NCBI RefSeq assembly: GCF_024498075.1
Contig: NZ_JANHOF010000001.1
Span: 310,001 to 374,000 of the forward strand
Length of the DNA: 64,000 nt
Source of the DNA: Paenibacillus mendelii
Lineage (GTDB): Bacteria > Bacillota > Bacilli > Paenibacillales > Paenibacillaceae
Reading direction: 5' to 3'
Under the pieces are notes generated by a model, which worked only from the letters and a program-made list of their open reading frames with translations, did not search any database and was not told the DNA's origin. Position 1 is the stretch's first letter. Every line of letters starts with the position of its first letter. The translations under genes were made by a program, and so were the position numbers. This document shows, piece by piece, positions 1 through 64,000 of the stretch.

Positions 1-511
1 CATCGACCCACCGACGGTTGCGGCCGATTACCGCATTCCCCCAGCCATACGCAACGGCGCCAGCCGCTCTAGAAGCCCATGCCTGCGAGACCGCATCCGC
101 AATCCGCTCTATGGCGAATGCATTATATGCCTCGACCGGCATCGAGTCCAGCTCAACGCCCGACCCCCGGCTTGCCATATGTTCAATCGTCTGTGTTGAA
201 GTACGAATCTCAGGCGCTGTATGGGTATGAGTTGCATTAATAATGACTTTATGCGGATTTAATCCGATTACTTGCTGCCGAACCCGTTCACGAACCGCAT
301 CGCGAAATTCATCGGGAATGGAGACAAGATCGCAGCAGACGAAGACTGCCTGCTCCTCTCCCGATTCAATCGCCCAGACGGTTACCGACAATGGATCCAG
401 CACACCCTCTGACAGCCTCGTATGGAATTGTCCTGCAAGCGAAACCGGCTGCTCAGGCGTTATATCCGCTTGAGCCCAGCCTTGTAGGAATTTCGTCGTA
501 TCCTTGTCCAA
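1..511 (-). CDS. Neutral/alkaline ceramidase-like protein, N-terminal part (cut by window edge)
   Basis: The reverse-strand frame is open from about position 547 to the left edge, so only the first ~170 residues are present. It reads like the N-terminal domain of neutral/alkaline non-lysosomal ceramidase-like proteins. Visible features are an early 'GWAQADITP' segment, a 'CCDLVSIP' strand and a 'NATHTHTAPE' motif, whose histidines sit where this family binds zinc. No signal peptide is visible, so a cytoplasmic hydrolase acting on an amide or ester is more likely than a secreted ceramidase. The start is uncertain: TTG at 511 follows a GGGGG stretch, and a GTG at 547 lacks a ribosome binding site. 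It lies 65 bp downstream of the GNAT gene and is probably in the same transcript. Family assignment is from motif recognition; the substrate is unknown. Confidence 0.7.
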   Translation of the reverse strand, partial: MDKDTTKFLQGWAQADITPEQPVSLAGQFHTRLSEGVLDPLSVTVWAIESGEEQAVFVCCDLVSIPDEFRDAVRERVRQQVIGLNPHKVIINATHTHTAPEIRTSTQTIEHMASRGSGVELDSMPVEAYNAFAIERIADAVSQAWASRAAGAVAYGWGNAVIGRNRRWVD

Positions 512-576
512 TAAAGACGCCCCCAATTCATAGTCATAGTCATGCACACACCGTTATAACGACACGGGAGATGCGG

Positions 577-1482
577 CTAGAAGTCCAGAACCATCATGTG
601 TTCAGCGAACACGGTTTGGAACCCCGCTTCGCGCAATGCTTCCATCGCAAGAACATTGCTCTCCCTTAAATAATGAACTCGACGGGTGTACGGTCCGGAG
701 AGCGGCGTGAAGACTTCACCCAGCATAAACCGCACGATATCACCCGCATCACTGCGCATCGGATCAGCTTCGCAATGAGTAAGCATGACACTCTCCACTG
801 TCCCGTCCGCTCTGCAGCTCTTACTGTACAACACATACCCGACGGTCGTGCTATTGCGGTCTAACACAATAGCAGCTTCATGGCCTTGAGCATTGAACCA
901 CTCGGTTGTCCAGGATTTTGGCGTGTCGGCATAGAATGCCAGTCTGCCGACAATGTCCGGGGTAACCGGGAACATACGATAATCCGTGCTGTAGCTTCTC
1001 AGGAAGGGTAAGCTCGTGAATGCGCCCTCTCTGCGCATCACCTGAAGGGTTTCTCTAATCGTGAATCCGACACTAAGATAAGAGCGAATCGCACGATCGT
1101 TATCCGTCCGCGTTTCCAGGGACAGCGATTCCGCCCCGGCGGCTTGTGTTCGCCGAATAGCCTCCTGCAGCAGCAGCTTGCTAAGCGAACGTCCGCGGAA
1201 TTCCGGGTTGACTCCCGTCCCCCCGTTCCATGCCTGTTTACGTCCGCCGACATGCGCTATGCCGATCATCACGAAGCCCGCGGGAATCCCATCGATATAC
1301 CCCGCAACCGATAATTCCGGGTGAATGTTCAATCTCCCTAACCGAATATTCATATTCTCGATTGATAGATTCATATCGTTAAAATAAGCTAGAAAACCGG
1401 TGTTCCATTGTTCTGTAATTTCACGAATTGTACAATCGCCTAGCGAACGTATTTCGAGCTGCCGCTCCAATTTCACTTCCAT
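577..1482 (-). CDS. GNAT-family N-acetyltransferase, probable double domain
   Basis: This 301-residue protein has a clear acetyl-CoA-binding GNAT core at about residues 60-155: a 'GGTGVNPEFRGRSLSKLLL' motif A segment (Q/RxxGxG/A-like turn), followed by 'ESLSLETRTDN' and 'AIRSYLSVGF', the usual C-terminal beta strands. The remaining ~140 residues look like a second, weaker GNAT-like half, as in tandem acetyltransferases. The longer reading from 1563 is rejected: ATG at 1482 has a GAGGTG ribosome binding site 6 bases upstream, and the preceding 27 residues are not GNAT-like. It follows the PhyH gene by 121 bp and precedes the ceramidase-like gene on the same strand. The substrate cannot be inferred. 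Confidence 0.8.
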   Translation of the reverse strand: MEVKLERQLEIRSLGDCTIREITEQWNTGFLAYFNDMNLSIENMNIRLGRLNIHPELSVAGYIDGIPAGFVMIGIAHVGGRKQAWNGGTGVNPEFRGRSLSKLLLQEAIRRTQAAGAESLSLETRTDNDRAIRSYLSVGFTIRETLQVMRREGAFTSLPFLRSYSTDYRMFPVTPDIVGRLAFYADTPKSWTTEWFNAQGHEAAIVLDRNSTTVGYVLYSKSCRADGTVESVMLTHCEADPMRSDAGDIVRFMLGEVFTPLSGPYTRRVHYLRESNVLAMEALREAGFQTVFAEHMMVLDF

Positions 1483-1603
1483 TTGGTTCACCTCATCACG
1501 TTGCGCACACAATGGAAGCGCATACTTCTGCCATTCTGCGGAACGAATTACAATCATACCCATTATACTTGGAACACAACGCGGCTTCCATAATAATCGG
1601 CAA

Positions 1604-2467
1604 TTATGAATCGGAGCTGCTTATCCACTGCCGGTTTATGCCCAAATATTTCTCGACCAACGGTTTCACTTCATCCGAACAGGAATCTATGAACCGCTGC
1701 GCCGACTCCGGCAGCGGCCAGGTCTGCTCGGCTTCATAGCTCCTCGGACAGAAACTCATACCGCAGCTCAATCTCGTCATGGATCCGCGGTGGGCGTATA
1801 CGCCGTGATACGTTCTTTCTGCGAAGATAATCAGATCACCGGGATCTGCAATAACCGGTATAGCTCCTGGTACATCCTCCATTTGGCCATGGGCGATCGG
1901 ATCGCTGCCCTTTCTATGAAACGAACCTCTTCTAGCGGTAAATTCGAAGCCGTCCGGAGCAGCCCAGTTTTCCGTATGGGAGTCGGGAATAATGGCCAGC
2001 CCGCCTCGAACGGAGTCAATTCCGTTCAAATAGAACCACATGGAGGAAGCGCCGGAATTATTCAGAATCGCATCGGCTCCATATGGATGCTCCAGAGGGC
2101 CCCAATCGGTATGCCACTGCATCGGACCAGCACCGGGCTTCTTATAGATGGCTGCTGAACGATTCAAGGTCATCGGCACATGATGATGAAGCTCGCGGGC
2201 AATGCTCATGAACGGCTCGTGCGTCATCAGTGAAGCGAAGACCGGTGAAACTTCAATAAAGTTAATGGAAACATGAGTTGCATCGTTCGAAGCTTTGGCC
2301 TGGTCCTCCAAGACGCGGCGGACCTCAGCCTTTAACATCTCAATCATTCCGAGCGGCAGCAGCTGTTTCACAATGGCAAATCCATGCTGCTCAACGCACG
2401 CCCTAATCTCCGGCAGTTCAGTCTGGTTAAACTCATAACGGTAAGGTAGAATGGATGTGTTCAACAT
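1604..2467 (-). CDS. Phytanoyl-CoA dioxygenase (PhyH)-like Fe(II)/2-oxoglutarate oxygenase
   Basis: The 287-residue product has the PhyH double-stranded beta-helix signature. There is an HxD iron-binding pair in 'MQWHTDWG', a 'SSMWFYLNGID' core strand, 'RGGLAIIPDSH', and a distal 'ERTYHGVYAHRG' segment that supplies the third iron ligand and the 2-oxoglutarate arginine. Such enzymes hydroxylate small organic molecules in the cytoplasm; the substrate is unknown. ATG at 2467 is chosen because AAGGGG lies 8 bases upstream, whereas the TTG at 2473 is too close to it. The AraC gene at 2641 is divergent across 173 bp, suggesting local control. Two further PhyH genes occur in the window (39207 and 48364). 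Confidence 0.88.
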   Translation of the reverse strand: MLNTSILPYRYEFNQTELPEIRACVEQHGFAIVKQLLPLGMIEMLKAEVRRVLEDQAKASNDATHVSINFIEVSPVFASLMTHEPFMSIARELHHHVPMTLNRSAAIYKKPGAGPMQWHTDWGPLEHPYGADAILNNSGASSMWFYLNGIDSVRGGLAIIPDSHTENWAAPDGFEFTARRGSFHRKGSDPIAHGQMEDVPGAIPVIADPGDLIIFAERTYHGVYAHRGSMTRLSCGMSFCPRSYEAEQTWPLPESAQRFIDSCSDEVKPLVEKYLGINRQWISSSDS

Positions 2468-2640
2468 ATTCAATGCCCCTTTTCCGAATTTTGAATAACC
2501 TCATATTACGGTCTATCTGCCATAGAAACAATAACAGTAACGTCCGAATTATTCCCAGAAACGGCTATTTCCTGAGCAACGCCACAGAGCTTGATCCCTG
2601 CTTGATCAAGCAAGTAATCTCTACTAAGAAGGTGCTCTTC

Positions 2641-3534
2641 GTGAATATCATACAGCTCGTTGAAGCCATCCATATCAACCATAGCACGAATCCGGAAACA
2701 GGGATCGCACTCGTTCCATGGACACTTGCGACCATTCCGGAGATTCCCCATTGGCATTATGCATTGGAAATTTGCTACTGTCTGTCCGGGCGGGGGGCCT
2801 TCTATTTCAAAGACAGGGAATATGAGATTCGTCCGGGAGATCTCATTATCGTGAACAACGTAGAGAGACATACGTCCAAGTCCTACCGGGGGGAAACATG
2901 CTCCAATTTGTTTCTATTCTTCAATGCCTCTACCCTGGAACAAACGGACTTCAATCTCCTACGCCCCTTTTTCTTCGACCGTAATCAGTTTAGCCACAAA
3001 ATATCGGCCGACCTCCCGGTTGCCCGGCAAATCGGACGTCTGATCCAGGATATGCAGGATGAACTTGCAGGCCAGAAGGCTGCATACGGTCAAATTGTAA
3101 AAAGCCTGCTGTTTCACATTTGTTCCTTGCTGCTGCGGCATTACCACGTCGAAGGCGATGCCGCGTGGCATCGTATGTATAACAAATACACAACGCTCAA
3201 GTCAGGTTTGAACTATATCCAGACCCACTATCAGGAGAACATTAGTCTGGATGATGTTTCCAAAGCCATGTCTCTTAGCTCATCGCGAGCGCGGCATCTA
3301 TTTACCGAGGTGATGGGGGAAGGCTACAAAACGTACTTGACCCAATTCCGTGTTCAGGCTGCTCAACGAATGCTGACGCAAACCGAGCTGACGGTCACAG
3401 AAATCTATGAGCAATGCGGATTTCAGAGCTCCTCTTCCTTTTACCGGGATTTTCAACGACTAACCAATCTGACACCTCTGCAGTATATCAAAAAGTATAG
3501 CCCCAAGCGGAACCATACTAGCGATCCTCTATGA
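2641..3534 (+). CDS. AraC-family transcriptional regulator with N-terminal cupin
   Basis: This is a 297-residue AraC/XylS regulator. Residues ~35-95 form a cupin sensor ('HWHYALEICYCLSGRG' through 'IRPGDLIIVNN' and 'ERHTSKSY'). Residues ~195-290 are the double helix-turn-helix ('ISLDDVSKAMSLSSSRAR', then 'ELTVTEIYEQCGFQSSSSF' and 'FQRLTNLTPLQY'). The open frame extends to 2455, but the upstream 62 codons overlap the PhyH start and do not resemble the family. GTG at 2641 has AAGAAGG 8 bases upstream and gives a normal AraC length. It is divergent from the PhyH-GNAT-ceramidase-like group and is its probable regulator (inference from position). Its last 17 bases overlap the converging GNAT remnant. 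Confidence 0.88.
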   Translation: MNIIQLVEAIHINHSTNPETGIALVPWTLATIPEIPHWHYALEICYCLSGRGAFYFKDREYEIRPGDLIIVNNVERHTSKSYRGETCSNLFLFFNASTLEQTDFNLLRPFFFDRNQFSHKISADLPVARQIGRLIQDMQDELAGQKAAYGQIVKSLLFHICSLLLRHYHVEGDAAWHRMYNKYTTLKSGLNYIQTHYQENISLDDVSKAMSLSSSRARHLFTEVMGEGYKTYLTQFRVQAAQRMLTQTELTVTEIYEQCGFQSSSSFYRDFQRLTNLTPLQYIKKYSPKRNHTSDPL

Positions 3535-3740
3535 TGCTCGAAGCTTGATCGTGATGGCTGCTCACCTTTTTGACGAAACGGCATCCGGTCACTTCATAAC
3601 CTAATTCGATATAGAACCGGTGAGCTTCGTCGCTTCGTCCAAAGCCGCTTATCGGATAGACTCGTAACTGTAACACAGCTCTCAACCATCTGAATCCTGT
3701 TCTTCACATCTTCTTGTGAGATCGGACTGCCGCTTAACAA
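3518..3740 (-). pseudogene. GNAT acetyltransferase C-terminal remnant, frameshifted
   Basis: Two reverse-strand frames together spell the end of a GNAT protein. One reads 'ISQEDVKNRIQMVESC' then 'VTVTSLSDKR'. The other continues 'RSDEAHRFYIELGYEV' then 'TGCRFVKKV' to a TAG at 3518. The EAHRFY..LGYE motif is the standard final helix and strand of GNAT enzymes. The frame changes near position 3640, there is no start codon or ribosome binding site, and the N-terminal two thirds are missing. It is therefore a decayed fragment. It sits between two converging genes, a common resting place for debris. Confidence 0.6.
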
Positions 3741-3793
3741 AAAGAGAACCATGATCGATCTTTCAACAGATGAAAGATGATCATGGTTCTCTT
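3737..3793 (-). terminator. Rho-independent terminator of the endonuclease-like gene
   Basis: The arms at 3742-3765 and 3771-3793 are inverted repeats of 23-24 bases (AAGAGAACCATGATC core, one extra base in the left arm) around a 5-base loop. On the minus strand the stem is followed by a TTTTTG run, so it terminates the gene ending at 3819. Confidence 0.85.
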
Positions 3794-3818
3794 CGTGAAC
3801 GCAGCATTGTCCCGGGTA

Positions 3819-4604
3819 TTAGGTTAGCGTCACGGATACAGCAATGGAATAGTGATCGGACGGATATTTTCCATTACGCAGCTTTCGATCTACTAGGGTA
3901 TCTGTCAGCTTGACATCCGATGTTGCGAATATGTAATCAATGGGCTGACCTTCCACACCGCCTTCGAAATTATGGAATGTGCGGCCCACAGGCTCGCTCA
4001 AGATCGAATAGGCATCGGACAATTGCTCCCGAAGTAACTTAATCGCGTCATTGTCCGGATGCGCGTTAAGATCACCCATCAGCATAGCAGGGAGATGCTC
4101 TTCCTCGCGTAATTGCCGGATGCGAGCGATAATCAGCTTGGCGCTTTCTTCCCGAGCCTGTTGTCCCATATGATCAAAATGCGTATTGAAGGTATAGAAG
4201 CGGGTTCCAGGCCGCTGTTTAAGTTCAAAGCAAATCCACGTGCAAATTCTTGGCAGGCTGCTATCCCAGCTCTTACTCCCGGGCACTTCTGGAGTCTCCG
4301 ATAGCCAAAATTGGCCATGTCTAATAACGGTCAACTCCGCATGCTTATAATAGATGGCGCATAATTCATCCGACTGCGATTGGCCGCTCTCCAAGCCTAG
4401 ACGCCCTTCGCCGATTCGGCTGTATGCGGGCAGCAAGCCATCCAAGTCATTGAGCATGCCGTACGAGCCTTCTTGTGTTCCCAGTATAACCGGGTTCGAT
4501 TCTTGAATCAGATCCGCAACAGCATGCACGCGGTGTGGCCATGCGTTGTCGCCGTCGCTTGGAACATGAATGCGTAAATTCAACGTCATCACAGACATTT
4601 TCAT
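3819..4604 (-). CDS. Endonuclease/exonuclease/phosphatase-fold hydrolase
   Basis: This 261-residue protein has the whole DNase I-like motif set: 'VMTLNLRI' at the N-terminus, 'ILGTQEG' (metal-binding Glu), 'FNTHFDHMG', 'MLMGDLNAHPDN', 'PIDYIFAT' and the terminal 'YPSDHYSIAV' Asp-His pair. There is no signal peptide, so it acts in the cytoplasm on a phosphodiester or phosphomonoester. The fold also covers sphingomyelinases and inositol phosphatases, so the substrate is open. ATG at 4604 has AAGGAG 10 bases upstream. It is downstream of the VOC/GyrI group, with a strong terminator after it. Confidence 0.88.
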   Translation of the reverse strand: MKMSVMTLNLRIHVPSDGDNAWPHRVHAVADLIQESNPVILGTQEGSYGMLNDLDGLLPAYSRIGEGRLGLESGQSQSDELCAIYYKHAELTVIRHGQFWLSETPEVPGSKSWDSSLPRICTWICFELKQRPGTRFYTFNTHFDHMGQQAREESAKLIIARIRQLREEEHLPAMLMGDLNAHPDNDAIKLLREQLSDAYSILSEPVGRTFHNFEGGVEGQPIDYIFATSDVKLTDTLVDRKLRNGKYPSDHYSIAVSVTLT

Positions 4605-4643
4605 AACGGAAAATCTCCTTACTTGGTTTATTGTATAATCCCC

Positions 4644-5042
4644 TTAGCTCTGATTGGCTAAACTCCATATCTCGATAAAGTTCCCATCCGGATCATAGAC
4701 GGAAAAGGATTTTCCTTGATAGTCAAAAAACTCGCCGACTTTAACACCTTGACCTATTAAATAATTATAGGCCGATTCAGCATAAGACACAAGGAACCCG
4801 TAAGAGGATTGAACCGCCCCACCCGGATAGATGAAATGAGAATGCAGGTTATGATCATTTTGCTGGAATAGAATTCGAATTCCGGAATCGCTTATCAATT
4901 CAAGATAATTAGGATCCTCTGTAATGAGCTTGAATCCGAAGTGTTCTCCATACCACTGCGCAGACCGCTTCAGATTGCTAACCGGTATCGTAAGGTAAGT
5001 GCTGTTCAGTTGAATACCCACTGGACTTGTCCCCTGTCTCAT
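4644..5042 (-). CDS. VOC-family (glyoxalase/bleomycin-resistance fold) protein
   Basis: A 132-residue single-domain VOC protein. It shows paired beta-alpha-beta-beta-beta units: 'LTIPVSNLKRSAQWYGEHFG' with 'YLELISDSG', then a second half ending 'FSVYDPDGNFIEIWSLA', the typical C-terminal metal-ligand strand. Its ATG overlaps the TGA of the upstream GyrI-like gene (ATGA), so the two are translationally coupled. VOC enzymes range from isomerases to antibiotic-binding proteins; the ligand is unknown. Confidence 0.85.
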   Translation of the reverse strand: MRQGTSPVGIQLNSTYLTIPVSNLKRSAQWYGEHFGFKLITEDPNYLELISDSGIRILFQQNDHNLHSHFIYPGGAVQSSYGFLVSYAESAYNYLIGQGVKVGEFFDYQGKSFSVYDPDGNFIEIWSLANQS

Positions 5043-5626
5043 TGTGAAGTAGAAGAAGATTGAATCGGAAGCGAGTATCGGGCGAAGCCCTCCCCTTCAT
5101 AATTGTACCGCTCACAGATGATGTACTTCCTGTCTTCAGCGTCTACGATCAAGTCGTTATCCCGAATATATTGGTCAACTTCGCCGCTGGCCGCATCAAA
5201 ATTACCGTCCTTGTTCGAGACGACTACACAGTTCTGCGGCGGCAATATGGTCTTGAAATACCATTCTGGAATATTGTCGAAGGATTCCACCTCTACACAT
5301 AGGATATAGGCATGCATCTCCGATTGCTCCTGCGTCGGAACCTGAGGCCAGATGCCGAACTGTACGGAAGCATTCTTCACGGATGGAAGATGCTTCGCCG
5401 ATGACAGCAGCGCCTCCTTTGCATGATGGTATTTCCCTCCCATATCGTTCAAGCTAATGCATGGAATGCCAATTAACTTTAACTCTTCGTGTTCCACAAT
5501 GTAAGGCTTCATATCCTCGATGACCATAGCTTTCACCTCTCTTATCAGTTGTTGCTGCTGAATCATTCTCAACACCTGAGGGATTCGGATCGGTCGATAT
5601 CCTTCCCGATTGGCCTGCTGTCCCAT
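5039..5626 (-). CDS. GyrI-like effector-binding protein
   Basis: The 195-residue product contains a GyrI-like/AraC effector-binding domain from about residue 40. It starts with the strand 'EHEELKLIGIPCISL', has a mid-domain 'VQFGIWPQV' and 'AYILCVEVESFDNIP', and carries a conserved Glu near the end ('YIICERYNYEGEGF'). Two starts are possible. ATG at 5626 has a perfect GGAGG 7 bases upstream and is used here. ATG at 5527 has AGAGGTG 6 bases upstream and would give a bare 162-residue domain. No helix-turn-helix is present, so it may sequester or hydrolyse a small molecule rather than regulate. It lies 13 bp after the double-VOC gene and is coupled to the next VOC gene. Confidence 0.72.
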   Translation of the reverse strand: MGQQANREGYRPIRIPQVLRMIQQQQLIREVKAMVIEDMKPYIVEHEELKLIGIPCISLNDMGGKYHHAKEALLSSAKHLPSVKNASVQFGIWPQVPTQEQSEMHAYILCVEVESFDNIPEWYFKTILPPQNCVVVSNKDGNFDAASGEVDQYIRDNDLIVDAEDRKYIICERYNYEGEGFARYSLPIQSSSTSQ

Positions 5627-5639
5627 TATTATTCCTCCG

Positions 5640-6590
5640 TCAATAATCGCAGTAGCTGCGATCCTGATTAACCCAGATGTAATGCCCGTCCGGCGTATAC
5701 AGCTTGAGATAGCCGCCGCACCCGGTGAACTCGAGCTCTTCCTTCATACTGCCGCCCCTTGCGATCACCTGTTCCTTCAATGCCCCAATGTTCTTCGAAT
5801 GAAGCTCCAAGGCATGCTTCGGCTGGCCATCCAGCATCCAGTGCATGAATAAAGGGTGATCTGGATCCGCTGCTTGCACCAATCGAATCATCGGCTGATT
5901 GACCTCGCCGCTATTCACCTGCATATAGATGGCATCCATATGGGAGGCAACTCTAGCAAATCCCAGCGCATCCTCGTGGAAGGCTGCCGCTTCCAACGGA
6001 TCTCTAACGTGCATCTGAACATGCCGAAAGCCGGTCATATTGGATTCGAACCGATCCTTCATCTCAGAGTCTGACCGTTCATAGGCTCCGATGAGATGCC
6101 CCTCAGGGTCAAAGAAGGACATGTAGCCCGCTTCGGGTTCCGTTACAATCTCAGCTCCCGCTTGCTGCAGCCGACTTCGAAGCCGATCCAGACTTTGAAT
6201 GTATAGTGCAGCGTATTCTTCAAGAACACCATTCACGCTGCCATGCAGATGCCTGAATTCTGAATCCGGAGTTTCCAGAATATGCAGCCCTGGTCCTATC
6301 CGCGGCACCGTCTGTAAGAACGCATGGCTTTCAATCGGCCGCTCAGGATATTCCAGCCCCATTCCCACTACTTCAACATAGAAGGCAACTGCTCGCCTAA
6401 GGTCGCTGGCAGGCAGCTGAACCAGAGTCATCCGATCAATTCCCGACTCAAGTCCGTTCGAGAGACTTGCTGGCTGATTGTGTCCAGGTTCGGATGACAC
6501 GCCTTCATGTCCCTTAATTACTTTTAATGCGTTGGTAACGTAGTTTGGTTTGAAATTCTCATCGCCGATCCATCTAGCGGACTTATTCAA
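5640..6590 (-). CDS. Two-domain VOC-family protein
   Basis: After a ~50-residue low-complexity leader there are two VOC domains. The first is at ~residues 50-170 ('LVQLPASDLRRAVAFYVEVV' ... 'MSFFDPEGHLIGAYE'). The second is at ~180-315 ('FRHVQMHVRDPLEAAAFHED' ... 'LKLYTPDGHYIWVNQD'). The start is uncertain: the GTG at 6602 overlaps the AAGGAG ribosome binding site, so TTG at 6590 (11 bases downstream) is preferred. It sits between a GyrI-like gene and the split AraC gene, all on one strand with short gaps, suggesting a single transcript. Confidence 0.75.
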   Translation of the reverse strand: MNKSARWIGDENFKPNYVTNALKVIKGHEGVSSEPGHNQPASLSNGLESGIDRMTLVQLPASDLRRAVAFYVEVVGMGLEYPERPIESHAFLQTVPRIGPGLHILETPDSEFRHLHGSVNGVLEEYAALYIQSLDRLRSRLQQAGAEIVTEPEAGYMSFFDPEGHLIGAYERSDSEMKDRFESNMTGFRHVQMHVRDPLEAAAFHEDALGFARVASHMDAIYMQVNSGEVNQPMIRLVQAADPDHPLFMHWMLDGQPKHALELHSKNIGALKEQVIARGGSMKEELEFTGCGGYLKLYTPDGHYIWVNQDRSYCDY

Positions 6591-6605
6591 TATGGACCAC
6601 ACTCC

Positions 6606-7013
6606 TTATTTCACTGGAATATAAATTTTCACAAGGGTGTCCCGCTCAATATTCATGCCGTCAAATGTGTGATATTCCGCGAACCATTGCCGCTCTTCAT
6701 CCAGCTCATAGCTATTGTTTGTCGTTATCCAGCGGTGCATCTTATCCAGTACGCCAGACAACAACCCATAGGTCTTGGAGACGCAGCAGGCATACGATCC
6801 CGCACCGATTGGCTTCTGTTCCAAACCTGCAAGCTTCGAAGCCTCGGGTACGCGAGTGACAATACCATTCTCCCACCAATATTCCTCGGAATCCTGACAC
6901 CCATAATGGAAGGACATGTAGTACTTCCCTTGTTCAACGATCCGGCTTGAGTCAGAGCTGCTTCTGAACCATTCAATCAATCCCTGTTCGGCTGCTACTT
7001 GAGCCCGAGGACC
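6606..7013 (-). pseudogene. Distal half of the second effector-binding domain, cut off by an in-frame stop
   Basis: Immediately after the TAA of the AraC gene the same frame stays open for 135 codons ('GPRAQVAAEQG', 'YYMSFHYGCQDSEEYWWEN', 'GAGSYACCVSKTYGLL', 'ERQWFAEYHTF', ending 'DTLVKIYIPVK'). This is an effector-binding domain lacking its first strand, which is present just before the stop ('NEPIEVVELPEVQAFFCRG'). A separate start is possible only at TTG 6980, with no good ribosome binding site. The simplest reading is one ~447-residue gene interrupted by a nonsense codon. Readthrough is the alternative. Confidence 0.7.
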
Positions 7014-7949
7014 TTATCCCCGGCAGAAGAAGGCTTGTACTTCAGGCAGCTCCACGACTTCAATCGGTTCATTGCGGTACTTTCGCTGCACAGGCAGGAA
7101 CAGGTTCATTCTCGTTACTTTACCGTTGTACGCGATGAATTCCTCGATGCAAGGATGTGGGCCAATCTCGAAGGTGCTTTTCGGCAGCCATTCAGACAGG
7201 AGCCGGTTCCATCCCTCCTGAACAACCTCTGGCGGTGAAGCGGCGATTTTTCTTACAGCATACAATCCTCCAATGAATGGCTCCTCGACAAAAGAATCCG
7301 GATCGATCCATTCTTCACCACCTGCAATCAGCATCCGATACCCAAATCGGGACTCTCCTTCTTCATCCAGGAGATCTACGTTATACCCAAAGATCCGCAG
7401 CTTCGGCTTCATTCCTCTTGCCGCCTGATGTAGACCGAGTTTCTCATATACCATCCGGAAGGCCTCGAGCTCTATGCCCGCTTCTTGGCTGCTCATGTGG
7501 AGGTAGGCATGCATCTTGACAGGCAGGAACCGGATGACTTTGACATCTGGAAACAGCTCTGCTTGCTCCTTGTCTTCCTTGTAGGCTACTTGCTCATGCA
7601 GGCGGATCGGTTCGAAGCTGAAATAGAAATCGGCGCTGCGATAGGCAGCGGGAGTCACGCCTACGATCTTCTTGAACACTTTGGCAAACGAATGATATGA
7701 CTCAAACCCGCTGCTCCATGCCAGCTCCTCCACGGAATAATTGGCGTTCCTTAGGTGATTGGCCGCGACGCTCATCCTTCTCTTCCGGATGTACTCTTTG
7801 ACGGGATGTCCGGTGAGCGCGTAGAACACCCGGTACAATTGGGCGACCGAAATATAAGCCTCCTCTGCAATGCTGGAGAGATCCAGCTCTTCCTCCAGAT
7901 GCTCCTCAATGTAGTCAATAGCCCTTTGCACGGATTCGATATAGCTCAT
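7014..7949 (-). CDS. AraC-family regulator with GyrI-like effector domain (truncated by TAA at 7014)
   Basis: Residues ~1-105 are an N-terminal AraC double helix-turn-helix ('LSSIAEEAYISVAQLYRVF', 'YSVEELAWSSGFESYHSF', 'FKKIVGVTPAAYRS'), as in Rob/SoxS-like proteins. Residues ~130-290 are a full GyrI-like effector-binding domain ending 'TRMNLFLPVQRKY'. A second effector domain begins at ~residue 292 and is cut after 20 residues by a TAA, although its remainder continues in frame downstream. ATG at 7949 has AGGTG 5 bases upstream. The surviving part could still bind DNA and one ligand. The gene heads the run of VOC/GyrI genes and may control it (inference). Confidence 0.82.
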   Translation of the reverse strand: MSYIESVQRAIDYIEEHLEEELDLSSIAEEAYISVAQLYRVFYALTGHPVKEYIRKRRMSVAANHLRNANYSVEELAWSSGFESYHSFAKVFKKIVGVTPAAYRSADFYFSFEPIRLHEQVAYKEDKEQAELFPDVKVIRFLPVKMHAYLHMSSQEAGIELEAFRMVYEKLGLHQAARGMKPKLRIFGYNVDLLDEEGESRFGYRMLIAGGEEWIDPDSFVEEPFIGGLYAVRKIAASPPEVVQEGWNRLLSEWLPKSTFEIGPHPCIEEFIAYNGKVTRMNLFLPVQRKYRNEPIEVVELPEVQAFFCRG

Positions 7950-8075
7950 TCACTCACCTATTCTTGATGACGTCTTGCTAATCATTATAACAGCGTGACA
8001 TGGGCCAGCTTTGTTCAAAATTATCAGAAATAAGCACGTCAAGCCGTACGTGCTATCGGAACATTACCAGAGAAT

Positions 8076-9149
8076 TCAAAATATGCTAGGCCCTTCCCGA
8101 AAATCTATGTCTACCGCCCATTGCGGATATTGCTTGCCAAACTGCTCCAGTGCTGCCACTAGCTCATTCAAGCCTTCGGGATCGGATTCACGAATAAAAG
8201 CCGTGTCCAGAATCTGAAGACGTTTATGTCTGGAGCCAGGAGCGCCCTCGATCATTTTTTGTACAAACTCGTCCATCCCGACATGGAAACAGCAATTGAA
8301 GAATGCAAATCGATCCTTCCAGTCCGGGCTGTTTGATTGATCGGGGATATGAACGACCATCGTCTGCAGATCCCATATATCCAACTTATTGCCATCCGGA
8401 TCATAGAGCTGGAACTGGTAACCGCAGCCTTCCCGATCCAGAATTTCTTCCTGCACCCGCTGTCTACTGTCGATCATCCGTCGATGGAACGCTTCAACTC
8501 CGTTCATCTGCACCATAGCGATCGCCATATGCTGAATTTCTCCAGCACCCGTATAGAAATTTAAGGTTCGTCCTGGCTCAATGGATCGATAGAAATGAAA
8601 CTCCTGCCCTAAACTCGTCATGGGCTGTCCTGAAACACTCCTTTCAATCCCAAGAAAATCTGTATACCAACTATAGGTAACTGCTCGATCCTTAACAGGA
8701 AAGAATAACGCGGCCACCCCGATTAAAGCCGGCACACCTTCACGTAGCGGTTGTGTTTGCGTATCAGAGCGCTGCCACACTTGAAACTTGTTACCTTGCG
8801 GATCGGTATAAACAAACATAAGTCCCGACTTGTCCACATCATGAAGAGGTTCCAATTTCACATGAGCAGCCGACAGACGTTCATATAACTCTTCTATTGC
8901 ATCCGTTTCGAAGCGGACAGCAAACATTTCATAAGTTTCACCAGGAATCCATTCATCCGTCCAGAAATTGCAGGTCAATCCTTTCTCTTGGGTCGTCTCC
9001 CAGAACAGAGACAGGTTTCGCGCACTTGCAGAATTGAAATATTTCTCGTACCACTGGCAGATCTCATTGCCGTTATCGACCGGCAAGTAAAGGCTTCCGA
9101 TATTGTTGAATATCGTTTGGGTCGTTACGGATTGTATGGATTCACTCAT
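8076..9149 (-). CDS. Two-domain VOC protein with a C-terminal extension
   Basis: A 357-residue protein. VOC domain 1 covers ~15-130 ('LYLPVDNGNEICQWYEKYF' ... 'FVYTDPQGNKFQVWQ'). Domain 2 covers ~145-265 ('ALFFPVKDRAVTYSWYTDF' ... 'FQLYDPDGNKLDIWD'). The last ~85 residues ('FAFFNCCFHVGMDEFVQKM' to 'VDIDFREGPSIF') match neither domain and look like a partial third fold of unknown type. ATG at 9149 is preferred over 9194 because AGGAG lies 10 bases upstream and the extra 15 residues are not domain-like. It is 126 bp upstream of the AraC gene on the same strand. Confidence 0.78.
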   Translation of the reverse strand: MSESIQSVTTQTIFNNIGSLYLPVDNGNEICQWYEKYFNSASARNLSLFWETTQEKGLTCNFWTDEWIPGETYEMFAVRFETDAIEELYERLSAAHVKLEPLHDVDKSGLMFVYTDPQGNKFQVWQRSDTQTQPLREGVPALIGVAALFFPVKDRAVTYSWYTDFLGIERSVSGQPMTSLGQEFHFYRSIEPGRTLNFYTGAGEIQHMAIAMVQMNGVEAFHRRMIDSRQRVQEEILDREGCGYQFQLYDPDGNKLDIWDLQTMVVHIPDQSNSPDWKDRFAFFNCCFHVGMDEFVQKMIEGAPGSRHKRLQILDTAFIRESDPEGLNELVAALEQFGKQYPQWAVDIDFREGPSIF

Positions 9150-9212
9150 TTTCAATTCGCTCCTATTATCTGGATTAAGATGCTTCGTCACCAACTACAT
9201 TACCATATTTAG

Positions 9213-9329
9213 TCATTTACTGGGATATTTTCTTGTATCAGCTAGATGATTCATAAGATCCGCTTTATATCGAGCTCGCTCTTCTTTGCAGGTCTCAATA
9301 CTTTCCAGGAGATCAGCTTTATACGCTGC
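9213..9329 (-). pseudogene. Possible C-terminal remnant of an unidentified gene
   Basis: A 38-codon reverse-strand frame without a start ends at a TGA at 9213. It is rich in charged helix-forming residues ('AYKADLLESIETCKEERARY', then 'KADLMNHLAD'), with a near-repeat of YKADL. An in-frame TAG lies just upstream. It could be the tail of a lost gene, but the family is not recognised and chance cannot be excluded. Confidence 0.25.
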
Positions 9330-9375
9330 CTACAGTGGATGCTGACAAACCTATTTATCGATCATGATTATGGGG

Positions 9376-9510
9376 GATGTGTCTCCTTACGGTTGCTGTT
9401 GGAATCGTGAAATTGGGATTAAGTAAACTCGCGTCAAGGAGATTTCACGATTCCAAAGGCAAACGCTGTCGCTCCTACAGAAGATACATCCTCTCATTTC
9501 TTTATCGATA
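9376..9510. repeat. Dispersed imperfect palindromic repeat, copy 1
   Basis: About 115 bases of self-complementary sequence plus a shared ~20-base tail. The inner arms GGAATCGTGAAAT (9401-9413) and GATTTCACGATTCC (9441-9454) are inverted repeats. The outer arms starting GATGTGTCTCC (9376) and ending AGATACATC (9490) also pair imperfectly. A second copy about 88% identical by eye lies at 49216-49346. It contains no reading frame, lies between gene remnants, and is directly beyond an amidase-remnant terminator. It may be a miniature inverted-repeat element or a structured RNA. Confidence 0.8.
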
Positions 9511-9519
9511 TAATGAGAA

Positions 9520-9561
9520 AAGAAAAATGATGGTACAGGAATAGTTCCCTGCACCACCATT
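9520..9561 (-). terminator. Terminator of the lost amidase gene
   Basis: An imperfect stem (AATGGTGGTGCAGGGA against TCCTGTACCATCATT on the minus strand, 9526-9561) is followed by TTTTTCTTTTC. It starts at the stop codon of the amidase remnant. Confidence 0.6.
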
Positions 9562-9712
9562 ACTCCAATTGAGGCGGATACCTATGGCGTGTTGCCTGTT
9601 CAAACCCGTATGCTATTTTGAACAACGTCGGCTCACTATAGGCTTTGCCTGAGAAGCCAACGCCAATCGGACCTTTTATAACATGGAGAGAATGATTATA
9701 GTCATTTGGAGA
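9560..9712 (-). pseudogene. Amidase C-terminal remnant
   Basis: A 50-codon frame without a start reads 'SLHVIKGPIGVGFSGKAY', 'SEPTLFKIAYGFEQAT' and 'RHRYPPQLE' to a TAA. This matches the C-terminal end of amidase-signature enzymes (GatA-like), where 'P.GvgFfGkafsEp.Llk.AyafEqat' is the usual closing segment. The catalytic Ser-Ser-Lys region is absent and an in-frame TGA closes the upstream side. It is a residual gene end sitting between the GNAT gene and its own terminator. Confidence 0.7.
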
Positions 9713-9733
9713 TCAATCTAGCCCTGCGGTTAT

Positions 9734-10249
9734 TCAAACACGCTTCAGATAGAAATAGATCAAGTCATCTCGCAGCTCGACTTCCCTTTGAAATCCGAGC
9801 TGGTTCATGAGATGTATGGATCGCTCATTCTCGGGTTCAACCGTTGCATCGATAACATCCAGCTTCATCCCCGTAAAACCAAATTCAATAACGGTTTGCA
9901 TGGCCTCACGCATGAATCCATTGCCCCAGTAGAGCTTAGACAAATCAAAGCCGACCTCTGCAGTAAACGCGTCATTCGTATTTCTCAGATAATGGAAGCC
10001 GCATGTACCCAGGAAGGTATGATTCATCTTGTCATACAGCCCCCATCGGCATCCAGCATCATCCAGATGATATTGGATAATTTCTTCGGCTTCCTTCCTA
10101 TCCTTACATGGTTCAATATCCATATACCGCGTCACTTCGCTGTCCGAGAAATGATGATAGACCTTTTCTGAATCTGCGAGAGTTAGCAGCCTTAACCGGA
10201 TTCGCTTTGTCTCTAATTCAGGAAACGCTATTTTTCTATTGCTTGACAT
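9734..10249 (-). CDS. GNAT acetyltransferase, RimJ/RimL type
   Basis: The 171-residue product has the RimJ/L layout: 'LETKRIRLRLLTLADSEKVY' at the N-terminus, a central 'AEVGFDLSKLYWGNGFMREA' acetyl-CoA-binding motif, and 'VEPENERSIHLMNQLGFQRE' at the C-terminus. Such enzymes acetylate protein N-termini or small molecules in the cytoplasm. ATG at 10249 is preferred over 10270 because TGGGGT lies 7 bases upstream and the family usually starts near this point. It follows the membrane AraC gene by 70 bp on the same strand. Confidence 0.85.
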   Translation of the reverse strand: MSSNRKIAFPELETKRIRLRLLTLADSEKVYHHFSDSEVTRYMDIEPCKDRKEAEEIIQYHLDDAGCRWGLYDKMNHTFLGTCGFHYLRNTNDAFTAEVGFDLSKLYWGNGFMREAMQTVIEFGFTGMKLDVIDATVEPENERSIHLMNQLGFQREVELRDDLIYFYLKRV

Positions 10250-10319
10250 GATATAACCCCATTTTTCCAAAATAAGTCAAGTTGTCTGATCTTAATCATG
10301 TGTACGACTACCAGTTCCT

Positions 10320-12641
10320 CTACGAGGATTTCCTTTTCATCTGCCGGTATTGATTCGGAGACGAACCGCAGTTTTTTTTGAATACCGTTATAAAATATGA
10401 GCTGTTCACGAACCCGATCCGTTCTCCGATTTCCTTGATGTTCAAATTCGTTGCAAGCAGCAGATTCTCCGCTTTCTTCATGCGCAGACATGTCACATAA
10501 TGGGTGAATGAAACGCCTAAATTCTCATTAAACAGCTTACTGAAGTACGGGGCGGTAATCCCAATCTGTGCGGCGACTGAATCGGCTGAGAGATCGCTGT
10601 CCGTGTAATGCTGTCCGATATATTCACAGGCTTGATTGACCAAGACACTCGTATCCCTGTGGCGATCGTTCCTTAACAGCGCAATGATGAAATCGACAAG
10701 CTCGGTATAGAACGACTCGACTCGTTCCAGTCGCAGAAGAGTGCTCACGACACCTTCAAGTGTGCGTTTGTCATAGCTCTCCAGCAGCGGCGTGAAGTCT
10801 ACTAACCCCCGAAACTCGTTCTCGAATCGGAAGGCGGATTGATGCAGCGCACCGCGAATATCGGCTACCGAATACTTCGTCATCTCATCGAACCATTCAC
10901 GCAGGATCCGGTGTGCCGCTGTCACATCATTCAGCTTAATCACATCAAAGAGCGCCCGTTCCATCCTAGCCGGGTAAAGGTATGGAACCTTAATCCGATC
11001 CTGGATAGAGTCGTAGTCATACAGACTGAGGCCGGGCTGGACAAATTCATAAGAAAGGGCTTCCTTGGCTGAAGCCAACGAGTCAGACAACTTATGAAGA
11101 GTCTCCGCACGACAACCGATTCCGATCTTCATGTGAATCCCCATCATCCGTTCTACCTGCTGAATGAAACTATTCATCAATTCACTCGGCGCATGCTCCT
11201 GAAGATCATGCATAATGAGGACGAATGAGTGGTGGCCGATATCGACCTTCTCCATGCCGTCATACTCATGGAATACCCGGAGTGCAAGCTCAAACACGGC
11301 TTCCGTGACCAGCTTCAGCCGTTCGTCCGGCTCCTCCTCCCCGCTTCGTTCGCTCCCTTCCAGCGCCATTACAAAGACGCGCAGCGGATGGTGGCCGAGC
11401 CGGACGCCGTGCCGTTCAAGCAATTGCGGCAAATCACGGTGATCCCCCATTGTTCCTTGATCCATGAGCAGATCCTTCAATACGCCTTCCTTCAAACGCT
11501 TCCGGTCTTCGGATGTCGTGTCCTCGAGCGAAGTGACTCTACCGATTAAACTCTTGAATACGCCGCTCAAATATTCGGCATCGTCTGCTTCTCCGGGCGG
11601 GCTTTGAAGCGGAGCCGTCCCCTTCACCATCTGAATGACATTGCCGATCGGTCCATATATTCTTCTATTCATGAAAACGGTTGCAATTAAACAAACAAGC
11701 AGCACAAGCAGAGACACGACAACAATATTGCGTTGAAGAATAAAGCTGTCCTTGGTTAGATACGCATAGCGGGTCGCATTCGCCAAATACCAATCCAGCT
11801 TATCATTATAGATGTAGGTGACCAGCGATTTCGAGCCGTTCATCGTATCGTCCACGAAACTATCACTTAATTCGCCATCCTGTATGACCTTCTCTACAAA
11901 GGATTGGCTCGCCGTGGAATCCAGGAAGGCATTCGGCTGGTCGCTGCGGGCAATGACGACTCCGTTCTTATCTGCAATCATGAAGCTCGAATCCGGTGAT
12001 TGACCCATTCGATCGAACAAATCCTGCAGGGAAGTCAATTTTAAGTTAATAAAGATTGCATATTCCGACTTGGAATCCGACTCGGTAAAAATAAGCGACA
12101 GGATTGGATTTTCATAGCGCTTGCCGGAATAGACATACTCCTGTTTGTGAGGGAGAAAGATCATTTTGCCTAACTGGTTCCGGATCTGTACCAGGCGGCT
12201 GGCCTCCGGATCGATAACTGAGATGTCGACGTCCTGCGGAATCGTATGAATGAACCGCTTCGTCGTTCCATTGTATAGATAGACGGAATTGATGAATTCA
12301 TTCGCGTTTACAACATCGCGGAGCTTGCGGTCCAGCGTGAGGGAGTCGCTTGGATCGAGTCCGGTGGAATACAGCCCTTTGATCACATCCTTGTCATTGA
12401 GCAGCTGCTCGCCGATCTGAAACACTCGTTCATATAACGTTTCAATGTTGGTATCGGTTTGATAGAGCAGCTTCTGGTGCGCTTCCGATATTTGCTTCTC
12501 GCTGATCATGTTCGTAAACGTATAGTTTACCGCAGCAAGAATGAACAAACATAATACAAAAACCACGGTATTCGCCGCAATTAATCGAAACAAGTAACTG
12601 CCTTTTGGCAATGAAGGCTTCAGCTTCAATAATTTCAACAT
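10320..12641 (-). CDS. Membrane-anchored AraC-family regulator with extracytoplasmic sensor
   Basis: A 773-residue protein. A transmembrane helix at ~25-45 is followed by a ~260-residue extracytoplasmic region with a dCACHE-like appearance ('NTDTNIETLYERVF'-like coiled start, 'SSFMIADKNGVVIARSD'). A second membrane helix lies at ~300-322 ('VVVSLLVLLVCLIATVFMN'). A long cytoplasmic linker leads to a C-terminal AraC domain ('LSADSVAAQIGITAPYFSKL', 'LNIKEIGERIGFVNSSYF', 'FKKNCGSSPNQYRQ'). No receiver domain or kinase is present, so signal and DNA binding are in one protein. ATG at 12641 has GGAGG 7 bases upstream; the frame from 12785 adds 48 unlikely residues that cross the GH2 terminator. It probably regulates the adjacent GH2/ABC operon. 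Confidence 0.88.
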   Translation of the reverse strand: MLKLLKLKPSLPKGSYLFRLIAANTVVFVLCLFILAAVNYTFTNMISEKQISEAHQKLLYQTDTNIETLYERVFQIGEQLLNDKDVIKGLYSTGLDPSDSLTLDRKLRDVVNANEFINSVYLYNGTTKRFIHTIPQDVDISVIDPEASRLVQIRNQLGKMIFLPHKQEYVYSGKRYENPILSLIFTESDSKSEYAIFINLKLTSLQDLFDRMGQSPDSSFMIADKNGVVIARSDQPNAFLDSTASQSFVEKVIQDGELSDSFVDDTMNGSKSLVTYIYNDKLDWYLANATRYAYLTKDSFILQRNIVVVSLLVLLVCLIATVFMNRRIYGPIGNVIQMVKGTAPLQSPPGEADDAEYLSGVFKSLIGRVTSLEDTTSEDRKRLKEGVLKDLLMDQGTMGDHRDLPQLLERHGVRLGHHPLRVFVMALEGSERSGEEEPDERLKLVTEAVFELALRVFHEYDGMEKVDIGHHSFVLIMHDLQEHAPSELMNSFIQQVERMMGIHMKIGIGCRAETLHKLSDSLASAKEALSYEFVQPGLSLYDYDSIQDRIKVPYLYPARMERALFDVIKLNDVTAAHRILREWFDEMTKYSVADIRGALHQSAFRFENEFRGLVDFTPLLESYDKRTLEGVVSTLLRLERVESFYTELVDFIIALLRNDRHRDTSVLVNQACEYIGQHYTDSDLSADSVAAQIGITAPYFSKLFNENLGVSFTHYVTCLRMKKAENLLLATNLNIKEIGERIGFVNSSYFITVFKKNCGSSPNQYRQMKRKSS

Positions 12642-12732
12642 ACCTTCACCTCCCTGGTCATCGAGTCTCTTCCTATTTGACATCGATCCGTGAATTTCCT
12701 TCTTATCGAAAGATACTGTTACGGTAAATAAG

Positions 12733-12765
12733 GCCCGGTCCTCCTCTGAACGAAGAAGACCGGGC
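12733..12765 (-). terminator. Terminator after the GH2 gene
   Basis: GCCCGGTC and GACCGGGC arms, followed on the minus strand by CTTATTTACC. It separates the GH2/ABC operon from the AraC sensor gene; the T tract is modest, so some readthrough is likely. Confidence 0.65.
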
Positions 12766-12799
12766 ATTACAAGCTGCATCATCATGTATCAAATTCCTA

Positions 12800-15700
12800 T
12801 TATCTATGCGATTTCAGGAGCTTTGCGTCAGCCCAGTCAGCATGGTCGCTTGCTTGGCCGTCTCCGGCATCCAAGGCGACGAGCTTCAACTCACTTCTGC
12901 CGGAAAGACTGACATCGACTTGTTTTGCCGGCGTTTTGTTGCTCATGATTCCGCTGTCAAACAGCTTGACGCCATCTGCCCAAACCTGGAACACGACACT
13001 TCCTCCGGAGTTCTCCTGATCGACGCCAACGGTTGCGGTGAACCGTTTATACCCTTTCCCGCCAATCGCGTACTTGATTTCCGACTGCGCATGGGTGCCG
13101 ATGCCTTTGTCATACGAATGGCTGCCCTTACCGTCATACAGAGTCAGCACATTGCCGCCGATACTCAAGTCTTTCCTCACCCTGCCCCAGCCCGTTGTTG
13201 CGCTGGACCATTCCAGATCGCTCACGTATTGAGGTGCATCGACGTACTCGAAATCGAAATCATCGCGGTCCGTCATTTTCATGCGAACCGTACCCGTATA
13301 GCCGGAATTGACTATTATCGGCTTCTGAACGGGATTCGCTTCCACCCACCCTGGAAACCCTGCCGGATGGGACCAATTGTTACGAATGCTGAATCGTACC
13401 GTTCCGTCCGCGTTCAGCGAAGCCTTGACTGAGCCTGTTCCGTCGCCTTGAGCGGTAATACGGTTGCCCGTCTTCCCATTGATCAGCGAGGCGTAATAGA
13501 AATTCGTCTTGGAGGAGCGGAAATCGGTCGTTCCCAAGCCGCTGCGCTCATCTTCGATCCAAGACCATGTAGGCTCGATTCCGTACTGCTCCACACCCTT
13601 GGCACGATTCTTGTAAGCTGTACCCGCATTTCGACCAAGTTGATTATCCGGATAATAGGACCAGGTTCCATCGCGATCCCATGTCATTCGGTCGGCACCT
13701 GCCGCTGCGTCGAAGGAGACGCCTACGGCATCATAGGATGACGGCGGGTTCGTTAGGGTATACGTTGTCGTAATGAGCCCTTTACCGTCTATACTGACCT
13801 TGAACGTTACGCTTGTTTGGCCATAGTTCCCGGAGATCGTTACAACGGCCTCTTTATCTGTCCGGGTATGGCTGATTCCTGACAATACCCATGGATCAAG
13901 CTTCGAGGTGTATCCCATATCCAGATAAGGCCCTCCGGTTATAACCGTCTTCCCTTCAAACTCGCCCTTCCGGATCATGCCTGTGGTCTTGTTGAAGATA
14001 ACGTTGAAGTCTTTACCGGTTATCTTGATTTCACTTCCGTTATCATCCACCTTAGGCGCTTTCCCTTTAACTTCCCAAGCTTCCACTGTTTTTTGGCCAA
14101 TCGTCAGCACATATTCGTCCACTAATGGATTCGCTACTGTACCGTCATTCCGTTTAATCTTCAATCGAATCGAATCTCCGTCTTTCCAATTCCTCGCTGG
14201 GAGCGTGAATTGGCCTTTGCTCATCGGCTCGATGGAAGGACCCTTGATCGTCCCTTTGTTCTTGCCGACGCTCCATTCGATTGTGATCTCGCTGAGATTC
14301 GTATGATTGTAGCGATTCTCGATCGGTATCGTCAGCGGCTTGTTCGAACCTGGATTCGGCAATGCTTCAATGTTGATACGGACCGGTGAATAGCCCTTCT
14401 TGACGTTCCAGTATTCCGGCTTCTCCCGATTCCATTCGTCGATAATGCCCCAGCTGACCACGAAGCCCTGCCAGATACCGTTCGGGCCATAGAAGCGCAA
14501 ATCCCTGGAGTGCCAGATGGCACCGCCCAATACACCCGGCGTCTCGTACAAGTCGTTCCACAAACGGTTGATCGCAACGCCATAGAAATCTCTGTAGGCT
14601 GGATCGGCATCCATCCAGTCGCCATAATAGGTATAATCATGCGCATATTCGTCATACAGCTCAGGTTTGTCATGAGTGCCGAATAGATGGCCGAACGGCG
14701 TGTAATGGGTACTGAACAGATCCGTATAGCCGGCTGGAGCATTGAATCCCCAGCTGAACTTGACCGGTCTTGTCGGATCAATCGCCTTGACATAATCATG
14801 GCTGGCCGTCAGATTGCTGCCCCAAGCACTTTCATTACCGATCGACCAGATCGCGATACTCGGATGACTGCGATCCTTCTCGATCGTCTCCGATAATTGC
14901 CCCATATAGTTGTTCAAATATTTGGGATCACTGGCGCGCGAGTCGCTCACGAACATGATGGAGTTCTCCTGTTCGACATAGAAGCCGAGCTCATCCGCGA
15001 TATCCAGCACGTATTCGTACTGCGGCCAATGGGCAGCCCGAATATAGTTCACATTCGCTTCTTTCAGCTTGATCAGCGATTCGCGATCATGCTCCGGGTC
15101 GGCTGCAATTCCGATCAGCGGTGAGGATTGATGCCAATTCACGCCGCGCAGCTTAACTTCCTTCCCGTTGACGAGCATTTTATTCCCCTCAACCTTGATC
15201 GAACGGAAACCAACCTTCCGAATGACAGACTCTCCTGCAATTCCATTGACCTTGGTGGTCGCCTTGAGCGTATACAGCCTTGGATGCTCGGCATCCCATT
15301 TTGCAGGCTGCTCTACCGGAATGTTAACCGTCACCTCAGGAGCTTCCTTCGACAAGGAAATAACTGAAGGCTGGATGGAAACCGGCTTGCCGTTGGGATC
15401 AGTTAGCTTTAGTTCCACATTAGCCTGATTCGCTTCACCGAGCTCCATACCAACGGTCACGCTCAAAGTGGCATTCGTATAAGTCGCGTCAAATTCAGTA
15501 TTCGTATGCAGGCGTGTCACATGATCGACCGGCAGTGCAAATAGCTTCACTTGTCCGACCAATCCCCGAACATGCTGATACTCGACAAATCCCGTCTCTG
15601 CAGTCAGGCCGACCGTGATTATTGCGGTCTCGCCTGGCACCACATAATCCGTGATGTCGGCGTCGAAGGTCGTAAAGCCTCCCCGATGCTGACGGACTAA

Positions 15701-18355
15701 GTGGCCGTTCACCCATACACGGGAATAACTGAAGGCCGCTTCAAACCGCAGCATCACCTTGTTCCCGTCGAAGCTTTCCGGAATGAGAACCGATTTCTGA
15801 TAGGCATTCTCGATATTGCGAACCGGGAACCAGTCTCCGCCTTGCGGTCCGCGGATATCGAATCCGAGCACCTCCAGATTGGCGGGTACCTTAACATCAG
15901 ACCAATCTGACGTACTCGCGCCTTCCTTCCAGAAACCCTGCGCGGGACTTTGCTTAAACTTCCACGTTCCGTCCAAGCTGACGATCGGCTTGACTACACC
16001 GTTCACCGTTGAAGGAAGCGGCACGATAACCGGTCTAGGCCAGCCGTTCGTTTCAGGACCGACCGGAACTTGAGGCATCGGCTCATTCGGAGCGCCCCAA
16101 ATATTGAACTCACGGATGCCAGCCTTGGTTCCCGGCTCCAGACCCGTAACGGATATGCGCACATAACGCCTTGCCGTCTCGAGGAATCGGTCTCTGCGTA
16201 CTTGCTGACGCCCGACAACGTCTGTCCGATCCGCTGCCAAATACCAATGAAGGGCATCGGAGGACACTTCCACTTTATATTTGTAATTCTTTGCTTCATT
16301 CCAGGTTATCTGCGTTCCTGTCAGCTCATAATCGCCGCCCAGGTCAATTTGCAGCCAGTTGTTGGCTTCTCCGTTGCCGGCTAACCATGCGCTGTTCGTC
16401 TCCCCGTCAACCGCGCTTGCAGGCGGCTTTGAAGCTTCCGATGACGATGCGGTCGCCGTTTTATTCAACGCTGCATTCGTCTCATCCCGCAGAATGAAGT
16501 ACGAGATTGCAACGGAATCACTCGTCTTGATTCCATCAGTAACATATGCACGAATCTCCGTGTCATCCGTTATTACAATCGGATTCGCATAGGGAAGCTT
16601 GGTCGGCGATGTTTGCGGATCGGTGCCATCCAGCGTATAGCTGATTGCAGCGCCTTGCATGCTGCTTGCTAAAGTAACAGCTGTCCCCTGCTCAATGTCA
16701 CCGCCTGGAGGTGTGGCCGACAGCGGAACGACTTGATACGCGAATGCCCGCACCTCGCTATTTTCTTTGCCTTCCAATGCGGCATAAGCTTGCAGCTTAA
16801 CTGTCGTACCGATGGCATTACTATGAAGAATAACTGGACCCTCATAAGCAGCCTTCGTCTCCGACGTTATCGGATCGGTGCCATCTGTCGTGTAATAGAT
16901 CGTTGCACCCGGCTGTTCGCCGAACAGCTCGACAGCCGTTCCATCCAGCACAGTCCCCGGCTGCACGCCGGCGTCCACCGGCAGCGCCACCGCCGAGTTG
17001 TACAGCTCGAACTCCCAGATCGCCGTGGCGATCCCGACCTTCTCCAGCTGATGCAGTCTCACGTAGCGGGCTTTCGTTGGCGTGAAGCCGTAAACTTGAT
17101 CCTTCAAGTCGTCATTGGCCGTTTCCTCCGCCACCGTTGTCCAGTTCTGTGCATCATCCGAGACGTCGATCGTAAATCGGCTCATGTAATTGACATGATC
17201 CGGGTTTTTACGAAGCACGGCATAGTTGACCGGCTGACTGGACCCCAGATCAACGATCAAATCCCATAATACATTCTGCTCCGGCTGTGCGTAAGTCCAC
17301 GCATTGCCATCAATAGCGCGTCCGGCTACATTGCCCCAGCCGGCTGCTGCGGTCATCGTCGCGGTAGCGCCAAGTGCCAGATTGGGATACTCAGAGAAGT
17401 CTTCTTGCGGCATGCGGTATGTGTACGTGCCTGCCTCACTTAAGCCGCCTCCCCTTTCATCAATCGCAACGGCCTTGATTTCGGTATCGGAATCGATCAC
17501 GATCGGATCGGCATACTTGACCCGAGTCGGTGACGTTACCGGATCCGAACCATCCTTCGTATAATAAATCGCAGATGTGCCAGGCGAGCTGCTAAGCGTT
17601 ACTTGCGTACCCGGCAGTATTGTTCCTGAGCCTGGAACTGCTGACAGAACAGGAATAATTTCAGCTTGCGCGAACAGCTCCAATTCACTGATTCTAACTG
17701 CCGGCCAATCTACCCCTTCAGCCGTTTTCTTCGTGACATGCACCCGAACGTATCTAGCCTGAATTTCACTGGCCAGAATACGGTCCGTTATGGTATCCGT
17801 GTTACCGATGACTGTATCCGCCGTTTCCCAAGGACCATTCCCGTCACCGGTGCTGTATTCCAAGGTAAAATCCTTCGTCGCCCAAGTTCCGGTTGACCCA
17901 TGATAGACCGTCCAGCGCTTTACGGTTTGAACGGTGCCAAGATCGACCATCGCCCATTCATCCGTAATCGGGCTGCTCTGCCAGCCGGTATCGCTCGTCG
18001 ACCACATCCGGTTCAGCTGACCGTCGGTTAGATAGGAAGGCAGATGCTGCGGCAGCGAGCTGCTGGCCGTAACCGGTTTGCCCAATGCTAAGTTCGAAGA
18101 GGATGCAGCAACAACCGCTGTGCCTGAATCGGACCCTATGACAGGCTCCACTTGCACCGTGGACGGTTCGCCTGCCGGCGGCTCTGTCGCTTCCTGCAGC
18201 TCTTCCATAGGCAGCACAGCGGTTCCGGTCGCAGCCGCTGTCCCTGTCCCTTCATTGCCATAAGCCGTATTGGCCGAAAGCGGCATGTAAGCCATCTGGC
18301 TGATCAGTACTACCGCGCATAGCACGGGAAGTATGACGGACTTGATCTTGCGCAT
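12800..18355 (-). CDS. Secreted multidomain glycoside hydrolase family 2 (beta-galactosidase-like)
   Basis: An 1851-residue exported enzyme. The signal peptide (~1-34) ends near 'PLSANTAYG'. Domains in order (approximate): discoidin F5/8-C 84-232; chitobiase-C-like 233-315 ('IYYTKDGSDP'); discoidin 325-455; chitobiase-C-like 456-541 and 542-620 ('IYYTTDGTDP', 'ISYTLDGTDP'); discoidin 630-757; GH2 sugar-binding, Ig-like and TIM-barrel domains ~780-1400; a beta-sandwich ~1480-1710; and an NPCBM-like module ~1720-1850 ('GKGSHSYDKGIGTHAQSE'). Catalytic acid/base Glu1175 is in 'WSIGNES' and the nucleophile Glu1236 in 'YDEYAH', as in LacZ-like GH2. There is no LPxTG or S-layer anchor; the binding modules probably hold it on polysaccharide. 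It is last in the permease-permease-binding protein operon, so it probably releases the imported sugar. Confidence 0.88.
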   Translation of the reverse strand: MRKIKSVILPVLCAVVLISQMAYMPLSANTAYGNEGTGTAAATGTAVLPMEELQEATEPPAGEPSTVQVEPVIGSDSGTAVVAASSSNLALGKPVTASSSLPQHLPSYLTDGQLNRMWSTSDTGWQSSPITDEWAMVDLGTVQTVKRWTVYHGSTGTWATKDFTLEYSTGDGNGPWETADTVIGNTDTITDRILASEIQARYVRVHVTKKTAEGVDWPAVRISELELFAQAEIIPVLSAVPGSGTILPGTQVTLSSSPGTSAIYYTKDGSDPVTSPTRVKYADPIVIDSDTEIKAVAIDERGGGLSEAGTYTYRMPQEDFSEYPNLALGATATMTAAAGWGNVAGRAIDGNAWTYAQPEQNVLWDLIVDLGSSQPVNYAVLRKNPDHVNYMSRFTIDVSDDAQNWTTVAEETANDDLKDQVYGFTPTKARYVRLHQLEKVGIATAIWEFELYNSAVALPVDAGVQPGTVLDGTAVELFGEQPGATIYYTTDGTDPITSETKAAYEGPVILHSNAIGTTVKLQAYAALEGKENSEVRAFAYQVVPLSATPPGGDIEQGTAVTLASSMQGAAISYTLDGTDPQTSPTKLPYANPIVITDDTEIRAYVTDGIKTSDSVAISYFILRDETNAALNKTATASSSEASKPPASAVDGETNSAWLAGNGEANNWLQIDLGGDYELTGTQITWNEAKNYKYKVEVSSDALHWYLAADRTDVVGRQQVRRDRFLETARRYVRISVTGLEPGTKAGIREFNIWGAPNEPMPQVPVGPETNGWPRPVIVPLPSTVNGVVKPIVSLDGTWKFKQSPAQGFWKEGASTSDWSDVKVPANLEVLGFDIRGPQGGDWFPVRNIENAYQKSVLIPESFDGNKVMLRFEAAFSYSRVWVNGHLVRQHRGGFTTFDADITDYVVPGETAIITVGLTAETGFVEYQHVRGLVGQVKLFALPVDHVTRLHTNTEFDATYTNATLSVTVGMELGEANQANVELKLTDPNGKPVSIQPSVISLSKEAPEVTVNIPVEQPAKWDAEHPRLYTLKATTKVNGIAGESVIRKVGFRSIKVEGNKMLVNGKEVKLRGVNWHQSSPLIGIAADPEHDRESLIKLKEANVNYIRAAHWPQYEYVLDIADELGFYVEQENSIMFVSDSRASDPKYLNNYMGQLSETIEKDRSHPSIAIWSIGNESAWGSNLTASHDYVKAIDPTRPVKFSWGFNAPAGYTDLFSTHYTPFGHLFGTHDKPELYDEYAHDYTYYGDWMDADPAYRDFYGVAINRLWNDLYETPGVLGGAIWHSRDLRFYGPNGIWQGFVVSWGIIDEWNREKPEYWNVKKGYSPVRINIEALPNPGSNKPLTIPIENRYNHTNLSEITIEWSVGKNKGTIKGPSIEPMSKGQFTLPARNWKDGDSIRLKIKRNDGTVANPLVDEYVLTIGQKTVEAWEVKGKAPKVDDNGSEIKITGKDFNVIFNKTTGMIRKGEFEGKTVITGGPYLDMGYTSKLDPWVLSGISHTRTDKEAVVTISGNYGQTSVTFKVSIDGKGLITTTYTLTNPPSSYDAVGVSFDAAAGADRMTWDRDGTWSYYPDNQLGRNAGTAYKNRAKGVEQYGIEPTWSWIEDERSGLGTTDFRSSKTNFYYASLINGKTGNRITAQGDGTGSVKASLNADGTVRFSIRNNWSHPAGFPGWVEANPVQKPIIVNSGYTGTVRMKMTDRDDFDFEYVDAPQYVSDLEWSSATTGWGRVRKDLSIGGNVLTLYDGKGSHSYDKGIGTHAQSEIKYAIGGKGYKRFTATVGVDQENSGGSVVFQVWADGVKLFDSGIMSNKTPAKQVDVSLSGRSELKLVALDAGDGQASDHADWADAKLLKSHR

Positions 18356-18414
18356 ACTTTAGATCCCTCCTTGATATTCGAGTTTCGTATCCTTTCATCT
18401 AACCTCGCTTTTGT

Positions 18415-19983
18415 TTATTTCTTAGCTGCCAGAAATTCATCCAATTGCTTCTGCATCTCTGCAATGACCTTATCGATGCCAGCCGATTTCAGCTTGCTTT
18501 GGAATTTAGGGAAGAATTGATCGTAATCCGTGAATCCCGCATAGGCCGAATCGACATATTCCTTCTCGACCGCGCTGATTTGGGCGATCTCGGCTTTAAC
18601 AGGGTCCGCATTGAAGCGGAATCCGAGTGTCGGCGCTTCGGCCGCTCCGTCATCCCACTTCTGCAGTGTCTCAACAAACTCCGGACTGATATGCTTGCTG
18701 AAGTGCTTCAAACGGATATCATCCCATGCCCAATATACCTGATTGTAGGATTGCTGCTCGCCAATGCCCTCGACCGAGATGGCGCTGCCATCCATAATAT
18801 AGTTGACGTCCTTGACCCCATAAGAGAACAAATCATAATTCTCTTGGTTGCTGCGGAACCAGTTGATGAATGCGACCGCACCCTCGGGATTCTTGCTTGT
18901 TGCGAAGACAGACAGCAGATTCGATGCCGCATCGAAGACATACTTCGGCTTATCCGGATTCAGGAATACATCTTCCAGCGTTCCGTCCGGGAGCGTTTTC
19001 TTGAAGGCGTCTATACGTTCAGTCGTCTTGAGCACGTTGGACCATATGGCTCCGAGCTTGCCATTGTTCAGTGCGGCTTCTGGATCTTTGATTTCTTGTG
19101 CATCCTTCGGCATCCAGCCGTTCACATACCATTTTCTCTTCGTATTCACAATGTTTTTGAAAATGTCGGAGTCGTAGAAATTACGAACCTTCAGCTCCGG
19201 ATCGGCCGGATCAATATATCCCGGTCCGGCTCCCATGTCGCCAAGCGGCAGGTACACGTTACCGAATTCCCGCAGCAGCGCCCGGCTGCCGTCGTTAGCG
19301 ATCGGTACCATACCCTTCTCGTTCTTCTTAATGGCATCCAGGTAGGCTTCGAAATCAGCCAACGTCTGAATTTCCGGCAGATTGTACTTCTTCCGCAAAT
19401 CCCCGCGAATCGCGAAGAAGTTATTATTCTCGGCTGTCGGAACGAGCGTCGGAATGCCATAGATCTTGTTATCAATGGAGGAACTCGACCAATTGGCAGA
19501 TGGAATGCTCTCCTTCAGTTCCTTGCCATTCGTCTCAAGCCAATCGTCCAGCGGCGCTACCACATGCTTCGAGACGATTTGAGAGAGCCAGCTCACATGT
19601 GTCCAAGCCAGATCATATTTTTCTCCCGAGGCAGCGATCAGATTAAGCTTGTTGTTGTATTGATCCCACGGAAAGTACGTGAATTCAAGATTAAGATCCA
19701 AACCATCTGCATGCATCTTATCTTCGATGGCCTTCTTCACATTCTCCAAATCCTTCGGAGCATCGCCGGGAAGCACCACCTTGACGGTTCCGCTAACCTT
19801 CTCTTCTTTTCCTGCAGATTCGCCTTTATTCTCTTCTTTTCCTGCAGAATTCCCTTTGTTCTCTTCTTTCTGCGTGTCATTCTTCTTATCCGGCGTGTTC
19901 TCTTCTTTGCTCGAGCATGCCGCAAGCAGCCCGGTCAACATAAGAGCCAAGATAAGAAGCGATACCATTGTCTTTCTTCTCAC
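18415..19983 (-). CDS. Sugar ABC transporter solute-binding lipoprotein (family 1, LplA-like)
   Basis: A 522-residue lipoprotein with a lipobox 'LLAAC' (Cys22). A flexible linker of imperfect KEENKG.SAG repeats follows (~25-62), then a family 1 binding domain ('FPWDQYNNKLNLIAASGEKY', 'LAPLDDWLETNG'-like, 'NAEALNNGKLGAIW'-like segments). The C-terminus resembles the DUF3502 region of LplA/YtcQ proteins. It delivers oligosaccharide to the two upstream permeases. Start GTG at 19983 has AGGGAGG 10 bases upstream; an out-of-frame ATG at 19990 is excluded. No ATPase gene is in the operon; such systems normally share MsmX, encoded elsewhere. Confidence 0.9.
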   Translation of the reverse strand: MRRKTMVSLLILALMLTGLLAACSSKEENTPDKKNDTQKEENKGNSAGKEENKGESAGKEEKVSGTVKVVLPGDAPKDLENVKKAIEDKMHADGLDLNLEFTYFPWDQYNNKLNLIAASGEKYDLAWTHVSWLSQIVSKHVVAPLDDWLETNGKELKESIPSANWSSSSIDNKIYGIPTLVPTAENNNFFAIRGDLRKKYNLPEIQTLADFEAYLDAIKKNEKGMVPIANDGSRALLREFGNVYLPLGDMGAGPGYIDPADPELKVRNFYDSDIFKNIVNTKRKWYVNGWMPKDAQEIKDPEAALNNGKLGAIWSNVLKTTERIDAFKKTLPDGTLEDVFLNPDKPKYVFDAASNLLSVFATSKNPEGAVAFINWFRSNQENYDLFSYGVKDVNYIMDGSAISVEGIGEQQSYNQVYWAWDDIRLKHFSKHISPEFVETLQKWDDGAAEAPTLGFRFNADPVKAEIAQISAVEKEYVDSAYAGFTDYDQFFPKFQSKLKSAGIDKVIAEMQKQLDEFLAAKK

Positions 19984-20047
19984 TGATCATAAACCTCCCT
20001 TTTGATGGTTAAATCTGTATGTTGAACCGTCCTGGGACGGAGACAAC

Positions 20048-20926
20048 CTATCCTTTGACTGCTCCGATCATGATGCCCTTCACGAAATATTTCTGAATGA
20101 ACGGATAAACAAGCATGATGGGTCCAATCGTGATAAGCACCATTGCCATCTGTGCCGTTTCCGAGGGCAGCGTCTGACTGCCGGAAACCATATTCCCACT
20201 CGAGCTCATAAAGTTGATCATGGACTGAATCTTAAACAGCATGAACTGCAGCGGATACAATTCCCGGCTGTCGATCAGCCACAAGGCGAGTCCCCAGTCA
20301 TTCCAGTAAGCAAGGGAAATGAACAAAGCGACTGTAGCGATGATCGGCCCCGAGAGCGGGAGCAGAATTCTCGTGAAGGTGTAGAACGGGCCTGCACCCT
20401 CGATCTCCGCCGATTCCAGCAAGGCAGGAGGCAGCGATTTGAAGTAATTCCGAATGAGAAACACATTGAACGGATTGATCAGCATCGGCAGAATTAAAGC
20501 CGCAATCGTGTCCTTCAGATGCAGATATTTGGTAATGAAGATATACCACGGGACCAGGCCTGCATTGAAGATCATCGTAATGAAAATAAATAGGGCAATG
20601 CCGTTGCGGTACTTCACTTTTGGCATAGCCATGGCATTGGCCAGCATGGCGCTTATTAACAGCCCAAGAACTGTTCCGCTCAGCGTCACGATAATGGAAA
20701 TCAGGTAACCGTTCCAAATTTCGTCGCCGGAGAATATAAGCCGGTAAGCGTCTAAAGAGAAGGTCTCGGGAAAGAGGGAATACCCGTTCTTGAATACCGA
20801 GGACTCACCTGAAATCGATACCATGACCGTAAGCAGAAACGGAATCGTCGTAAACGCACAGAATGCAATGAAGATCGTATGGAAGATCGCTTGCGAGATG
20901 GAAACTCTTTTTTTTGGGGCTGTCAT
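20048..20926 (-). CDS. Carbohydrate ABC transporter permease (LplC/YtcP-like)
   Basis: A 292-residue membrane protein with six predicted helices. Its binding-protein-dependent transport (EAA) loop is at 'LPPALLESAEIEGAGPFYTF' followed by 'TRILLPLSGPIIAT'. It ends with the family's 'FVKGIMIGAVKG' tail. ATG at 20926 has GGAGGG 4-5 bases upstream and is preferred over 20980. It is the second permease of the operon and pairs with the gene at 21014 to form the channel for the lipoprotein at 18415. Confidence 0.92.
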   Translation of the reverse strand: MTAPKKRVSISQAIFHTIFIAFCAFTTIPFLLTVMVSISGESSVFKNGYSLFPETFSLDAYRLIFSGDEIWNGYLISIIVTLSGTVLGLLISAMLANAMAMPKVKYRNGIALFIFITMIFNAGLVPWYIFITKYLHLKDTIAALILPMLINPFNVFLIRNYFKSLPPALLESAEIEGAGPFYTFTRILLPLSGPIIATVALFISLAYWNDWGLALWLIDSRELYPLQFMLFKIQSMINFMSSSGNMVSGSQTLPSETAQMAMVLITIGPIMLVYPFIQKYFVKGIMIGAVKG

Positions 20927-21013
20927 AGGACCCTCCGCTATGAAAGTTGTTGTTGTACCAGGTTCGGGCTTCTCAAACAACGAACCTGATACGTTCTCTT
21001 GTTCACCGCTATA

Positions 21014-21928
21014 TTAGAACAGCGCATTGTCGTTATTGACCTTCTTGACCGCCCAGTTACAGGCGAGAACGAAGAGGAATCCGCATAACGACTGGTATAA
21101 TCCGACGGCTGCCGGCATGCTGATGTCACCGACATTCTTAACGGCCCGGAACACGTAAGTGTCGATCACGTCGGTCGTTTCAAACAGCAAACCATTATCG
21201 CCTACAATGGAGTAGATCGTCTGGAAGTCACCGTAAAAGATTTTACCGGCGGCGAGCAGCGTCACAATAATGACGGTCGGTACAAGCAGCGGCAGTGTAA
21301 TATAGCGGATTTTCTGCCACCGGTTCACACCATCCAGTGCCGCCGCTTCATATAATTCATCGTCGATGCCGACGATTGTGGCCAAATAAAGAATAACGGC
21401 ATACCCCGTATTTTTCCATATGAAAACACCGACGAGAATGGTCACCCAATAGCCGGCTGCGGAGTACCAATCAATCGCAGCTTGATTCATCATCTGCAGA
21501 AGCTGATTAAACATGCCGTATTTGGAGCTGAAAATTAAGTAGACGAAATTACCCACGACGATTGCCGAGAAGAAATACGGCAGGAACATCAGACTTTGAT
21601 ACATTCTGCGAAAGAAGCTCTTTCTAATTTCATTCAATAAGATGGCGAATGCCACAGCTACGATCGTGCCAAAAACAATGTAGTTGGCGTTGATGAATAG
21701 CGTATTGAACGTTGTTCGCCACGCGTAATCGCCTTGAAAGTAGAACGCGAAGTTCTGCAGCCCGACCCATCTGCTCCCGAATATGCCATCCGCAAAGTTA
21801 TAATCTTTGAATGCAATCAGAATGCCCGGCAGCGGCAAATAGCAGAATACCAGGAAGAATAACAGACCCGGCAGCGCCATGAGGTAATACCATTTGTTTC
21901 TTCGCAGTTCTTCGAACATGCCGTTCAT
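21014..21928 (-). CDS. Carbohydrate ABC transporter permease (LplB-like)
   Basis: A 304-residue permease with an N-terminal membrane helix ('YYLMALPGLLFFLVFCYLPL'), 'GILIAFKDYNF', and the EAA loop 'LYEAAALDGVNRWQKIRYIT' for ATPase contact. It ends 'WAVKKVNNDNALF', typical of LplB/YtcP-type proteins. It is the first gene of the operon. GGGGAG lies 12 bases before the ATG, a rather long spacing. The perfect cre box at 21963-21976 lies just upstream. Confidence 0.92.
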   Translation of the reverse strand: MNGMFEELRRNKWYYLMALPGLLFFLVFCYLPLPGILIAFKDYNFADGIFGSRWVGLQNFAFYFQGDYAWRTTFNTLFINANYIVFGTIVAVAFAILLNEIRKSFFRRMYQSLMFLPYFFSAIVVGNFVYLIFSSKYGMFNQLLQMMNQAAIDWYSAAGYWVTILVGVFIWKNTGYAVILYLATIVGIDDELYEAAALDGVNRWQKIRYITLPLLVPTVIIVTLLAAGKIFYGDFQTIYSIVGDNGLLFETTDVIDTYVFRAVKNVGDISMPAAVGLYQSLCGFLFVLACNWAVKKVNNDNALF

Positions 21929-21962
21929 ACCATTGAATCGCTCCCCTGAATTACGTTTGTTG

Positions 21963-21976
21963 TGTAAGCGTTGTCA
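21963..21976. promoter_or_regulatory. Catabolite-responsive element (cre) before the GH2/ABC operon
   Basis: TGTAAGCGTTGTCA fits the consensus TGWAANCGNTNWCA at all 14 positions. It lies 35 bp upstream of the first permease gene, near a possible minus-strand -10 (TATGAT) that ends about 10 bases upstream of the box. CcpA binding here would repress the operon when glucose is available. Confidence 0.8.
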
Positions 21977-22128
21977 CCTTTCAAATCATATAGGCTGCGC
22001 CCGAAAAATGGAATTTCAGTTTGTTAAGATGATATTAAATTATTAAGAAACCCGTGTTTGAACTGTTCATTTCATATCAAAATCTTTTGATCCCGCTGTT
22101 GACCAAGCCCAGCCGCCGTGTACAGAAA

Positions 22129-22163
22129 CAAGAAAACCGGCCCCCTTGCTTAAAGGGAACCGG
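22129..22163 (-). terminator. Terminator of the S66 peptidase gene
   Basis: Arms CCGGTTCCCTT and AAGGGGGCCGG (minus strand) with a short loop are followed by TTTTCTTGTTT. It lies 33 bp after the stop at 22196. Confidence 0.85.
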
Positions 22164-22195
22164 CTTGCCGTTCACTTTCTTATAGCAGATGACTG

Positions 22196-23209
22196 CTAAC
22201 TAAAGTGTTGTATAATCGTTCCTTTACCATCCTCCACATGAACTTTGGCATATGCGCCATTAATCAATGTGATTTGCGGTGGAACATGACCGCAATCGAT
22301 GTCATAGACGATCGGGACTTGAAGCTCATCCGTCAGATCATGATAAACATCTTCAGCCGTATAGCCATTGACCGCTTGATTGGCACCGCTTCTGCCGATC
22401 AGAATACCGGAGCATTGCTCGAACCATCCGGCCAACTTCATTTGAACGAATGATCTGCGCAGATCCGTTGTCGTTAATTCGCAATTCTCGAAATACCAGA
22501 TCACGGGATCACCACTGACGAATTGTTCTCTGAATTCGCGGACATCGCCATACGGCGTACCGATCAGATGCCGGATCACGTCCACACATCCGCCAAGCAA
22601 TCGCCCCTCCATCCTCACTTCCCTGTTGGTTACGGATTGCCAGCAGGTTGGTTCAGTCAGATGAAAGACACAAGGCGACGGGTCATGATGATCCCATTCC
22701 TTCTGATATTTCGTTGAGGAATGTTGAACGATCGATCCGTCGGCTTCAGTAGACAGCACATTCTGCCACATAGCTGTCGTAGCATCCTGATACTCTCCCC
22801 GCATGTCAATCAAGTTTACTCCATGCGCAGTGGCGATACCCGTTCGCAGGGTGATCGCGAGCAGCAGCAAGCTGATATCCGAATAACCCAAGATCCATTT
22901 TGCGCTCATATGTTCAAACTCCAGCGCTTCCAATATCTCAATCAATAGCTCCCCGCCCCAAGGCGGAATAATGGCATGCACATCTTGGTTTCGCATCATT
23001 TCATTAAATTCGTCTGCGCGCATTCTGGCTGGTGCAGATTTGGCTTTGCTTTGCGTCCAGACTGTATCGCCATAAGCGATCCGATATCCCTTATTTTCCA
23101 TGCGGCTGCATGCAAGCTTTAACAGCGGATGCAATTCATCCGGCAATCCGGACGAAGGGGCTGTCACTCCGATCGTGGCTCCTCTTGATAGCAACGGGTA
23201 TCGAATCAT
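22196..23209 (-). CDS. S66-family peptidase (LD-carboxypeptidase/MccF-like)
   Basis: A 337-residue cytoplasmic serine peptidase. It has the N-terminal 'GATIGVTAPSSG' strand, 'PPWGGELLIEIL', the nucleophile elbow 'ILGYSDISLLL', a Glu in 'IWYFENCELTT' and the final His in 'DIDCGHVPPQITL', giving the Ser-Glu-His triad. The family includes LD-carboxypeptidases for murein recycling and MccF, which cleaves microcin C-type antibiotics; the length and 'FENCEL' motif lean to the MccF-like branch. ATG at 23209 has GAGGAG 8 bases upstream; the ATG at 23215 is too close to it. It follows the GNAT gene by 16 bp. Confidence 0.87.
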   Translation of the reverse strand: MIRYPLLSRGATIGVTAPSSGLPDELHPLLKLACSRMENKGYRIAYGDTVWTQSKAKSAPARMRADEFNEMMRNQDVHAIIPPWGGELLIEILEALEFEHMSAKWILGYSDISLLLLAITLRTGIATAHGVNLIDMRGEYQDATTAMWQNVLSTEADGSIVQHSSTKYQKEWDHHDPSPCVFHLTEPTCWQSVTNREVRMEGRLLGGCVDVIRHLIGTPYGDVREFREQFVSGDPVIWYFENCELTTTDLRRSFVQMKLAGWFEQCSGILIGRSGANQAVNGYTAEDVYHDLTDELQVPIVYDIDCGHVPPQITLINGAYAKVHVEDGKGTIIQHFS

Positions 23210-23225
23210 ATTCATTTCTCCTCTA

Positions 23226-23702
23226 TTATACCGACGTAAACTCCTGTACGATTGTCGTATCTTCTACCTTATCAGTGAACTTGCCCTCCGTAAACGATGA
23301 AATGACCGATCGCCAGAACGTTTGAGCCGGGTAGTTTCTCTCCACTTGAACCACACGCCATCTGCCGGGAAATGAATGAAACATCTTGAGCGCCGCCTGT
23401 TTGCCGATACCCTTTCGGCGATATTTGCGAACGATGAAAAACTCGGCAATGGAGTGAATCGGCCCCAGATCCGAATCAACGGTTCTAACCAGGACGAATC
23501 CGGCCAGCTTATCCGACACTTTAATCAGAAATGGATGCCGGCCCGGCTCTGTCCAGTACAAATCCAAGTATGGATAACCATATAAGCCATTCTCATCTAA
23601 GTCGAACTCCAAATATTCCGAGAAATCATGCATATATAACTCAAACATACGTAGAAGGAGTATCTTGTCCTGCGGTTGTACCCGATATATGTCGATAATC
23701 AT
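23226..23702 (-). CDS. GNAT-family acetyltransferase
   Basis: A 158-residue acetyltransferase. It has 'PFLIKVSDKLAGFVLV', then 'IAEFFIVRKYRRKGIGKQAA' containing the R/KxxGxG acetyl-CoA pyrophosphate loop, and 'VVQVERNYPAQTFWRSVI' near the end. ATG at 23702 has AGGAGG 7 bases upstream. Only 16 bp separate it from the S66 peptidase; acetyltransferase-peptidase pairs can give self-protection against peptide antibiotics, as with MccE/MccF, but this is inference from position. Confidence 0.85.
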   Translation of the reverse strand: MIIDIYRVQPQDKILLLRMFELYMHDFSEYLEFDLDENGLYGYPYLDLYWTEPGRHPFLIKVSDKLAGFVLVRTVDSDLGPIHSIAEFFIVRKYRRKGIGKQAALKMFHSFPGRWRVVQVERNYPAQTFWRSVISSFTEGKFTDKVEDTTIVQEFTSV

Positions 23703-23797
23703 ATGCAATCCTCCTGTAAGATTATAGATATCACTCCATACATCCCTCAGTTACCAGCTGCGTTTATCGAAGCTGCCCTTGTGCTTCATCATACACC

Positions 23798-23823
23798 AAC
23801 AGGCTGCCCTGCGGCAGCCTGTT
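23798..23823. terminator. Perfect 11-bp hairpin between the GNAT and phosphotransferase genes
   Basis: AACAGGCTGCC and GGCAGCCTGTT flank a CTGC loop, just after the stop at 23828 on the minus strand. No T tract follows on either strand, so it may be a weak terminator or an RNA-stabilising hairpin. Confidence 0.5.
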
Positions 23824-23827
23824 ATCA

Positions 23828-24838
23828 TCAAGATGGATCAGGAATGAATGACAGCTTCGTCCCAAACGCCAAGGCGTCTTTCTGCAAGCCAGCAGCCCAT
23901 CTTTCCCTTAATTGTTGCAGCCATTCCGGCTCATTCTCCCATTGTTCGGCAGAGGATCGGACCAAGCGGGCATAGCCGTATAACGCGGCGAATCGCTTGC
24001 ATGCCGGCATGATCGACTGCATATCGTCGGATATCTCGTATTCTGTAAGATAGCCATCCATAAAGTGCCGCTTCTTATGCTCATATTGTTCCGCAGGAAT
24101 GCAGTCTTGCAAGCTATCCAATGCCTGCACAATATCCATCACGTACCAGTGGTACATGGCATCGTCGAAGTCTATCACATGGCAGCTATCGTTTTCTTCA
24201 TCATAGAACACATTGTCGTATTCGAAGTCGTAGTGGATCAGTCCGTAATTATCCGAGGTGACCGGAATTGACGAGAAATAATCCTGCAGCAGCCGGACTT
24301 CCGCAAGCGCCGCAGCTTCAAGCGGAAAAGTAGCAAGCGTATTTTGCACCCACTGTAAAGCATCCGTATAGGCCCATCTCTTGTACTTGCCGGATTCGTA
24401 GCGACTGGATAGCTGATGCAGCTTTCCCAATGCTTGACCATGACGGCGCACAATCGAATCGCTAAAGTCCGTATCGTTCATCGGTATACCCGATACTCGC
24501 TTAAATACGGTGGCGTAGTATGCCCCCCACGGCGTCTTTGCCTCGACCAGCTCAGTCCCCTTCTTGGATATTACCGGTTCTAATGCGTTATACCGGTTCG
24601 CTCGCAGATAGCCAATAAAGTCGAGCTCCGCTAATAGATGCTCGCTCTCTTTCTCCGAGGCCGGGGCAAATCGCAGCAGCTCGGTTTTACTTTCGAATTG
24701 GAACGGATATACCGCATTCGAGGATATGCGATAATATTGAAACAAATCTAGCGATTTCGGATCATACTCCCAATTACTCAACAGCATCTCGGCTAAATCA
24801 GTATTATTAAACAGATATTTCAGCTTCAACATGGGCAT
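23828..24838 (-). CDS. Aminoglycoside phosphotransferase (APH)-fold kinase
   Basis: A 336-residue protein kinase-like enzyme. The catalytic loop is 'YGLIHYDFEYDNVFY' (HxDxxxxN type) and the metal-binding Asp is in 'CHVIDFDDAMYHWY'. An N-lobe strand reads 'LLRFAPASEKE', with a hinge near 'VFKRVSGIPM'. Relatives include homoserine, choline and antibiotic kinases, so resistance cannot be claimed. Start ATG 24838 or 24832: AGAGGAG lies 4 and 10 bases upstream respectively. It is flanked by hairpins on both sides and appears monocistronic. Confidence 0.85.
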   Translation of the reverse strand: MPMLKLKYLFNNTDLAEMLLSNWEYDPKSLDLFQYYRISSNAVYPFQFESKTELLRFAPASEKESEHLLAELDFIGYLRANRYNALEPVISKKGTELVEAKTPWGAYYATVFKRVSGIPMNDTDFSDSIVRRHGQALGKLHQLSSRYESGKYKRWAYTDALQWVQNTLATFPLEAAALAEVRLLQDYFSSIPVTSDNYGLIHYDFEYDNVFYDEENDSCHVIDFDDAMYHWYVMDIVQALDSLQDCIPAEQYEHKKRHFMDGYLTEYEISDDMQSIMPACKRFAALYGYARLVRSSAEQWENEPEWLQQLRERWAAGLQKDALAFGTKLSFIPDPS

Positions 24839-24879
24839 GCAGCTCCTCTTTGGGGTGAGTTAGGTCTATTATTGCGCGC

Positions 24880-24910
24880 AAAAAGACCGCAAGGCTATGC
24901 ACCTGCGGTC
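24880..24910 (-). terminator. Rho-independent terminator
   Basis: GACCGCA and TGCGGTC arms are followed by TTTTT on the minus strand. It ends transcription arriving from the glycosidase gene and the small ORF at 25017. Confidence 0.75.
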
Positions 24911-25016
24911 CATGTCATTCTAGTGTAGAGGTTCGCAAGGCAAACAAGATCCCTCCGGAATGATAAGCAGCGATATCCTATTGAAATAACAGGCTCAGCA
25001 AGCCTGCCAGCGGTAT

Positions 25017-25070
25017 TCAGTTCATATTCACCTTAATCGTAACAATCGCAAAAATAGCCCGGCGTTTCAT
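25017..25070 (-). CDS. Possible 17-residue small protein
   Basis: ATG at 25070 follows GAAGGGGTG (7 bases between) and encodes the basic, hydrophobic peptide MKRRAIFAIVTIKVNMN, ending at a TGA. A hairpin (CAGGCT/AGCCTG, 24989-25006) follows directly, and a T-run terminator lies 107 bp further on. The rest of the 356-bp gap between 24839 and 25194 shows no other gene. The ribosome binding site and peptide composition are suggestive, but the size makes chance quite possible. Confidence 0.3.
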   Translation of the reverse strand: MKRRAIFAIVTIKVNMN

Positions 25071-25194
25071 GCCAATCACCCCTTCAGCAGAAGATATATA
25101 CATGCTACATCAGATTACAGCTGGAAGCAAACGACAAAATAACTATAATGGTTTTTGACCACAACGCATTGATTCGAAGGTCGAGATGAACGGC

Positions 25195-26667
25195 TCACGG
25201 GGTCCTAGCCGTCAGTGTAAGCCGAACAAGCAGGTCATGCTGAAACTCTGGCAAATCAAGAATCAGGTCCCCGCCCCCTACCGTCACTGCCGGAGAATAC
25301 AATCCAGATACCGGTGAATAGAAGACCATCGAATACTCGTTCTGAGGCAGCGTCAAGGCAAGCTTGCCGCCTTGAACCGGTTCACCGGCTCCCTCATTCA
25401 GTTCACGTTCGTCCGCCAAGTAGATCGCGATGTCATCTCCTTCAACACCAAACACAGCTTCCAATATATGCTCGGGAACACCTGTAACAAGAGATCTTAA
25501 CGGACGAGCGTTCACGAGATCGAAAGAATGAACGAAGACCGAAAGATTGCGCATCCACGAGCGGAGATGCTGCTGCGATTGAGGTGTACCCGCCGGACAG
25601 TAATTGATGATGGAGAAATCAATTACATCGTAATGCGCACCGCTGAGCAGCGCTGTCCATGCGCGCTTGCGATGAATCGTCCAGCCATCTAGATCCTTAT
25701 ACTGGCTGGCAATGTTGTCCTCGTCCATATTCAGAGGCTTGCGCTCGCCGTAAACAGCCAAGCAGTAGTCCCGAAACGGACGCAGCTTGAGCTGCTTGGA
25801 CATAAACTCGCCCATATGATAGTCTTTGCCGCCATATGTCGTATTGGGCAATGGATGAATATTAACGGTATCGAACAGTTCTCCGCGGAAGGACAGGTCC
25901 GATGATTGCTCCCAAGGGGTATATGTAAACGCCTCCTGCCCTACGATGAGATGCTTGTTCGGCAGCCCGGCCTCCGTATCGCGGATCGTTCGCGCAATCG
26001 CAGCCTGCCACTCGTTAACCTCGGACGGAACGGGAAAACGGGCATCGGCTGCGACAGCCCCACCGGGCTCGTTGCAAATCTCATAAATCAAATTATCGTA
26101 TTTGTTCGTCTCCTCTACGATCTTACGAACATGATCCAGCTGCCTTCTGCGTAATTGGGGATGCCGCAATGACATATAATCCGGCCATTCGATCTCCTCT
26201 GTACCATTAATATTGTTTTTCGCGTTTAGCGGATTTAATGCCCACACATCGGGCCCGTAAGTATTGCTTAGCAGGACAAGCTCCACGACGATGCCGTATT
26301 CCGATGCCATCGACATAAACCCGTGCAAGCGATCGAAGAACTCCGGGTTCCATTGATCAAGATCGTATAGAGGCTGCCCATCCAAGGCCTTTCCTTGGCC
26401 GGTCCGGGCGAAGGGCGCAATATAATCGGGGGATTCCGGTTTGCAGGTCGAGTATGGATTCATTGCGCTCTGCAACTCGCGAAACAGGACAAACAGCCGG
26501 GTCAACGTTTGTTGTTTGTCACGGGCGTCCTTCAAATAGCTTGCATAATCAAACGGGCGATTCATAACCGCACCGTAGTGCTCCGTCGCACAGAGCAATA
26601 CGAGCGGCTTGTCGCGAAATTCAAATAGTTTGGAATTGTCCGGATGAATTCGAATAGGCGTAGACAT
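25195..26667 (-). CDS. Cytoplasmic glycoside hydrolase-like TIM-barrel protein (GH-A clan)
   Basis: The 490-residue product has no signal peptide. It begins 'IRIHPDNSKLFEFRDKPLVL', a common N-terminus of GH-A clan enzymes. The acid/base motif is 'LIYEICNEPGG' (Glu200), with a further strand 'TVNIHPLPNT' and 'NMDEDNIAS', a candidate nucleophile region. A C-terminal ~100-residue beta-sandwich follows ('GDDIAIYLADERELN' ... 'LLVRLTLTARTP'). The specific GH family is not assigned; GH5-like or DUF4038-like are possibilities. ATG at 26667 has AGGAG 10-11 bases upstream. The AraC gene at 26953 is divergent and probably regulates it. Confidence 0.72.
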   Translation of the reverse strand: MSTPIRIHPDNSKLFEFRDKPLVLLCATEHYGAVMNRPFDYASYLKDARDKQQTLTRLFVLFRELQSAMNPYSTCKPESPDYIAPFARTGQGKALDGQPLYDLDQWNPEFFDRLHGFMSMASEYGIVVELVLLSNTYGPDVWALNPLNAKNNINGTEEIEWPDYMSLRHPQLRRRQLDHVRKIVEETNKYDNLIYEICNEPGGAVAADARFPVPSEVNEWQAAIARTIRDTEAGLPNKHLIVGQEAFTYTPWEQSSDLSFRGELFDTVNIHPLPNTTYGGKDYHMGEFMSKQLKLRPFRDYCLAVYGERKPLNMDEDNIASQYKDLDGWTIHRKRAWTALLSGAHYDVIDFSIINYCPAGTPQSQQHLRSWMRNLSVFVHSFDLVNARPLRSLVTGVPEHILEAVFGVEGDDIAIYLADERELNEGAGEPVQGGKLALTLPQNEYSMVFYSPVSGLYSPAVTVGGGDLILDLPEFQHDLLVRLTLTARTP

Positions 26668-26952
26668 GATTGCAGTTGCTCCTCTCGTCTTCGTTTAATC
26701 GGTACGTTTGAGCTCAAACACCTTATATGCCGATGCCCAACTGCCTGGAGTCCAGAAGCTGCACCTCAACCACTCAGAACGTATGGCCCCGCGCAATGCC
26801 AGATGGCGATACAAAGTATGGACGTTTTACCTAGAATTGTAGAATCACTTAGAAGTGATATACTTCTATTGTAAGGCTTATACATCCATTGTCATTTACA
26901 TCATCTTACCTTAAATATACGAAATATGACTTTATAGGAGGCGCCGGTTCAT

Positions 26953-27822
26953 ATGAAGACGAGATACCACTTCGATAATATTGAAGAGCCTATCATTATT
27001 CCATTTACGCCGCTGTCCGTCTCCAGTAAACTGCCCTATCAGTTATGCACGATCGGGAATGTGCATTTTGCCAAAGACTTCTATACTGAGCGGGAAGGAC
27101 AAAAAAACTACCAGATCATCTACACAGATGCAGGCAGCGGAATCCTCACGTATAAAGGAAAGAGATACACGCTCGAGAAAAATCAGGTTATCCTGATCGA
27201 CTGCAACGAACAACATCATTACTGCACAGGTCCAGCGGGGGAGTGGAAGTTTCGCTTCCTGCATATTAAAGGAGCCGGTTGTCCGGCTTTCTACGATACG
27301 ATCAATTCGAACGGCTTGACGCCCGCATTGCTCGTTCATTCAACTGAATTTAACTACTGTTTTGATCAAATAATTAGTCATGTCGAAGAGGGAAACCATC
27401 GAAGTGACCTGGTCATCCCCGTTCACATTATGCGTATTCTGACCGAGCTCGCCTTGAATCGGAACAACCCGCATACCCGCAAATCGGAATATCATCGGCA
27501 GGTCATTGATGACGCCGTTCGATTCATGGAAAATCAAATGTGCCGCGCTGACTTCAGCGTCACGGAAATCGCGCGGCATGCAGGATTCAATGAAAACTAC
27601 TTCTCCCGATTGTTTAAACGGATCACGGGTACGTCGGCGCAAGAATACCTCATCCGACTTCGCATCGACCGTTCTAAGCACTTGTTGAAGAAGTCTGCGA
27701 AGCAGGTCACTGAAGTCGCTTTCGAAGTCGGATTCGAGAACGTCAACGTCTATATTCGGGATTTCAAGAAGCTGACAGGTGTTACACCCCTGAAATATCG
27801 ATTGTATGCGGAAGGTGTCTAA
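26953..27822 (+). CDS. AraC-family transcriptional regulator with cupin sensor
   Basis: A 289-residue regulator. The N-terminal cupin (~30-120) shows 'YQIIYTDAGSGILTYKGKRY' and 'NQVILIDCNEQHHYC'. The C-terminal double helix-turn-helix (~190-285) shows 'FSVTEIARHAGFNENYFSRL', 'VTEVAFEVGFENVNVY' and 'FKKLTGVTPLKYR'. AGGAGG lies before the ATG. It is divergent from the GH-A gene across 285 bp containing a small dyad, TCACTT..AAGTGA (near 26849), a candidate site. It probably senses the sugar released by that enzyme (inference). Confidence 0.88.
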   Translation: MKTRYHFDNIEEPIIIPFTPLSVSSKLPYQLCTIGNVHFAKDFYTEREGQKNYQIIYTDAGSGILTYKGKRYTLEKNQVILIDCNEQHHYCTGPAGEWKFRFLHIKGAGCPAFYDTINSNGLTPALLVHSTEFNYCFDQIISHVEEGNHRSDLVIPVHIMRILTELALNRNNPHTRKSEYHRQVIDDAVRFMENQMCRADFSVTEIARHAGFNENYFSRLFKRITGTSAQEYLIRLRIDRSKHLLKKSAKQVTEVAFEVGFENVNVYIRDFKKLTGVTPLKYRLYAEGV

Positions 27823-27836
27823 TATTCTAGACCCAG

Positions 27837-28376
27837 CTAAGCGAGTCTTGCCTCTTCCAGTCGCTTCATTATTTCTTGAACGGTTTGTTCCGGCGTCCAG
27901 GCCGATGAATCGAGCCACAACCCAAGAGGTGGAGTCTCATTGCGGAGCACATCGTCCAAGGCGGACACCGTCCAGGAACCGTATCCTTTCTTGGCACGGT
28001 TCGCTTCCCTCTCGGCAACGGCAGCCGTATTAGGGCATAGAACAACGACATAGAATGGCCGGCTCTGAATAAAAGACACAAAATCATTCAGCATCTTACC
28101 GATTACAACGTCCTGAACAATGACCGTAAATCCGGCTTTCCTGTACGTATCTGCAGCTTGGGCGGCTAATCGGTACCGTAACCGCAATTGTTCAAGAACA
28201 TGATCATCTGCATCCGGCTCTACTTCTTTGCGATTATTGACAATCATTCTCCGAAACAGATCACCGCGCAAATGCACCGACTGCTCGAACTGCTCGGCTA
28301 ATAATTGTGCTACAGTAGATTTGCCGCTCGCCATGATCCCAGTAACAAGAATAATCCCAGGGTCATCTAGTAACAT
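27837..28376 (-). CDS. P-loop kinase-like NTPase
   Basis: A 179-residue soluble protein with a Walker A motif 'VTGIMASGKSTVAQLL' at residues ~10-25. It also has 'VHLRGDLFRRMIV' (substrate-binding Asp-Arg), 'FTVIVQDVVIG' (Walker B-like) and 'RAKKGYGSWTV', a lid-like basic segment. The arrangement fits small-molecule kinases of the adenylate kinase/chloramphenicol phosphotransferase type. ATG at 28376 has GGAGG just upstream. It is last in a minus-strand group behind three VOC genes (21-25 bp gaps), so it may act in the same small-molecule process. Confidence 0.78.
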   Translation of the reverse strand: MLLDDPGIILVTGIMASGKSTVAQLLAEQFEQSVHLRGDLFRRMIVNNRKEVEPDADDHVLEQLRLRYRLAAQAADTYRKAGFTVIVQDVVIGKMLNDFVSFIQSRPFYVVVLCPNTAAVAEREANRAKKGYGSWTVSALDDVLRNETPPLGLWLDSSAWTPEQTVQEIMKRLEEARLA

Positions 28377-28397
28377 AATTATCCTCCAATTGGGATT

Positions 28398-28796
28398 TTA
28401 ATAGATATCTGCACCTTCCCTGATCGGCCCCCCGAAGCAGAGCCGGTATCCATAGAGGTCCTCTATCAATAGATCCCGCATATTGTAATCCATATTCATC
28501 GGTCCGAAAATAATATTGGCGCCCTTGCTCCTTAACTCCGCATAGATTGCATCCACGTCATTAACCCATATGTAGGTGTCCAGAACCACATCTATGTGTG
28601 AATTCGGACGAACAGCTCCCACGGACCGGTTCTCTTTGAATAGAAAATGAACGCCGTCCCGCCTCACAAAATCGCCATCGATGGTGAACCCCAGTACATC
28701 CCTGTAATATTGCTGAGCTTCTGATAGATCCTTAACAACCAGCACTTGCGATGCGTACTTCAAGTTACTGTGAATCAGAGCAATCGGTTCTTTCAC
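28398..28796 (-). CDS. VOC-family protein
   Basis: A 132-residue VOC domain: 'QVLVVKDLSEAQQYYRDVLG', 'VHFLFKENRS' and a C-terminal 'IEDLYGYRLCFGGPI', which departs from the usual 'DPDGN..E' ending. GTG at 28796 has GGAGG 8 bases upstream; the GTG at 28805 lies inside that site. It sits 34 bp after the next VOC gene and 21 bp before the kinase gene. Confidence 0.8.
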   Translation of the reverse strand: MKEPIALIHSNLKYASQVLVVKDLSEAQQYYRDVLGFTIDGDFVRRDGVHFLFKENRSVGAVRPNSHIDVVLDTYIWVNDVDAIYAELRSKGANIIFGPMNMDYNMRDLLIEDLYGYRLCFGGPIREGADIY

Positions 28797-28830
28797 GGAA
28801 GACACCTCCAGGTGAAATAAGAAGCGCGAA

Positions 28831-29193
28831 TTACAATTGAATCACACTGATCATGTTGCCATTCACATCTGTGAGATCAAACCGCTTGGGCTCGCCATGT
28901 CTTAGCTCTGAGACCGTAACCCCTCTGTCTATTAATCTCGTTCTCACCTGTTCAACATCTTGAACGACAAAGTTAAATGGCGTGTATTGATGAATCGGCT
29001 GAAAATCAGAAATTTGCACCAGATGGAAACCGCAATTAGGAGCAATGGCAAGGCCGCCCATTCTTTCGTTCTTCCAGCGCAACTCAAAACCGAATACCTC
29101 CTGATACCACGACAGCGATTCTTGAAGGTTTCGAACGGGCAGGAAAACAGCATCGATACGTTCGATAAATTTATCTACAACTTGTCCACTCAT
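28831..29193 (-). CDS. VOC-family protein
   Basis: A 120-residue VOC domain: 'IDAVFLPVRNLQESLSWYQE', 'GGLAIAPNCGFHLVQISD' and the closing strand 'FDLTDVNGNMISVIQL'. ATG at 29193 follows GAGG with 11-base spacing. It is the middle member of three consecutive VOC genes on the minus strand. Confidence 0.83.
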   Translation of the reverse strand: MSGQVVDKFIERIDAVFLPVRNLQESLSWYQEVFGFELRWKNERMGGLAIAPNCGFHLVQISDFQPIHQYTPFNFVVQDVEQVRTRLIDRGVTVSELRHGEPKRFDLTDVNGNMISVIQL

Positions 29194-29218
29194 ACTTTAC
29201 ACCGCCTCATATGTTTAT

Positions 29219-30073
29219 TTAACAATGACTGATATCGAATCGATTGCCATCTGGATCATAGACATGGAAGTATACTCTTCCGCGCAACACGTATCCGCCC
29301 ATCTCTGAAACAAGATTCCCGCTGTCCTTCAGGAATTGATAGTAGTTAAAGAATGCCTCTCGATCCGCGATAAAACTCCGTGTACGAAATAATCCATCGA
29401 GCGGGCCATGATCGGTCCAATTCGAGTCTTCCGCAAGCATCCATATGTACCGGCCTTCAGGGTGGTGGTTGATTCCCAGCGTCATCTCACAATAGGAATT
29501 CATAGCAGGCTCCGCAGAGACTGCCATGCCCAGGTATTGTTTATACCATTCTATGGATTGGCGCAAATGCTTGACCTTGATCCGGGTTACATTAGAATCG
29601 GAGAATACATCTCCATCTAATGAAGGATCTTCAATAGCCGATAACCACGTTCCGGAATTCATAAACCGGAAGTTAAAAACTTCATTACCCGCATGATCCG
29701 TATAGTTCTCTGAAGTCTGTACGCCCTGGCGATGGAGTTCTTGTTTCGTCGATCGTAAATTTCGAGTGCGCCAATACCATAGGATTGTAGAATCGAGAGG
29801 TTCACGAACCACTGCTGGTGCAGGGGTTCCATCCGCCGCTCTGCCGGATTCTATCCACAATCCCATACCCATATGGGTCATCTTACCGATGACTGCGTCC
29901 GGGCCCGGAGTCCAATTTTCCTGTTGGGTGATCTGGAGCCCCAGTACGCGTTGACACCATTCGATTGCTTCTTCATGCTCTTCCATCCTCACATTGATCG
30001 TACCACCATCGAACAGAACGGCGGGAATGGTATAGGAGTCATCCTGCTCGACTTTCTTAAGGAACCCACTCAT
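29219..30073 (-). CDS. Two-domain VOC-family protein
   Basis: A 284-residue protein. The first VOC domain is at ~10-140 ('NVRMEEHEEAIEWCQRVLGL', 'GMGLWIESGRAADGT'). The second is at ~155-283 ('RIKVKHLRQSIEWYKQYLGM', 'RVYFHVYDPDGNRFDISHC'). ATG at 30073 is chosen because AAGGAGGAG lies ~7 bases upstream; the longer frame to 30151 is not domain-like. It is the first gene of the VOC-VOC-VOC-kinase group. Confidence 0.82.
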   Translation of the reverse strand: MSGFLKKVEQDDSYTIPAVLFDGGTINVRMEEHEEAIEWCQRVLGLQITQQENWTPGPDAVIGKMTHMGMGLWIESGRAADGTPAPAVVREPLDSTILWYWRTRNLRSTKQELHRQGVQTSENYTDHAGNEVFNFRFMNSGTWLSAIEDPSLDGDVFSDSNVTRIKVKHLRQSIEWYKQYLGMAVSAEPAMNSYCEMTLGINHHPEGRYIWMLAEDSNWTDHGPLDGLFRTRSFIADREAFFNYYQFLKDSGNLVSEMGGYVLRGRVYFHVYDPDGNRFDISHC

Positions 30074-30136
30074 CGACTGTCTCCTCCTTAGGTTCGACAA
30101 CTCCGTTATGAAATTCATTAATAGAATACCGCACAC

Positions 30137-30643
30137 ATGTTCGTTTTTCAAGAAATATTTTCCATATTACTGCATGCCCTGTCACCATTGTGCAGCCGAA
30201 ACGGCTATATGCAGTCGCTCACGACCACGGATTCCAGCGGCAGCCGGCAGATCTCAGGCGCAAACCCTTACTGGCTGTTTGTGGAGAACGAATCAGACCT
30301 ATCGCGTACCGGCTATTACAAAAAGTATTATAAGGCCAAAACCGGCGGGGGCGTAAAGCAAGCGATCGCCTGGGCTTCAATTTATAAAGAGAGCTCCATA
30401 TGGGTCGGTCTAACCGATACCGTAAGTGGACATACGACGCATGCCCGCTCAATGGATAATGCCTTCTCGCTCTTGCCGCATAATTTACTAATCGGGCGCT
30501 GGAATTACCTTAGACCCGCAAGGGGCAGTAGCATTGTAACTCTTCGAGACCTGCTTGCAAGGATTAGAACGCAACAAAGGAACCCGCCACGGACGGCGGG
30601 TTCCTTTGTTCGAATATTAGACTCCTATAGCTCATCCCAATAG
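30137..30643 (+). pseudogene. Unidentified coding remnant
   Basis: A plus-strand frame is open across the whole gap between two minus-strand genes. From ~30200 the composition looks genuinely coding ('SGANPYWLFVENESDLSRTG', 'KQAIAWASIYKESSIWVGLT', 'NLLIGRWNYLRPARG'). No ribosome binding site precedes either ATG (30137, 30209), and the last residues run through a terminator stem. The family is not recognised. It is best read as the tail of a lost gene still followed by its terminator; a small intact gene is less likely. Confidence 0.4.
30573..30610. terminator. Bidirectional terminator, 16-bp perfect stem
   Basis: AACAAAGGAACCCGCC and its exact complement surround a 6-base loop, with T-rich ends on both strands (CCTTTGTT). 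It separates the plus-strand remnant from the converging GH5-like gene. Confidence 0.85.
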
Positions 30644-30670
30644 CATAATAACATCACGGAATGGCTATCC

Positions 30671-31897
30671 TTAATGCCCGTGATGCCCGCTTCCAGGTGA
30701 TTCATTGATTTCCTGGATCCGATCCAGCTGATAGGATCTATTGTTCGTAGGCGTGATCGTATTGGTAGGCTGGTTGGACAAGTCGAACACCCACACAGCT
30801 GCGAGAGGCACCTTCGCTTCATCGATCGCTGTAATTAATCGCTCGAAGCTTTGTTGTGCTGCTTCATGTCCTTGGTCTTCACCTGCACCGAACTCCCCGA
30901 CAAACAATGGCTTCTTCGCCTTCTTCGAAACCTTCATTAATTTATTCAGCAGCTCTTCTACGGGAACAGTTCTGGAGAAGCGTGTTTCTTCCTTATCATA
31001 AATATGGACACTGATCGTATTCATCGGATTCGGGTTATCCTTATTCAGCATTTCGGCGAATTGTTCTTCCGTATCCTGCTCCCATGACAAGTACTGCTCT
31101 TGATGCCACTCAGAAGCCCGCGGAATGCTGTTTCCGGATATGATGATTCGATTTGGATCATATTTACGAACCTCTTTGGCAAATTCCGTGAATGCCGTCC
31201 GAATCATGGAATGCGTCAACTCATCCTCTGCACTGCGCGAAGTTGGGGTACCCAGCTCGGGAATCACCGGAGGACGCCAGTCGCTTGCATTCGGCAGATC
31301 AGAGGATAGATTGTATTCATTCCCGAATTCCCAGCCCCAGATAGCCGGCGAATCTTTGTAGCGAGTTACGACCTCGCGAACATACGTCTTCATGAATTGA
31401 TGGAGATTACTGCTCGGGATGCCCCAGCGGTTCATAGGATCTCCCGCCAAATCCGCAGCGGCGAAAGACCAGAAGAACGACGGGATCAGACCGACATGAT
31501 TATCCTCTGCCGATTGGACGACATCATCGAGAATTTGAAAATAACGCTCTTTGTCTTCTTTGTACATTTTCCATTGAATCGGCCAGTAGCCCCCTACTGA
31601 GAAACGTGCGAAAGGAATGTCATACTCCCCCAGCGCTTGAAAACCCTCGCGGTAACTTGTGGTGTTCGGATCATCTAAAGCCCGGATGAAAGCATCGAAA
31701 AAATTGACGCCAATACCTCTGTAAGGCTTGCCGTCCTTAATCAATATCCCGCCTTCGTTAACCTGCAGGCCCAGCTGCTTCTGACCAGGCTTGCCGCCTG
31801 ATGATGCATAACTGACGCCTTGCACGAGGATCAGCATGACGAGTGCCAAGGCAAGTGTAAACAACATCGTTTTCTTCGTTTTCTTCGTTTTCTTCAT
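30671..31897 (-). CDS. Secreted GH5-like cellulase-family glycosidase
   Basis: The 408-residue product begins with a signal peptide: a lysine-rich n-region built from three AAGAAAACG repeats, a hydrophobic core ('MLFTLALALVMLILVQG'), and cleavage near 'SYASS'. The TIM barrel carries 'WGWEFGNEYNLS' (acid/base Glu194) and 'PLFVGEFGAGEDQG' (nucleophile Glu335), the GH-A/GH5 arrangement. Its probable substrate is a plant beta-glycan or mannan, but the specificity is not readable. The last residues, 'GSGHHGH', are unusual. ATG at 31897 has GGAGGAGG about 10 bases upstream. A strong promoter and palindromic operator facing the LacI gene lie upstream. Confidence 0.83.
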   Translation of the reverse strand: MKKTKKTKKTMLFTLALALVMLILVQGVSYASSGGKPGQKQLGLQVNEGGILIKDGKPYRGIGVNFFDAFIRALDDPNTTSYREGFQALGEYDIPFARFSVGGYWPIQWKMYKEDKERYFQILDDVVQSAEDNHVGLIPSFFWSFAAADLAGDPMNRWGIPSSNLHQFMKTYVREVVTRYKDSPAIWGWEFGNEYNLSSDLPNASDWRPPVIPELGTPTSRSAEDELTHSMIRTAFTEFAKEVRKYDPNRIIISGNSIPRASEWHQEQYLSWEQDTEEQFAEMLNKDNPNPMNTISVHIYDKEETRFSRTVPVEELLNKLMKVSKKAKKPLFVGEFGAGEDQGHEAAQQSFERLITAIDEAKVPLAAVWVFDLSNQPTNTITPTNNRSYQLDRIQEINESPGSGHHGH

Positions 31898-32009
31898 TTT
31901 CAATTTCCTCCTCCACTTATGAATGTCTGAGTGATTCCATGATGTCATGTTACCTTTCAGACCCAATAACCACCTTCTCAGCATCACCTCCTGTCTGTTA
32001 ATATTTTAG

Positions 32010-32031
32010 TTAATAAAATTTATTTTATTAA
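32010..32031. promoter_or_regulatory. Palindromic candidate operator for the LacI-family repressor
   Basis: TTAATAAAAT and ATTTTATTAA form a perfect dyad around TT. GTTAATATTTTA is also repeated directly at 31998 and 32041. The dyad lies ~15 bases beyond the -10 of the glycosidase promoter, where a bound repressor would block transcription. It is more AT-rich than typical LacI/GalR operators, so the assignment is inferred. Confidence 0.6.
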
Positions 32032-32046
32032 TGTTACTTCGTTAAT

Positions 32047-32075
32047 ATTTTATTACCTCCCACCTTTCGTGTCAA
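32047..32075 (-). promoter_or_regulatory. Sigma-A promoter for the GH5-like gene
   Basis: On the minus strand TTGACA, a 17-base spacer and TAAAAT form a near-consensus promoter pointing to the glycosidase. On the other strand TTGATT-17-TAACAT (32106-32134) could drive the LacI-family gene. Confidence 0.7.
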
Positions 32076-32170
32076 TTACATTATCAGGTCTAGACTCGTG
32101 AAATATTGATTAATTTCCTTTGGAATGTTAACATAAATTAATCTGAAGCGGATTGGAAAAGGAGTTCGAG

Positions 32171-33199
32171 ATGAAGAAAAAGGTCACACTGCGGGATTTA
32201 TCGGAGAAACTCGGACTATCGACAGCAGCTGTCTCAAAAGCGCTTCGCGGCCACCAAGGCGTGAGTGAAGCGACACGGAAGCTTGTCATGGAAACGGCTG
32301 CCTCAATGAAGTACGGAGGCTTATCCGAACCAGTCAAGAAGGAGCAGCGGGGAACAGATGCTTTCATAATCGTAGACCGCCGTGAATTGACGGAGCCCCA
32401 CACGATGTCAACTTATTTTTTCATCGATAATGCGATGAAGGCGCATGGGTTGGAGGTTGCTATACATGGAGTTCCAATGGACGGAGACGACCGTGCCATC
32501 TTCAGATTAATTGAAAGTGCGAATCCGTCTGCGCTCTTTCTATTCGGAAGATTCTCCCAGAAGTTTGCCGAAGAGCTGAAGGCAACCGGCAAGATTACGA
32601 TCGTCATTGATTACGATTACCCCGCTTTGAACGTCGATGTCGTGCTTCCCAACGATTATCAGGGCGCATATACGGCCGTGCAGCACTTGGTTCATGCGGG
32701 CCATCATCGAATCGGCTTTATCGGCGACAAGAGGCTGTCTCCCGGATTTCACGATCGATACAATGGCTTTATCGATGCATTGGAATACTGGGGGTTGGAG
32801 GCCAATTCGAAGCATATCTACGATATGAAGTTTAAAGATGCCTTTGGAGCTATCAATTTCAACCCGATAATACGTCAAATCGACTATGATGACTTGCCGA
32901 CCGCCTTCTTCTGTGCCAATGACCCCATTGCCTTCGTATTAAACAACAGCTTGAATGCGAGAGGCTTCAAAACTCCCGATGACGTATCCATTGTCGGCTT
33001 CGACAATTTGGATTCCTCCCAGTGGCAATATCCTCCGCTGACTTCAGTTAATTATCCGCGGGAGCATATCGCCAGGAAAGCGGTGGACCTGATGCTGTGG
33101 CGCTTGGAGGATCGCGATTCCCCATGCAACAAAATATTAGTCCAGCCCGCGCTGGTCGTCAGGCAGTCGGTTGCCACGCCGAGGAAGATGAGTAACTAG
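32171..33199 (+). CDS. LacI/GalR-family transcriptional repressor
   Basis: A 342-residue repressor. The N-terminal helix-turn-helix is 'VTLRDLSEKLGLSTAAVSKA' with 'LRGHQGVSEATRKLV'. The periplasmic-binding-like sensor (~60-335) includes 'VQHLVHAGHHRIGFIGDK', 'PTAFFCANDPIAFVLNN' and 'SIVGFDNLDSSQWQYPPLTS'. ATG at 32171 has AAGGAG 6 bases upstream; the frame from 32153 would include that site. It faces the secreted glycosidase across a dyad operator and probably represses it until a sugar ligand is present. Confidence 0.9.
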   Translation: MKKKVTLRDLSEKLGLSTAAVSKALRGHQGVSEATRKLVMETAASMKYGGLSEPVKKEQRGTDAFIIVDRRELTEPHTMSTYFFIDNAMKAHGLEVAIHGVPMDGDDRAIFRLIESANPSALFLFGRFSQKFAEELKATGKITIVIDYDYPALNVDVVLPNDYQGAYTAVQHLVHAGHHRIGFIGDKRLSPGFHDRYNGFIDALEYWGLEANSKHIYDMKFKDAFGAINFNPIIRQIDYDDLPTAFFCANDPIAFVLNNSLNARGFKTPDDVSIVGFDNLDSSQWQYPPLTSVNYPREHIARKAVDLMLWRLEDRDSPCNKILVQPALVVRQSVATPRKMSN

Positions 33200-33211
33200 A
33201 TCATGTGAGCG

Positions 33212-33262
33212 AAACAATAAAGAAGCGGACTGAATAAGATTCATTCCGCTTCTTTATTGTTT
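33212..33262 (+). terminator. Terminator after the LacI-family gene
   Basis: An 18-bp perfect stem (AAACAATAAAGAAGCGGA and its complement) with a 15-base loop; the descending arm itself ends TTCTTTATTGTTT. Confidence 0.85.
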
Positions 33263-33334
33263 ATCAATAGGTATCGAAGAAACAGCGACCCGACCTGCGG
33301 GCCTTCGGCTCTACCTCCATCTTCATCTATGAGG

Positions 33335-33992
33335 TTATATGCCTAACTTCTTAGCAAAGTACTTGTAAGCCGGGCTTGAGCATGTCTTCGTTAATTCTTC
33401 TCTCATTATATCCTTGGCTTCCTCCATGGAGAGGGCCTGTCCACTCTTTCCGTTCGAATTCAACCATTGTTCCGATAATTCGTAGCACATGCTGCTCCAA
33501 CCGGAATTCGTATCATTCTCTTTCGCGCCCGTAATAACCACATCACCCTGATTTTGCAGCTCAACTAATGACTTATCATACTCTGTTTTTTTCTTCTTTG
33601 GAATCTAGTCCCGACAGCATGCGTAAATGGCGTGAATCCACATTTCCCTGCTCCATTAAGATCTTATACATATGATAAGCGGTTGCAGACATCATTCCAT
33701 CCTGATACCTTTCTTCTGCGCTGCGATCGGAAGTAAGAATCGACTTGACGACAGGGAATAGATCGACATGGATGAATGATAGCTTGCTGCCGAAAAATTT
33801 GCCGTAGGCAGCTACGCCGTCCTGAACAATTCGCAGCCGCCATAACCATGGATCCGTGTCTGTCCCGGTATGCCAGTCGTTATGGGATGCTGCAGTGGTA
33901 AGAGCCGGATATTCGGGAACAAAATCCGAGAAAGGCAGAATTCTGTACGCCTCCGCCAATTGAACAAATTCTTGATAATGAATCGGTTTCAA
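33335..33992 (-). pseudogene. AlkZ-related winged-helix protein, frameshifted in a poly-A tract
   Basis: Two adjoining frames make one protein of ~219 residues. The first half (33576-33992, TTG start with AAAGGGG 7 bases upstream) reads 'KPIHYQEFVQLAEAYRILPF', 'SHNDWHTGTDTDPWLWRLRI' and 'LRMLSGLDSKEEK'. The second continues 'TEYDKSLVELQNQGDVVITG' to 'SPAYKYFAKKLGI'. The switch falls in a run of seven A on the minus strand (33586-33592); six would restore 'KEEKTEYDKS'. The text resembles the AlkZ-related proteins of Paenibacillus (winged-helix, possible DNA-repair link). A sequencing error is as plausible as a real mutation. Confidence 0.65.
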
Positions 33993-34265
33993 TCTGATAC
34001 CCCTTTCTAATGGAACCGCTCTCGTCATATAGCGGCTATAATCGTACCTTCTAATGGACGACCCCTCCGGTTGTGAATCAACTATGGGTCTAATGATAAG
34101 CTTACACTACCCCATAGCGATTATCCATTATAAGGTAAGCCCTCTCTACAGACTGTGCATCATATATGTATTGACTAACGATATCTTCAGATGTACTTCG
34201 AAAAAGACCATAACTATTATGAAAGCTCAACATATGAATCGCAACCGTTATGTGCATAATGAATA

Positions 34266-34295
34266 TTGATTGTTTTATTTTTCGCATGATAAAAT
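34266..34295 (+). promoter_or_regulatory. Candidate promoter of the CDF transporter gene
   Basis: TTGATT, an 18-base spacer and TAAAAT end 39 bases before the chosen ATG. The rest of the 342-bp gap 33993-34334 shows no gene, only AT-rich sequence. Confidence 0.45.
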
Positions 34296-34334
34296 TACAG
34301 GTAAAAATTGTATTGCGGAGGTAGTATCAAACCA

Positions 34335-35318
34335 ATGGAAGCAGAACCCCAGAAAGATTCATTCAGAAGCCTACTCAAAAAAGGAAATACCTCTTCCGCT
34401 GCCGCGGCGATCGGAAATACGTTTATATCGATCCTCAAAGGAATCGCGTATTTCTTCACCGGGAATGGAGCCATGTTCGCTTCTATGATGCACTCGATCG
34501 CAGACGCCGTCAACCAAGGCTTCGTATTTGCGGGGAGCGTACTTGCAGAGAAGAAGCCGACACGCAAATTTCCGACCGGATTCGGGCGGGTCATTAACAT
34601 CTTCTGTATGATTGCCGTCCTCGTGGTTACGGTGATGGCCTATGAAACCATTCGAGAAGGGCTGCATCTCATTGCCCATCCAGCTGAATCTCATGGCTTT
34701 TGGTTAAATCTAATCGTCCTGCTCGCCTCTATTGTGGTCGATGGCATCATCTTGTTAAAAGCTATGAAAGAAGTCGTTCACGAAGCGCGGGCGGAAGCCA
34801 AAGGATTTGGTGTCATTCCCGGTGCGTTTCGGAATGTTGGGCGAGCCGCTCCCCCAACCCGATTGGTGTTCTACGAAGATCTTGTTGCCACGACAGGTGC
34901 TTTCCTGGCCCTAGTAGCCGTCGTATTCACGGCGCTTACCAATTTCAAGGCACTCGACGGCATTGTCTCGTTATTGATCGGCTCCCTCATGGTAGTTGTC
35001 GCCTTCAGAGTCGGCTACGATAACATGGTTGGGCTTATCGGTGTAGCTGCTCCCCGCGACGTAGAGGATAAGGTAGCCAATGTGATCCTGTCCGATCCTT
35101 CCGTAACCGATATCTATCAGATGCGCGTTCTTCAGGAGGGACGTTATTATCATATAGAAGGACTCATCGAGTTGAAGAAGGGTCTCTCGCTCGCAGATGC
35201 GGACGATATCAAGTTTAAGCTGCGGGATCGCCTGCTGCAGAATCCGGACATTACGGATGTAACGCTGGGGATCATTGAAGATGACGAGATAAAGAGCTGG
35301 AATCCTGACACTCGTTAG
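34335..35318 (+). CDS. Cation diffusion facilitator family metal transporter
   Basis: A 327-residue inner-membrane protein with about six helices. CDF signatures: 'AIGNTFISILKGIAYFFTGN', the metal site 'ASMMHSIADAVNQ' (HxxxD), a second site region 'FYEDLVATTGAFLALVAVV', and a cytoplasmic ferredoxin-like tail ('VANVILSDPSVTDIYQMRVL' ... 'ITDVTLGIIEDDE'). It exports a divalent cation (Zn, Mn or similar) in exchange for protons. ATG at 34335 is used although GGAGG is 13 bases upstream; the TTG at 34308 precedes that site. The usual HxxxD of the second site is replaced by YEDL, a variant seen in a CDF subgroup. Confidence 0.85.
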   Translation: MEAEPQKDSFRSLLKKGNTSSAAAAIGNTFISILKGIAYFFTGNGAMFASMMHSIADAVNQGFVFAGSVLAEKKPTRKFPTGFGRVINIFCMIAVLVVTVMAYETIREGLHLIAHPAESHGFWLNLIVLLASIVVDGIILLKAMKEVVHEARAEAKGFGVIPGAFRNVGRAAPPTRLVFYEDLVATTGAFLALVAVVFTALTNFKALDGIVSLLIGSLMVVVAFRVGYDNMVGLIGVAAPRDVEDKVANVILSDPSVTDIYQMRVLQEGRYYHIEGLIELKKGLSLADADDIKFKLRDRLLQNPDITDVTLGIIEDDEIKSWNPDTR

Positions 35319-35337
35319 ACGAATGCAGGGCAAACGC

Positions 35338-35387
35338 AAATAATGGATAGAGCCATCAGAAACCATCTGATTCTCTATCCATTATTT
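35338..35387. terminator. Bidirectional terminator between CDF and RibF-like genes
   Basis: AAATAATGGATAGAG (35338-35352) pairs with CTCTATCCATTATTT (35373-35387) across a 20-base loop. It serves the converging genes on both sides. Confidence 0.8.
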
Positions 35388-35405
35388 ATTTCACGGCGAC
35401 CTGTC

Positions 35406-36383
35406 TCATAATGGGCTATCAACAGGAACGCTTCTAGTTGTCGGCATGCCGAAGGCTTCTCTGGCTTTGCGTTCATCCTCGTGCATCTGCACAATTAGGG
35501 CATCGAGTGAAGGAAACCGGATTTCACCCCGCAGCCGCTCTACGAAGCTTACCGATATCGTTTGACCGTACAAATCTCCGGAGTAATCAAGTAAATAAGC
35601 TTCCACCTTATATGTCTTGCCGCCGACGGTCGGACGATAGCCTGCACTGATCAGACATTTCCAAGATTCCATGCGATCATTCTTCGAATCATATATTTCA
35701 GTCATTCCCATGTATACGCCTGGTGAAGGCTCGACATAATCGTCGATGTGATCCAAGTTCGCAGTTGGAAATCCGAGTGTTCGCCCAATTTTATTCCCAT
35801 GCGCAACAATCCCTTGGATCGTATAATGACGTCCCAATAGTTCATTGGCAAGGCCGACTTGACCCGCTTTGACCTGTTCACGAATGGTAGTGCTGCTGAT
35901 TGCTCTACCGTCATACTTGATAGCGGGAACTACGGTGACGGGCGTCCCAATCTGATTGCACAGTTGCTGCAGCATCTCAACACTGGAAGCAGATTCGTTA
36001 CCCACACAAAAAGTTTCGCCTACCACGATCTGTCTGACATTGAGTAATGCTGCTTGTTCCAGAACGAAGGTTTCCAGTGAAAACTCAGCAGGGTCTATGA
36101 AGGATGGACCTTCGTAAAGCTTCTTCACGCCATAGCTAACGAGCAGGTTTCTCCTCTCCGCTACCGGAGTCAGCAAGGACAGACCGATCTTATCCTCTTC
36201 CTTCATAACGGGCGGGTGGAGATTGAAGGACCATACAGCGAGTGTATCGTCAAGCTCCAACAACTGGCGAGCTTGCTCCAATAGATATTGATGACCCCTG
36301 TGCAGCCCGTCAAATTGGCCAAGGCATAATACAAGAGGCTCCTTATTCACGGGCGGCAGGTTTGTAATGTTGATAACTTCCAT
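35406..36383 (-). CDS. ribF: Bifunctional riboflavin kinase/FMN adenylyltransferase, RibF family
   Basis: A 325-residue cytoplasmic enzyme making FMN and FAD. The N-terminal nucleotidyltransferase shows 'VLCLGQFDGLHRGHQYLLEQ' (HxGH-type motif) and 'SSTTIREQVKAGQV'. The C-terminal flavokinase shows 'KIGRTLGFPTANLDHID' and 'PSPGVYMGMTEI'. ATG at 36383 has GAGG 8 bases upstream; the GTG at 36392 lies inside that site. The housekeeping ribF normally sits with truB/rpsO; here it stands alone next to an A-type Fe-S protein, so this may be a second copy. The symbol is by family, not orthology. Confidence 0.85.
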   Translation of the reverse strand: MEVINITNLPPVNKEPLVLCLGQFDGLHRGHQYLLEQARQLLELDDTLAVWSFNLHPPVMKEEDKIGLSLLTPVAERRNLLVSYGVKKLYEGPSFIDPAEFSLETFVLEQAALLNVRQIVVGETFCVGNESASSVEMLQQLCNQIGTPVTVVPAIKYDGRAISSTTIREQVKAGQVGLANELLGRHYTIQGIVAHGNKIGRTLGFPTANLDHIDDYVEPSPGVYMGMTEIYDSKNDRMESWKCLISAGYRPTVGGKTYKVEAYLLDYSGDLYGQTISVSFVERLRGEIRFPSLDALIVQMHEDERKAREAFGMPTTRSVPVDSPL

Positions 36384-36452
36384 GTCTTTCACCTCTTACT
36401 TGACTCATGGTTGCCGTTGAACCACTGCGCTGTAATCCCATACTTCCGATGA

Positions 36453-36806
36453 TCAACATTTTTGGGCTTTACCCCGATAGGTCGCCGTTCGAAAGCTTGC
36501 CCCGCAGCCGCAGCTTGCTTTCACATTAGGGTTATCCATCGTGAATCCACCCGTCATTCCCTGCGCTTTGTAATCAATTTTCAAGCCTCTTAAGTATTCT
36601 TCACTGCTGGAATCAACCAAGACTTTAAGACCGTCGATCTCGTATATAAGATCCTCCGCGGACTGGCTGTCGTCAAATCGCAAATCGTAGGACAACCCGC
36701 TGCAGCCGCCGTCTACGACCCCAACTCGCAGGAAGAGGTCGGGGATATCATGATGACGGAGCATCTCATGGATCTGGGATGATGCCATTTCACTTATTTC
36801 AATCAT
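36453..36806 (-). CDS. A-type iron-sulfur carrier (IscA/ErpA/HesB family)
   Basis: A 117-residue protein with the three family cysteines: 'VDGGCSGLSYDL' and the terminal 'VKASCGCGASFRTATYRG'. It delivers Fe-S clusters to apo-enzymes in the cytoplasm. ATG at 36806 has GAGG 8 bases upstream; the GTG at 36815 is inside it. It precedes the RibF-like gene by 69 bp on the same strand, so the two cofactor genes may be co-transcribed. Confidence 0.9.
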   Translation of the reverse strand: MIEISEMASSQIHEMLRHHDIPDLFLRVGVVDGGCSGLSYDLRFDDSQSAEDLIYEIDGLKVLVDSSSEEYLRGLKIDYKAQGMTGGFTMDNPNVKASCGCGASFRTATYRGKAQKC

Positions 36807-37028
36807 GCTTAGCACCTCGAATTCGTAACCAGTCTTGGCATCGAGTCGTTCGATGGCAAGCTGGGCACGCTAGTTTTCAATTTATCGTTGCGACTTTACA
36901 AACCAATATGTTTGTAATGCTCAAGATCATTGTAATCCTGCTTGTGTACTTAGTCAATAATAGTATATAAAATGTATGTTATCTTCACCTTGCTCATGTC
37001 CACACAGAACCTCCACTGAGGAAAATCA

Positions 37029-37074
37029 TTGCATTTCGTCTATAGCCATGATATATTTCGATAACAATCGAAAT
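37029..37074 (+). promoter_or_regulatory. Promoter with overlapping palindromic operator for the MFS gene
   Basis: TTGCAT (37029-37034), a 17-base spacer and TATATT (37052-37057) form a good sigma-A promoter. ATTTCGAT (37055) and ATCGAAAT (ending 37074) form a perfect 8-bp dyad around AACA, covering the -10 edge and start site. This is the classic position for a TetR- or MarR-type repressor, but no such gene lies nearby. The rest of the 305-bp gap 36807-37111 holds no other feature. Confidence 0.6.
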
Positions 37075-37111
37075 TAAGAAATTCAGAAATGAAAGTGAAA
37101 TGAGGTCTATC

Positions 37112-38491
37112 ATGTCCAACGTTGCCAGCACTGCCCTTCCATTACGTGAACAAATTCAACTCAGGGAAGGTCTGGTCACACTGCTGCTCGGTTTCTCGAT
37201 CGTACTTGTTGTGATGAACACGATGATGTTCAATTTGGCACTCCCTGATGTCTCGCGTGAATTCTCGATTTCGCCTGCTTCAGTTTCTTGGATCGTTACG
37301 GGCTACTCGATTCTCTTCGCCATCTCATCCATAACATACAGCCGATTGTCGGATTTCATTCCAATCCGCAGATTGTTTATTACAGGTCTTCTATCCTTCG
37401 GAGCAGCGGCCATTATGGGTTTCTTCAGCAACAGCTTCATCCCCCTTCTGATCGCGCGTCTGCTTCAAGCTTCGGGAGCCGGCTCTCTGCCTGCCTTATC
37501 CCTCGTCTTGATAACCCGGTACGTCCCGATTGAAAGACGTGGTAAAGCAATGGCGATGATCATGTCCGCATCTGCGCTTGGATTAGGACTTGGACCCGTG
37601 GCGGGAGGTGTGATCGTCCAATACCTCGGTTGGCATTATCTGTTTGCCGTTACTTCGCTCACCTTGCTCTTAATTCCATTCTTTCTCACCTTTCTTCCAC
37701 GGGAAAAACCGACACCGGGTTCATTCGATGTTCTCGGCGCTTTGTTCGCAGGCGTAGGGATCACCGGGCTTCTGCTGTTTTTAACCAACCAGAATTGGTT
37801 GGCCTGCTTGGTAGGCCTTGCTGCGCTATGCCTGTTCGTATTCCGAATTCGAATGGCTAGAGATCCTTTTGTTCAACCGGCTCTATTCCGAAACGGCCCT
37901 TTCTTGGTGCTCAGCGCCGTCGGAATCACCGCTTACTTATGCAGCGTCGCGACGCTGTTCATCATGCCGCAGGTGCTCATGCAGCAGTTCGGTCTTAGCG
38001 CAAGCATGTCCGGTCTCATTATTTTCCCGGGCTCCTTGCTTGCGATGTTCCTTTCCCGTGTTGTAGGGAAGATCATCGACCGCTACGGAAACCAAGCTAT
38101 TATCCGGTATGCCCCCCTGCTTCTGCTGCTTTCGGTCGTCATGTTTGCCTTATTAGTCGGTACGTCTCCCGTGTCGATTCTGCTGATCTATATACTGGTG
38201 AGTGTCGGCTTTACGTTTCTGTCAAGCAGCGTATCTAACGAGCTCTCACGTATTCTTCCGGATTCGCAGATTGGATCGGGGCTCGGCTTATTCCAGCTGC
38301 TTCAATTCTTTAGCGGGGCTTTCGGTGTTGCGGCTATCGCGACTTCGCTCGTCTGGCAGCAGAAGCTGCCGCTTGCGTCCGCGTATGGCAATATTTTTTG
38401 GGGATTGGCCGTATTCGTACTCGCTTCAATCGGCTGTGCCTACCTATATAACCGGACAGCACAACAGATTCGGCATTCCTTTCATGCTTGA
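37112..38491 (+). CDS. MFS multidrug/tetracycline-type exporter (DHA2-like)
   Basis: A 459-residue membrane protein with 12-14 predicted helices. Visible signatures: 'MFNLALPDVSREFSISPAS' with 'SWIVTGYSILFAISSITYSR' (motif D1-like), 'LSDFIPIRRLFITG' (motif A, GxLaDrxGrkxxl-like) and 'ASALGLGLGPVAGGVIVQYL' (motif C, diagnostic of drug/proton antiporters). It probably exports a toxic compound using the proton gradient. ATG at 37112 has GAGG 6 bases upstream. It is monocistronic, with its own operator-like palindrome and a terminator. Confidence 0.88.
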   Translation: MSNVASTALPLREQIQLREGLVTLLLGFSIVLVVMNTMMFNLALPDVSREFSISPASVSWIVTGYSILFAISSITYSRLSDFIPIRRLFITGLLSFGAAAIMGFFSNSFIPLLIARLLQASGAGSLPALSLVLITRYVPIERRGKAMAMIMSASALGLGLGPVAGGVIVQYLGWHYLFAVTSLTLLLIPFFLTFLPREKPTPGSFDVLGALFAGVGITGLLLFLTNQNWLACLVGLAALCLFVFRIRMARDPFVQPALFRNGPFLVLSAVGITAYLCSVATLFIMPQVLMQQFGLSASMSGLIIFPGSLLAMFLSRVVGKIIDRYGNQAIIRYAPLLLLLSVVMFALLVGTSPVSILLIYILVSVGFTFLSSSVSNELSRILPDSQIGSGLGLFQLLQFFSGAFGVAAIATSLVWQQKLPLASAYGNIFWGLAVFVLASIGCAYLYNRTAQQIRHSFHA

Positions 38492-38538
38492 TGAAGGGCT
38501 GTCCGCTCGTGCCTGGCAGGACCCAACCAACGGACACA

Positions 38539-38586
38539 AATAAACAAGAAGGCTTATCGCCATCGCGATAAGCCTCCTTGTTTATT
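38539..38586. terminator. Bidirectional terminator between the MFS and VOC genes
   Basis: AATAAACAAGAAGGCTTATCG pairs with CGATAAGCCTCCTTGTTTATT apart from one mismatch, with a short GCCATCG apex. It serves both converging genes. Confidence 0.85.
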
Positions 38587-38593
38587 CACACTC

Positions 38594-39010
38594 TTAACCT
38601 TGATCAGCGGCACTTTCATCCATATACATGATCTCCCATAGGTGACCGTCGATATCCTGGAAGCTCCAAGCATACATAAAACCATGATCTGCCGGATCAT
38701 TAGAAGCCTTTCCTCCAGCTGCCAAAGCCTTATGTACCAGCTCATCGACCGCTTCCCTGCTATTGGCAGACAGCGCAAGAATCACTTCAGTCGTCTTGGT
38801 TGAATCCGAAATCGCCTTTTTGGTAAAGGTTTGGAAGAAGTCCTCGACAAGCAGCATCACGAAGATATGCTCGCTAATAACCATACATGTTGCATTATCA
38901 TCCGTATATTGGGCATTGAATTCAAACCCTAGTGCAGTAAAAAAATCAATGGATTTTTTCAAATCTTTCACCGGTAAATTAACAAAAATCTTGTCCGCCT
39001 GTGTTCCCAT
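38594..39010 (-). CDS. VOC-family protein (lactoylglutathione lyase-like)
   Basis: A 138-residue VOC protein: 'IFVNLPVKDLKKSIDFFTAL', 'ATCMVISEHIFVMLLVEDFF' and 'FMYAWSFQDIDGHLWEIMYM', whose 'DxDGHxWE' ending is the usual metal-ligand strand. It resembles the widespread Firmicute single-domain 'glyoxalase' proteins of ~130 residues with no proven substrate. GAGG sites precede the ATG at 39010. It stands alone between the MFS gene and a PhyH gene. Confidence 0.86.
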   Translation of the reverse strand: MGTQADKIFVNLPVKDLKKSIDFFTALGFEFNAQYTDDNATCMVISEHIFVMLLVEDFFQTFTKKAISDSTKTTEVILALSANSREAVDELVHKALAAGGKASNDPADHGFMYAWSFQDIDGHLWEIMYMDESAADQG

Positions 39011-39124
39011 TCCTCATTCACCTCATAGATAAAAGTTGGTCTTCATTATTCCCTCTCAGTATACCATGCTCCTCTCCTATTGAATTCTTATCGATTGCTA
39101 TCTTCCCGTCCTAAAAAATAGTAC

Positions 39125-39152
39125 TTGTACCTCCGTACTTCTATAGTATAAT
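39125..39152 (+). promoter_or_regulatory. Sigma-A promoter of the second PhyH gene
   Basis: TTGTAC, a 16-base spacer and a perfect TATAAT end 54 bases before the ATG. Confidence 0.65.
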
Positions 39153-39206
39153 CAGGGTGTCTTCATAAAACTAGAAAAAACGATACCTATTGGAGGGTTT
39201 TCTAAA

Positions 39207-40061
39207 ATGGAACATTTCCAAGTAACAAGTCAACAAAAGGCATTCTTCGACACCTTCGGCTATCTCATTTTTCGCGGACTCATGAAGGATCGGATCATGG
39301 AAATTACCGAAGAGTTTAATGCCGTATTCAACAAAATGGGCGGTAACTTCAACGGCAAGGAGCATGATTTCAAGAAGACGTCCACCATTGTCGCGTTTCT
39401 CGGCCACAGCGAGAAATTAGCTTCTCTGCTGGATGACGCAAGAGTAGTAGAAATTTGTTCGACGTTGTTAGGTGAAGACTATAATTACTTAACCAGTGCT
39501 GGCAATAAATATGTTGGCGAGACGGGCTGGCATTCAGACACCTCCATGGACAAAACATGGCCGGGCAACCTGAAGAGCATCAATCTCTCCTTTTATTTGG
39601 ATCCGGTAACGAAGGACACCGGCGCGCTGCGCGTTCTGCCAGGGAGTCAATTTATCGGTGATCAGTATACCGAAATCTTGAAGGAACAAATCCACACGCC
39701 TCACATGATGGAGCAATGGGGGGTTGCCCGAGAAGAACTACCGGCGATCCCGCTGGATATTCGTCCGGGAGACTTGCTCGTGTTTAACAACTACTTGAAG
39801 CATGCTTCCTTCGGGGGCGGTAATAACCGCAGAGTTCTTCTTGTTAATTTCTCGAGACATTACACCGAGGAACATATGGATGAATTGCAGCAATACGTCA
39901 GCACGTTTGCACCCTACTGGGTGGAAGAGCTTCATGGTGAAGCTGTGCTGAAGAATGCTAGTCCGGAGCGTATGAAGCATCTTCGCCAAATTCAAGAGAA
40001 TCAAGCGCATTTACCGGAATTAGCCCGCAAAGCGAAGGAAGCCGCTCTGAAGAAGATGTAA
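39207..40061 (+). CDS. Phytanoyl-CoA dioxygenase (PhyH)-like oxygenase
   Basis: A 284-residue Fe(II)/2-oxoglutarate oxygenase. The iron-binding HxD is in 'GETGWHSDTSMDK', the core strand is 'INLSFYLDPVTKDTGALRVL', 'PGDLLVFNNYLKHASFGG' supplies the distal His, and 'NNRRVLLVNFS' supplies the 2-oxoglutarate arginine. GGAGG precedes the ATG by ~10 bases and a consensus promoter lies upstream. Unlike the other two PhyH genes it has no AraC neighbour. The substrate is unknown; ectoine- or lipid-type hydroxylation cannot be distinguished. Confidence 0.88.
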   Translation: MEHFQVTSQQKAFFDTFGYLIFRGLMKDRIMEITEEFNAVFNKMGGNFNGKEHDFKKTSTIVAFLGHSEKLASLLDDARVVEICSTLLGEDYNYLTSAGNKYVGETGWHSDTSMDKTWPGNLKSINLSFYLDPVTKDTGALRVLPGSQFIGDQYTEILKEQIHTPHMMEQWGVAREELPAIPLDIRPGDLLVFNNYLKHASFGGGNNRRVLLVNFSRHYTEEHMDELQQYVSTFAPYWVEELHGEAVLKNASPERMKHLRQIQENQAHLPELARKAKEAALKKM

Positions 40062-40094
40062 TCGGTCTAACGGACAGTAGATAACAAAGCGAAC

Positions 40095-40130
40095 AAGAGG
40101 TCGTCCGTTCTATCGGGTCGGCCTCTTTTC
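40095..40130 (+). terminator. Terminator of the second PhyH gene
   Basis: GAGGTCGTCCG pairs with CGGGTCGGCCTC, allowing G-T pairs, followed by TTTTC. Confidence 0.6.
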
Positions 40131-40156
40131 TTGTAAGCCCTTCCACGCAAGCCAGC

Positions 40157-40193
40157 AAAAGAAGCCTCCGCGGTATCAAACCGCGGAAGCTTC
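40157..40193 (-). terminator. Terminator of the large GDPD gene
   Basis: On the minus strand GAAGCTTCCGCGGT pairs with ACCGCGGAGGCTTC and is followed by TTTTGC. It begins 11 bp after the stop at 40204. Confidence 0.8.
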
Positions 40194-40203
40194 TGCTTAC
40201 AAG

Positions 40204-43200
40204 CTATCTTCTGCCCAGGTTGTTCTTGACGACAGCCACATCGTGTTTGTCAATGTCTCCATCTTTGTCCGTATCATAGCGGACTCTGTCGCCTTCCGGC
40301 TGCTTACCAACGACTTTCGCGATGGCAGCAATGTCCAATAAATCGACGCGGCCATTGCGGTTGAAGTCTCCCACATACATGGTCATCGGCTTTACAGTTA
40401 CAATGGTTTCTTTCTTGCCGGGAACGACATGACGCTCGCTCTTCACATATGAATTCGCATGGATTTCAACGGTGTACGCATGTCTTTCTTCGAACGGAAT
40501 CGTATATTTCCCCTGTACATCGGTCACCGTCTCCGCAACGACCTGTTTCCCCTTCTTCAATCGAACCGTAAACCCGCTAAGATCATTCAGCTTATGAAGC
40601 TTCGGTACGACGACGGATCCTTGAAGCGTATATCTAGCCTCCGGCTCCTTCTCTTGAATCTCGATTGCGACCGGCTGCGTGTAAAGATCATAGCTGTTGC
40701 CCAGATCTGTTGTGAACGAATACCTTAGCAGGACATGCGCCGTGCCAGGCTTAACCGCCGTTACCCGATTACCGTCAATAGTCGCGAGATCCGCTCCATC
40801 GATCGCTAGGACCGTTGGTGTTACTTCGTTCTGATCGCCCTTGTACGTCTTTGTGATGGCGGTCAAATCGGCACTTTCGCCTACCTTCAATTGAATGCTC
40901 TCTTGTTTGGCCGCGATATCGGAAGCCCAGTTCGAAGCCCAATTCGCATAATCGGTCGTGAGTCCGTACGTGCCTAGCTGATAATATTGCACGAAGGTTC
41001 CTTGATCACGGTATGTCCATGGCCATATCGTAATCCCGCGATGTTTGGAGGCCTCCATAAAGTTCTTGCCGAGTCCAGGATAGCTCGTATTGAATGTCGC
41101 GTTAAGCGGCTGGATCGCCTGCAGCGTCGTTCGCAGGGATTTGCTGATATTCGCTTCATTCGCATAGCCGCCAGTCAGGTATCCGACCGACATGCCAGGC
41201 ATCTTCTGACCAAGCAGCTTCAGCTGCTCGCCATTGAATGAAATGACAACGACCTGATCCTCGACTCCTTTCTCATTAATGAGCTGCACGAGTGCATCAA
41301 TGATTTCTGGCTTATAGCTCTTGATTTCCACGAAATGAAGTAAATCCTTGCCTTTATACGTATCGAAAAATTCAGCAAGCGTCGGAATCTGTGCATTCGG
41401 ATATTGAGCCGGGAATTGCTTATTCGCTTTCAACAGCTTCAACTCAGCCATCGTGTAATCCTCGATGTTGCCCGTTCCATTCGTCGTTCTCTCCAACGTA
41501 GGATCATGCATGATGACAATTTGATTATCTTTTGTCAGATAAATATCGTTCTCGACGACATCCGCGCCGTAATCATAGGCAAGGCTCGCACCTTCCAGCG
41601 TATTCTCCGGTGCAATTGCCGGAATTCCGCGATGGCCGATCATAAGCGGCTTGCGAATCAGTGTAGTCTGATTATCATATACGCTGAGGGCATTCTTCGC
41701 CATAGCCGGCCGATCGGTAACGATCCCGTTCGTACCTGCTGTAATGAGCTGATGAAGCTCCAGCGAACCGTCTGCTTGACCGGTAGTTTTCGCCCACACG
41801 GTTATTAACCGTTCCTGCAAATACGCCGTGTTCTCACGTGACACCGCGTCCGCAGGAAGTAATGCGATCTTGGCCAAGCTGGCATTGGTCGTACGACGAA
41901 TATCCATCAATGCCTCATGACTGAGCGTGCCTGCCGATTGAAAATCGACAATGCCGCGAAGGATCGGATACGCCAATCTCGCCTTCTTCACGAGCTCGCC
42001 CTGGCTGGAGACAATGAACGCATCCTCCAGCTGCTGTGCCTTCATCCACGCGACCACTGCGTCAACCGCAGCTTCATCTTTCACGTAGAAAGCCGGGATG
42101 ATTCGGCCGCTGATGATATCGACGACATCGGATACGGTACCAATGACATCGTTACCGGTTGAATCCGTTACATTCAGCGCAGCATCCACGTGCAGCATAA
42201 CCGTAGCAGGTGTTGCATCACCCGTCAATTGGGCTAATTCAGCAGCACTATTAACCGCAGCGACGATTGAAGGCGCGAGCGAGATGGATGTCTGCGGCTC
42301 CATCACATTGACGAACCGTTCAGCGGGCAGTGGCGGCAATGAATTCAACTGAAGCGTTACCTTCACATTGTCCACTTTCATCTGGCTGCCGTTCGCTTGC
42401 AGTCCGATTGTACCTGAAGCATAAGCGGTTGCCGCTTCCGAATCGATCAGAACGGTACCGTCGATCGACTGCTGAACACGGTTTCCTTTTGCGATGACTT
42501 GATAATGATACATTTTTGCCGCTTGGATGGCTTCCGAATACGAAGCGGTCTCCATGACGTTCCAGCCATTGGCTGGTGTACGCTCAGCAAACTCCGTTCC
42601 ATTGGCCGTGGTTGCATTCTGTCTAACGGCCATTTGATAGTAAGGATAATCGTTATTCTGGATGCGGTACATGATGGAGTTCCACCGCGACGAGTCGTTC
42701 ACCGCCGCATGCGTAATGTCCGCTTCAATCCGGTAATCTCCGAACAAGCCCAAATAATCAGGCAGCGTAAGACGTGACGGATTATCCGGGCTTGTCCGCG
42801 CATCGAGCTCCAGCACGCCGCCGTTTACCGCTGCTTTGGCAGCTGTCGTTCCTTCAATTCGGGTCCATCCCTCCGGGAGAGTCCCATTCGGTACTGCGTC
42901 GAAATTCTCCTCGTACAAGACATATTCTTCATCGTCAGTATTTTTCGCCACGACGATCAATTGGGCGTTCGCTCCATCCTTCTCGGCTTTCACCTTGAAG
43001 ATACCGGCCCGTTCTGTACTGGTTAGCATGCCATCAACGATGTCGACACCTTCATCGATCGCGGTCCACGTAAGAGCGTCGCCGCTTAGCTCCGCTGTCG
43101 TTAGATCGTTCATCTCTGCAGAGAAGACGAGTGCTTGCAGATCGATCGTTTCGCCTGCATTTGCCAATAGATAGCCTTTGTCATGCGCCAGCTTGACGAC

Positions 43201-44814
43201 CTTCGCCCCCCCGGTAGTAGAAGGCGTTACTACGATCGTGGATTCTGCTGTCGCATTGCCGTAAACCGCCTTCACCTGAGCTTCCCCTTCACGGACCGGT
43301 ACGATCTGGTTGTTTACGATCCGGATGACACTCTCGTCCGATGAGTACAGCTTCACCCGGTTAGCGGGGACGGATTCGTTAATGCCATCCGAGTACAAGG
43401 CTTGGAAGCTCACCGGCGCAGCTCCGCTCAATGCTTCGAGCGTATCCGCTGCGGTCATATCGAATTGGGTTACGGTTATCCGCGTTACCTTCACATTATC
43501 GAAGGCCACCTTGCTCTGATCGGCTTGCAGACCGACTTTCCCGCGGGAGAGTAAATTAAGATCTAAGATGTTCTCTGTCAGCAGCGTATAGGCTGGGTCA
43601 GATGCCGCTTTAATGTATTCCTTAACATTGTTGTCATACACTCTCAGTTTGAACGAGTACGCGGTATTCATGACAAGCGGGGTGCCCCAGGAACCCTTCA
43701 CAGGAACGATCCAGCTGTTCTCCGGTGTTCGGTATGCAATCTCATAGCTTCCATTCTGCCTGACTGCCATTTGGTTGTAAGGGTGCTTGCCATTCGAAGG
43801 AACCCGGAACATCACCCCTGCCCATCTAGCGGAATCCAGCGCTTCCTGGAAAGTAACGTCTGCTTCCACCGTATAATTATCCCATTGCACGGGTGCGGTA
43901 ATCCGGGCTTGCTTGCCGGCGCTGCTGCCGTCAAACACGAGCTGTCCGCCCTCCCCGTTTGCCCCCTGCACGACGGACATGGGCAGGCTGCCTGCATTGA
44001 CATCGGATATCCATCCGAATGGCGTTTCTCCGTCAGCATATCCATCGAAGTTCTCATCCAGCAGAAGGTCGCTGACCGGACCGTCGACAGGACTGGACTC
44101 GTCCAGCAGCAGAGTGCCGTATCCGCTGGTATCATTCCAGAAGGTGTTGATCATGTTGTAATTGCTCCACATACTGCTCACAGCCGGCGTTTCTTCCGTA
44201 TCGCGGTCGGTTACGCCGATCTGCATACCGAGCTCCTTCCGCTGTACCGGATCGAAGTCGAGCATGTCCCACGGTATCGCAATTTCAGCCGACCAGCCGC
44301 TGGCTGTCGTCTGAATCGCGCGCAGAATCTTCTTCTCGTCCTTGCCTGCGTGATTAGGTGCCGCACCGAAATAGAAGGCCGGAGTCGTCGTATCCGGCTG
44401 GTAGACGAGCCCGATCTGCATATCATTTGCGATGAACGGTGCCGATTGATGCAGCGTTGGATCGAAGAATAGTCCGATATGATCCTGATCGAACCAGTAT
44501 CCGCCGCCATCGTGAATCAGCGCGTCATCCTCTATATTTACAGCTATGTATAGATAAGAATAGTCCCACATCATCCCGAAAGACGATGGCTGAACCGCGC
44601 CAGTGCCGATTTGAATCGGCATAGGTTGTGTTGCGTCCCACATGGATTCGTTTAACTGCCCATCGATTATCGGTGCTGTGAGCGTCTTCTGGATGTTCAG
44701 CGAGGTCCGCTCCGGATCGGCACTTACTTCGGCGGCAGCCATCGAGCCCGCGTCTAAAAACATAGAGCACAACAAAGACACCATTAATAAGGTCGCTATT
44801 ATTTTCCTGCTCAT
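40204..44814 (-). CDS. Secreted multidomain glycerophosphodiester phosphodiesterase with dockerin
   Basis: A 1536-residue exported protein. Approximate order: signal peptide 1-28; CBM9/DOMON-like 40-240 ('IDGQLNESMWDATQPM', 'FDQDHIGLFFDP'); laminin-G/DUF1080-like 250-455; bacterial Ig-like 455-640; second laminin-G-like 645-830; a degenerate GDPD-like barrel ~835-1045 lacking catalytic residues; a canonical GDPD ~1055-1300 with 'MIGHRGIPAIAPENTLEG' (His1061), 'DVVENDIYLTKD' and 'IVIMHDPTLERTT' (His1103); Ig-like; a carboxypeptidase-regulatory-like fold; and a type I dockerin (~1478-1536) with two Ca loops ('DFNRNGRVDLLD', 'DTDKDGDIDKHD'). It would cleave glycerophosphodiesters, possibly teichoic acid or lipid headgroups, outside the cell. 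No cohesin is encoded nearby. It appears monocistronic. Confidence 0.87.
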   Translation of the reverse strand: MSRKIIATLLMVSLLCSMFLDAGSMAAAEVSADPERTSLNIQKTLTAPIIDGQLNESMWDATQPMPIQIGTGAVQPSSFGMMWDYSYLYIAVNIEDDALIHDGGGYWFDQDHIGLFFDPTLHQSAPFIANDMQIGLVYQPDTTTPAFYFGAAPNHAGKDEKKILRAIQTTASGWSAEIAIPWDMLDFDPVQRKELGMQIGVTDRDTEETPAVSSMWSNYNMINTFWNDTSGYGTLLLDESSPVDGPVSDLLLDENFDGYADGETPFGWISDVNAGSLPMSVVQGANGEGGQLVFDGSSAGKQARITAPVQWDNYTVEADVTFQEALDSARWAGVMFRVPSNGKHPYNQMAVRQNGSYEIAYRTPENSWIVPVKGSWGTPLVMNTAYSFKLRVYDNNVKEYIKAASDPAYTLLTENILDLNLLSRGKVGLQADQSKVAFDNVKVTRITVTQFDMTAADTLEALSGAAPVSFQALYSDGINESVPANRVKLYSSDESVIRIVNNQIVPVREGEAQVKAVYGNATAESTIVVTPSTTGGAKVVKLAHDKGYLLANAGETIDLQALVFSAEMNDLTTAELSGDALTWTAIDEGVDIVDGMLTSTERAGIFKVKAEKDGANAQLIVVAKNTDDEEYVLYEENFDAVPNGTLPEGWTRIEGTTAAKAAVNGGVLELDARTSPDNPSRLTLPDYLGLFGDYRIEADITHAAVNDSSRWNSIMYRIQNNDYPYYQMAVRQNATTANGTEFAERTPANGWNVMETASYSEAIQAAKMYHYQVIAKGNRVQQSIDGTVLIDSEAATAYASGTIGLQANGSQMKVDNVKVTLQLNSLPPLPAERFVNVMEPQTSISLAPSIVAAVNSAAELAQLTGDATPATVMLHVDAALNVTDSTGNDVIGTVSDVVDIISGRIIPAFYVKDEAAVDAVVAWMKAQQLEDAFIVSSQGELVKKARLAYPILRGIVDFQSAGTLSHEALMDIRRTTNASLAKIALLPADAVSRENTAYLQERLITVWAKTTGQADGSLELHQLITAGTNGIVTDRPAMAKNALSVYDNQTTLIRKPLMIGHRGIPAIAPENTLEGASLAYDYGADVVENDIYLTKDNQIVIMHDPTLERTTNGTGNIEDYTMAELKLLKANKQFPAQYPNAQIPTLAEFFDTYKGKDLLHFVEIKSYKPEIIDALVQLINEKGVEDQVVVISFNGEQLKLLGQKMPGMSVGYLTGGYANEANISKSLRTTLQAIQPLNATFNTSYPGLGKNFMEASKHRGITIWPWTYRDQGTFVQYYQLGTYGLTTDYANWASNWASDIAAKQESIQLKVGESADLTAITKTYKGDQNEVTPTVLAIDGADLATIDGNRVTAVKPGTAHVLLRYSFTTDLGNSYDLYTQPVAIEIQEKEPEARYTLQGSVVVPKLHKLNDLSGFTVRLKKGKQVVAETVTDVQGKYTIPFEERHAYTVEIHANSYVKSERHVVPGKKETIVTVKPMTMYVGDFNRNGRVDLLDIAAIAKVVGKQPEGDRVRYDTDKDGDIDKHDVAVVKNNLGRR

Positions 44815-45131
44815 TCTTCATATTCCTCCATTGTTCGTCGATTTGGCACAAATAGGCGGATTCGTTGCAAGGCTGTCTAGCCGTGATTTAATCCTGTTCA
44901 CCCCCTTCATTCAAAAGCACCCTAAATTCACCACAAACTGGCATGAAAGGGGCTATTTACCGACAATTTCTCTATAAAAGACAAATGTCCTCCTTCTGTT
45001 CTGACATTCGACGAAACTTCCAATATCTTGTCTAGATCCTACTTTTGTCGACATCAGGAATGATAGATTCTAGCTGCAAGGACTTGGCAAGCTGGATGTC
45101 ACGTCTACTCTATGAACATGACAGGAAACCG
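44815..45131. other. Intergenic region upstream of the GDPD gene
   Basis: No gene is seen in this stretch; the terminator at 45132 closes it. It should hold the promoter of the GDPD gene on the minus strand, but no convincing -35/-10 pair and no direct-repeat PhoP box could be picked out. Confidence 0.5.
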
Positions 45132-45184
45132 AAAAAAACGCTAGTTATGATTAAGTAAAGAACCCTTCATCATAACCACCGTTT
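45132..45184 (-). terminator. Terminator of the MerR-thioredoxin operon
   Basis: AAACGGTGGTTATGAT pairs imperfectly with ATCATAACTAGCGTTT on the minus strand and is followed by a seven-T run. Confidence 0.8.
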
Positions 45185-45223
45185 TATTCAACATTCCTCG
45201 CAAGGAGGCTATTCCCTGTTCGA

Positions 45224-45562
45224 TTAGCTGAGGCGGGCCGATCCGCTCACGTATTTCTCCAGCACAGCTTGATATTGAGATTTCGGCCGCAGCCCTACGA
45301 GCTTCTCAACGGCCTGCCCTTCGTGATACACAATAACCGTCGGTGTTCCCATAATACCTGCGTCTACTGCGGATTCAGGCAACTGCTCGCAATCCACTTT
45401 TACGATTCGCACCCTTCCTGTCATTTCCTCATCGATTTCTTCTAAGATCGGGAGCAAGGTTTTGCAGGGCGGGCACCATGCAGTGACGTAATCGACAAGA
45501 ACGACACCCTCACGCACGATCTCTTTCAACCTCTCATTGCTTTCTGCTTGCATAAGCGCCAT
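45224..45562 (-). CDS. Thioredoxin-family protein with WCPPC active site
   Basis: A 112-residue thioredoxin fold. The active site is 'VDYVTAWCPPCKTLLPILEE', with Cys-Pro-Pro-Cys in place of the usual Cys-Gly-Pro-Cys. The cis-proline is in 'AGIMGTPTVIVYHEGQAVEK'. It probably reduces disulfides in the cytoplasm. ATG at 45562 has AGGAG 12 bases upstream; the ATG at 45574 abuts that site. The MerR gene ends 15 bp upstream, so the two form an operon and the thioredoxin is likely induced by whatever the MerR protein senses. Confidence 0.88.
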   Translation of the reverse strand: MALMQAESNERLKEIVREGVVLVDYVTAWCPPCKTLLPILEEIDEEMTGRVRIVKVDCEQLPESAVDAGIMGTPTVIVYHEGQAVEKLVGLRPKSQYQAVLEKYVSGSARLS

Positions 45563-45577
45563 ATTCCGTATCATCTC

Positions 45578-45943
45578 CTATTCTGTATTCAGATTCGCCT
45601 CCAATTGAACAAAAGCCATACGATCCAATAAATTGGCTCTAATTTGATTCAACTCCACGATTTGCCGCTCGATCTCGGCCAGCTTCTGCCGGTAAATCGG
45701 CATGACTTCTAAGCAGAATGCCTCTTTATTTTGAAGCACACAGGTTAGAAAACCTGCAATCTGCTCTGTGGATAGTCCAAGATTCAAATACAGCTTGATT
45801 GTTTTCACCGTATGAACAGTAAGAGGACTATAGTCGCGGTACCCATTGGTGAGGCGTTCGGGCGTAATTAACCCCTGCTTCTCGTAATAACGCAAGGATC
45901 GGATGCTAACACCCGTTAAAGTTGAAAGTTTACCGATCTTCAT
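45578..45943 (-). CDS. MerR-family transcriptional regulator
   Basis: A 121-residue regulator. The winged helix-turn-helix is 'MKIGKLSTLTGVSIRSLRYY' and 'EKQGLITPERLTNGYRDYSP', followed by 'NLGLSTEQIAGFLTCVLQNK' and a dimerisation coiled coil ('YRQKLAEIERQIVELNQIRA'). Two cysteines (in 'LTCVLQ' and 'EAFCLEV') lie before the coil; a short C-terminus without a CxxC metal loop makes metal sensing uncertain. It is the first gene of the thioredoxin operon, and the dyad at 45990-46005 gives it typical MerR autoregulation. Confidence 0.9.
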   Translation of the reverse strand: MKIGKLSTLTGVSIRSLRYYEKQGLITPERLTNGYRDYSPLTVHTVKTIKLYLNLGLSTEQIAGFLTCVLQNKEAFCLEVMPIYRQKLAEIERQIVELNQIRANLLDRMAFVQLEANLNTE

Positions 45944-45980
45944 AATAATCCCCCGGGTCTATGAGAGTGGCTTATTGCTA

Positions 45981-46011
45981 TAATAAACGCTGACATTAGT
46001 GTCAGAGTCAA
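45981..46011 (-). promoter_or_regulatory. MerR-type promoter with stretched spacer and dyad operator
   Basis: On the minus strand TTGACT (46006-46011) and TTATTA (45981-45986) are 19 bases apart, two more than optimal. The dyad CTGACA..TGTCAG (45990-46005) fills the spacer. This is the arrangement through which MerR regulators activate by DNA twisting. Confidence 0.8.
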
Positions 46012-46030
46012 GTGCAATTATACAGACACC

Positions 46031-46055
46031 AAAAAAAGCTTGATTGCTCAAGCTT
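46031..46055 (-). terminator. Terminator of the L,D-transpeptidase gene
   Basis: AAGCTTGA and TCAAGCTT arms, loop GCAA on the minus strand, followed by a seven-T run. Confidence 0.9.
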
Positions 46056-46084
46056 CTCAGGTATCTGCATCACGAATCTAATCC

Positions 46085-46996
46085 TTAAGGATTGAGCGTA
46101 TCCGCCGCCGCATTGGATGTGAGATGAATCGAATTGGTCGCTCCATCCCATTGTACGCCATACTGCGATAAGGCTGAAATATCCCTCAGCGGCAGCATGA
46201 CCGTATTACCTACAAAGCGTGATGCTGTCATGCTCATGAGGTCTCCGTTGACGATCGCCTCGCTCGTCAGCGGCTTATGAATAATGATTCGATCGCCGAC
46301 GAATGCCGTAACCGTCATGGTCTTGTTATCCCAATTCACTGTTGCGCCAAGCAGCTCGAATAATTCCCTCATCGGAACGAATATCCTTGAATCCGCCATA
46401 ATGGGCGTGCTTTTCAACTGCTGCTCGATCCCGTTTACGTATACCGTTCCTTGGAACAGCTTCGGTCCGACGAGATAGCCATTCTTCTCCGCGATTTGTT
46501 CAAACGTCTCATCCGATGAAGTTACGATAGCATAGGAATTGATTTTGATTCGATCAAATAACCAATGGACGGAATCATTATGCATGCGGATACAGCCCGC
46601 GCTCACATACTTACCGATAGAGCGCTCATTGTTATTTCCGTGTATCGCATAGGTCGTGCCTTTCGTCCCATTAACGTCCAATCCGATCCAGCGGTCGCCC
46701 AGCGGGTTACTCGGATCTCCCCCGGGTATTTTTTCTTTATAATACGGTCGATTCTTAATTTTATTGACGATTTTAAATTTTCCTTCCGGCGTCAGCTTCG
46801 GCGTCTTTCCTGTAGCTACCTTGAATGTTTTGACCAGCTCACCATCTTCAAAGAAGGCAAGCTGATTCGTTTTCTTATTGACGATGATCAACTGATGTTC
46901 ACTCGTCGCCGCACTTACAGATCCGGCCAATAAACCGATACTCGACAACAATAGAGCAAGCGTCAGCATGACACCGCGTTTCCATGTCTTCCCCAA
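46085..46996 (-). CDS. Exported L,D-transpeptidase (YkuD) with copper-amine-oxidase-N-like domain
   Basis: A 303-residue exported protein. The signal peptide (~1-30) ends 'SVSAATS'. The YkuD catalytic domain (~33-160) has 'YAIHGNNNERSIG' (His119) and 'KYVSAGCIRMHNDSV' (nucleophile Cys135). A C-terminal domain (~180-295) of the copper amine oxidase N1 type follows ('VYVNGIEQQLKSTPIMADSR', 'FVPMRELFELLGATVNWDNK'), common in Paenibacillus surface proteins. It forms or exchanges 3-3 peptide crosslinks in the wall or spore cortex. Start TTG at 46996 has GAGGGGTG 6 bases upstream. Confidence 0.9.
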   Translation of the reverse strand: MGKTWKRGVMLTLALLLSSIGLLAGSVSAATSEHQLIIVNKKTNQLAFFEDGELVKTFKVATGKTPKLTPEGKFKIVNKIKNRPYYKEKIPGGDPSNPLGDRWIGLDVNGTKGTTYAIHGNNNERSIGKYVSAGCIRMHNDSVHWLFDRIKINSYAIVTSSDETFEQIAEKNGYLVGPKLFQGTVYVNGIEQQLKSTPIMADSRIFVPMRELFELLGATVNWDNKTMTVTAFVGDRIIIHKPLTSEAIVNGDLMSMTASRFVGNTVMLPLRDISALSQYGVQWDGATNSIHLTSNAAADTLNP

Positions 46997-47256
46997 CTAC
47001 AGCACCCCTCGTCCTGTTCATCCATGCATTTCACCGTAATATTCTATGATCACGGTACCCCCATATGACATAAAAACCGTTAAACCGCACCACCTTTAGT
47101 GAAATTTAAAGTATTGGAAGCTCGATACGAATCTGCTCACCTTCCATAAACTTATAAAATCAACGTTCTCCATGAGCATAAAGTTGCAGGTACCAGCCTC
47201 CCAATTGAAAATGTGTTGATGCGGAAGATGGTTTCTGCTTAGAATGGAGGTAATTC

Positions 47257-47310
47257 ATGCAAACCTATCATATTATGAATCTATCAAATGGGAGCATTCC
47301 AATATCATGA
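47257..47310 (+). CDS. Possible 17-residue leader peptide coupled to the AraC gene
   Basis: ATG at 47257 has a strong ribosome binding site (GGAGG, about 6 bases upstream) and encodes MQTYHIMNLSNGSIPIS. Its TGA overlaps the ATG of the AraC gene as ATGA. The AraC ATG itself has only a distant GGGAG (12 bases). Coupling would explain its translation. A frameshift joining the two frames is the alternative. Confidence 0.4.
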   Translation: MQTYHIMNLSNGSIPIS

Positions 47311-48227
47311 GCAGCATTCATCCTTTGTCGATGGCATCGCCTTACATCCGAATCGCCCATGACTTTCATACGGAAGAGAATATGCGGATTGGACCGACCC
47401 GTATTGTCGATCATGCGCTCCATTATTTTAAAGAAGGAGACGGTGTATACACCGTAGGCAACAGGCCAACGACCATTAAAGCGGGATCCCTCTTCTTGAT
47501 CCGGCCTGGGGTTCCATTCTCGTTCTCCGCTAGTCCCGGGACCCGGTTTCATATGTACAACCTTCACTTCGACCTTATCGAGCAGGAAGATAGCGCTGCT
47601 ATAACCTTTCCATACCCCAAACAGGGGGAGCCGCAGCGTGTACCTCTGCCCTGCTGCCTGCCGGATGAACAAGAGATGCCCGTATCAGGTCTTCCATCTT
47701 CCGTGCCCTTGGTCGAAACCGCCACCTATGAGCAGCTGTTCTTCCGCATCCTGCAGCGATTCGGACAGCCTAACACGATCGCGCTGCTGCAATCCAAATC
47801 CGCCATGCTGGAACTGCTGGCGCTTCTCTTGCGGCAAACCGAGAATCAGCATGCTTCTTCCACATCTGACGGAACGTATGAGACCCATCTGTCCCATGCG
47901 GTCGCCTTCATTCAGTCCAGGCTGCATGAACCCATCTCTCTGGACGATATCGCGAAGGCCGCCCAAATGAGCAAATCGTATTTACTCAAATGCTTTCGGA
48001 ATATATATCGGTTGTCGCCGATTAAATTTGTAATGAAGCAGCGAATTGAACGCGCCAAGTGCGAACTCCTGTACACAAGCAAGCCGATCAAGACGATCGC
48101 AGGCGAGACCGGCTTCGATAGCATCCATTCCTTCTACCATACGTTTCAACGTGAGGTCGGCACTTCCCCGGGCGCATACCGCGCGCTTGCCCATTCAACT
48201 GCGCTTCAGCAGGAGGAACCTGAATAA
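47307..48227 (+). CDS. AraC-family transcriptional regulator with cupin sensor
   Basis: A 306-residue regulator. The N-terminal cupin shows 'VDHALHYFKEGDGVYTVGNR' and 'KAGSLFLIRPGVPFSFSASP'. The C-terminal double helix-turn-helix shows 'ISLDDIAKAAQMSKSYLLKC', 'PIKTIAGETGFDSIHSFYHT' and 'FQREVGTSPGAYR'. The frame is open from ATG 47244, but that codon has no ribosome binding site. ATG 47307 is used because of the ATGA overlap with a small ORF. The third PhyH gene follows 136 bp downstream on the same strand and is its likely target or operon partner. Confidence 0.83.
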   Translation: MSSIHPLSMASPYIRIAHDFHTEENMRIGPTRIVDHALHYFKEGDGVYTVGNRPTTIKAGSLFLIRPGVPFSFSASPGTRFHMYNLHFDLIEQEDSAAITFPYPKQGEPQRVPLPCCLPDEQEMPVSGLPSSVPLVETATYEQLFFRILQRFGQPNTIALLQSKSAMLELLALLLRQTENQHASSTSDGTYETHLSHAVAFIQSRLHEPISLDDIAKAAQMSKSYLLKCFRNIYRLSPIKFVMKQRIERAKCELLYTSKPIKTIAGETGFDSIHSFYHTFQREVGTSPGAYRALAHSTALQQEEPE

Positions 48228-48363
48228 GCCGGTGTTTGTGCAGCTTTTGAATCATTTTGGACAAAAGCTGGATAGTTTGAAACAAAGAATTTATGCGCCT
48301 TCCCCGGTATCCTTAACCTATGGCAGATAAACATGATCATGTCCTGAAGGAGGAGAACAAGCG

Positions 48364-49173
48364 ATGAATGAGATTGAACAATATGAGTTTGACCGATCGG
48401 GATACCTGATCATTAAGAACTTGATTACTCCGGAGCAAGTAGCAGCTATTGCTGAGGTAGTGGATCGATTGGAAGCGCATGCAGCTGAGCATGTTCACCT
48501 GCCCCCGCGCAAGCAGAGCTGCTGGGGCTCGGAACACCATTACAATGAAGAGCTGAGCTATCACGCATATGGGGAACAGGCAATAGGCAAAACGCTGGTC
48601 ATCGAAGACTTTTTCAATACGGATCCCGTGTTTGATTGTCTGGTGGACCACGAGCCGACGATGGCTTACATCCGCCGAATCGTGCAAGGACCGATCCGTA
48701 TTAACAACTCGGAAATCCGGATCCGCTACACAGGCAATGCATCAGGCACTCACATGGGCGGCCCTATCGACCACAAGTACCGATACAATTTTAATCAGAA
48801 CGGGATCGACTGCATGATGGTGCGCATGGTTTATTTTCTACAGCCGGTTACGAACGATCAAGGCGCCTTCTGTGTCGTTCCCGGAACCCACAAGACGAAC
48901 TGGCGCTCGCCTTACGGCAGCAACCCGGATGCGGAGCCGGGCATGATCGGGCTTGAGGTGGAAGCAGGTGACGCGATCTTATTCACGGAGCATCTGCGTC
49001 ACGGCGGGTTAACCAATCATTCGGAACAGACCCGGAAGACGCTTCATGTCGGCTATGGGCCTGCATGGATGATGTCGCAGAACATCGCCACGATGGACGA
49101 ACCGCAATTCATCACCGATACAGCACTCTCCCGTTATACCGAAGCTCAGCGCAAGCTGTTTCGCATTATGTAA
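48364..49173 (+). CDS. Phytanoyl-CoA dioxygenase (PhyH)-like oxygenase
   Basis: A 269-residue Fe(II)/2-oxoglutarate oxygenase: 'YEFDRSGYLIIKNLITPEQV' (typical PhyH start), 'GNASGTHMGGPIDH' (iron-binding His and Asp in HMGGPID, a different spacing from the HxD of the other two), 'VYFLQPVTNDQGAFCVVPGT', 'AGDAILFTEHLRHGGLTNHS' and 'RKTLHVGYGP'. AAGGAGGAG lies 8-10 bases before the ATG. It follows an AraC gene. The dispersed repeat copy 2 sits between its stop and its terminator, so it may be transcribed as the mRNA 3' end. Confidence 0.87.
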   Translation: MNEIEQYEFDRSGYLIIKNLITPEQVAAIAEVVDRLEAHAAEHVHLPPRKQSCWGSEHHYNEELSYHAYGEQAIGKTLVIEDFFNTDPVFDCLVDHEPTMAYIRRIVQGPIRINNSEIRIRYTGNASGTHMGGPIDHKYRYNFNQNGIDCMMVRMVYFLQPVTNDQGAFCVVPGTHKTNWRSPYGSNPDAEPGMIGLEVEAGDAILFTEHLRHGGLTNHSEQTRKTLHVGYGPAWMMSQNIATMDEPQFITDTALSRYTEAQRKLFRIM

Positions 49174-49215
49174 ACACTAAAAAAGACTTTCTCATTTATT
49201 CAATCAAGGTGAGGA

Positions 49216-49346
49216 GATGTATCTCCTTCCGGTTGCTGTTGGAATCGTGAAATTGGAATAGTTAAACTCGCAGCAAGGAGATTTCACGATTCCAAAGGCA
49301 AACGCTGACGCTCCTACAGGAGATACACTCTCTCTTTTTATCGATA
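49216..49346. repeat. Dispersed imperfect palindromic repeat, copy 2
   Basis: The second copy of the element at 9376, with the same inner arms (GGAATCGTGAAAT / GATTTCACGATTCC) and the same ~20-base tail ending TTTATCGATA-like. It lies 42 bp after the PhyH stop and 32 bp before the terminator stem. The rest of the gap 49174-49554 holds only that terminator. Confidence 0.8.
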
Positions 49347-49378
49347 AAGTTGTAACAGAACATGCCTTTCAAAAAAAG

Positions 49379-49421
49379 AAAAATGGTAGTTCAGGCCCTC
49401 GAGACCTGAACTGCCATTTTT
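49379..49421. terminator. Bidirectional terminator after PhyH and repeat copy 2
   Basis: AAAAATGGTAGTTCAGG pairs with CCTGAACTGCCATTTTT (one G-T pair) around a 9-base loop, with T and A tracts at the ends. Confidence 0.88.
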
Positions 49422-49554
49422 GCTTAATTAATCTATTTCCGCATGAAGGTTTTAGCCAAACGGAGAGGGCGAATGATCGGAAACAACAGCGATCGGAACA
49501 ACATTCGCATCACCGTATTTTGCTTAACCGTCATCCGAGCTTCACTGCTCTGCT

Positions 49555-50637
49555 CTACCTGCGGACTTGCGGAACATCCAGCCAGACATTGCCTCTTTCG
49601 ACGGCTTCCTGTGCCAGGATCCCAGGCAGTGTATATTCGATTGCCCGGTAGACATCGATAGGCGGTGCAGCCGAACGGTTCAAGCTATCGATAAAATCAC
49701 GGATCAGATAATACTCCGACGTCCCGTGCCCGCCTCTCGTCGCTTCTCTCGGCGCATTCGGATCGGTAATCGGACAAGGGAGCCGCACAGCACCTCTCTC
49801 ATAGGCGGGATCTCCTTCAATATACTTCCATCCTTCGCTATCATAGCCCGTGCGGCCGTTCTCCATCTGGCCCTTCGAGCCATACACCACGTAATGTCCG
49901 ATTGCCGGCAATCTTGATGCGACCGAGCTGCGAAGCAGTTTGATCGTCGTGCCCTTGGCCGTCTCGAATAAGGCTGCTTGCATATCGATGCAACCTGGTC
50001 CCCCATGCGGGATAATCGTTTGCGAATTGCCCGCGCCGGTTGCACGCACGATTCGGTCGCCGGTCATCTCAAGAATAGGACCAAGCGAATGGGAACAATA
50101 GTGAAGCGGCGGACGCTGGTTGCGCCAATAGAACGCTCCAGTATGAGGGTTTAGGATTCGATCCCGAATTTCATGCACGTATTCGCATTCCGCATGAAAG
50201 ATCGTTCCCAGCTCACCGCTTCGAACCGACTTGATCCAATCCTGGATGAAATGAAAATAGACCGTATTCTCCGCCATCATATAGGTTAATCCCGTTCGTT
50301 CCACCGCATCGATGATACGAAAGCAATCTTCGACAGTGGAAGCCGCGGTCACCTCACTTAACACATGCTTGCCCGCTTCCAAGGCATCAATAGTCTGCTG
50401 CGCGTGGAAGGGAACCGGAGAACCGATCATCACGAAGTCCGTATCCGCATTCAAGAAATCCGCGTAGCTCTCGTAACGCGCATGATCCGGTATATGGAGT
50501 TCATCTCCGATCTTGCCCAGCACCTCAGCATCAGGATCACACAGCGCCGTCACGTTAATTTGGGAATGATGCATGTATGCGGCAGATCGATGGGAGCCTC
50601 CCAGCCCAACGAGACCCATTTTCCAAATCTTATCCAC
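49555..50637 (-). CDS. Gfo/Idh/MocA-family NAD(P)-dependent oxidoreductase
   Basis: A 360-residue enzyme. The Rossmann fold starts 'WKMGLVGLGGSHRSAAYMHH' (GxGxxH-like), with 'VTALCDPDAEVL' and the family motif 'GKHVLSEVTAASTVED', where the usual E-K-P is replaced by S-E-V-T. The C-terminal domain carries 'PPLHYCSHSLGPILEMTG', containing the catalytic-type His. It oxidises or reduces a sugar or cyclitol. Start GTG at 50637 has GAGGAG 11 bases upstream. It follows the ABC operon 50797-54057 beyond a terminator and probably handles the imported sugar. Confidence 0.85.
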   Translation of the reverse strand: MDKIWKMGLVGLGGSHRSAAYMHHSQINVTALCDPDAEVLGKIGDELHIPDHARYESYADFLNADTDFVMIGSPVPFHAQQTIDALEAGKHVLSEVTAASTVEDCFRIIDAVERTGLTYMMAENTVYFHFIQDWIKSVRSGELGTIFHAECEYVHEIRDRILNPHTGAFYWRNQRPPLHYCSHSLGPILEMTGDRIVRATGAGNSQTIIPHGGPGCIDMQAALFETAKGTTIKLLRSSVASRLPAIGHYVVYGSKGQMENGRTGYDSEGWKYIEGDPAYERGAVRLPCPITDPNAPREATRGGHGTSEYYLIRDFIDSLNRSAAPPIDVYRAIEYTLPGILAQEAVERGNVWLDVPQVRR

Positions 50638-50745
50638 TTCTATCACATCTCCTCTTCCACTATCGAATCCCAAGACTTATAGATAATTCCATATTATAGC
50701 AGGATCTATATGATTACAATTACCTACAATTCTAGTGGAACGACT

Positions 50746-50774
50746 ACAAAAAAGGAGACCTCTACGGTCTCCTT
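50746..50774 (-). terminator. Terminator of the first YesMN-linked ABC operon
   Basis: AAGGAGACC and GGTCTCCTT arms around GTAGA on the minus strand, followed by TTTTTT. Confidence 0.88.
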
Positions 50775-50796
50775 ATGCTAGAAGCTGCTGCAGAAT

Positions 50797-51630
50797 TTAC
50801 CCTTTAATACCCGATAGCGTTACGCCTTCGATAATATAGCGCTGCCCGATGATATACACAATCAGCACGGGAATAAGCGCAATCGAAGCCCCGGCCATCA
50901 TTAGCGTCCAGTCCGTCGCATACATGCCTCTGTAGAGGTTGAGCATCATCGGAACGGTAAACTGCTCCGGGGTATTGAGGAAGATAAGCGGATAGAAGAA
51001 GCTGTTCCACATGCCGAGAAAGGTGAATATTCCGAGTGCGGACAGCGCAGGTTTGATGAGCGGCAGCATGATACGCGTATAGATCGTAAAGCGCCCCGCG
51101 CCGTCTACGATGGCAGCCTCCTCCATCTCCTTGGGTATGCCTCTGAAAAACTGCCGGAGCAGAAACACGCCGAACGCATTCAAGAGCGACGCCGGCACAA
51201 TGATCGCCAGATGCGAATCGAGCCAGCCGATATTTTTCATCATCAGGTAGAGCGGGATAATGGTCACTTGACCGGGAACCATCATCGTTGCCAGAAACAT
51301 GACAAAGATTGGCTCGCGGAATGGAAATCGGATCTTGGCGAACGCATAAGCCGCCATCGAGCATGTGATGAGCTGCGAGAGAACGACGATAATATTAATG
51401 TAGAAGCTGTTGAAATAAGCGCGGCCGAACGGCAGTGCCGTCAGCGAATCTTTAAAGTTGGACCATACGAACGGTTTGGGAATCCATTGTGGCGGCACGA
51501 TGAACACCTGCGATAAATCCTTCATCGCGCTCAGAGCCATCCAGACGAACGGTACCGCCATGATACAGGCCCCGATGATCAGTACGATATGCAGTGCAAT
51601 CGTGGCTGGATTTATTTTTCTTGTACGCAT
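50797..51630 (-). CDS. Carbohydrate ABC transporter permease (MalG/LacG type)
   Basis: A 277-residue membrane protein with six helices. It shows 'GACIMAVPFVWMALSAMKDL' early, the EAA loop 'IPKEMEEAAIVDGAGRFTIY' with 'TRIMLPLIKPALSALGIF', and the C-terminal 'GQRYIIEGVTLSGIKG' typical of MalG-type permeases. AGGGGA precedes the ATG by ~7 bases. It is the last gene of the binding protein-permease-permease set. Confidence 0.92.
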   Translation of the reverse strand: MRTRKINPATIALHIVLIIGACIMAVPFVWMALSAMKDLSQVFIVPPQWIPKPFVWSNFKDSLTALPFGRAYFNSFYINIIVVLSQLITCSMAAYAFAKIRFPFREPIFVMFLATMMVPGQVTIIPLYLMMKNIGWLDSHLAIIVPASLLNAFGVFLLRQFFRGIPKEMEEAAIVDGAGRFTIYTRIMLPLIKPALSALGIFTFLGMWNSFFYPLIFLNTPEQFTVPMMLNLYRGMYATDWTLMMAGASIALIPVLIVYIIGQRYIIEGVTLSGIKG

Positions 51631-51652
51631 CGGTTCTTCCCCTTCCCATTCA

Positions 51653-52606
51653 TCATTGATCTTCGTAATGCACCCAACGCTTGGACATCTTCATCTGGAA
51701 CAATGTAACGGTCAATATCATAATAAATAGGATGACGGCGGATGCCGTACTCTTGCCGAACGTGAAATCAACGAATGCCGTCTCGTAAATATGGAAGACG
51801 ATGGTATAGCTTGCCTTAGCCGGTCCTCCCGATGTCATGACGAAGGACTGGTCGAAGACTTGGAACGACCCAATGATGGACATAATCGTAACAAAGAACG
51901 TTGTCGGCGACAGAAGCGGGACGGTGATATGCCTCATTTGCTGCCATTTGGTCGCCCCGTCGATTTGGGCGGCTTCATAATAGGAGGAGGATATGCCCTG
52001 CAGCCCGGCGAGAAACAGCACCATATTGGTTCCAAGCCCCATCCATATGCTAAGTAAAGCGATGGAAGGCATGACGATCCGCGTATCGGTCAGCCACTTC
52101 GGACCTTGAATACCGAACCATTCCTTCAAGTAGAGGTTAATCAAGCCAAAATCGGCGTTGAACAGCCACATGAAAACGACGGCTACGGCAACTGACATCG
52201 TAATGGTGGGCATGAAATAGATTAAACGATAGATGACTTTTCCCTTTACTTTATTTAAGCCAACCGCCACCAGCATCGCCAGAAGAATGCCGGTTGGAAC
52301 CGTGAGCACAGTATAGTACAGCGTGTTTACGATCGCAGTGCGGAACTCCTCGTCTTTGAATTGCGAGACGAAATTGTCAAAGCCTGCAAATGTCTTCTCG
52401 CCGAAGCCGTCCCAATTCATCATGCTAATCGCGAACGCCATGATGAGCGGTATCAATGAAAAGATGATCAGCCCAACCATCTGGGGCAGAATGAAAAATG
52501 CTCCCCAAAGGGCGTCCGTTTTCTTCGTGTTCAGATAGTTCCTCTTCGGTTCTTCCTGGTGTAGAGCGGGAGCAGTCCCCACACGATCGGATAGTTTCCT
52601 ATTCAT
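51653..52606 (-). CDS. Carbohydrate ABC transporter permease (MalF/LacF type)
   Basis: A 317-residue permease. After a 30-residue cytoplasmic start come 'LWGAFFILPQMVGLIIFSLI' and 'FAISMMNWDGFGEKTFAGFD', typical of UgpA/LacF permeases, then the EAA loop 'SSSYYEAAQIDGATKWQQMR'. ATG at 52606 is preferred over 52648 (AAAGG ~9 bases upstream). The next permease begins 22 bp after its stop. Confidence 0.92.
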   Translation of the reverse strand: MNRKLSDRVGTAPALHQEEPKRNYLNTKKTDALWGAFFILPQMVGLIIFSLIPLIMAFAISMMNWDGFGEKTFAGFDNFVSQFKDEEFRTAIVNTLYYTVLTVPTGILLAMLVAVGLNKVKGKVIYRLIYFMPTITMSVAVAVVFMWLFNADFGLINLYLKEWFGIQGPKWLTDTRIVMPSIALLSIWMGLGTNMVLFLAGLQGISSSYYEAAQIDGATKWQQMRHITVPLLSPTTFFVTIMSIIGSFQVFDQSFVMTSGGPAKASYTIVFHIYETAFVDFTFGKSTASAVILFIMILTVTLFQMKMSKRWVHYEDQ

Positions 52607-52707
52607 AGCGACCCGCCTTTCCTCGTTCATCGTAAATGGGAAGGGCATTCGACCTTGCGAAGCCCTTCCCTTCTCAGACTTCTTGTGGTGCCTGTCCTGC
52701 GGATCGC

Positions 52708-54057
52708 TTATTTGCTCTTGTATTCGTCAATCTTCTTATTAGCCAAATCTTGAATCTCCTTGATGGTCTTATCCAGATCCTCGTTCTTCAGCCAGAGCGC
52801 CTCGAACCGGGAGTCAATGTCCTTGCTGAGGCCAGGAATGCCTGCTTCGAACGGCGTTAGCGCATACCCGACTTCGCGCGCATCGAGGAACAGCTGCGCG
52901 TGCTCCGGCAGATTGCCTTCCTTGACTACTTCGTCCACGCCTGCGATCGACGGAACGGCGTTACCGCCCCCTTGCAGACGGTACGTCTGTCCTTCCTTGC
53001 TTACGAATTCGGAGAGGAAGGTATAGGCTGCTTGCTTCTGCTTCGATGCTTTGTTAAGCACCATGTACGCCGTCGGGATGCCGGCCGGTTCAATCTTGTT
53101 GCCCGTATTGGTAGGCCAGGAAACGACATCGAATTCGAGTGATTCATTCTTCTTGAATAAAGGCAGGTACCAACGTCCGGCTCCTACGAAGCCGACTTGA
53201 TTAGACATGAACATCGCATCGCCGCCTTGTCCTTTCGGGAGCGTGCCGGAGAACGTGAAGTTCTTCTTCTGGACATTGTCGTACAAGAAACGGAACGTCT
53301 CCATCGCTTTTTGATCGGTGTAAGCGACGTATTTTCCATTCTCGTCGTATACCTTACCGCCGTTCGAGGATACCCAGCTGTGGGTGCTGGCCCAACCATT
53401 ATCCAGTACATAACCGTACTTGCCGCTTGCTTTGATTTTATCCGTTATCATCTGGAACGCTTCCCACGTCCATTCGCCTTTCATTTGCAATTCCGCCGGC
53501 ATCTCGGTAATGCCCGCATCCTTCAGTACTTTCTTGTTATACCAGAGAACCATCGGGTTGCAGTCGACCATCACGCCATAAATTTGGCCATCGCGCTGCG
53601 CTGCTCCCCACAAGCCTTGGAAGAAATCATCCTTCTTGATGACGCTTCCCCCGCTATCCATCAGCGGAGTGAGCTCCTCGATGCTGCCGTTCTCGATCAG
53701 CTTGACGATGGTGGCATCGCCAGCATAGAAAATATCGGGCGCGGTTCCGCCACTCAACTGCGTCAATATTTTTTGCTCGTATTCGCCAGGAATCGGAATG
53801 AGCTCCGCTTCGATATCAGGATGCTTCGCGTTGAAATCCTTCGTGAATTCTTGAAATCGGGTCAACTCCCCCGGGTTGCCCCAGGTTGCCCATTTGATCT
53901 TTACTTTCTCCCCTTTTGTTCCGGTGCTGCCGCCTTCCCCCCCGGTTGATGTTTCTTTGTTACCTTCACCGTTGCCGTTGCCGCTCGACCCGCAAGCTTG
54001 AAGCAATGCCGCGGCAACCAATACCAGGACAAGCAAGGACCATTTAAGCTTCTTCAT
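52708..54057 (-). CDS. Sugar ABC transporter solute-binding lipoprotein (family 1)
   Basis: A 449-residue lipoprotein with lipobox 'ALLQAC' (Cys22) and a Gly/Ser-rich linker. The binding fold shows 'IKWATWGNPGELTRFQEFTK', 'LTQLSGGTAPDIFYAGD' and 'AMFMSNQVGFVGAGRWYLPL'. It captures a mono- or oligosaccharide for the permeases at 51653 and 50797. GAGGAGG precedes the ATG. A near-perfect cre box overlaps the probable promoter (54173). The ATPase is not encoded here, suggesting a shared MsmX-type subunit. Confidence 0.92.
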   Translation of the reverse strand: MKKLKWSLLVLVLVAAALLQACGSSGNGNGEGNKETSTGGEGGSTGTKGEKVKIKWATWGNPGELTRFQEFTKDFNAKHPDIEAELIPIPGEYEQKILTQLSGGTAPDIFYAGDATIVKLIENGSIEELTPLMDSGGSVIKKDDFFQGLWGAAQRDGQIYGVMVDCNPMVLWYNKKVLKDAGITEMPAELQMKGEWTWEAFQMITDKIKASGKYGYVLDNGWASTHSWVSSNGGKVYDENGKYVAYTDQKAMETFRFLYDNVQKKNFTFSGTLPKGQGGDAMFMSNQVGFVGAGRWYLPLFKKNESLEFDVVSWPTNTGNKIEPAGIPTAYMVLNKASKQKQAAYTFLSEFVSKEGQTYRLQGGGNAVPSIAGVDEVVKEGNLPEHAQLFLDAREVGYALTPFEAGIPGLSKDIDSRFEALWLKNEDLDKTIKEIQDLANKKIDEYKSK

Positions 54058-54172
54058 GTTCTCTTTTCCTCCTCAGATTGTAGTGTACCGCTTACGCTCC
54101 AACCGGTTTGAATTCGAACAACTTCCTGCGAAGCACAAGCTTAGTGGATATTTCCCATCTTGCTGCACATCT

Positions 54173-54191
54173 TGTAAACGCTTTAATTATA
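54173..54191 (-). promoter_or_regulatory. cre box overlapping the -10 of the ABC operon
   Basis: TGTAAACGCTTTAA (54173-54186) fits the cre consensus at 13 of 14 positions. A minus-strand TATAAT (54186-54191) directly adjoins it, so CcpA would sit on the start site and repress. Confidence 0.7.
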
Positions 54192-54268
54192 GAATTTACG
54201 AAATGTGTCTGAGTAGGGATTATGTTCCGAAAGGGTGTTTTGTTTTCGGCATTCTTGAGAAGGGGTCG

Positions 54269-55840
54269 TTATTTTCGCCACATGCCTTGATATTCAGCGG
54301 GCGAGAGCCCGGCGATTTTCTTGAATTGCTTACTGAAATGCTTGACATCATTGAAACCGGACTGCTCCGCCACCTCATATACCCGGAGCGATGAAGCTTG
54401 AAGAAGCTCCTTAGCACGTTTCACGCGCAGAGCGATAACATAATCGATAAAGTTCTGTCCGGTAACGCGTTTGAACATTTCACTGAAATAATTACGGCTG
54501 ACATTCACTTCATCAGCCACCTGCTGCAGACTGATCGCCTCCGTATAATGAGCCTCCATAAAGTGAATCGCTTGCTTGACGATTCGCTGATGCAGCGTCG
54601 TATCCGGCTTCTGATACTCTTCTCCAACCCGGAGCTCCTCGAAGCATTCCAACACATGACGGATAACATCCTCGGCATAACGAAACTTGTCGGACCGACG
54701 GATTCGTCGAACATTCGCCGCGCTGACATCCTTACAGAGCAGGAATAGCGTAAATAGCTCCTCCGCCTCCTGCAGAACTTCAACTTTCGTACGATATCTA
54801 GGACTCCAATGGCCCACAATGATCCTAAGCTGTTCTTCCGCCTTGGAATGATAGCCCATTGTCAACGATTCCTTCAGTTCATTCAACGCCGCGGCATAGT
54901 TGTAATTCAGCGCAGATGGACAATCAGCTGCGGCAGTGTCAATCGCGGATAATTTACTGCCTGGTCCGCTGAAGAATACATGATCCAGCGCGCGCTTCGC
55001 TTCTAAGCAGGATTCCTGGATATCGGCGAACCCTTCACAATAGCCGCTGATACCAATCGAGATATGAATGAGCTCCGGATTGGAACCCGTTCGGAGACCG
55101 CTGAGCCATTCATTCAACTCTTCCGTATGGCACTCATGCGGTGTTCGTGCTGGGAGTACGGCCATAACCAGATCCGGACGATGCAGCGCGGCAACGTACG
55201 AACGGCAATTGTCGTACAGCTGCGTCTGGATAATTTCGGTCTGCTCGATCAGCAGCTCGGCTTTGTCAGTATCAGACTCCGCGAAGACATCCACACCGAT
55301 GGCGACGAACCGGTATTTCTCATCCGGATAGGCGAGCTTCAGCCGTCCGATTGCATCCCGGTCTCCTCGCAGCGCTTTGCTGAATGTCTTCTCCAGCTCT
55401 TTCCGTTTGCTTGCGTGCAGATGATCCTTGAACAGCTCGACGATTTGCCGGTTCTCCCGCTCTTCTTCCTGTTTGCGGCGCATCTGATGCAGCACGGTCA
55501 AGAGTGATTCAGCATTAAGCGTGGGCTTCAGAATATAATCCGATGCGCCGAGGCGGATACCCTCCCGTACATATTCGAAATCATTATGACAGCTGAGCAG
55601 CAGCACTTTGATGAAAGGACACAGCTCTTTGGCTTTGCGGGTAAGCTCAAGACCATCCATAACCGGCATGGCGATGTCGGTAATCAGAATATCGACTTGC
55701 TGATCGCGAATCCAGTGCATGGCCTTCTCTCCGTTGGAGGCTTCACCAACCAGCTCGAACCCGTTAGTCTCCCAGTCCAGTACGGCACGCATCCCCATTC
55801 TCGCCATCTTCTCATCGTCAACCAGCAGCACTTTGCACAT
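54269..55840 (-). CDS. AraC-type response regulator (YesN-like)
   Basis: A 523-residue response regulator. The receiver domain (~1-120) has acidic residues in 'LLVDDEKMAR', the phospho-acceptor Asp in 'DILITDIAMPVMDG' and Lys in 'GASDYILKPTL'. A long linker with GGDEF-like/heavily helical features follows. The C-terminal AraC domain (~420-520) shows 'ISLQQVADEVNVSRNYFSEM', 'LRVYEVAEQSGFNDVKHF' and 'FKKIAGLSPAEYQ'. ATG at 55840 has GGGGG 6 bases upstream. It overlaps the kinase gene by 23 bp and should control the ABC operon downstream. Confidence 0.92.
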   Translation of the reverse strand: MCKVLLVDDEKMARMGMRAVLDWETNGFELVGEASNGEKAMHWIRDQQVDILITDIAMPVMDGLELTRKAKELCPFIKVLLLSCHNDFEYVREGIRLGASDYILKPTLNAESLLTVLHQMRRKQEEERENRQIVELFKDHLHASKRKELEKTFSKALRGDRDAIGRLKLAYPDEKYRFVAIGVDVFAESDTDKAELLIEQTEIIQTQLYDNCRSYVAALHRPDLVMAVLPARTPHECHTEELNEWLSGLRTGSNPELIHISIGISGYCEGFADIQESCLEAKRALDHVFFSGPGSKLSAIDTAAADCPSALNYNYAAALNELKESLTMGYHSKAEEQLRIIVGHWSPRYRTKVEVLQEAEELFTLFLLCKDVSAANVRRIRRSDKFRYAEDVIRHVLECFEELRVGEEYQKPDTTLHQRIVKQAIHFMEAHYTEAISLQQVADEVNVSRNYFSEMFKRVTGQNFIDYVIALRVKRAKELLQASSLRVYEVAEQSGFNDVKHFSKQFKKIAGLSPAEYQGMWRK

Positions 55841-57590
55841 GTTGATCCCCCTTCTGCTTCGAGATGGTGATTTGAATTCGCGTTCCTTTCCCTGGCTCAC
55901 TCTCCACGCTGACGCCGTAATTTGGTCCGTAGTACAGTTTGATAGTCTGGTGAACGTGATTAAGGCCGATATTGGTCATACCCCGGTTATTGCAGTCCCG
56001 GTCGAAAGCAAGCAGACCTTCGATTCGGCTTAATTCGATTCCGATCCCATCGTCCGTAATCGTAATCATCATATCCGCTCCTTGCTGCACGACTTCAAGA
56101 TCGATTACACCATCAGCGTCTTTCGGCGCGATACCGTGAAAGATCGCATTCTCGACGATCGGCTGCAGCAGCATACGGGGGATCTTCACGCGGCTTAATT
56201 CATCCGGACAACGGATGTTCAAGCGGATCTGATTGTCGTACCGGTATTCCTGAATAATCATATATTTCCGAAGCAGCTCCAACTCATCGCCAAGCTGGAT
56301 AAACACGCCATTGCGCTCTATGCTTCCCTCTAACAGATGAACAAGCGTGGTGACAGCGTTGTCCACGTCATGCGTACGGTTCAATTTAGCCATCCAACGG
56401 ATCGAGTTCAAGGTATTGTACAGAAAATGCGGATTGATTTGATAGCGAAGCGCTCGAATCTCAGCCTTCTTCTTTTCTTTCTCCTCCTCCGCGATCCGAT
56501 AAATCAGCAAATCGATCTGCTCGATCATTTTATTGAAACTTCGCCCCAGCTGGCCGATCTCGTTCCGGCCGACATTCCGGCTCCGGACATTCAAGTCGCC
56601 GGCTTCGCCCTTGCGCATGAGCCGACTCAATTGAACGAGCGGATTGCCGATTTTACGGGTCACGTAATAGCCCATTCCGATTGCCAGAATGATGCAGCAG
56701 AGCGCGATCCACATTGTGAAATTACGGATGCTGGCAGAATCAGCGGTCAGTTCAGCCAGCGGTACCACACCGACGACATGCCAGCCATTGTCCAGCCGCT
56801 CGGGAATCATAAGCGTGCTCTTGGATCCAATCTGAATCTCCGAGGTCCGTTCAGGGAGAGGTACCTCGGAAAGTACCCCGTATTGAAGCGGACTTGGATG
56901 ATAGAAATAACGGTTATCGTCATTGACGACATACATGTAGCCGGTATCGCCGAATTGGACACGGTTAAGCTCCTGAATTAACGCGTCGCCCACGATTTCG
57001 AAAAACATGACACCGATGGTTTCGCCCGTATCCCAGCTGCGGATCGCGCGGCCCAGACCGAAAATGGGAAACCCCGTATCCGTTTTCTTCACGTAAGAGC
57101 TGCCGGACATGCCGAACCAGACCGTGTTGCCATTGGCGTCCGCAATTTTTTTGTACCAGTCGGAATCCCATTGATCGAGAACCGACATCAGCGAATCCGA
57201 GCTTAGAAGCGAATATTTTCGGTTGACGTCGAGGATATAGATATCGAGAATTTCCGGCGAATTGATCATGATGGAGGTCAGCATATCCTGACCCTCCTGC
57301 ACCTTGAGCTCCTTATTGTATTCGTTCTTATCCCCTTCTTCCAATATTTCGCGAACGACCTTGCTGTTCAGCACCATCATGGAGGAATCATCCAGCTTTT
57401 TGAAATAAAGATTCAGCTTGTCACTCACTTGCGTAATGGTGAGTGAAGCGACTTTACTGACCTGCTCCTCGACGATGGTCGATGATTTGTTGTAGGACAG
57501 CAGGCCCATGACAAGCACGGGCAGCGTCATCCCAATAAAACAGAGTAAGAACAGCTGTACAACGATGGAATGAAATCGGCGAAAGCGCAT
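55818..57590 (-). CDS. Sensor histidine kinase (YesM-like)
   Basis: A 590-residue membrane kinase. A transmembrane helix (~10-32) is followed by an extracytoplasmic dCACHE-like sensor, a second helix (~285-305, 'WIALCCIILAIGMGYYV'), HAMP ('RLMRKGEAGDLNVRSRNVGR'), the His_kinase motif 'QINPHFLYNTLNSIRWMAKL' with phospho-acceptor His, and an ATPase domain ('LLQPIVENAIFHGI', 'ITDDGIGIE', 'GMTNIGLNHVH'). ATG at 57590 has AGAGGAG ~8 bases upstream; the frame from 57671 adds 27 unlikely residues and would overlap the cre box. It pairs with the regulator at 54269. Confidence 0.92.
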   Translation of the reverse strand: MRFRRFHSIVVQLFLLCFIGMTLPVLVMGLLSYNKSSTIVEEQVSKVASLTITQVSDKLNLYFKKLDDSSMMVLNSKVVREILEEGDKNEYNKELKVQEGQDMLTSIMINSPEILDIYILDVNRKYSLLSSDSLMSVLDQWDSDWYKKIADANGNTVWFGMSGSSYVKKTDTGFPIFGLGRAIRSWDTGETIGVMFFEIVGDALIQELNRVQFGDTGYMYVVNDDNRYFYHPSPLQYGVLSEVPLPERTSEIQIGSKSTLMIPERLDNGWHVVGVVPLAELTADSASIRNFTMWIALCCIILAIGMGYYVTRKIGNPLVQLSRLMRKGEAGDLNVRSRNVGRNEIGQLGRSFNKMIEQIDLLIYRIAEEEKEKKKAEIRALRYQINPHFLYNTLNSIRWMAKLNRTHDVDNAVTTLVHLLEGSIERNGVFIQLGDELELLRKYMIIQEYRYDNQIRLNIRCPDELSRVKIPRMLLQPIVENAIFHGIAPKDADGVIDLEVVQQGADMMITITDDGIGIELSRIEGLLAFDRDCNNRGMTNIGLNHVHQTIKLYYGPNYGVSVESEPGKGTRIQITISKQKGDQHVQSAAG

Positions 57591-57656
57591 GGTCGTTTCT
57601 CCTCTCGGTAGTGGGCTGGTTCCAGGGCTGATGCTATCATCATTGTAGCCAATGAA

Positions 57657-57670
57657 TGTTAGCGCTTTCA
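57657..57670. promoter_or_regulatory. cre box upstream of the YesM-type kinase gene
   Basis: Read on the minus strand, TGAAAGCGCTAACA fits the cre consensus at all 14 positions. It lies 67 bp before the kinase ATG, so the sensor-regulator pair itself is probably catabolite-repressed. Confidence 0.75.
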
Positions 57671-57778
57671 ATTAGATGTATTCGAAATCATAACATACAC
57701 CGACATTTCGGAAAATAACACACCATTACTTTCCTAACATACTCCAAAGAGCAATAAGCCCGTTGAAGATGCCGCAAC

Positions 57779-57829
57779 GACAAAATAGGAAGAATTGTGC
57801 ATTACAGCCCGGCACAATTCTTCCTATTT
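57779..57829 (-). terminator. Terminator of the second ABC operon
   Basis: An 18-bp perfect stem (AAATAGGAAGAATTGTGC and its complement, 57783-57829) is followed by TTTTGTCG on the minus strand. Confidence 0.9.
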
Positions 57830-57863
57830 AAGATTTTAGACGAGCAGGTCGTTTATGTTCCGA

Positions 57864-59243
57864 TCACTTCAGGTTTGCCGTCCACTTCTCGGCCCGCTCC
57901 TGCAGATCATCCAGGAAGGTAGGAATATCCGGCGGACTGCCTGCGGCCGCTTTGCTAATAAACCCATTGATGGCCGGGGTAATGTCGCTCATGAAGAACG
58001 GATTGGCCTCATCCATCAGCTCCGAGTGGCCCACTGCGGCAATGTCGAGCGCCATCTTCACGAACTTGTCTTCCTTATCTACGAAATCAGCCTTGCTTAA
58101 TGTCGGTGTATTCGCGTAATTCTCATACATATACTTCTGCGTCTCATAGCCGGTTAAAAATTTGAGCACTTCCCATGAAGCCTTCACATCATTGGCATCT
58201 TTTGACATAACAAAAGGATCAACAGCCACCCAGCCTTCGCCTTCGGGACCCACATTCATGACCGGTTCGAACCGGCTGAGCAGCGCTTCGTCTTTTTTTG
58301 TCCGGTATTCGCTCATCGTCGAGCCGCCGTTCTGGTCGATCCCGATCGCGATATTATTTTTGTCCAACCCGAAATTCTCGGCACCCTGTCCGGTTATAAA
58401 TCCTTTGGGCGGAAGAAGTGAAGCCTTCTTCAACCATTCCATTACCTTGACCATCTCAGGCGTATTGAGCTTCCACTTGATGTTCTTGACATCGTTCAAG
58501 CTGCCCTCCGCACCCTTTGCACCGAATGCCAGCGTCAGCGCAACGAAGGTTGAGCCGTTCAGCGAATTGCCGCTCCAATGGAGACCATAGTTTTGCTCGC
58601 CCGTTTTCGGGTTCTTGCCCGTCATCTTCTCCCCTTTCTCCAAAATCTCTTCCGCCGTCGGCTTCTTGGCTAGAGGCTCCACTCCCCAGTCTTCGAACAA
58701 TTTGGTATCATACACGATCATCCGGCGACCCAACGCGACTGGAATACCGAATTGTTTTGAGCCGTCCGGGGACTTCGTGCTGTAAGAGTTGTTCATGATC
58801 CCGGGTAGATAAATATTGGGATCGAATGAGGCATCCACCTCGATGAGATCGTCCAAATCACGGAGCAGGCCTTCCTGATACCATTGCGAGGCGAAGGCAC
58901 CACCGGTATACAACACGTCGACATCCTTGGAGAGCAGCATTGCCGACTGCTTCGCTTTGGCGTTCTCCCATGGAATTTGATAGACTTCCAGCTTGATGTT
59001 CGGGTACATCTTATTGAACGTCGCTTTCAAATAATCGTTGAGCCCAATGGTTTCGTTACCGGTCAGCGGATCTATGCCGTTCTCCAGCTTCCAGCCTGCT
59101 AATGCCACCCGTACCGTCCCTTTCATATCCGATACTTTCTCTACATTAGAGCCTCCGGTAATTTCATTCTCCGTATTCGACGAACAAGCGATCAGCGTAA
59201 ACACCAAAGCAAAGGATAGAATAAGCAGCAGCCATCTTCTCAT
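57864..59243 (-). CDS. Sugar ABC transporter solute-binding lipoprotein (family 1)
   Basis: A 459-residue lipoprotein with lipobox 'FTLIAC' (Cys ~20). The mature part shows 'GTVRVALAGWKLENGIDPL', 'FNKMYPNIKLEVYQIPWENA', 'SKDVDVLYTGGAFASQWYQE' and a ligand-face 'AIGIDQNGGSTMSEY'. It captures sugar for the two permeases upstream. ATG at 59243 is 7 bases from GGGG; 59246 is also possible. It is last in this operon and ends before a strong terminator. Confidence 0.9.
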   Translation of the reverse strand: MRRWLLLILSFALVFTLIACSSNTENEITGGSNVEKVSDMKGTVRVALAGWKLENGIDPLTGNETIGLNDYLKATFNKMYPNIKLEVYQIPWENAKAKQSAMLLSKDVDVLYTGGAFASQWYQEGLLRDLDDLIEVDASFDPNIYLPGIMNNSYSTKSPDGSKQFGIPVALGRRMIVYDTKLFEDWGVEPLAKKPTAEEILEKGEKMTGKNPKTGEQNYGLHWSGNSLNGSTFVALTLAFGAKGAEGSLNDVKNIKWKLNTPEMVKVMEWLKKASLLPPKGFITGQGAENFGLDKNNIAIGIDQNGGSTMSEYRTKKDEALLSRFEPVMNVGPEGEGWVAVDPFVMSKDANDVKASWEVLKFLTGYETQKYMYENYANTPTLSKADFVDKEDKFVKMALDIAAVGHSELMDEANPFFMSDITPAINGFISKAAAGSPPDIPTFLDDLQERAEKWTANLK

Positions 59244-59284
59244 CATATAACCCCTTTCCTATGGACCCCTGTTTTTTTGAAAAC

Positions 59285-60157
59285 TTATTGCTTGATACCC
59301 GATAACGCGATGCTCTCGATGATATACCGCTGGAGAAAAAGATAGACGACGACGATAGGAATGAGACTGACAGTCGTAGCGGCCATAATAATAGCTGGCT
59401 GCTGGTTGATCCCGTTATTGTAAGTGAACATCGCAAGTCCAATCTGAATGGTGTACTTGGAAGCTGATTTCAATGCCAGAAGCGGCCAGAGCATATCGTT
59501 CCAAACGCCCAGGAATAACAAGATAATCATGGTGGCGATGATTGGCATGCACAAGGGCAGATAGATTCGCCAGAACACGCTGAGCTCTCGCGCCCCGTCG
59601 ATAACCGCTGCTTCCCGCAGCGCCGAAGGCAGCTGGTCGATAAAAGCCTTGGCCAAGAATGTGCCGAAGGCATAATTGAGCGCTGGCAGGTAGAACGCCC
59701 AGTATGAATCAATTAAACCGATTTTGCTGAACAGCAAGTACTGCGGAATCATCGTCATTTCGAACGGAATCATCATTGTACTCAAAGCGAGCAGCAGAAC
59801 CGCATTCGAGCCCTTGAATCGGAGCTTGGACAACGCATAGCCGGATAGAAGCGCTGATAGTGCGCTCACCAGAATAACGCCGACACTAATGAACAAGGAG
59901 TTGAAAATATACTTCGTCATTGGAATGTTCGTGAACGCTGCCCGGTATGGTTTCAGTGAAGGTTCTTCGGGCCATAGCTTAGGTGGAAACGAGATGTTCA
60001 GCCGGGCTCCCCAATCGAAGCTAGTCATGACCATCCACAGGAAAGGAATGATCATGACGAGAGAACCGGCCAAGAGGATCATAGCGATGAGCCATTGTCC
60101 GGCCGATCCTCTTCTCTTCCCCGGAACAGCAGCGAGCGCGCCTTGTTGTGTCATCAC
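59285..60157 (-). CDS. Carbohydrate ABC transporter permease (MalG type)
   Basis: A 290-residue permease with six helices: 'LIAMILLAGSLVMIIPFLWM', the EAA loop 'LPSALREAAVIDGARELSVF' with 'WRIYLPLCMPIIATMIILLF', and the C-terminal 'LQRYIIESIALSGIKQ'. AGGAGG precedes the ATG. It is the second permease of the operon; a tandem repeat with cloverleaf-like folding separates it from the first. Confidence 0.92.
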   Translation of the reverse strand: MMTQQGALAAVPGKRRGSAGQWLIAMILLAGSLVMIIPFLWMVMTSFDWGARLNISFPPKLWPEEPSLKPYRAAFTNIPMTKYIFNSLFISVGVILVSALSALLSGYALSKLRFKGSNAVLLLALSTMMIPFEMTMIPQYLLFSKIGLIDSYWAFYLPALNYAFGTFLAKAFIDQLPSALREAAVIDGARELSVFWRIYLPLCMPIIATMIILLFLGVWNDMLWPLLALKSASKYTIQIGLAMFTYNNGINQQPAIIMAATTVSLIPIVVVYLFLQRYIIESIALSGIKQ

Positions 60158-60206
60158 TTTCCTCCTAAAAGTTTTGTTTTGAGGTTAATCTCCTTTGACT
60201 CATCGA

Positions 60207-60313
60207 CGTAAAACAAAACTTGCTTCGGAAGCATAGGCTTAGTTTTGTTGGAGCATTACTTCTTGAATCGACGTCGTAAACAAAACTTGCTTCGGAAGCA
60301 TAGGCTTAGTTTA
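60207..60313. repeat. Two tandem ~66-bp units, each with a nested hairpin, between permease genes
   Basis: The units at 60212-60249 and 60278-60312 share AACAAAACTTGCTTCGGAAG then CATAGGCTTAGTTT almost exactly, each preceded by a conserved ATCGACGT. Within a unit an outer stem (AACAAAACT/AGTTTTGTT) encloses a tight TGCTTCGGAAGCA hairpin. The second unit abuts the stop codon of the first permease gene. It is transcribed within the operon and could stabilise or limit the downstream mRNA. Confidence 0.8.
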
Positions 60314-61264
60314 CTAGTCGAAGCTGTTTTTGCGGCTATTCATGACCATCAGAAACATCGTTAGGATCAAGATAACGACAAATAACAAGTACGAGGCCGC
60401 TGTCGCCAGTCCCATCTGGGATGCGAGAAACGCGCTGCGATAAATGTACAGGACCGAGGTCATCAAGCTGCCATCCGGATTGCCTGCCGTGCCTCCAATC
60501 AGCCAGACATCCGAGAACCGCTTCATACCGCCGATCGTTCCCATAATAAACATGAACACGAAGATCGGACGCAGGTAAGGAATCGTGATATGCAGCCACT
60601 TGCGTATACCGCTGGCACCGTCAACCTCCGCCGCTTCGTACAGATCCCGGGGTACGCTTTGGAGTCCTGCCAGAAATATGATCGTGTTATAGCCAAGTGC
60701 GCCCCACATGCTCATCATGACGATACTGAACCGGGAATATTGCGAATTCGTAAACCAGCCGACAGGCTCGATACCAAACCAGCCGATCACATAATTTAAT
60801 AAGCCGGCCTGATCCGGGTAGAACAGGAACGAGAACAATAAGCTGGTCGCTACCGCCGAGACAACATTGGGCAGAAAATAGATGCCCTTGAACATGTTCT
60901 TGCCCAAATCCCATTTCAGACTGTTAATAAGGCTTGCCAGAATGAAGGATACCCCGATTCCAAGCAGCATCGATAATACACCCATGTACATGGTGTTGGT
61001 TAAGGATTTCCAAAAAATCGGGTCATTCAGGATGTAGGTGTAATTGCTCAGTCCAACCCATTGCGCCGTCAACCCGCTGCCGCTGGTCTGTTGGAAGCTC
61101 ATGTACAAAGCAGCAAGCATCGGGTAGATCGCGAATGCAAGCACACCGATAAGGAGAGGTGTACTGAATGCATAGCCCGCCCAATCGTTACGAGTCAGCT
61201 TCAAGCGCCGCTTGGCCGGTCCGTTCGCCGTATACGCTTCCACTTTGGTATGTACCGATATAAT
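60314..61264 (-). CDS. Carbohydrate ABC transporter permease (MalF type), apparent ATT start
   Basis: A ~316-residue permease: 'WAGYAFSTPLLIGVLAFAIY', 'ALYMSFQQTSGSGLTAQWVG', the EAA loop 'PRDLYEAAEVDGASGIRKWL' with 'HITIPYLRPIFVFMFIMG'. A perfect AAAGGAGGT site at 61271-61279 is not followed by ATG, GTG or TTG at normal distance. The in-frame codons are ATC, ATT and ATA, with ATT (61262-61264) about 7 bases from GGAGG; the first in-frame GTG is 28 bases away. An ATT start is therefore inferred. It is the first gene of the operon regulated by the YesMN pair upstream. Confidence 0.85.
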   Translation of the reverse strand: MISVHTKVEAYTANGPAKRRLKLTRNDWAGYAFSTPLLIGVLAFAIYPMLAALYMSFQQTSGSGLTAQWVGLSNYTYILNDPIFWKSLTNTMYMGVLSMLLGIGVSFILASLINSLKWDLGKNMFKGIYFLPNVVSAVATSLLFSFLFYPDQAGLLNYVIGWFGIEPVGWFTNSQYSRFSIVMMSMWGALGYNTIIFLAGLQSVPRDLYEAAEVDGASGIRKWLHITIPYLRPIFVFMFIMGTIGGMKRFSDVWLIGGTAGNPDGSLMTSVLYIYRSAFLASQMGLATAASYLLFVVILILTMFLMVMNSRKNSFD

Positions 61265-61508
61265 GATGTAACCTCCTTTGTTTAATGATCTACCGAAGCA
61301 TTGAGCCTGTCCCGGGCAAACGCCGACCACTTGCGATTCCGCCCCTCGGCGAAGCCCGGATTTGGGTTCTTCTGCATTGTACAGCGCCTGTTAGGCCGAG
61401 CCCATGACCGGATTACGGGAGAATTTGCACAATTTTCACATGATTCTGACGATTTTGATTGCACTTCCTCCGGGTGTGGACATTGTTCAGAACCTGTTGG
61501 ACAAATCT

Positions 61509-63074
61509 TCAGGATTTGGACGTCATCTTCGCTTTATAGTCCGTTGGACTGAGTCCGGTATGGTTGCGAAATACCCGGCTGAAGTAGCGAAAATCCCCGA
61601 ACCCCGTCTTATGTGAAATTTCATGAATCGTCTCCTGGGTGTGAAGCACAAGCTCCTTCGCCTTCTCGATCCGGATGGCGTTGAGGTACCGGATAAAGTT
61701 CGTGCCTGTCTCGGCTTTAAACAGCTGAGAGAGATAATTTTTATTCAGGAAAAAGCGGGCTGCGGTATTCTCTAGCGTGACCTTCTCCCGATAATGATTT
61801 CTTAGATAGCGCTGGATCTCATGTACGATTCTGCTTCCACCGCGATCCTCTTGTTGACCGCGGCGCGTCATGAATAAATAACGGCAGTACGCGATTAGAC
61901 GTAATGACGTTTGATGACAGTTCCACCGCAGGTGAACAGCCTGTCCATCGAACGATGCAAGCGGTGCATAGACCATCCCTCCGCACAGGGTGCTCATCTC
62001 CATTGCAGCTACACGAAGTATGGCGGCTGCTTTATCCACACAATCATAGGCCGTATCCAGGGAACAGCTTACAGACATGAGGTGATCAAAGTAATGGCTG
62101 ATCGTCTGTACAGCCTCTTCTTCGGAACCTGTCAATAGAGCCTGCGTCAAGCGCATGCGGAAGGGATTGTCGAATATGGCGCGAATCTCGGCATCGCATT
62201 CTTGCGTATATTCCTTCTTGAAGTCATGATAATAGTGGATACCGCTTACGGGATGGAAGAATTGATGTTCCGCGGCTGCTTTGGCCTCACGATATGCCGG
62301 ATGAATGCGATCGGGCGAGGTATGGATATCGCTAACACCGAAACGGAATTCAAGACCTGTTCTTCTACTAATGATGCCGCCAATGTGCTGCAAACGGGTT
62401 TTTATCCGGCTGAAGCAGTCCCTAACAGATTCATGCGGCCAATGATCGAAAAGTAGTGCCGGATCGCCATCCTCAACACGGACCAAGACGAAATCACTGC
62501 CCCGAGCCTCCACCTCCTCTAGCAAACGGATCAGCTTCAGAGCCGAATGATGTCGATATTCTGAACCAAGTGAAGCCGAAGAACCGCTGGGATTCACCTG
62601 TAATACGGCTGCCGCGAACCGTTCAAGACTGGATCGGAGACCACACATCTGCGCCATGTCCCCTTCACCCCCTAGTCCGCGTCCAGATCGGATGCGCTCA
62701 GCCGATCGTTTGGCCGTCATGTTCCGGATGCAGGCCATCAGCTCCTCGGGACGCACCGTCATTTTCAATAAATAATCCGCGGCTCCAAGCAGTAAGGCTT
62801 CCTTCACAAGCTCAAATTCATCCGCACAGCTAAGCACGATGCAGATACAGCCGGGATCCATTCTTTTGGCCTCGCGAATCAAGGCTATTCCGTCCATAAC
62901 GGGCATCTTAATATCGGTCACAATCAGATCAGGTGCCCATTCGTCCCAGTTCTCCAGCACTTCCCGCCCATTCGATGCTTCCTCTACCCTGACAACGCCC
63001 ATTTCATTCCAATCGACCGAATGGCGAATCCCATGGCGAACAATCGCTTCATCGTCCACAATAATTACATTCAT
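61509..63074 (-). CDS. AraC-type response regulator (YesN-like)
   Basis: A 521-residue response regulator. The receiver has 'VIIVDDEAIVRHGIRHSVDW', the phospho-acceptor Asp in 'DLIVTDIKMPVMDG' and 'LGAADYLLKMTVRPEEL'. The C-terminal AraC domain shows 'VTLENTAARFFLNKNYLSQL', 'ETIHEISHKTGFGDFRYF' and 'FRNHTGLSPTDYKA'. GGGGG lies 8 bases before the ATG, and the ATG overlaps the TGA of the kinase gene (ATGA). It should control the ABC operon 57864-61264. Confidence 0.92.
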   Translation of the reverse strand: MNVIIVDDEAIVRHGIRHSVDWNEMGVVRVEEASNGREVLENWDEWAPDLIVTDIKMPVMDGIALIREAKRMDPGCICIVLSCADEFELVKEALLLGAADYLLKMTVRPEELMACIRNMTAKRSAERIRSGRGLGGEGDMAQMCGLRSSLERFAAAVLQVNPSGSSASLGSEYRHHSALKLIRLLEEVEARGSDFVLVRVEDGDPALLFDHWPHESVRDCFSRIKTRLQHIGGIISRRTGLEFRFGVSDIHTSPDRIHPAYREAKAAAEHQFFHPVSGIHYYHDFKKEYTQECDAEIRAIFDNPFRMRLTQALLTGSEEEAVQTISHYFDHLMSVSCSLDTAYDCVDKAAAILRVAAMEMSTLCGGMVYAPLASFDGQAVHLRWNCHQTSLRLIAYCRYLFMTRRGQQEDRGGSRIVHEIQRYLRNHYREKVTLENTAARFFLNKNYLSQLFKAETGTNFIRYLNAIRIEKAKELVLHTQETIHEISHKTGFGDFRYFSRVFRNHTGLSPTDYKAKMTSKS

Positions 63075-64000
63075 GCATCATTCCCCCTAAGAAATGACTC
63101 TTTGATTGGCAGTGAAACCGTGACCGTCGTCCCCACATTCCGTTCGCTCGACCAATTCACCCCATATTGATTGCCAAAATAGAGCTTGATCCGCTTGTCC
63201 ACATTGCGCATGCCCACATGCTCTCTCATCTCTGACCTTGTATCATCTCGACTCGCGTCCTTCACCGTTCCTACTCCGCTGTCCGCAACCTGCAGGATAA
63301 CATGGTCCAGCTCGACCCAGCCTTTAATCCGGATTTGTCCAGGCTCATTCTTAGGCAGCACGCCATGAAAGATAGCGTTCTCCACAAGCGGCTGTAAACT
63401 CATTCGCGCGATGGGGCCGGAACGTATAGATTCTTCCAAATCATAAACAACATCAAATTTGCCGGGATGGATCATGGTTTGAATGGCAAGATAGGCATCC
63501 AGATGCTTCAATTCTTCTTCGATCGTAATGATCGGCTTCTCCAGCTGGAAGGCACTTACGAGGATAATGTTCATCGAGGTTAAAATATCGAAAATCGATT
63601 CGGATTGCCCCATTCGAGCGAGCCATCGGACATTGTTGAGCGTGTTATAAATGAAATGCGGGTTGATTTGCGCTTGAAGCGCCCGCAGCTCGGCCTTCTT
63701 CTGCTTCTCACGTTCATCATGGATTCGCCGGAACGATCGTTTCAGCCGCCGGATCATACGATTGAAGCTGAGGATTAAATAGCCGATTTCGTCTTTGTTG
63801 CCGCGTGTCTGGTAGGGAACAAGCTGTTGGTTGCCCACTGTTCTCATGAAATGAGCAAGTCTGACGACCGGTCTCAGAAACCGGTATGCCAGCACAAGCG
63901 CAAGCGTCATCCCGATGACGAGCAATGCAAAATTCATGACAAGCTGAAGGTTAAGAATGGCGGCCGCATCCTTCAATAAGGCTTTCTCCGGAATAATGCC
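63071..64000 (-). CDS. Sensor histidine kinase (YesM-like), C-terminal part (cut by window edge)
   Basis: The frame is open to the right edge, so the extracytoplasmic sensor is missing and ~308 residues remain. Visible parts are a transmembrane helix ('LLVIGMTLALVLAYRFL'), HAMP ('VVRLAHFMRTVGNQQL'), the His_kinase motif 'QINPHFIYNTLNNVRWLARM' and the ATPase domain ('LQPLVENAIFHGVL', 'VADSGVGTVKDASRDD', 'VGMRNVDKRIKLYF'). It is coupled to the response regulator by a 4-base overlap. The pair is the probable sugar sensor for the adjacent ABC operon. Confidence 0.92.
   Translation of the reverse strand, partial: GIIPEKALLKDAAAILNLQLVMNFALLVIGMTLALVLAYRFLRPVVRLAHFMRTVGNQQLVPYQTRGNKDEIGYLILSFNRMIRRLKRSFRRIHDEREKQKKAELRALQAQINPHFIYNTLNNVRWLARMGQSESIFDILTSMNIILVSAFQLEKPIITIEEELKHLDAYLAIQTMIHPGKFDVVYDLEESIRSGPIARMSLQPLVENAIFHGVLPKNEPGQIRIKGWVELDHVILQVADSGVGTVKDASRDDTRSEMREHVGMRNVDKRIKLYFGNQYGVNWSSERNVGTTVTVSLPIKESFLRGNDA

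Follow-up and report, generated by a model that had tools for sequence, protein, structure and literature searches.

Introduction

The repeats bcr1 to bcr18 of the Bacillus cereus group include MITE-like families (bcr1-3) that often lie in UTRs or intercistronic regions (PMC3446304 and references therein), whereas bcr10 and bcr18 have a conserved secondary structure and were proposed to be RNA elements (PMC3446304). The element described here resembles them as an intergenic repeat of a Firmicute, yet it unites mobility and a conserved RNA-like fold in one family. Judged by analogy, the pneumococcal repeats BOX, RUP and SPRITE, the last of which is terminator-like, are the closest in general behaviour (PMC3049150). 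They belong to another host group and differ in sequence; moreover, in the Paenibacillus element it is the interior and not a terminal repeat that is constant, and a three-way junction covaries.

Like Correia and ERIC sequences and bacterial MITEs in general, the element is short and free of open reading frames and has inverted ends and a target duplication (PMC10969869). RNase III can cut MITEs that are transcribed, and such MITEs can alter mRNA levels (PMC10969869). Unlike in MITEs, the core of the Paenibacillus element is conserved and is carried by varying terminal sequences. With REP/REPIN-RAYT systems it shares extragenic palindromes, high copy number and tandem clusters (PMC2817692, PMC3733652), from which it differs in its longer unit, its 8-bp target duplications and the lack of a RAYT in the two genomes searched for one. 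As read from sequence, what sets the element apart from these precedents is that the interior rather than the ends is constant and that this interior resembles an RNA junction.

Two copies of the element in the window

The window is a stretch of 64,000 nucleotides of the Paenibacillus mendelii genome (the host genome, 8.13 Mb), in which an earlier note, made from the letters alone, had described a palindromic element of about 130 bp occurring twice. The description was correct: the two copies are 88% identical over ~138 bases (global alignment, BLAST), and a covariance model matches the window exactly twice, each time on the minus strand; these matches are given below as cores. Genes were called as long open reading frames.

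8076-9194, minus strand: glyoxalase-domain gene (Pfam PF00903), downstream of copy 1 on the minus strand
about 9357-9509, minus strand: element copy 1 (subfamily A), with ATCGAT at both ends; covariance model core 9364-9502
9528-9559, minus strand: terminator hairpin by copy 1, TGGTGGTGCAGG...CCTGTACCATCA and then a T-run; common to other subfamily A copies
9734-10270, minus strand: GNAT acetyltransferase gene (Pfam PF13302), upstream of copy 1 on the minus strand
48364-49173, plus strand: PhyH-family gene (Pfam PF05721, E 3.7e-17); copy 2 lies in its 3' region, antisense
about 49200-49345, minus strand: element copy 2 (subfamily A), one ATCGAT end decayed; covariance model core 49205-49341
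49381-49419, no strand assigned: bidirectional terminator-like hairpin by copy 2, an altered, still paired form of the subfamily A hairpin (sequence, oriented alignment)
49555-50673, minus strand: GFO/IDH/MocA oxidoreductase gene (Pfam PF01408), convergent to the PhyH gene; copy 2 lies past its terminator, sense

The palindromic character was confirmed on folding, with z-scores of -4.4 and -4.7 for the two strands of copy 1 and -5.6 for copy 2 (-53.2 kcal/mol) against dinucleotide shuffles, no shuffle being as good. The element has no reading frame of its own, as had been claimed, since the frames of 30-61 aa that run through or into the copies are not common to them.

Copy 2 does lie between the stop codon of the PhyH gene (49173) and the hairpin at 49381-49419, but this terminator would not be that of PhyH alone; with an A-run on one side and a T-run on the other, the hairpin has the appearance of a bidirectional terminator that also serves the convergent oxidoreductase gene. 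Copy 1 lies just past the terminator hairpin 9528-9559, again as described, and the amidase remnant that was placed upstream of it is plausible by eye, in the form of a 37-residue tail with no Pfam match. Elsewhere in the window, a direct repeat (42354-42414 and 43482-43542, 70% identical) inside an open reading frame of 1536 aa (40204-44814, minus strand) is probably a repeated protein domain.

Subfamilies in the host genome and the terminator hairpin

The covariance model finds 39 copies in the host genome, among them a second subfamily, B. Subfamily A comprises eight near-full-length copies and one that is internally deleted (BLAST). On the strand opposite to the window's plus strand, the copies of subfamily A all share one layout, namely a hairpin that usually carries a T-run, a spacer of 16-38 nt, ATCGATAAAG, the core and ATCGAT. 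A hairpin of the form TGGTGGTGCAGG-N8-CCTGCACCACCA is present in four of these copies, and all four genomic matches to it (at most 3 mismatches) adjoin the element. As the motif occurs only beside elements in the host genome, the hairpin behaves as part of the subfamily A unit, and looks like a component of that unit rather than an insertion target.

At all eight subfamily A loci the 3' end of the upstream gene faces the element. A forward terminator was called by script at 6/8 of them and recognised by eye at two more, one without a T-run. A hairpin preceding subfamily A throughout is what one would see if the element were simply an intrinsic terminator in extended form and its copies had arisen along with the terminators. 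The same script, however, found terminators at only 3 of 22 subfamily B loci and 2 of 30 loci in P. baekrokdamisoli KCTC 33723 (hereafter G003), and in a related genome, G020, the PhyH ortholog is followed by its terminator while the stretch from stop codon to hairpin is free of the element, which makes this explanation highly improbable. The preference for terminators that had been suggested thus applies to subfamily A, and as a general property it is rejected by the subfamily B and G003 counts.

G020 carries a B-type copy just past the terminator of its PhyH ortholog, on the opposite side of the hairpin from window copy 2 (L169, about 1223-1353). We also noted a second palindromic repeat of ~40 nt (TAAAAGCTTTCCGTAGGAAAGCTCGCTTCGGAAGCATATGC), which is inserted in some cores in either orientation (L252:6048-6220, L044:1162-1332, L084:1501-1675; in the host genome L065, about 1400-1480) and elsewhere is found in tandem. 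In another Paenibacillaceae genome, G057 (at least 150 copies), several dozen of those listed have a length of 162-174 nt, which would fit such an insert.

A folded core with compensatory changes

The core is a long hairpin of ~130 nt interrupted by a compact three-way junction, which appears unprompted in the minimum-energy folds of both copy 2 and the G003 element. Compensatory base changes, which the earlier note had proposed to look for, are abundant: over 75 distinct sequences 98.0% of the cells are paired and 17 of 22 pairs show two-sided change. The covariation score of this set is 0.357, compared with 0.149 for shuffled versions and no more than 0.10 for slid ones, and none of 500 shuffles was as good. 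Both further copies and conserved pairing between the arms, on which the description of the element depended, were found.

The junction itself takes part in this pattern. Among 384 distinct copies, three of its four short pairs (26-105, 27-104 and 29-36) show compensatory changes, and an unpaired A occupies positions 28, 99 and 108 in 382-383 of the copies; the apical loop shows free variation. Among the non-Watson-Crick cells of the forward strand, G-U exceeds A-C by 616 to 204, and by 219 to 113 after thinning to 85% identity; this excess is as predicted by constraint on the forward strand as RNA, and strand-biased mutation could partly contribute to it.

Distribution across genomes and databases

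A search that began from the related G003 element gave matches in 214 of 297 Paenibacillaceae genomes. Copy numbers per genome, which are lower bounds in the genome collections, reach at least 148 in G003 and at least 150 in G057. Within the class Bacilli the model matches 22/22 Paenibacillaceae genomes and, under strict filters, 0/228 others, a confinement to one family that further distinguishes the element from bcr1-bcr18. In G313, which belongs to another family of the order, there is one copy of the A-like type (79% identity; L170), whose ATCGAT end follows a different hairpin; the gene upstream of it has a C-terminus that reads by eye like that of an IclR regulator.

Copies are also present on three Paenibacillus plasmid records, where they are not annotated. 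A phage origin was considered and dropped, as 50,697 phage records held no match. Rfam 15 gave no match in the window at gathering score and only chance-level matches in eight loci at a relaxed threshold, and no description of the element was found in the open literature. With neither an Rfam match nor a published description found, the repeat family is uncatalogued.

Mobility

In G003 the unit measures 225 bp and has the inverted ends GGCTCTAAACCATAATCAGTGCTTG / CAAGCACTTATTTTAGTGTTGAGCC (GGCTC...GAGCC, also given as GGCTC..AGTGCTTG). Comparison of the eight bases on each side of 17 complete G003 units gave 94 identities of 136, against 53.1 +/- 5.7 expected when flank partners were permuted (0 of 20,000 permutations), indicating 8-bp target duplications; the target 8-mers are 80% A+T. 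On account of the inverted ends and target duplications the element is MITE-like and mobile in P. baekrokdamisoli, the one lineage for which mobility is shown. For subfamily A, whose inverted arms end in ATCGAT, no target duplication signal was detected at offsets of -6 to +6 and lengths of 2-10. The ends vary by subfamily (GGCTC in G003, TATAGA-TTGAAC in B and G057, ATCGAT in A), so that the interior of the element is conserved and the ends are divergent between subfamilies.

Almost all G003 copies are intergenic, and divergent gaps are under-used (6/54 sites versus 24% of intergenic bases). In G057, sense-oriented copies are found within the conserved purine and succinate dehydrogenase operons, in the arrangements purB-copy-purC-copy-purS and sdhA-copy-sdhB (L494, L500), and at purB-purC, purC-purS and sdhA-sdhB relatives have element-free gaps of 0 to 93 bases. 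Inverted ends, 8-bp target duplications, empty gaps in relatives and many dispersed copies support, for the family, the miniature mobile element that was one of the two readings first offered. G003 also contains two arrays of four copies, each repeating at exactly 177 bp and with an identical internal junction (L117 and L118, about 3361.1-3361.8 kb and 914.7-915.4 kb).

The search for solo ends in G003 led to no parental IS, and no autonomous element was recognised by it; among the 44 end matches two lay outside the core list, one of which (L138) had no adjoining core. Mobilisation by a RAYT, that is, by a Y1 transposase, would make the copies a REP/REPIN population, and they are indeed palindromic, extragenic, multi-copy and often at 3' ends. 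Y1_Tnp (PF01797) is absent from both the host genome and G003, which has more copies than any other genome of the genus, while control genomes matched, which rules out a RAYT as mobiliser in these two genomes. The unit of 225 bp and the presence of target duplications, which are not expected of the RAYT mechanism, also speak against a REP/REPIN population, and we give this explanation almost no credence.

Orientation relative to genes and replication

Between tandem genes, copies in many named Paenibacillus genomes other than G003 point with the genes in 38 cases and against them in 10 (p 6e-5), whereas no bias is seen in G003 (15 same, 15 opposite) or for subfamily B in the host genome (5 same, 8 opposite). 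The comparison of the recent, unbiased copies of G003 with the biased copies of the other genomes suggests that orientation is sorted after insertion. As subfamily A copies lie in sense beyond a terminator, their transcription would need read-through.

In G057, 79% of the 150 copies listed point with replication (p 2e-12). In a tandem-gene sample stratified by copy orientation, agreement with the genes was seen at 24 of 26 sites in the leading orientation and at 5 of 16 in the lagging one; at convergent sites no bias was left after weighting (2 leading of ~34 sampled and 8 lagging of ~30, which are small numbers). The orientation bias of G057 could reflect replication rather than genes.

The second of the two original readings, a structured mRNA element, gains from the covariation, from the co-orientation with genes outside P. 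baekrokdamisoli and from the purB-purC, purC-purS and sdhA-sdhB sites, and in this reading the RNA role itself would be what these observations point to rather than what they display. Each of the two original readings is thus right in part, and they do not exclude one another.

Conservation at shared loci

At 20 loci common to species of one genus the arms are 93% identical and both the adjoining 45 bases and the loop 81%; the arms exceed the adjoining bases at 20/20 loci. This excess is inflated, as the copies were drawn from the top of the score list. Orthologous copies are closer to each other than paralogous ones (0.90 versus 0.80). A less biased set consists of 14 loci chosen mostly on the left-arm motif only; here identity was measured in the right arm and amounts to 85.6%, versus 75.3% for the outer arms (12/14, p 0.02) and 78.8% for the loop, whereas distant flanks, at 85.1%, are about the same as the right arm. 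Because of this last value and of the ascertainment of the 20-locus set, the data suggest selection in place and go no further.

Covariation, an RNA-like junction, at least 20 loci vertically retained across species and a sense bias would all be expected of a regulatory RNA class, such as a riboswitch, a ribozyme or a protein-binding leader, that spread mainly by duplication and horizontal transfer and became mobile by late accident in one lineage. The inverted ends and target duplications do not fit such a class, nor do hundreds of copies beside unrelated genes, the loci seen sharing no downstream function, nor the lack of an Rfam match; we regard it as improbable.

A more serious contender is a purely selfish MITE, the core of which would serve transposition only, as folded DNA or as a transposase binding site, its orientation resulting from insertion or replication, its copies decaying neutrally and the host gaining nothing. 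It would account for the inverted ends with their 8-bp target duplications, the random orientation of the G003 copies, a set that expanded recently, the depletion at divergent promoters (the 6/54 sites above), the copies on plasmids and the tandem arrays. Against it, a constant interior with ends that differ by subfamily is the reverse of the usual MITE, junction helices of two base pairs covary and their unpaired adenines are near-invariant, a sense bias holds over many genomes, and at fixed loci evolution is slower in the arms than in the outer arms of the element itself. We consider it possible, though clearly less probable than the reading we favour.

Discussion

We describe a high-copy repeat family with a covarying fold and, in one lineage, transposon-type insertion. 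Based on our data we think it rather likely that this is a structured RNA element dispersed by transposition across the Paenibacillaceae, which folds in mRNA tails and intercistronic gaps. We propose that non-autonomous copies spread by means of a transposase supplied in trans from an IS and that most of the surviving copies would be those between genes. Sense-oriented copies would be preferentially retained, their core being transcribed with the neighbouring mRNA and folding there, where it may act as a processing or stability hairpin, intercistronic or in the 3'-UTR. This action of the RNA hairpin would render the insertion tolerable or even useful. What we infer, then, is that an IS mobilises the copies in trans, that sense copies are transcribed within mRNA and that they influence its processing or stability. 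Subfamily A, with its ATCGAT ends and a terminator hairpin that precedes the core by 16-38 nt, would be an old branch, and as it carries its own terminator hairpin it is always at the 3' end of a gene.

A bolder version of the RNA reading sees in the core a new class of RNA, such as a processing element, a self-cleaving one or a protein-binding junction, which hitch-hikes by recombination between the ends of different transposons. We hold this to be unlikely, albeit not so far-fetched as to be passed over. Were it true, the core would soften the cost of insertion into operons, and a transposon remnant would have become a family-wide mRNA module with at least 150 copies per genome.

Paenibacillus genomes contain from dozens to at least 150 copies of the element, and the annotated records examined leave it unmarked. 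Even if purely selfish, the family would be useful as a marker in genome annotation and for finding its transposase. If, as we favour, the dispersed copies act as RNA, one fold would be common to a large set of mRNAs in these bacteria, and the family would provide a test case for how transposon debris turns into an RNA regulator.
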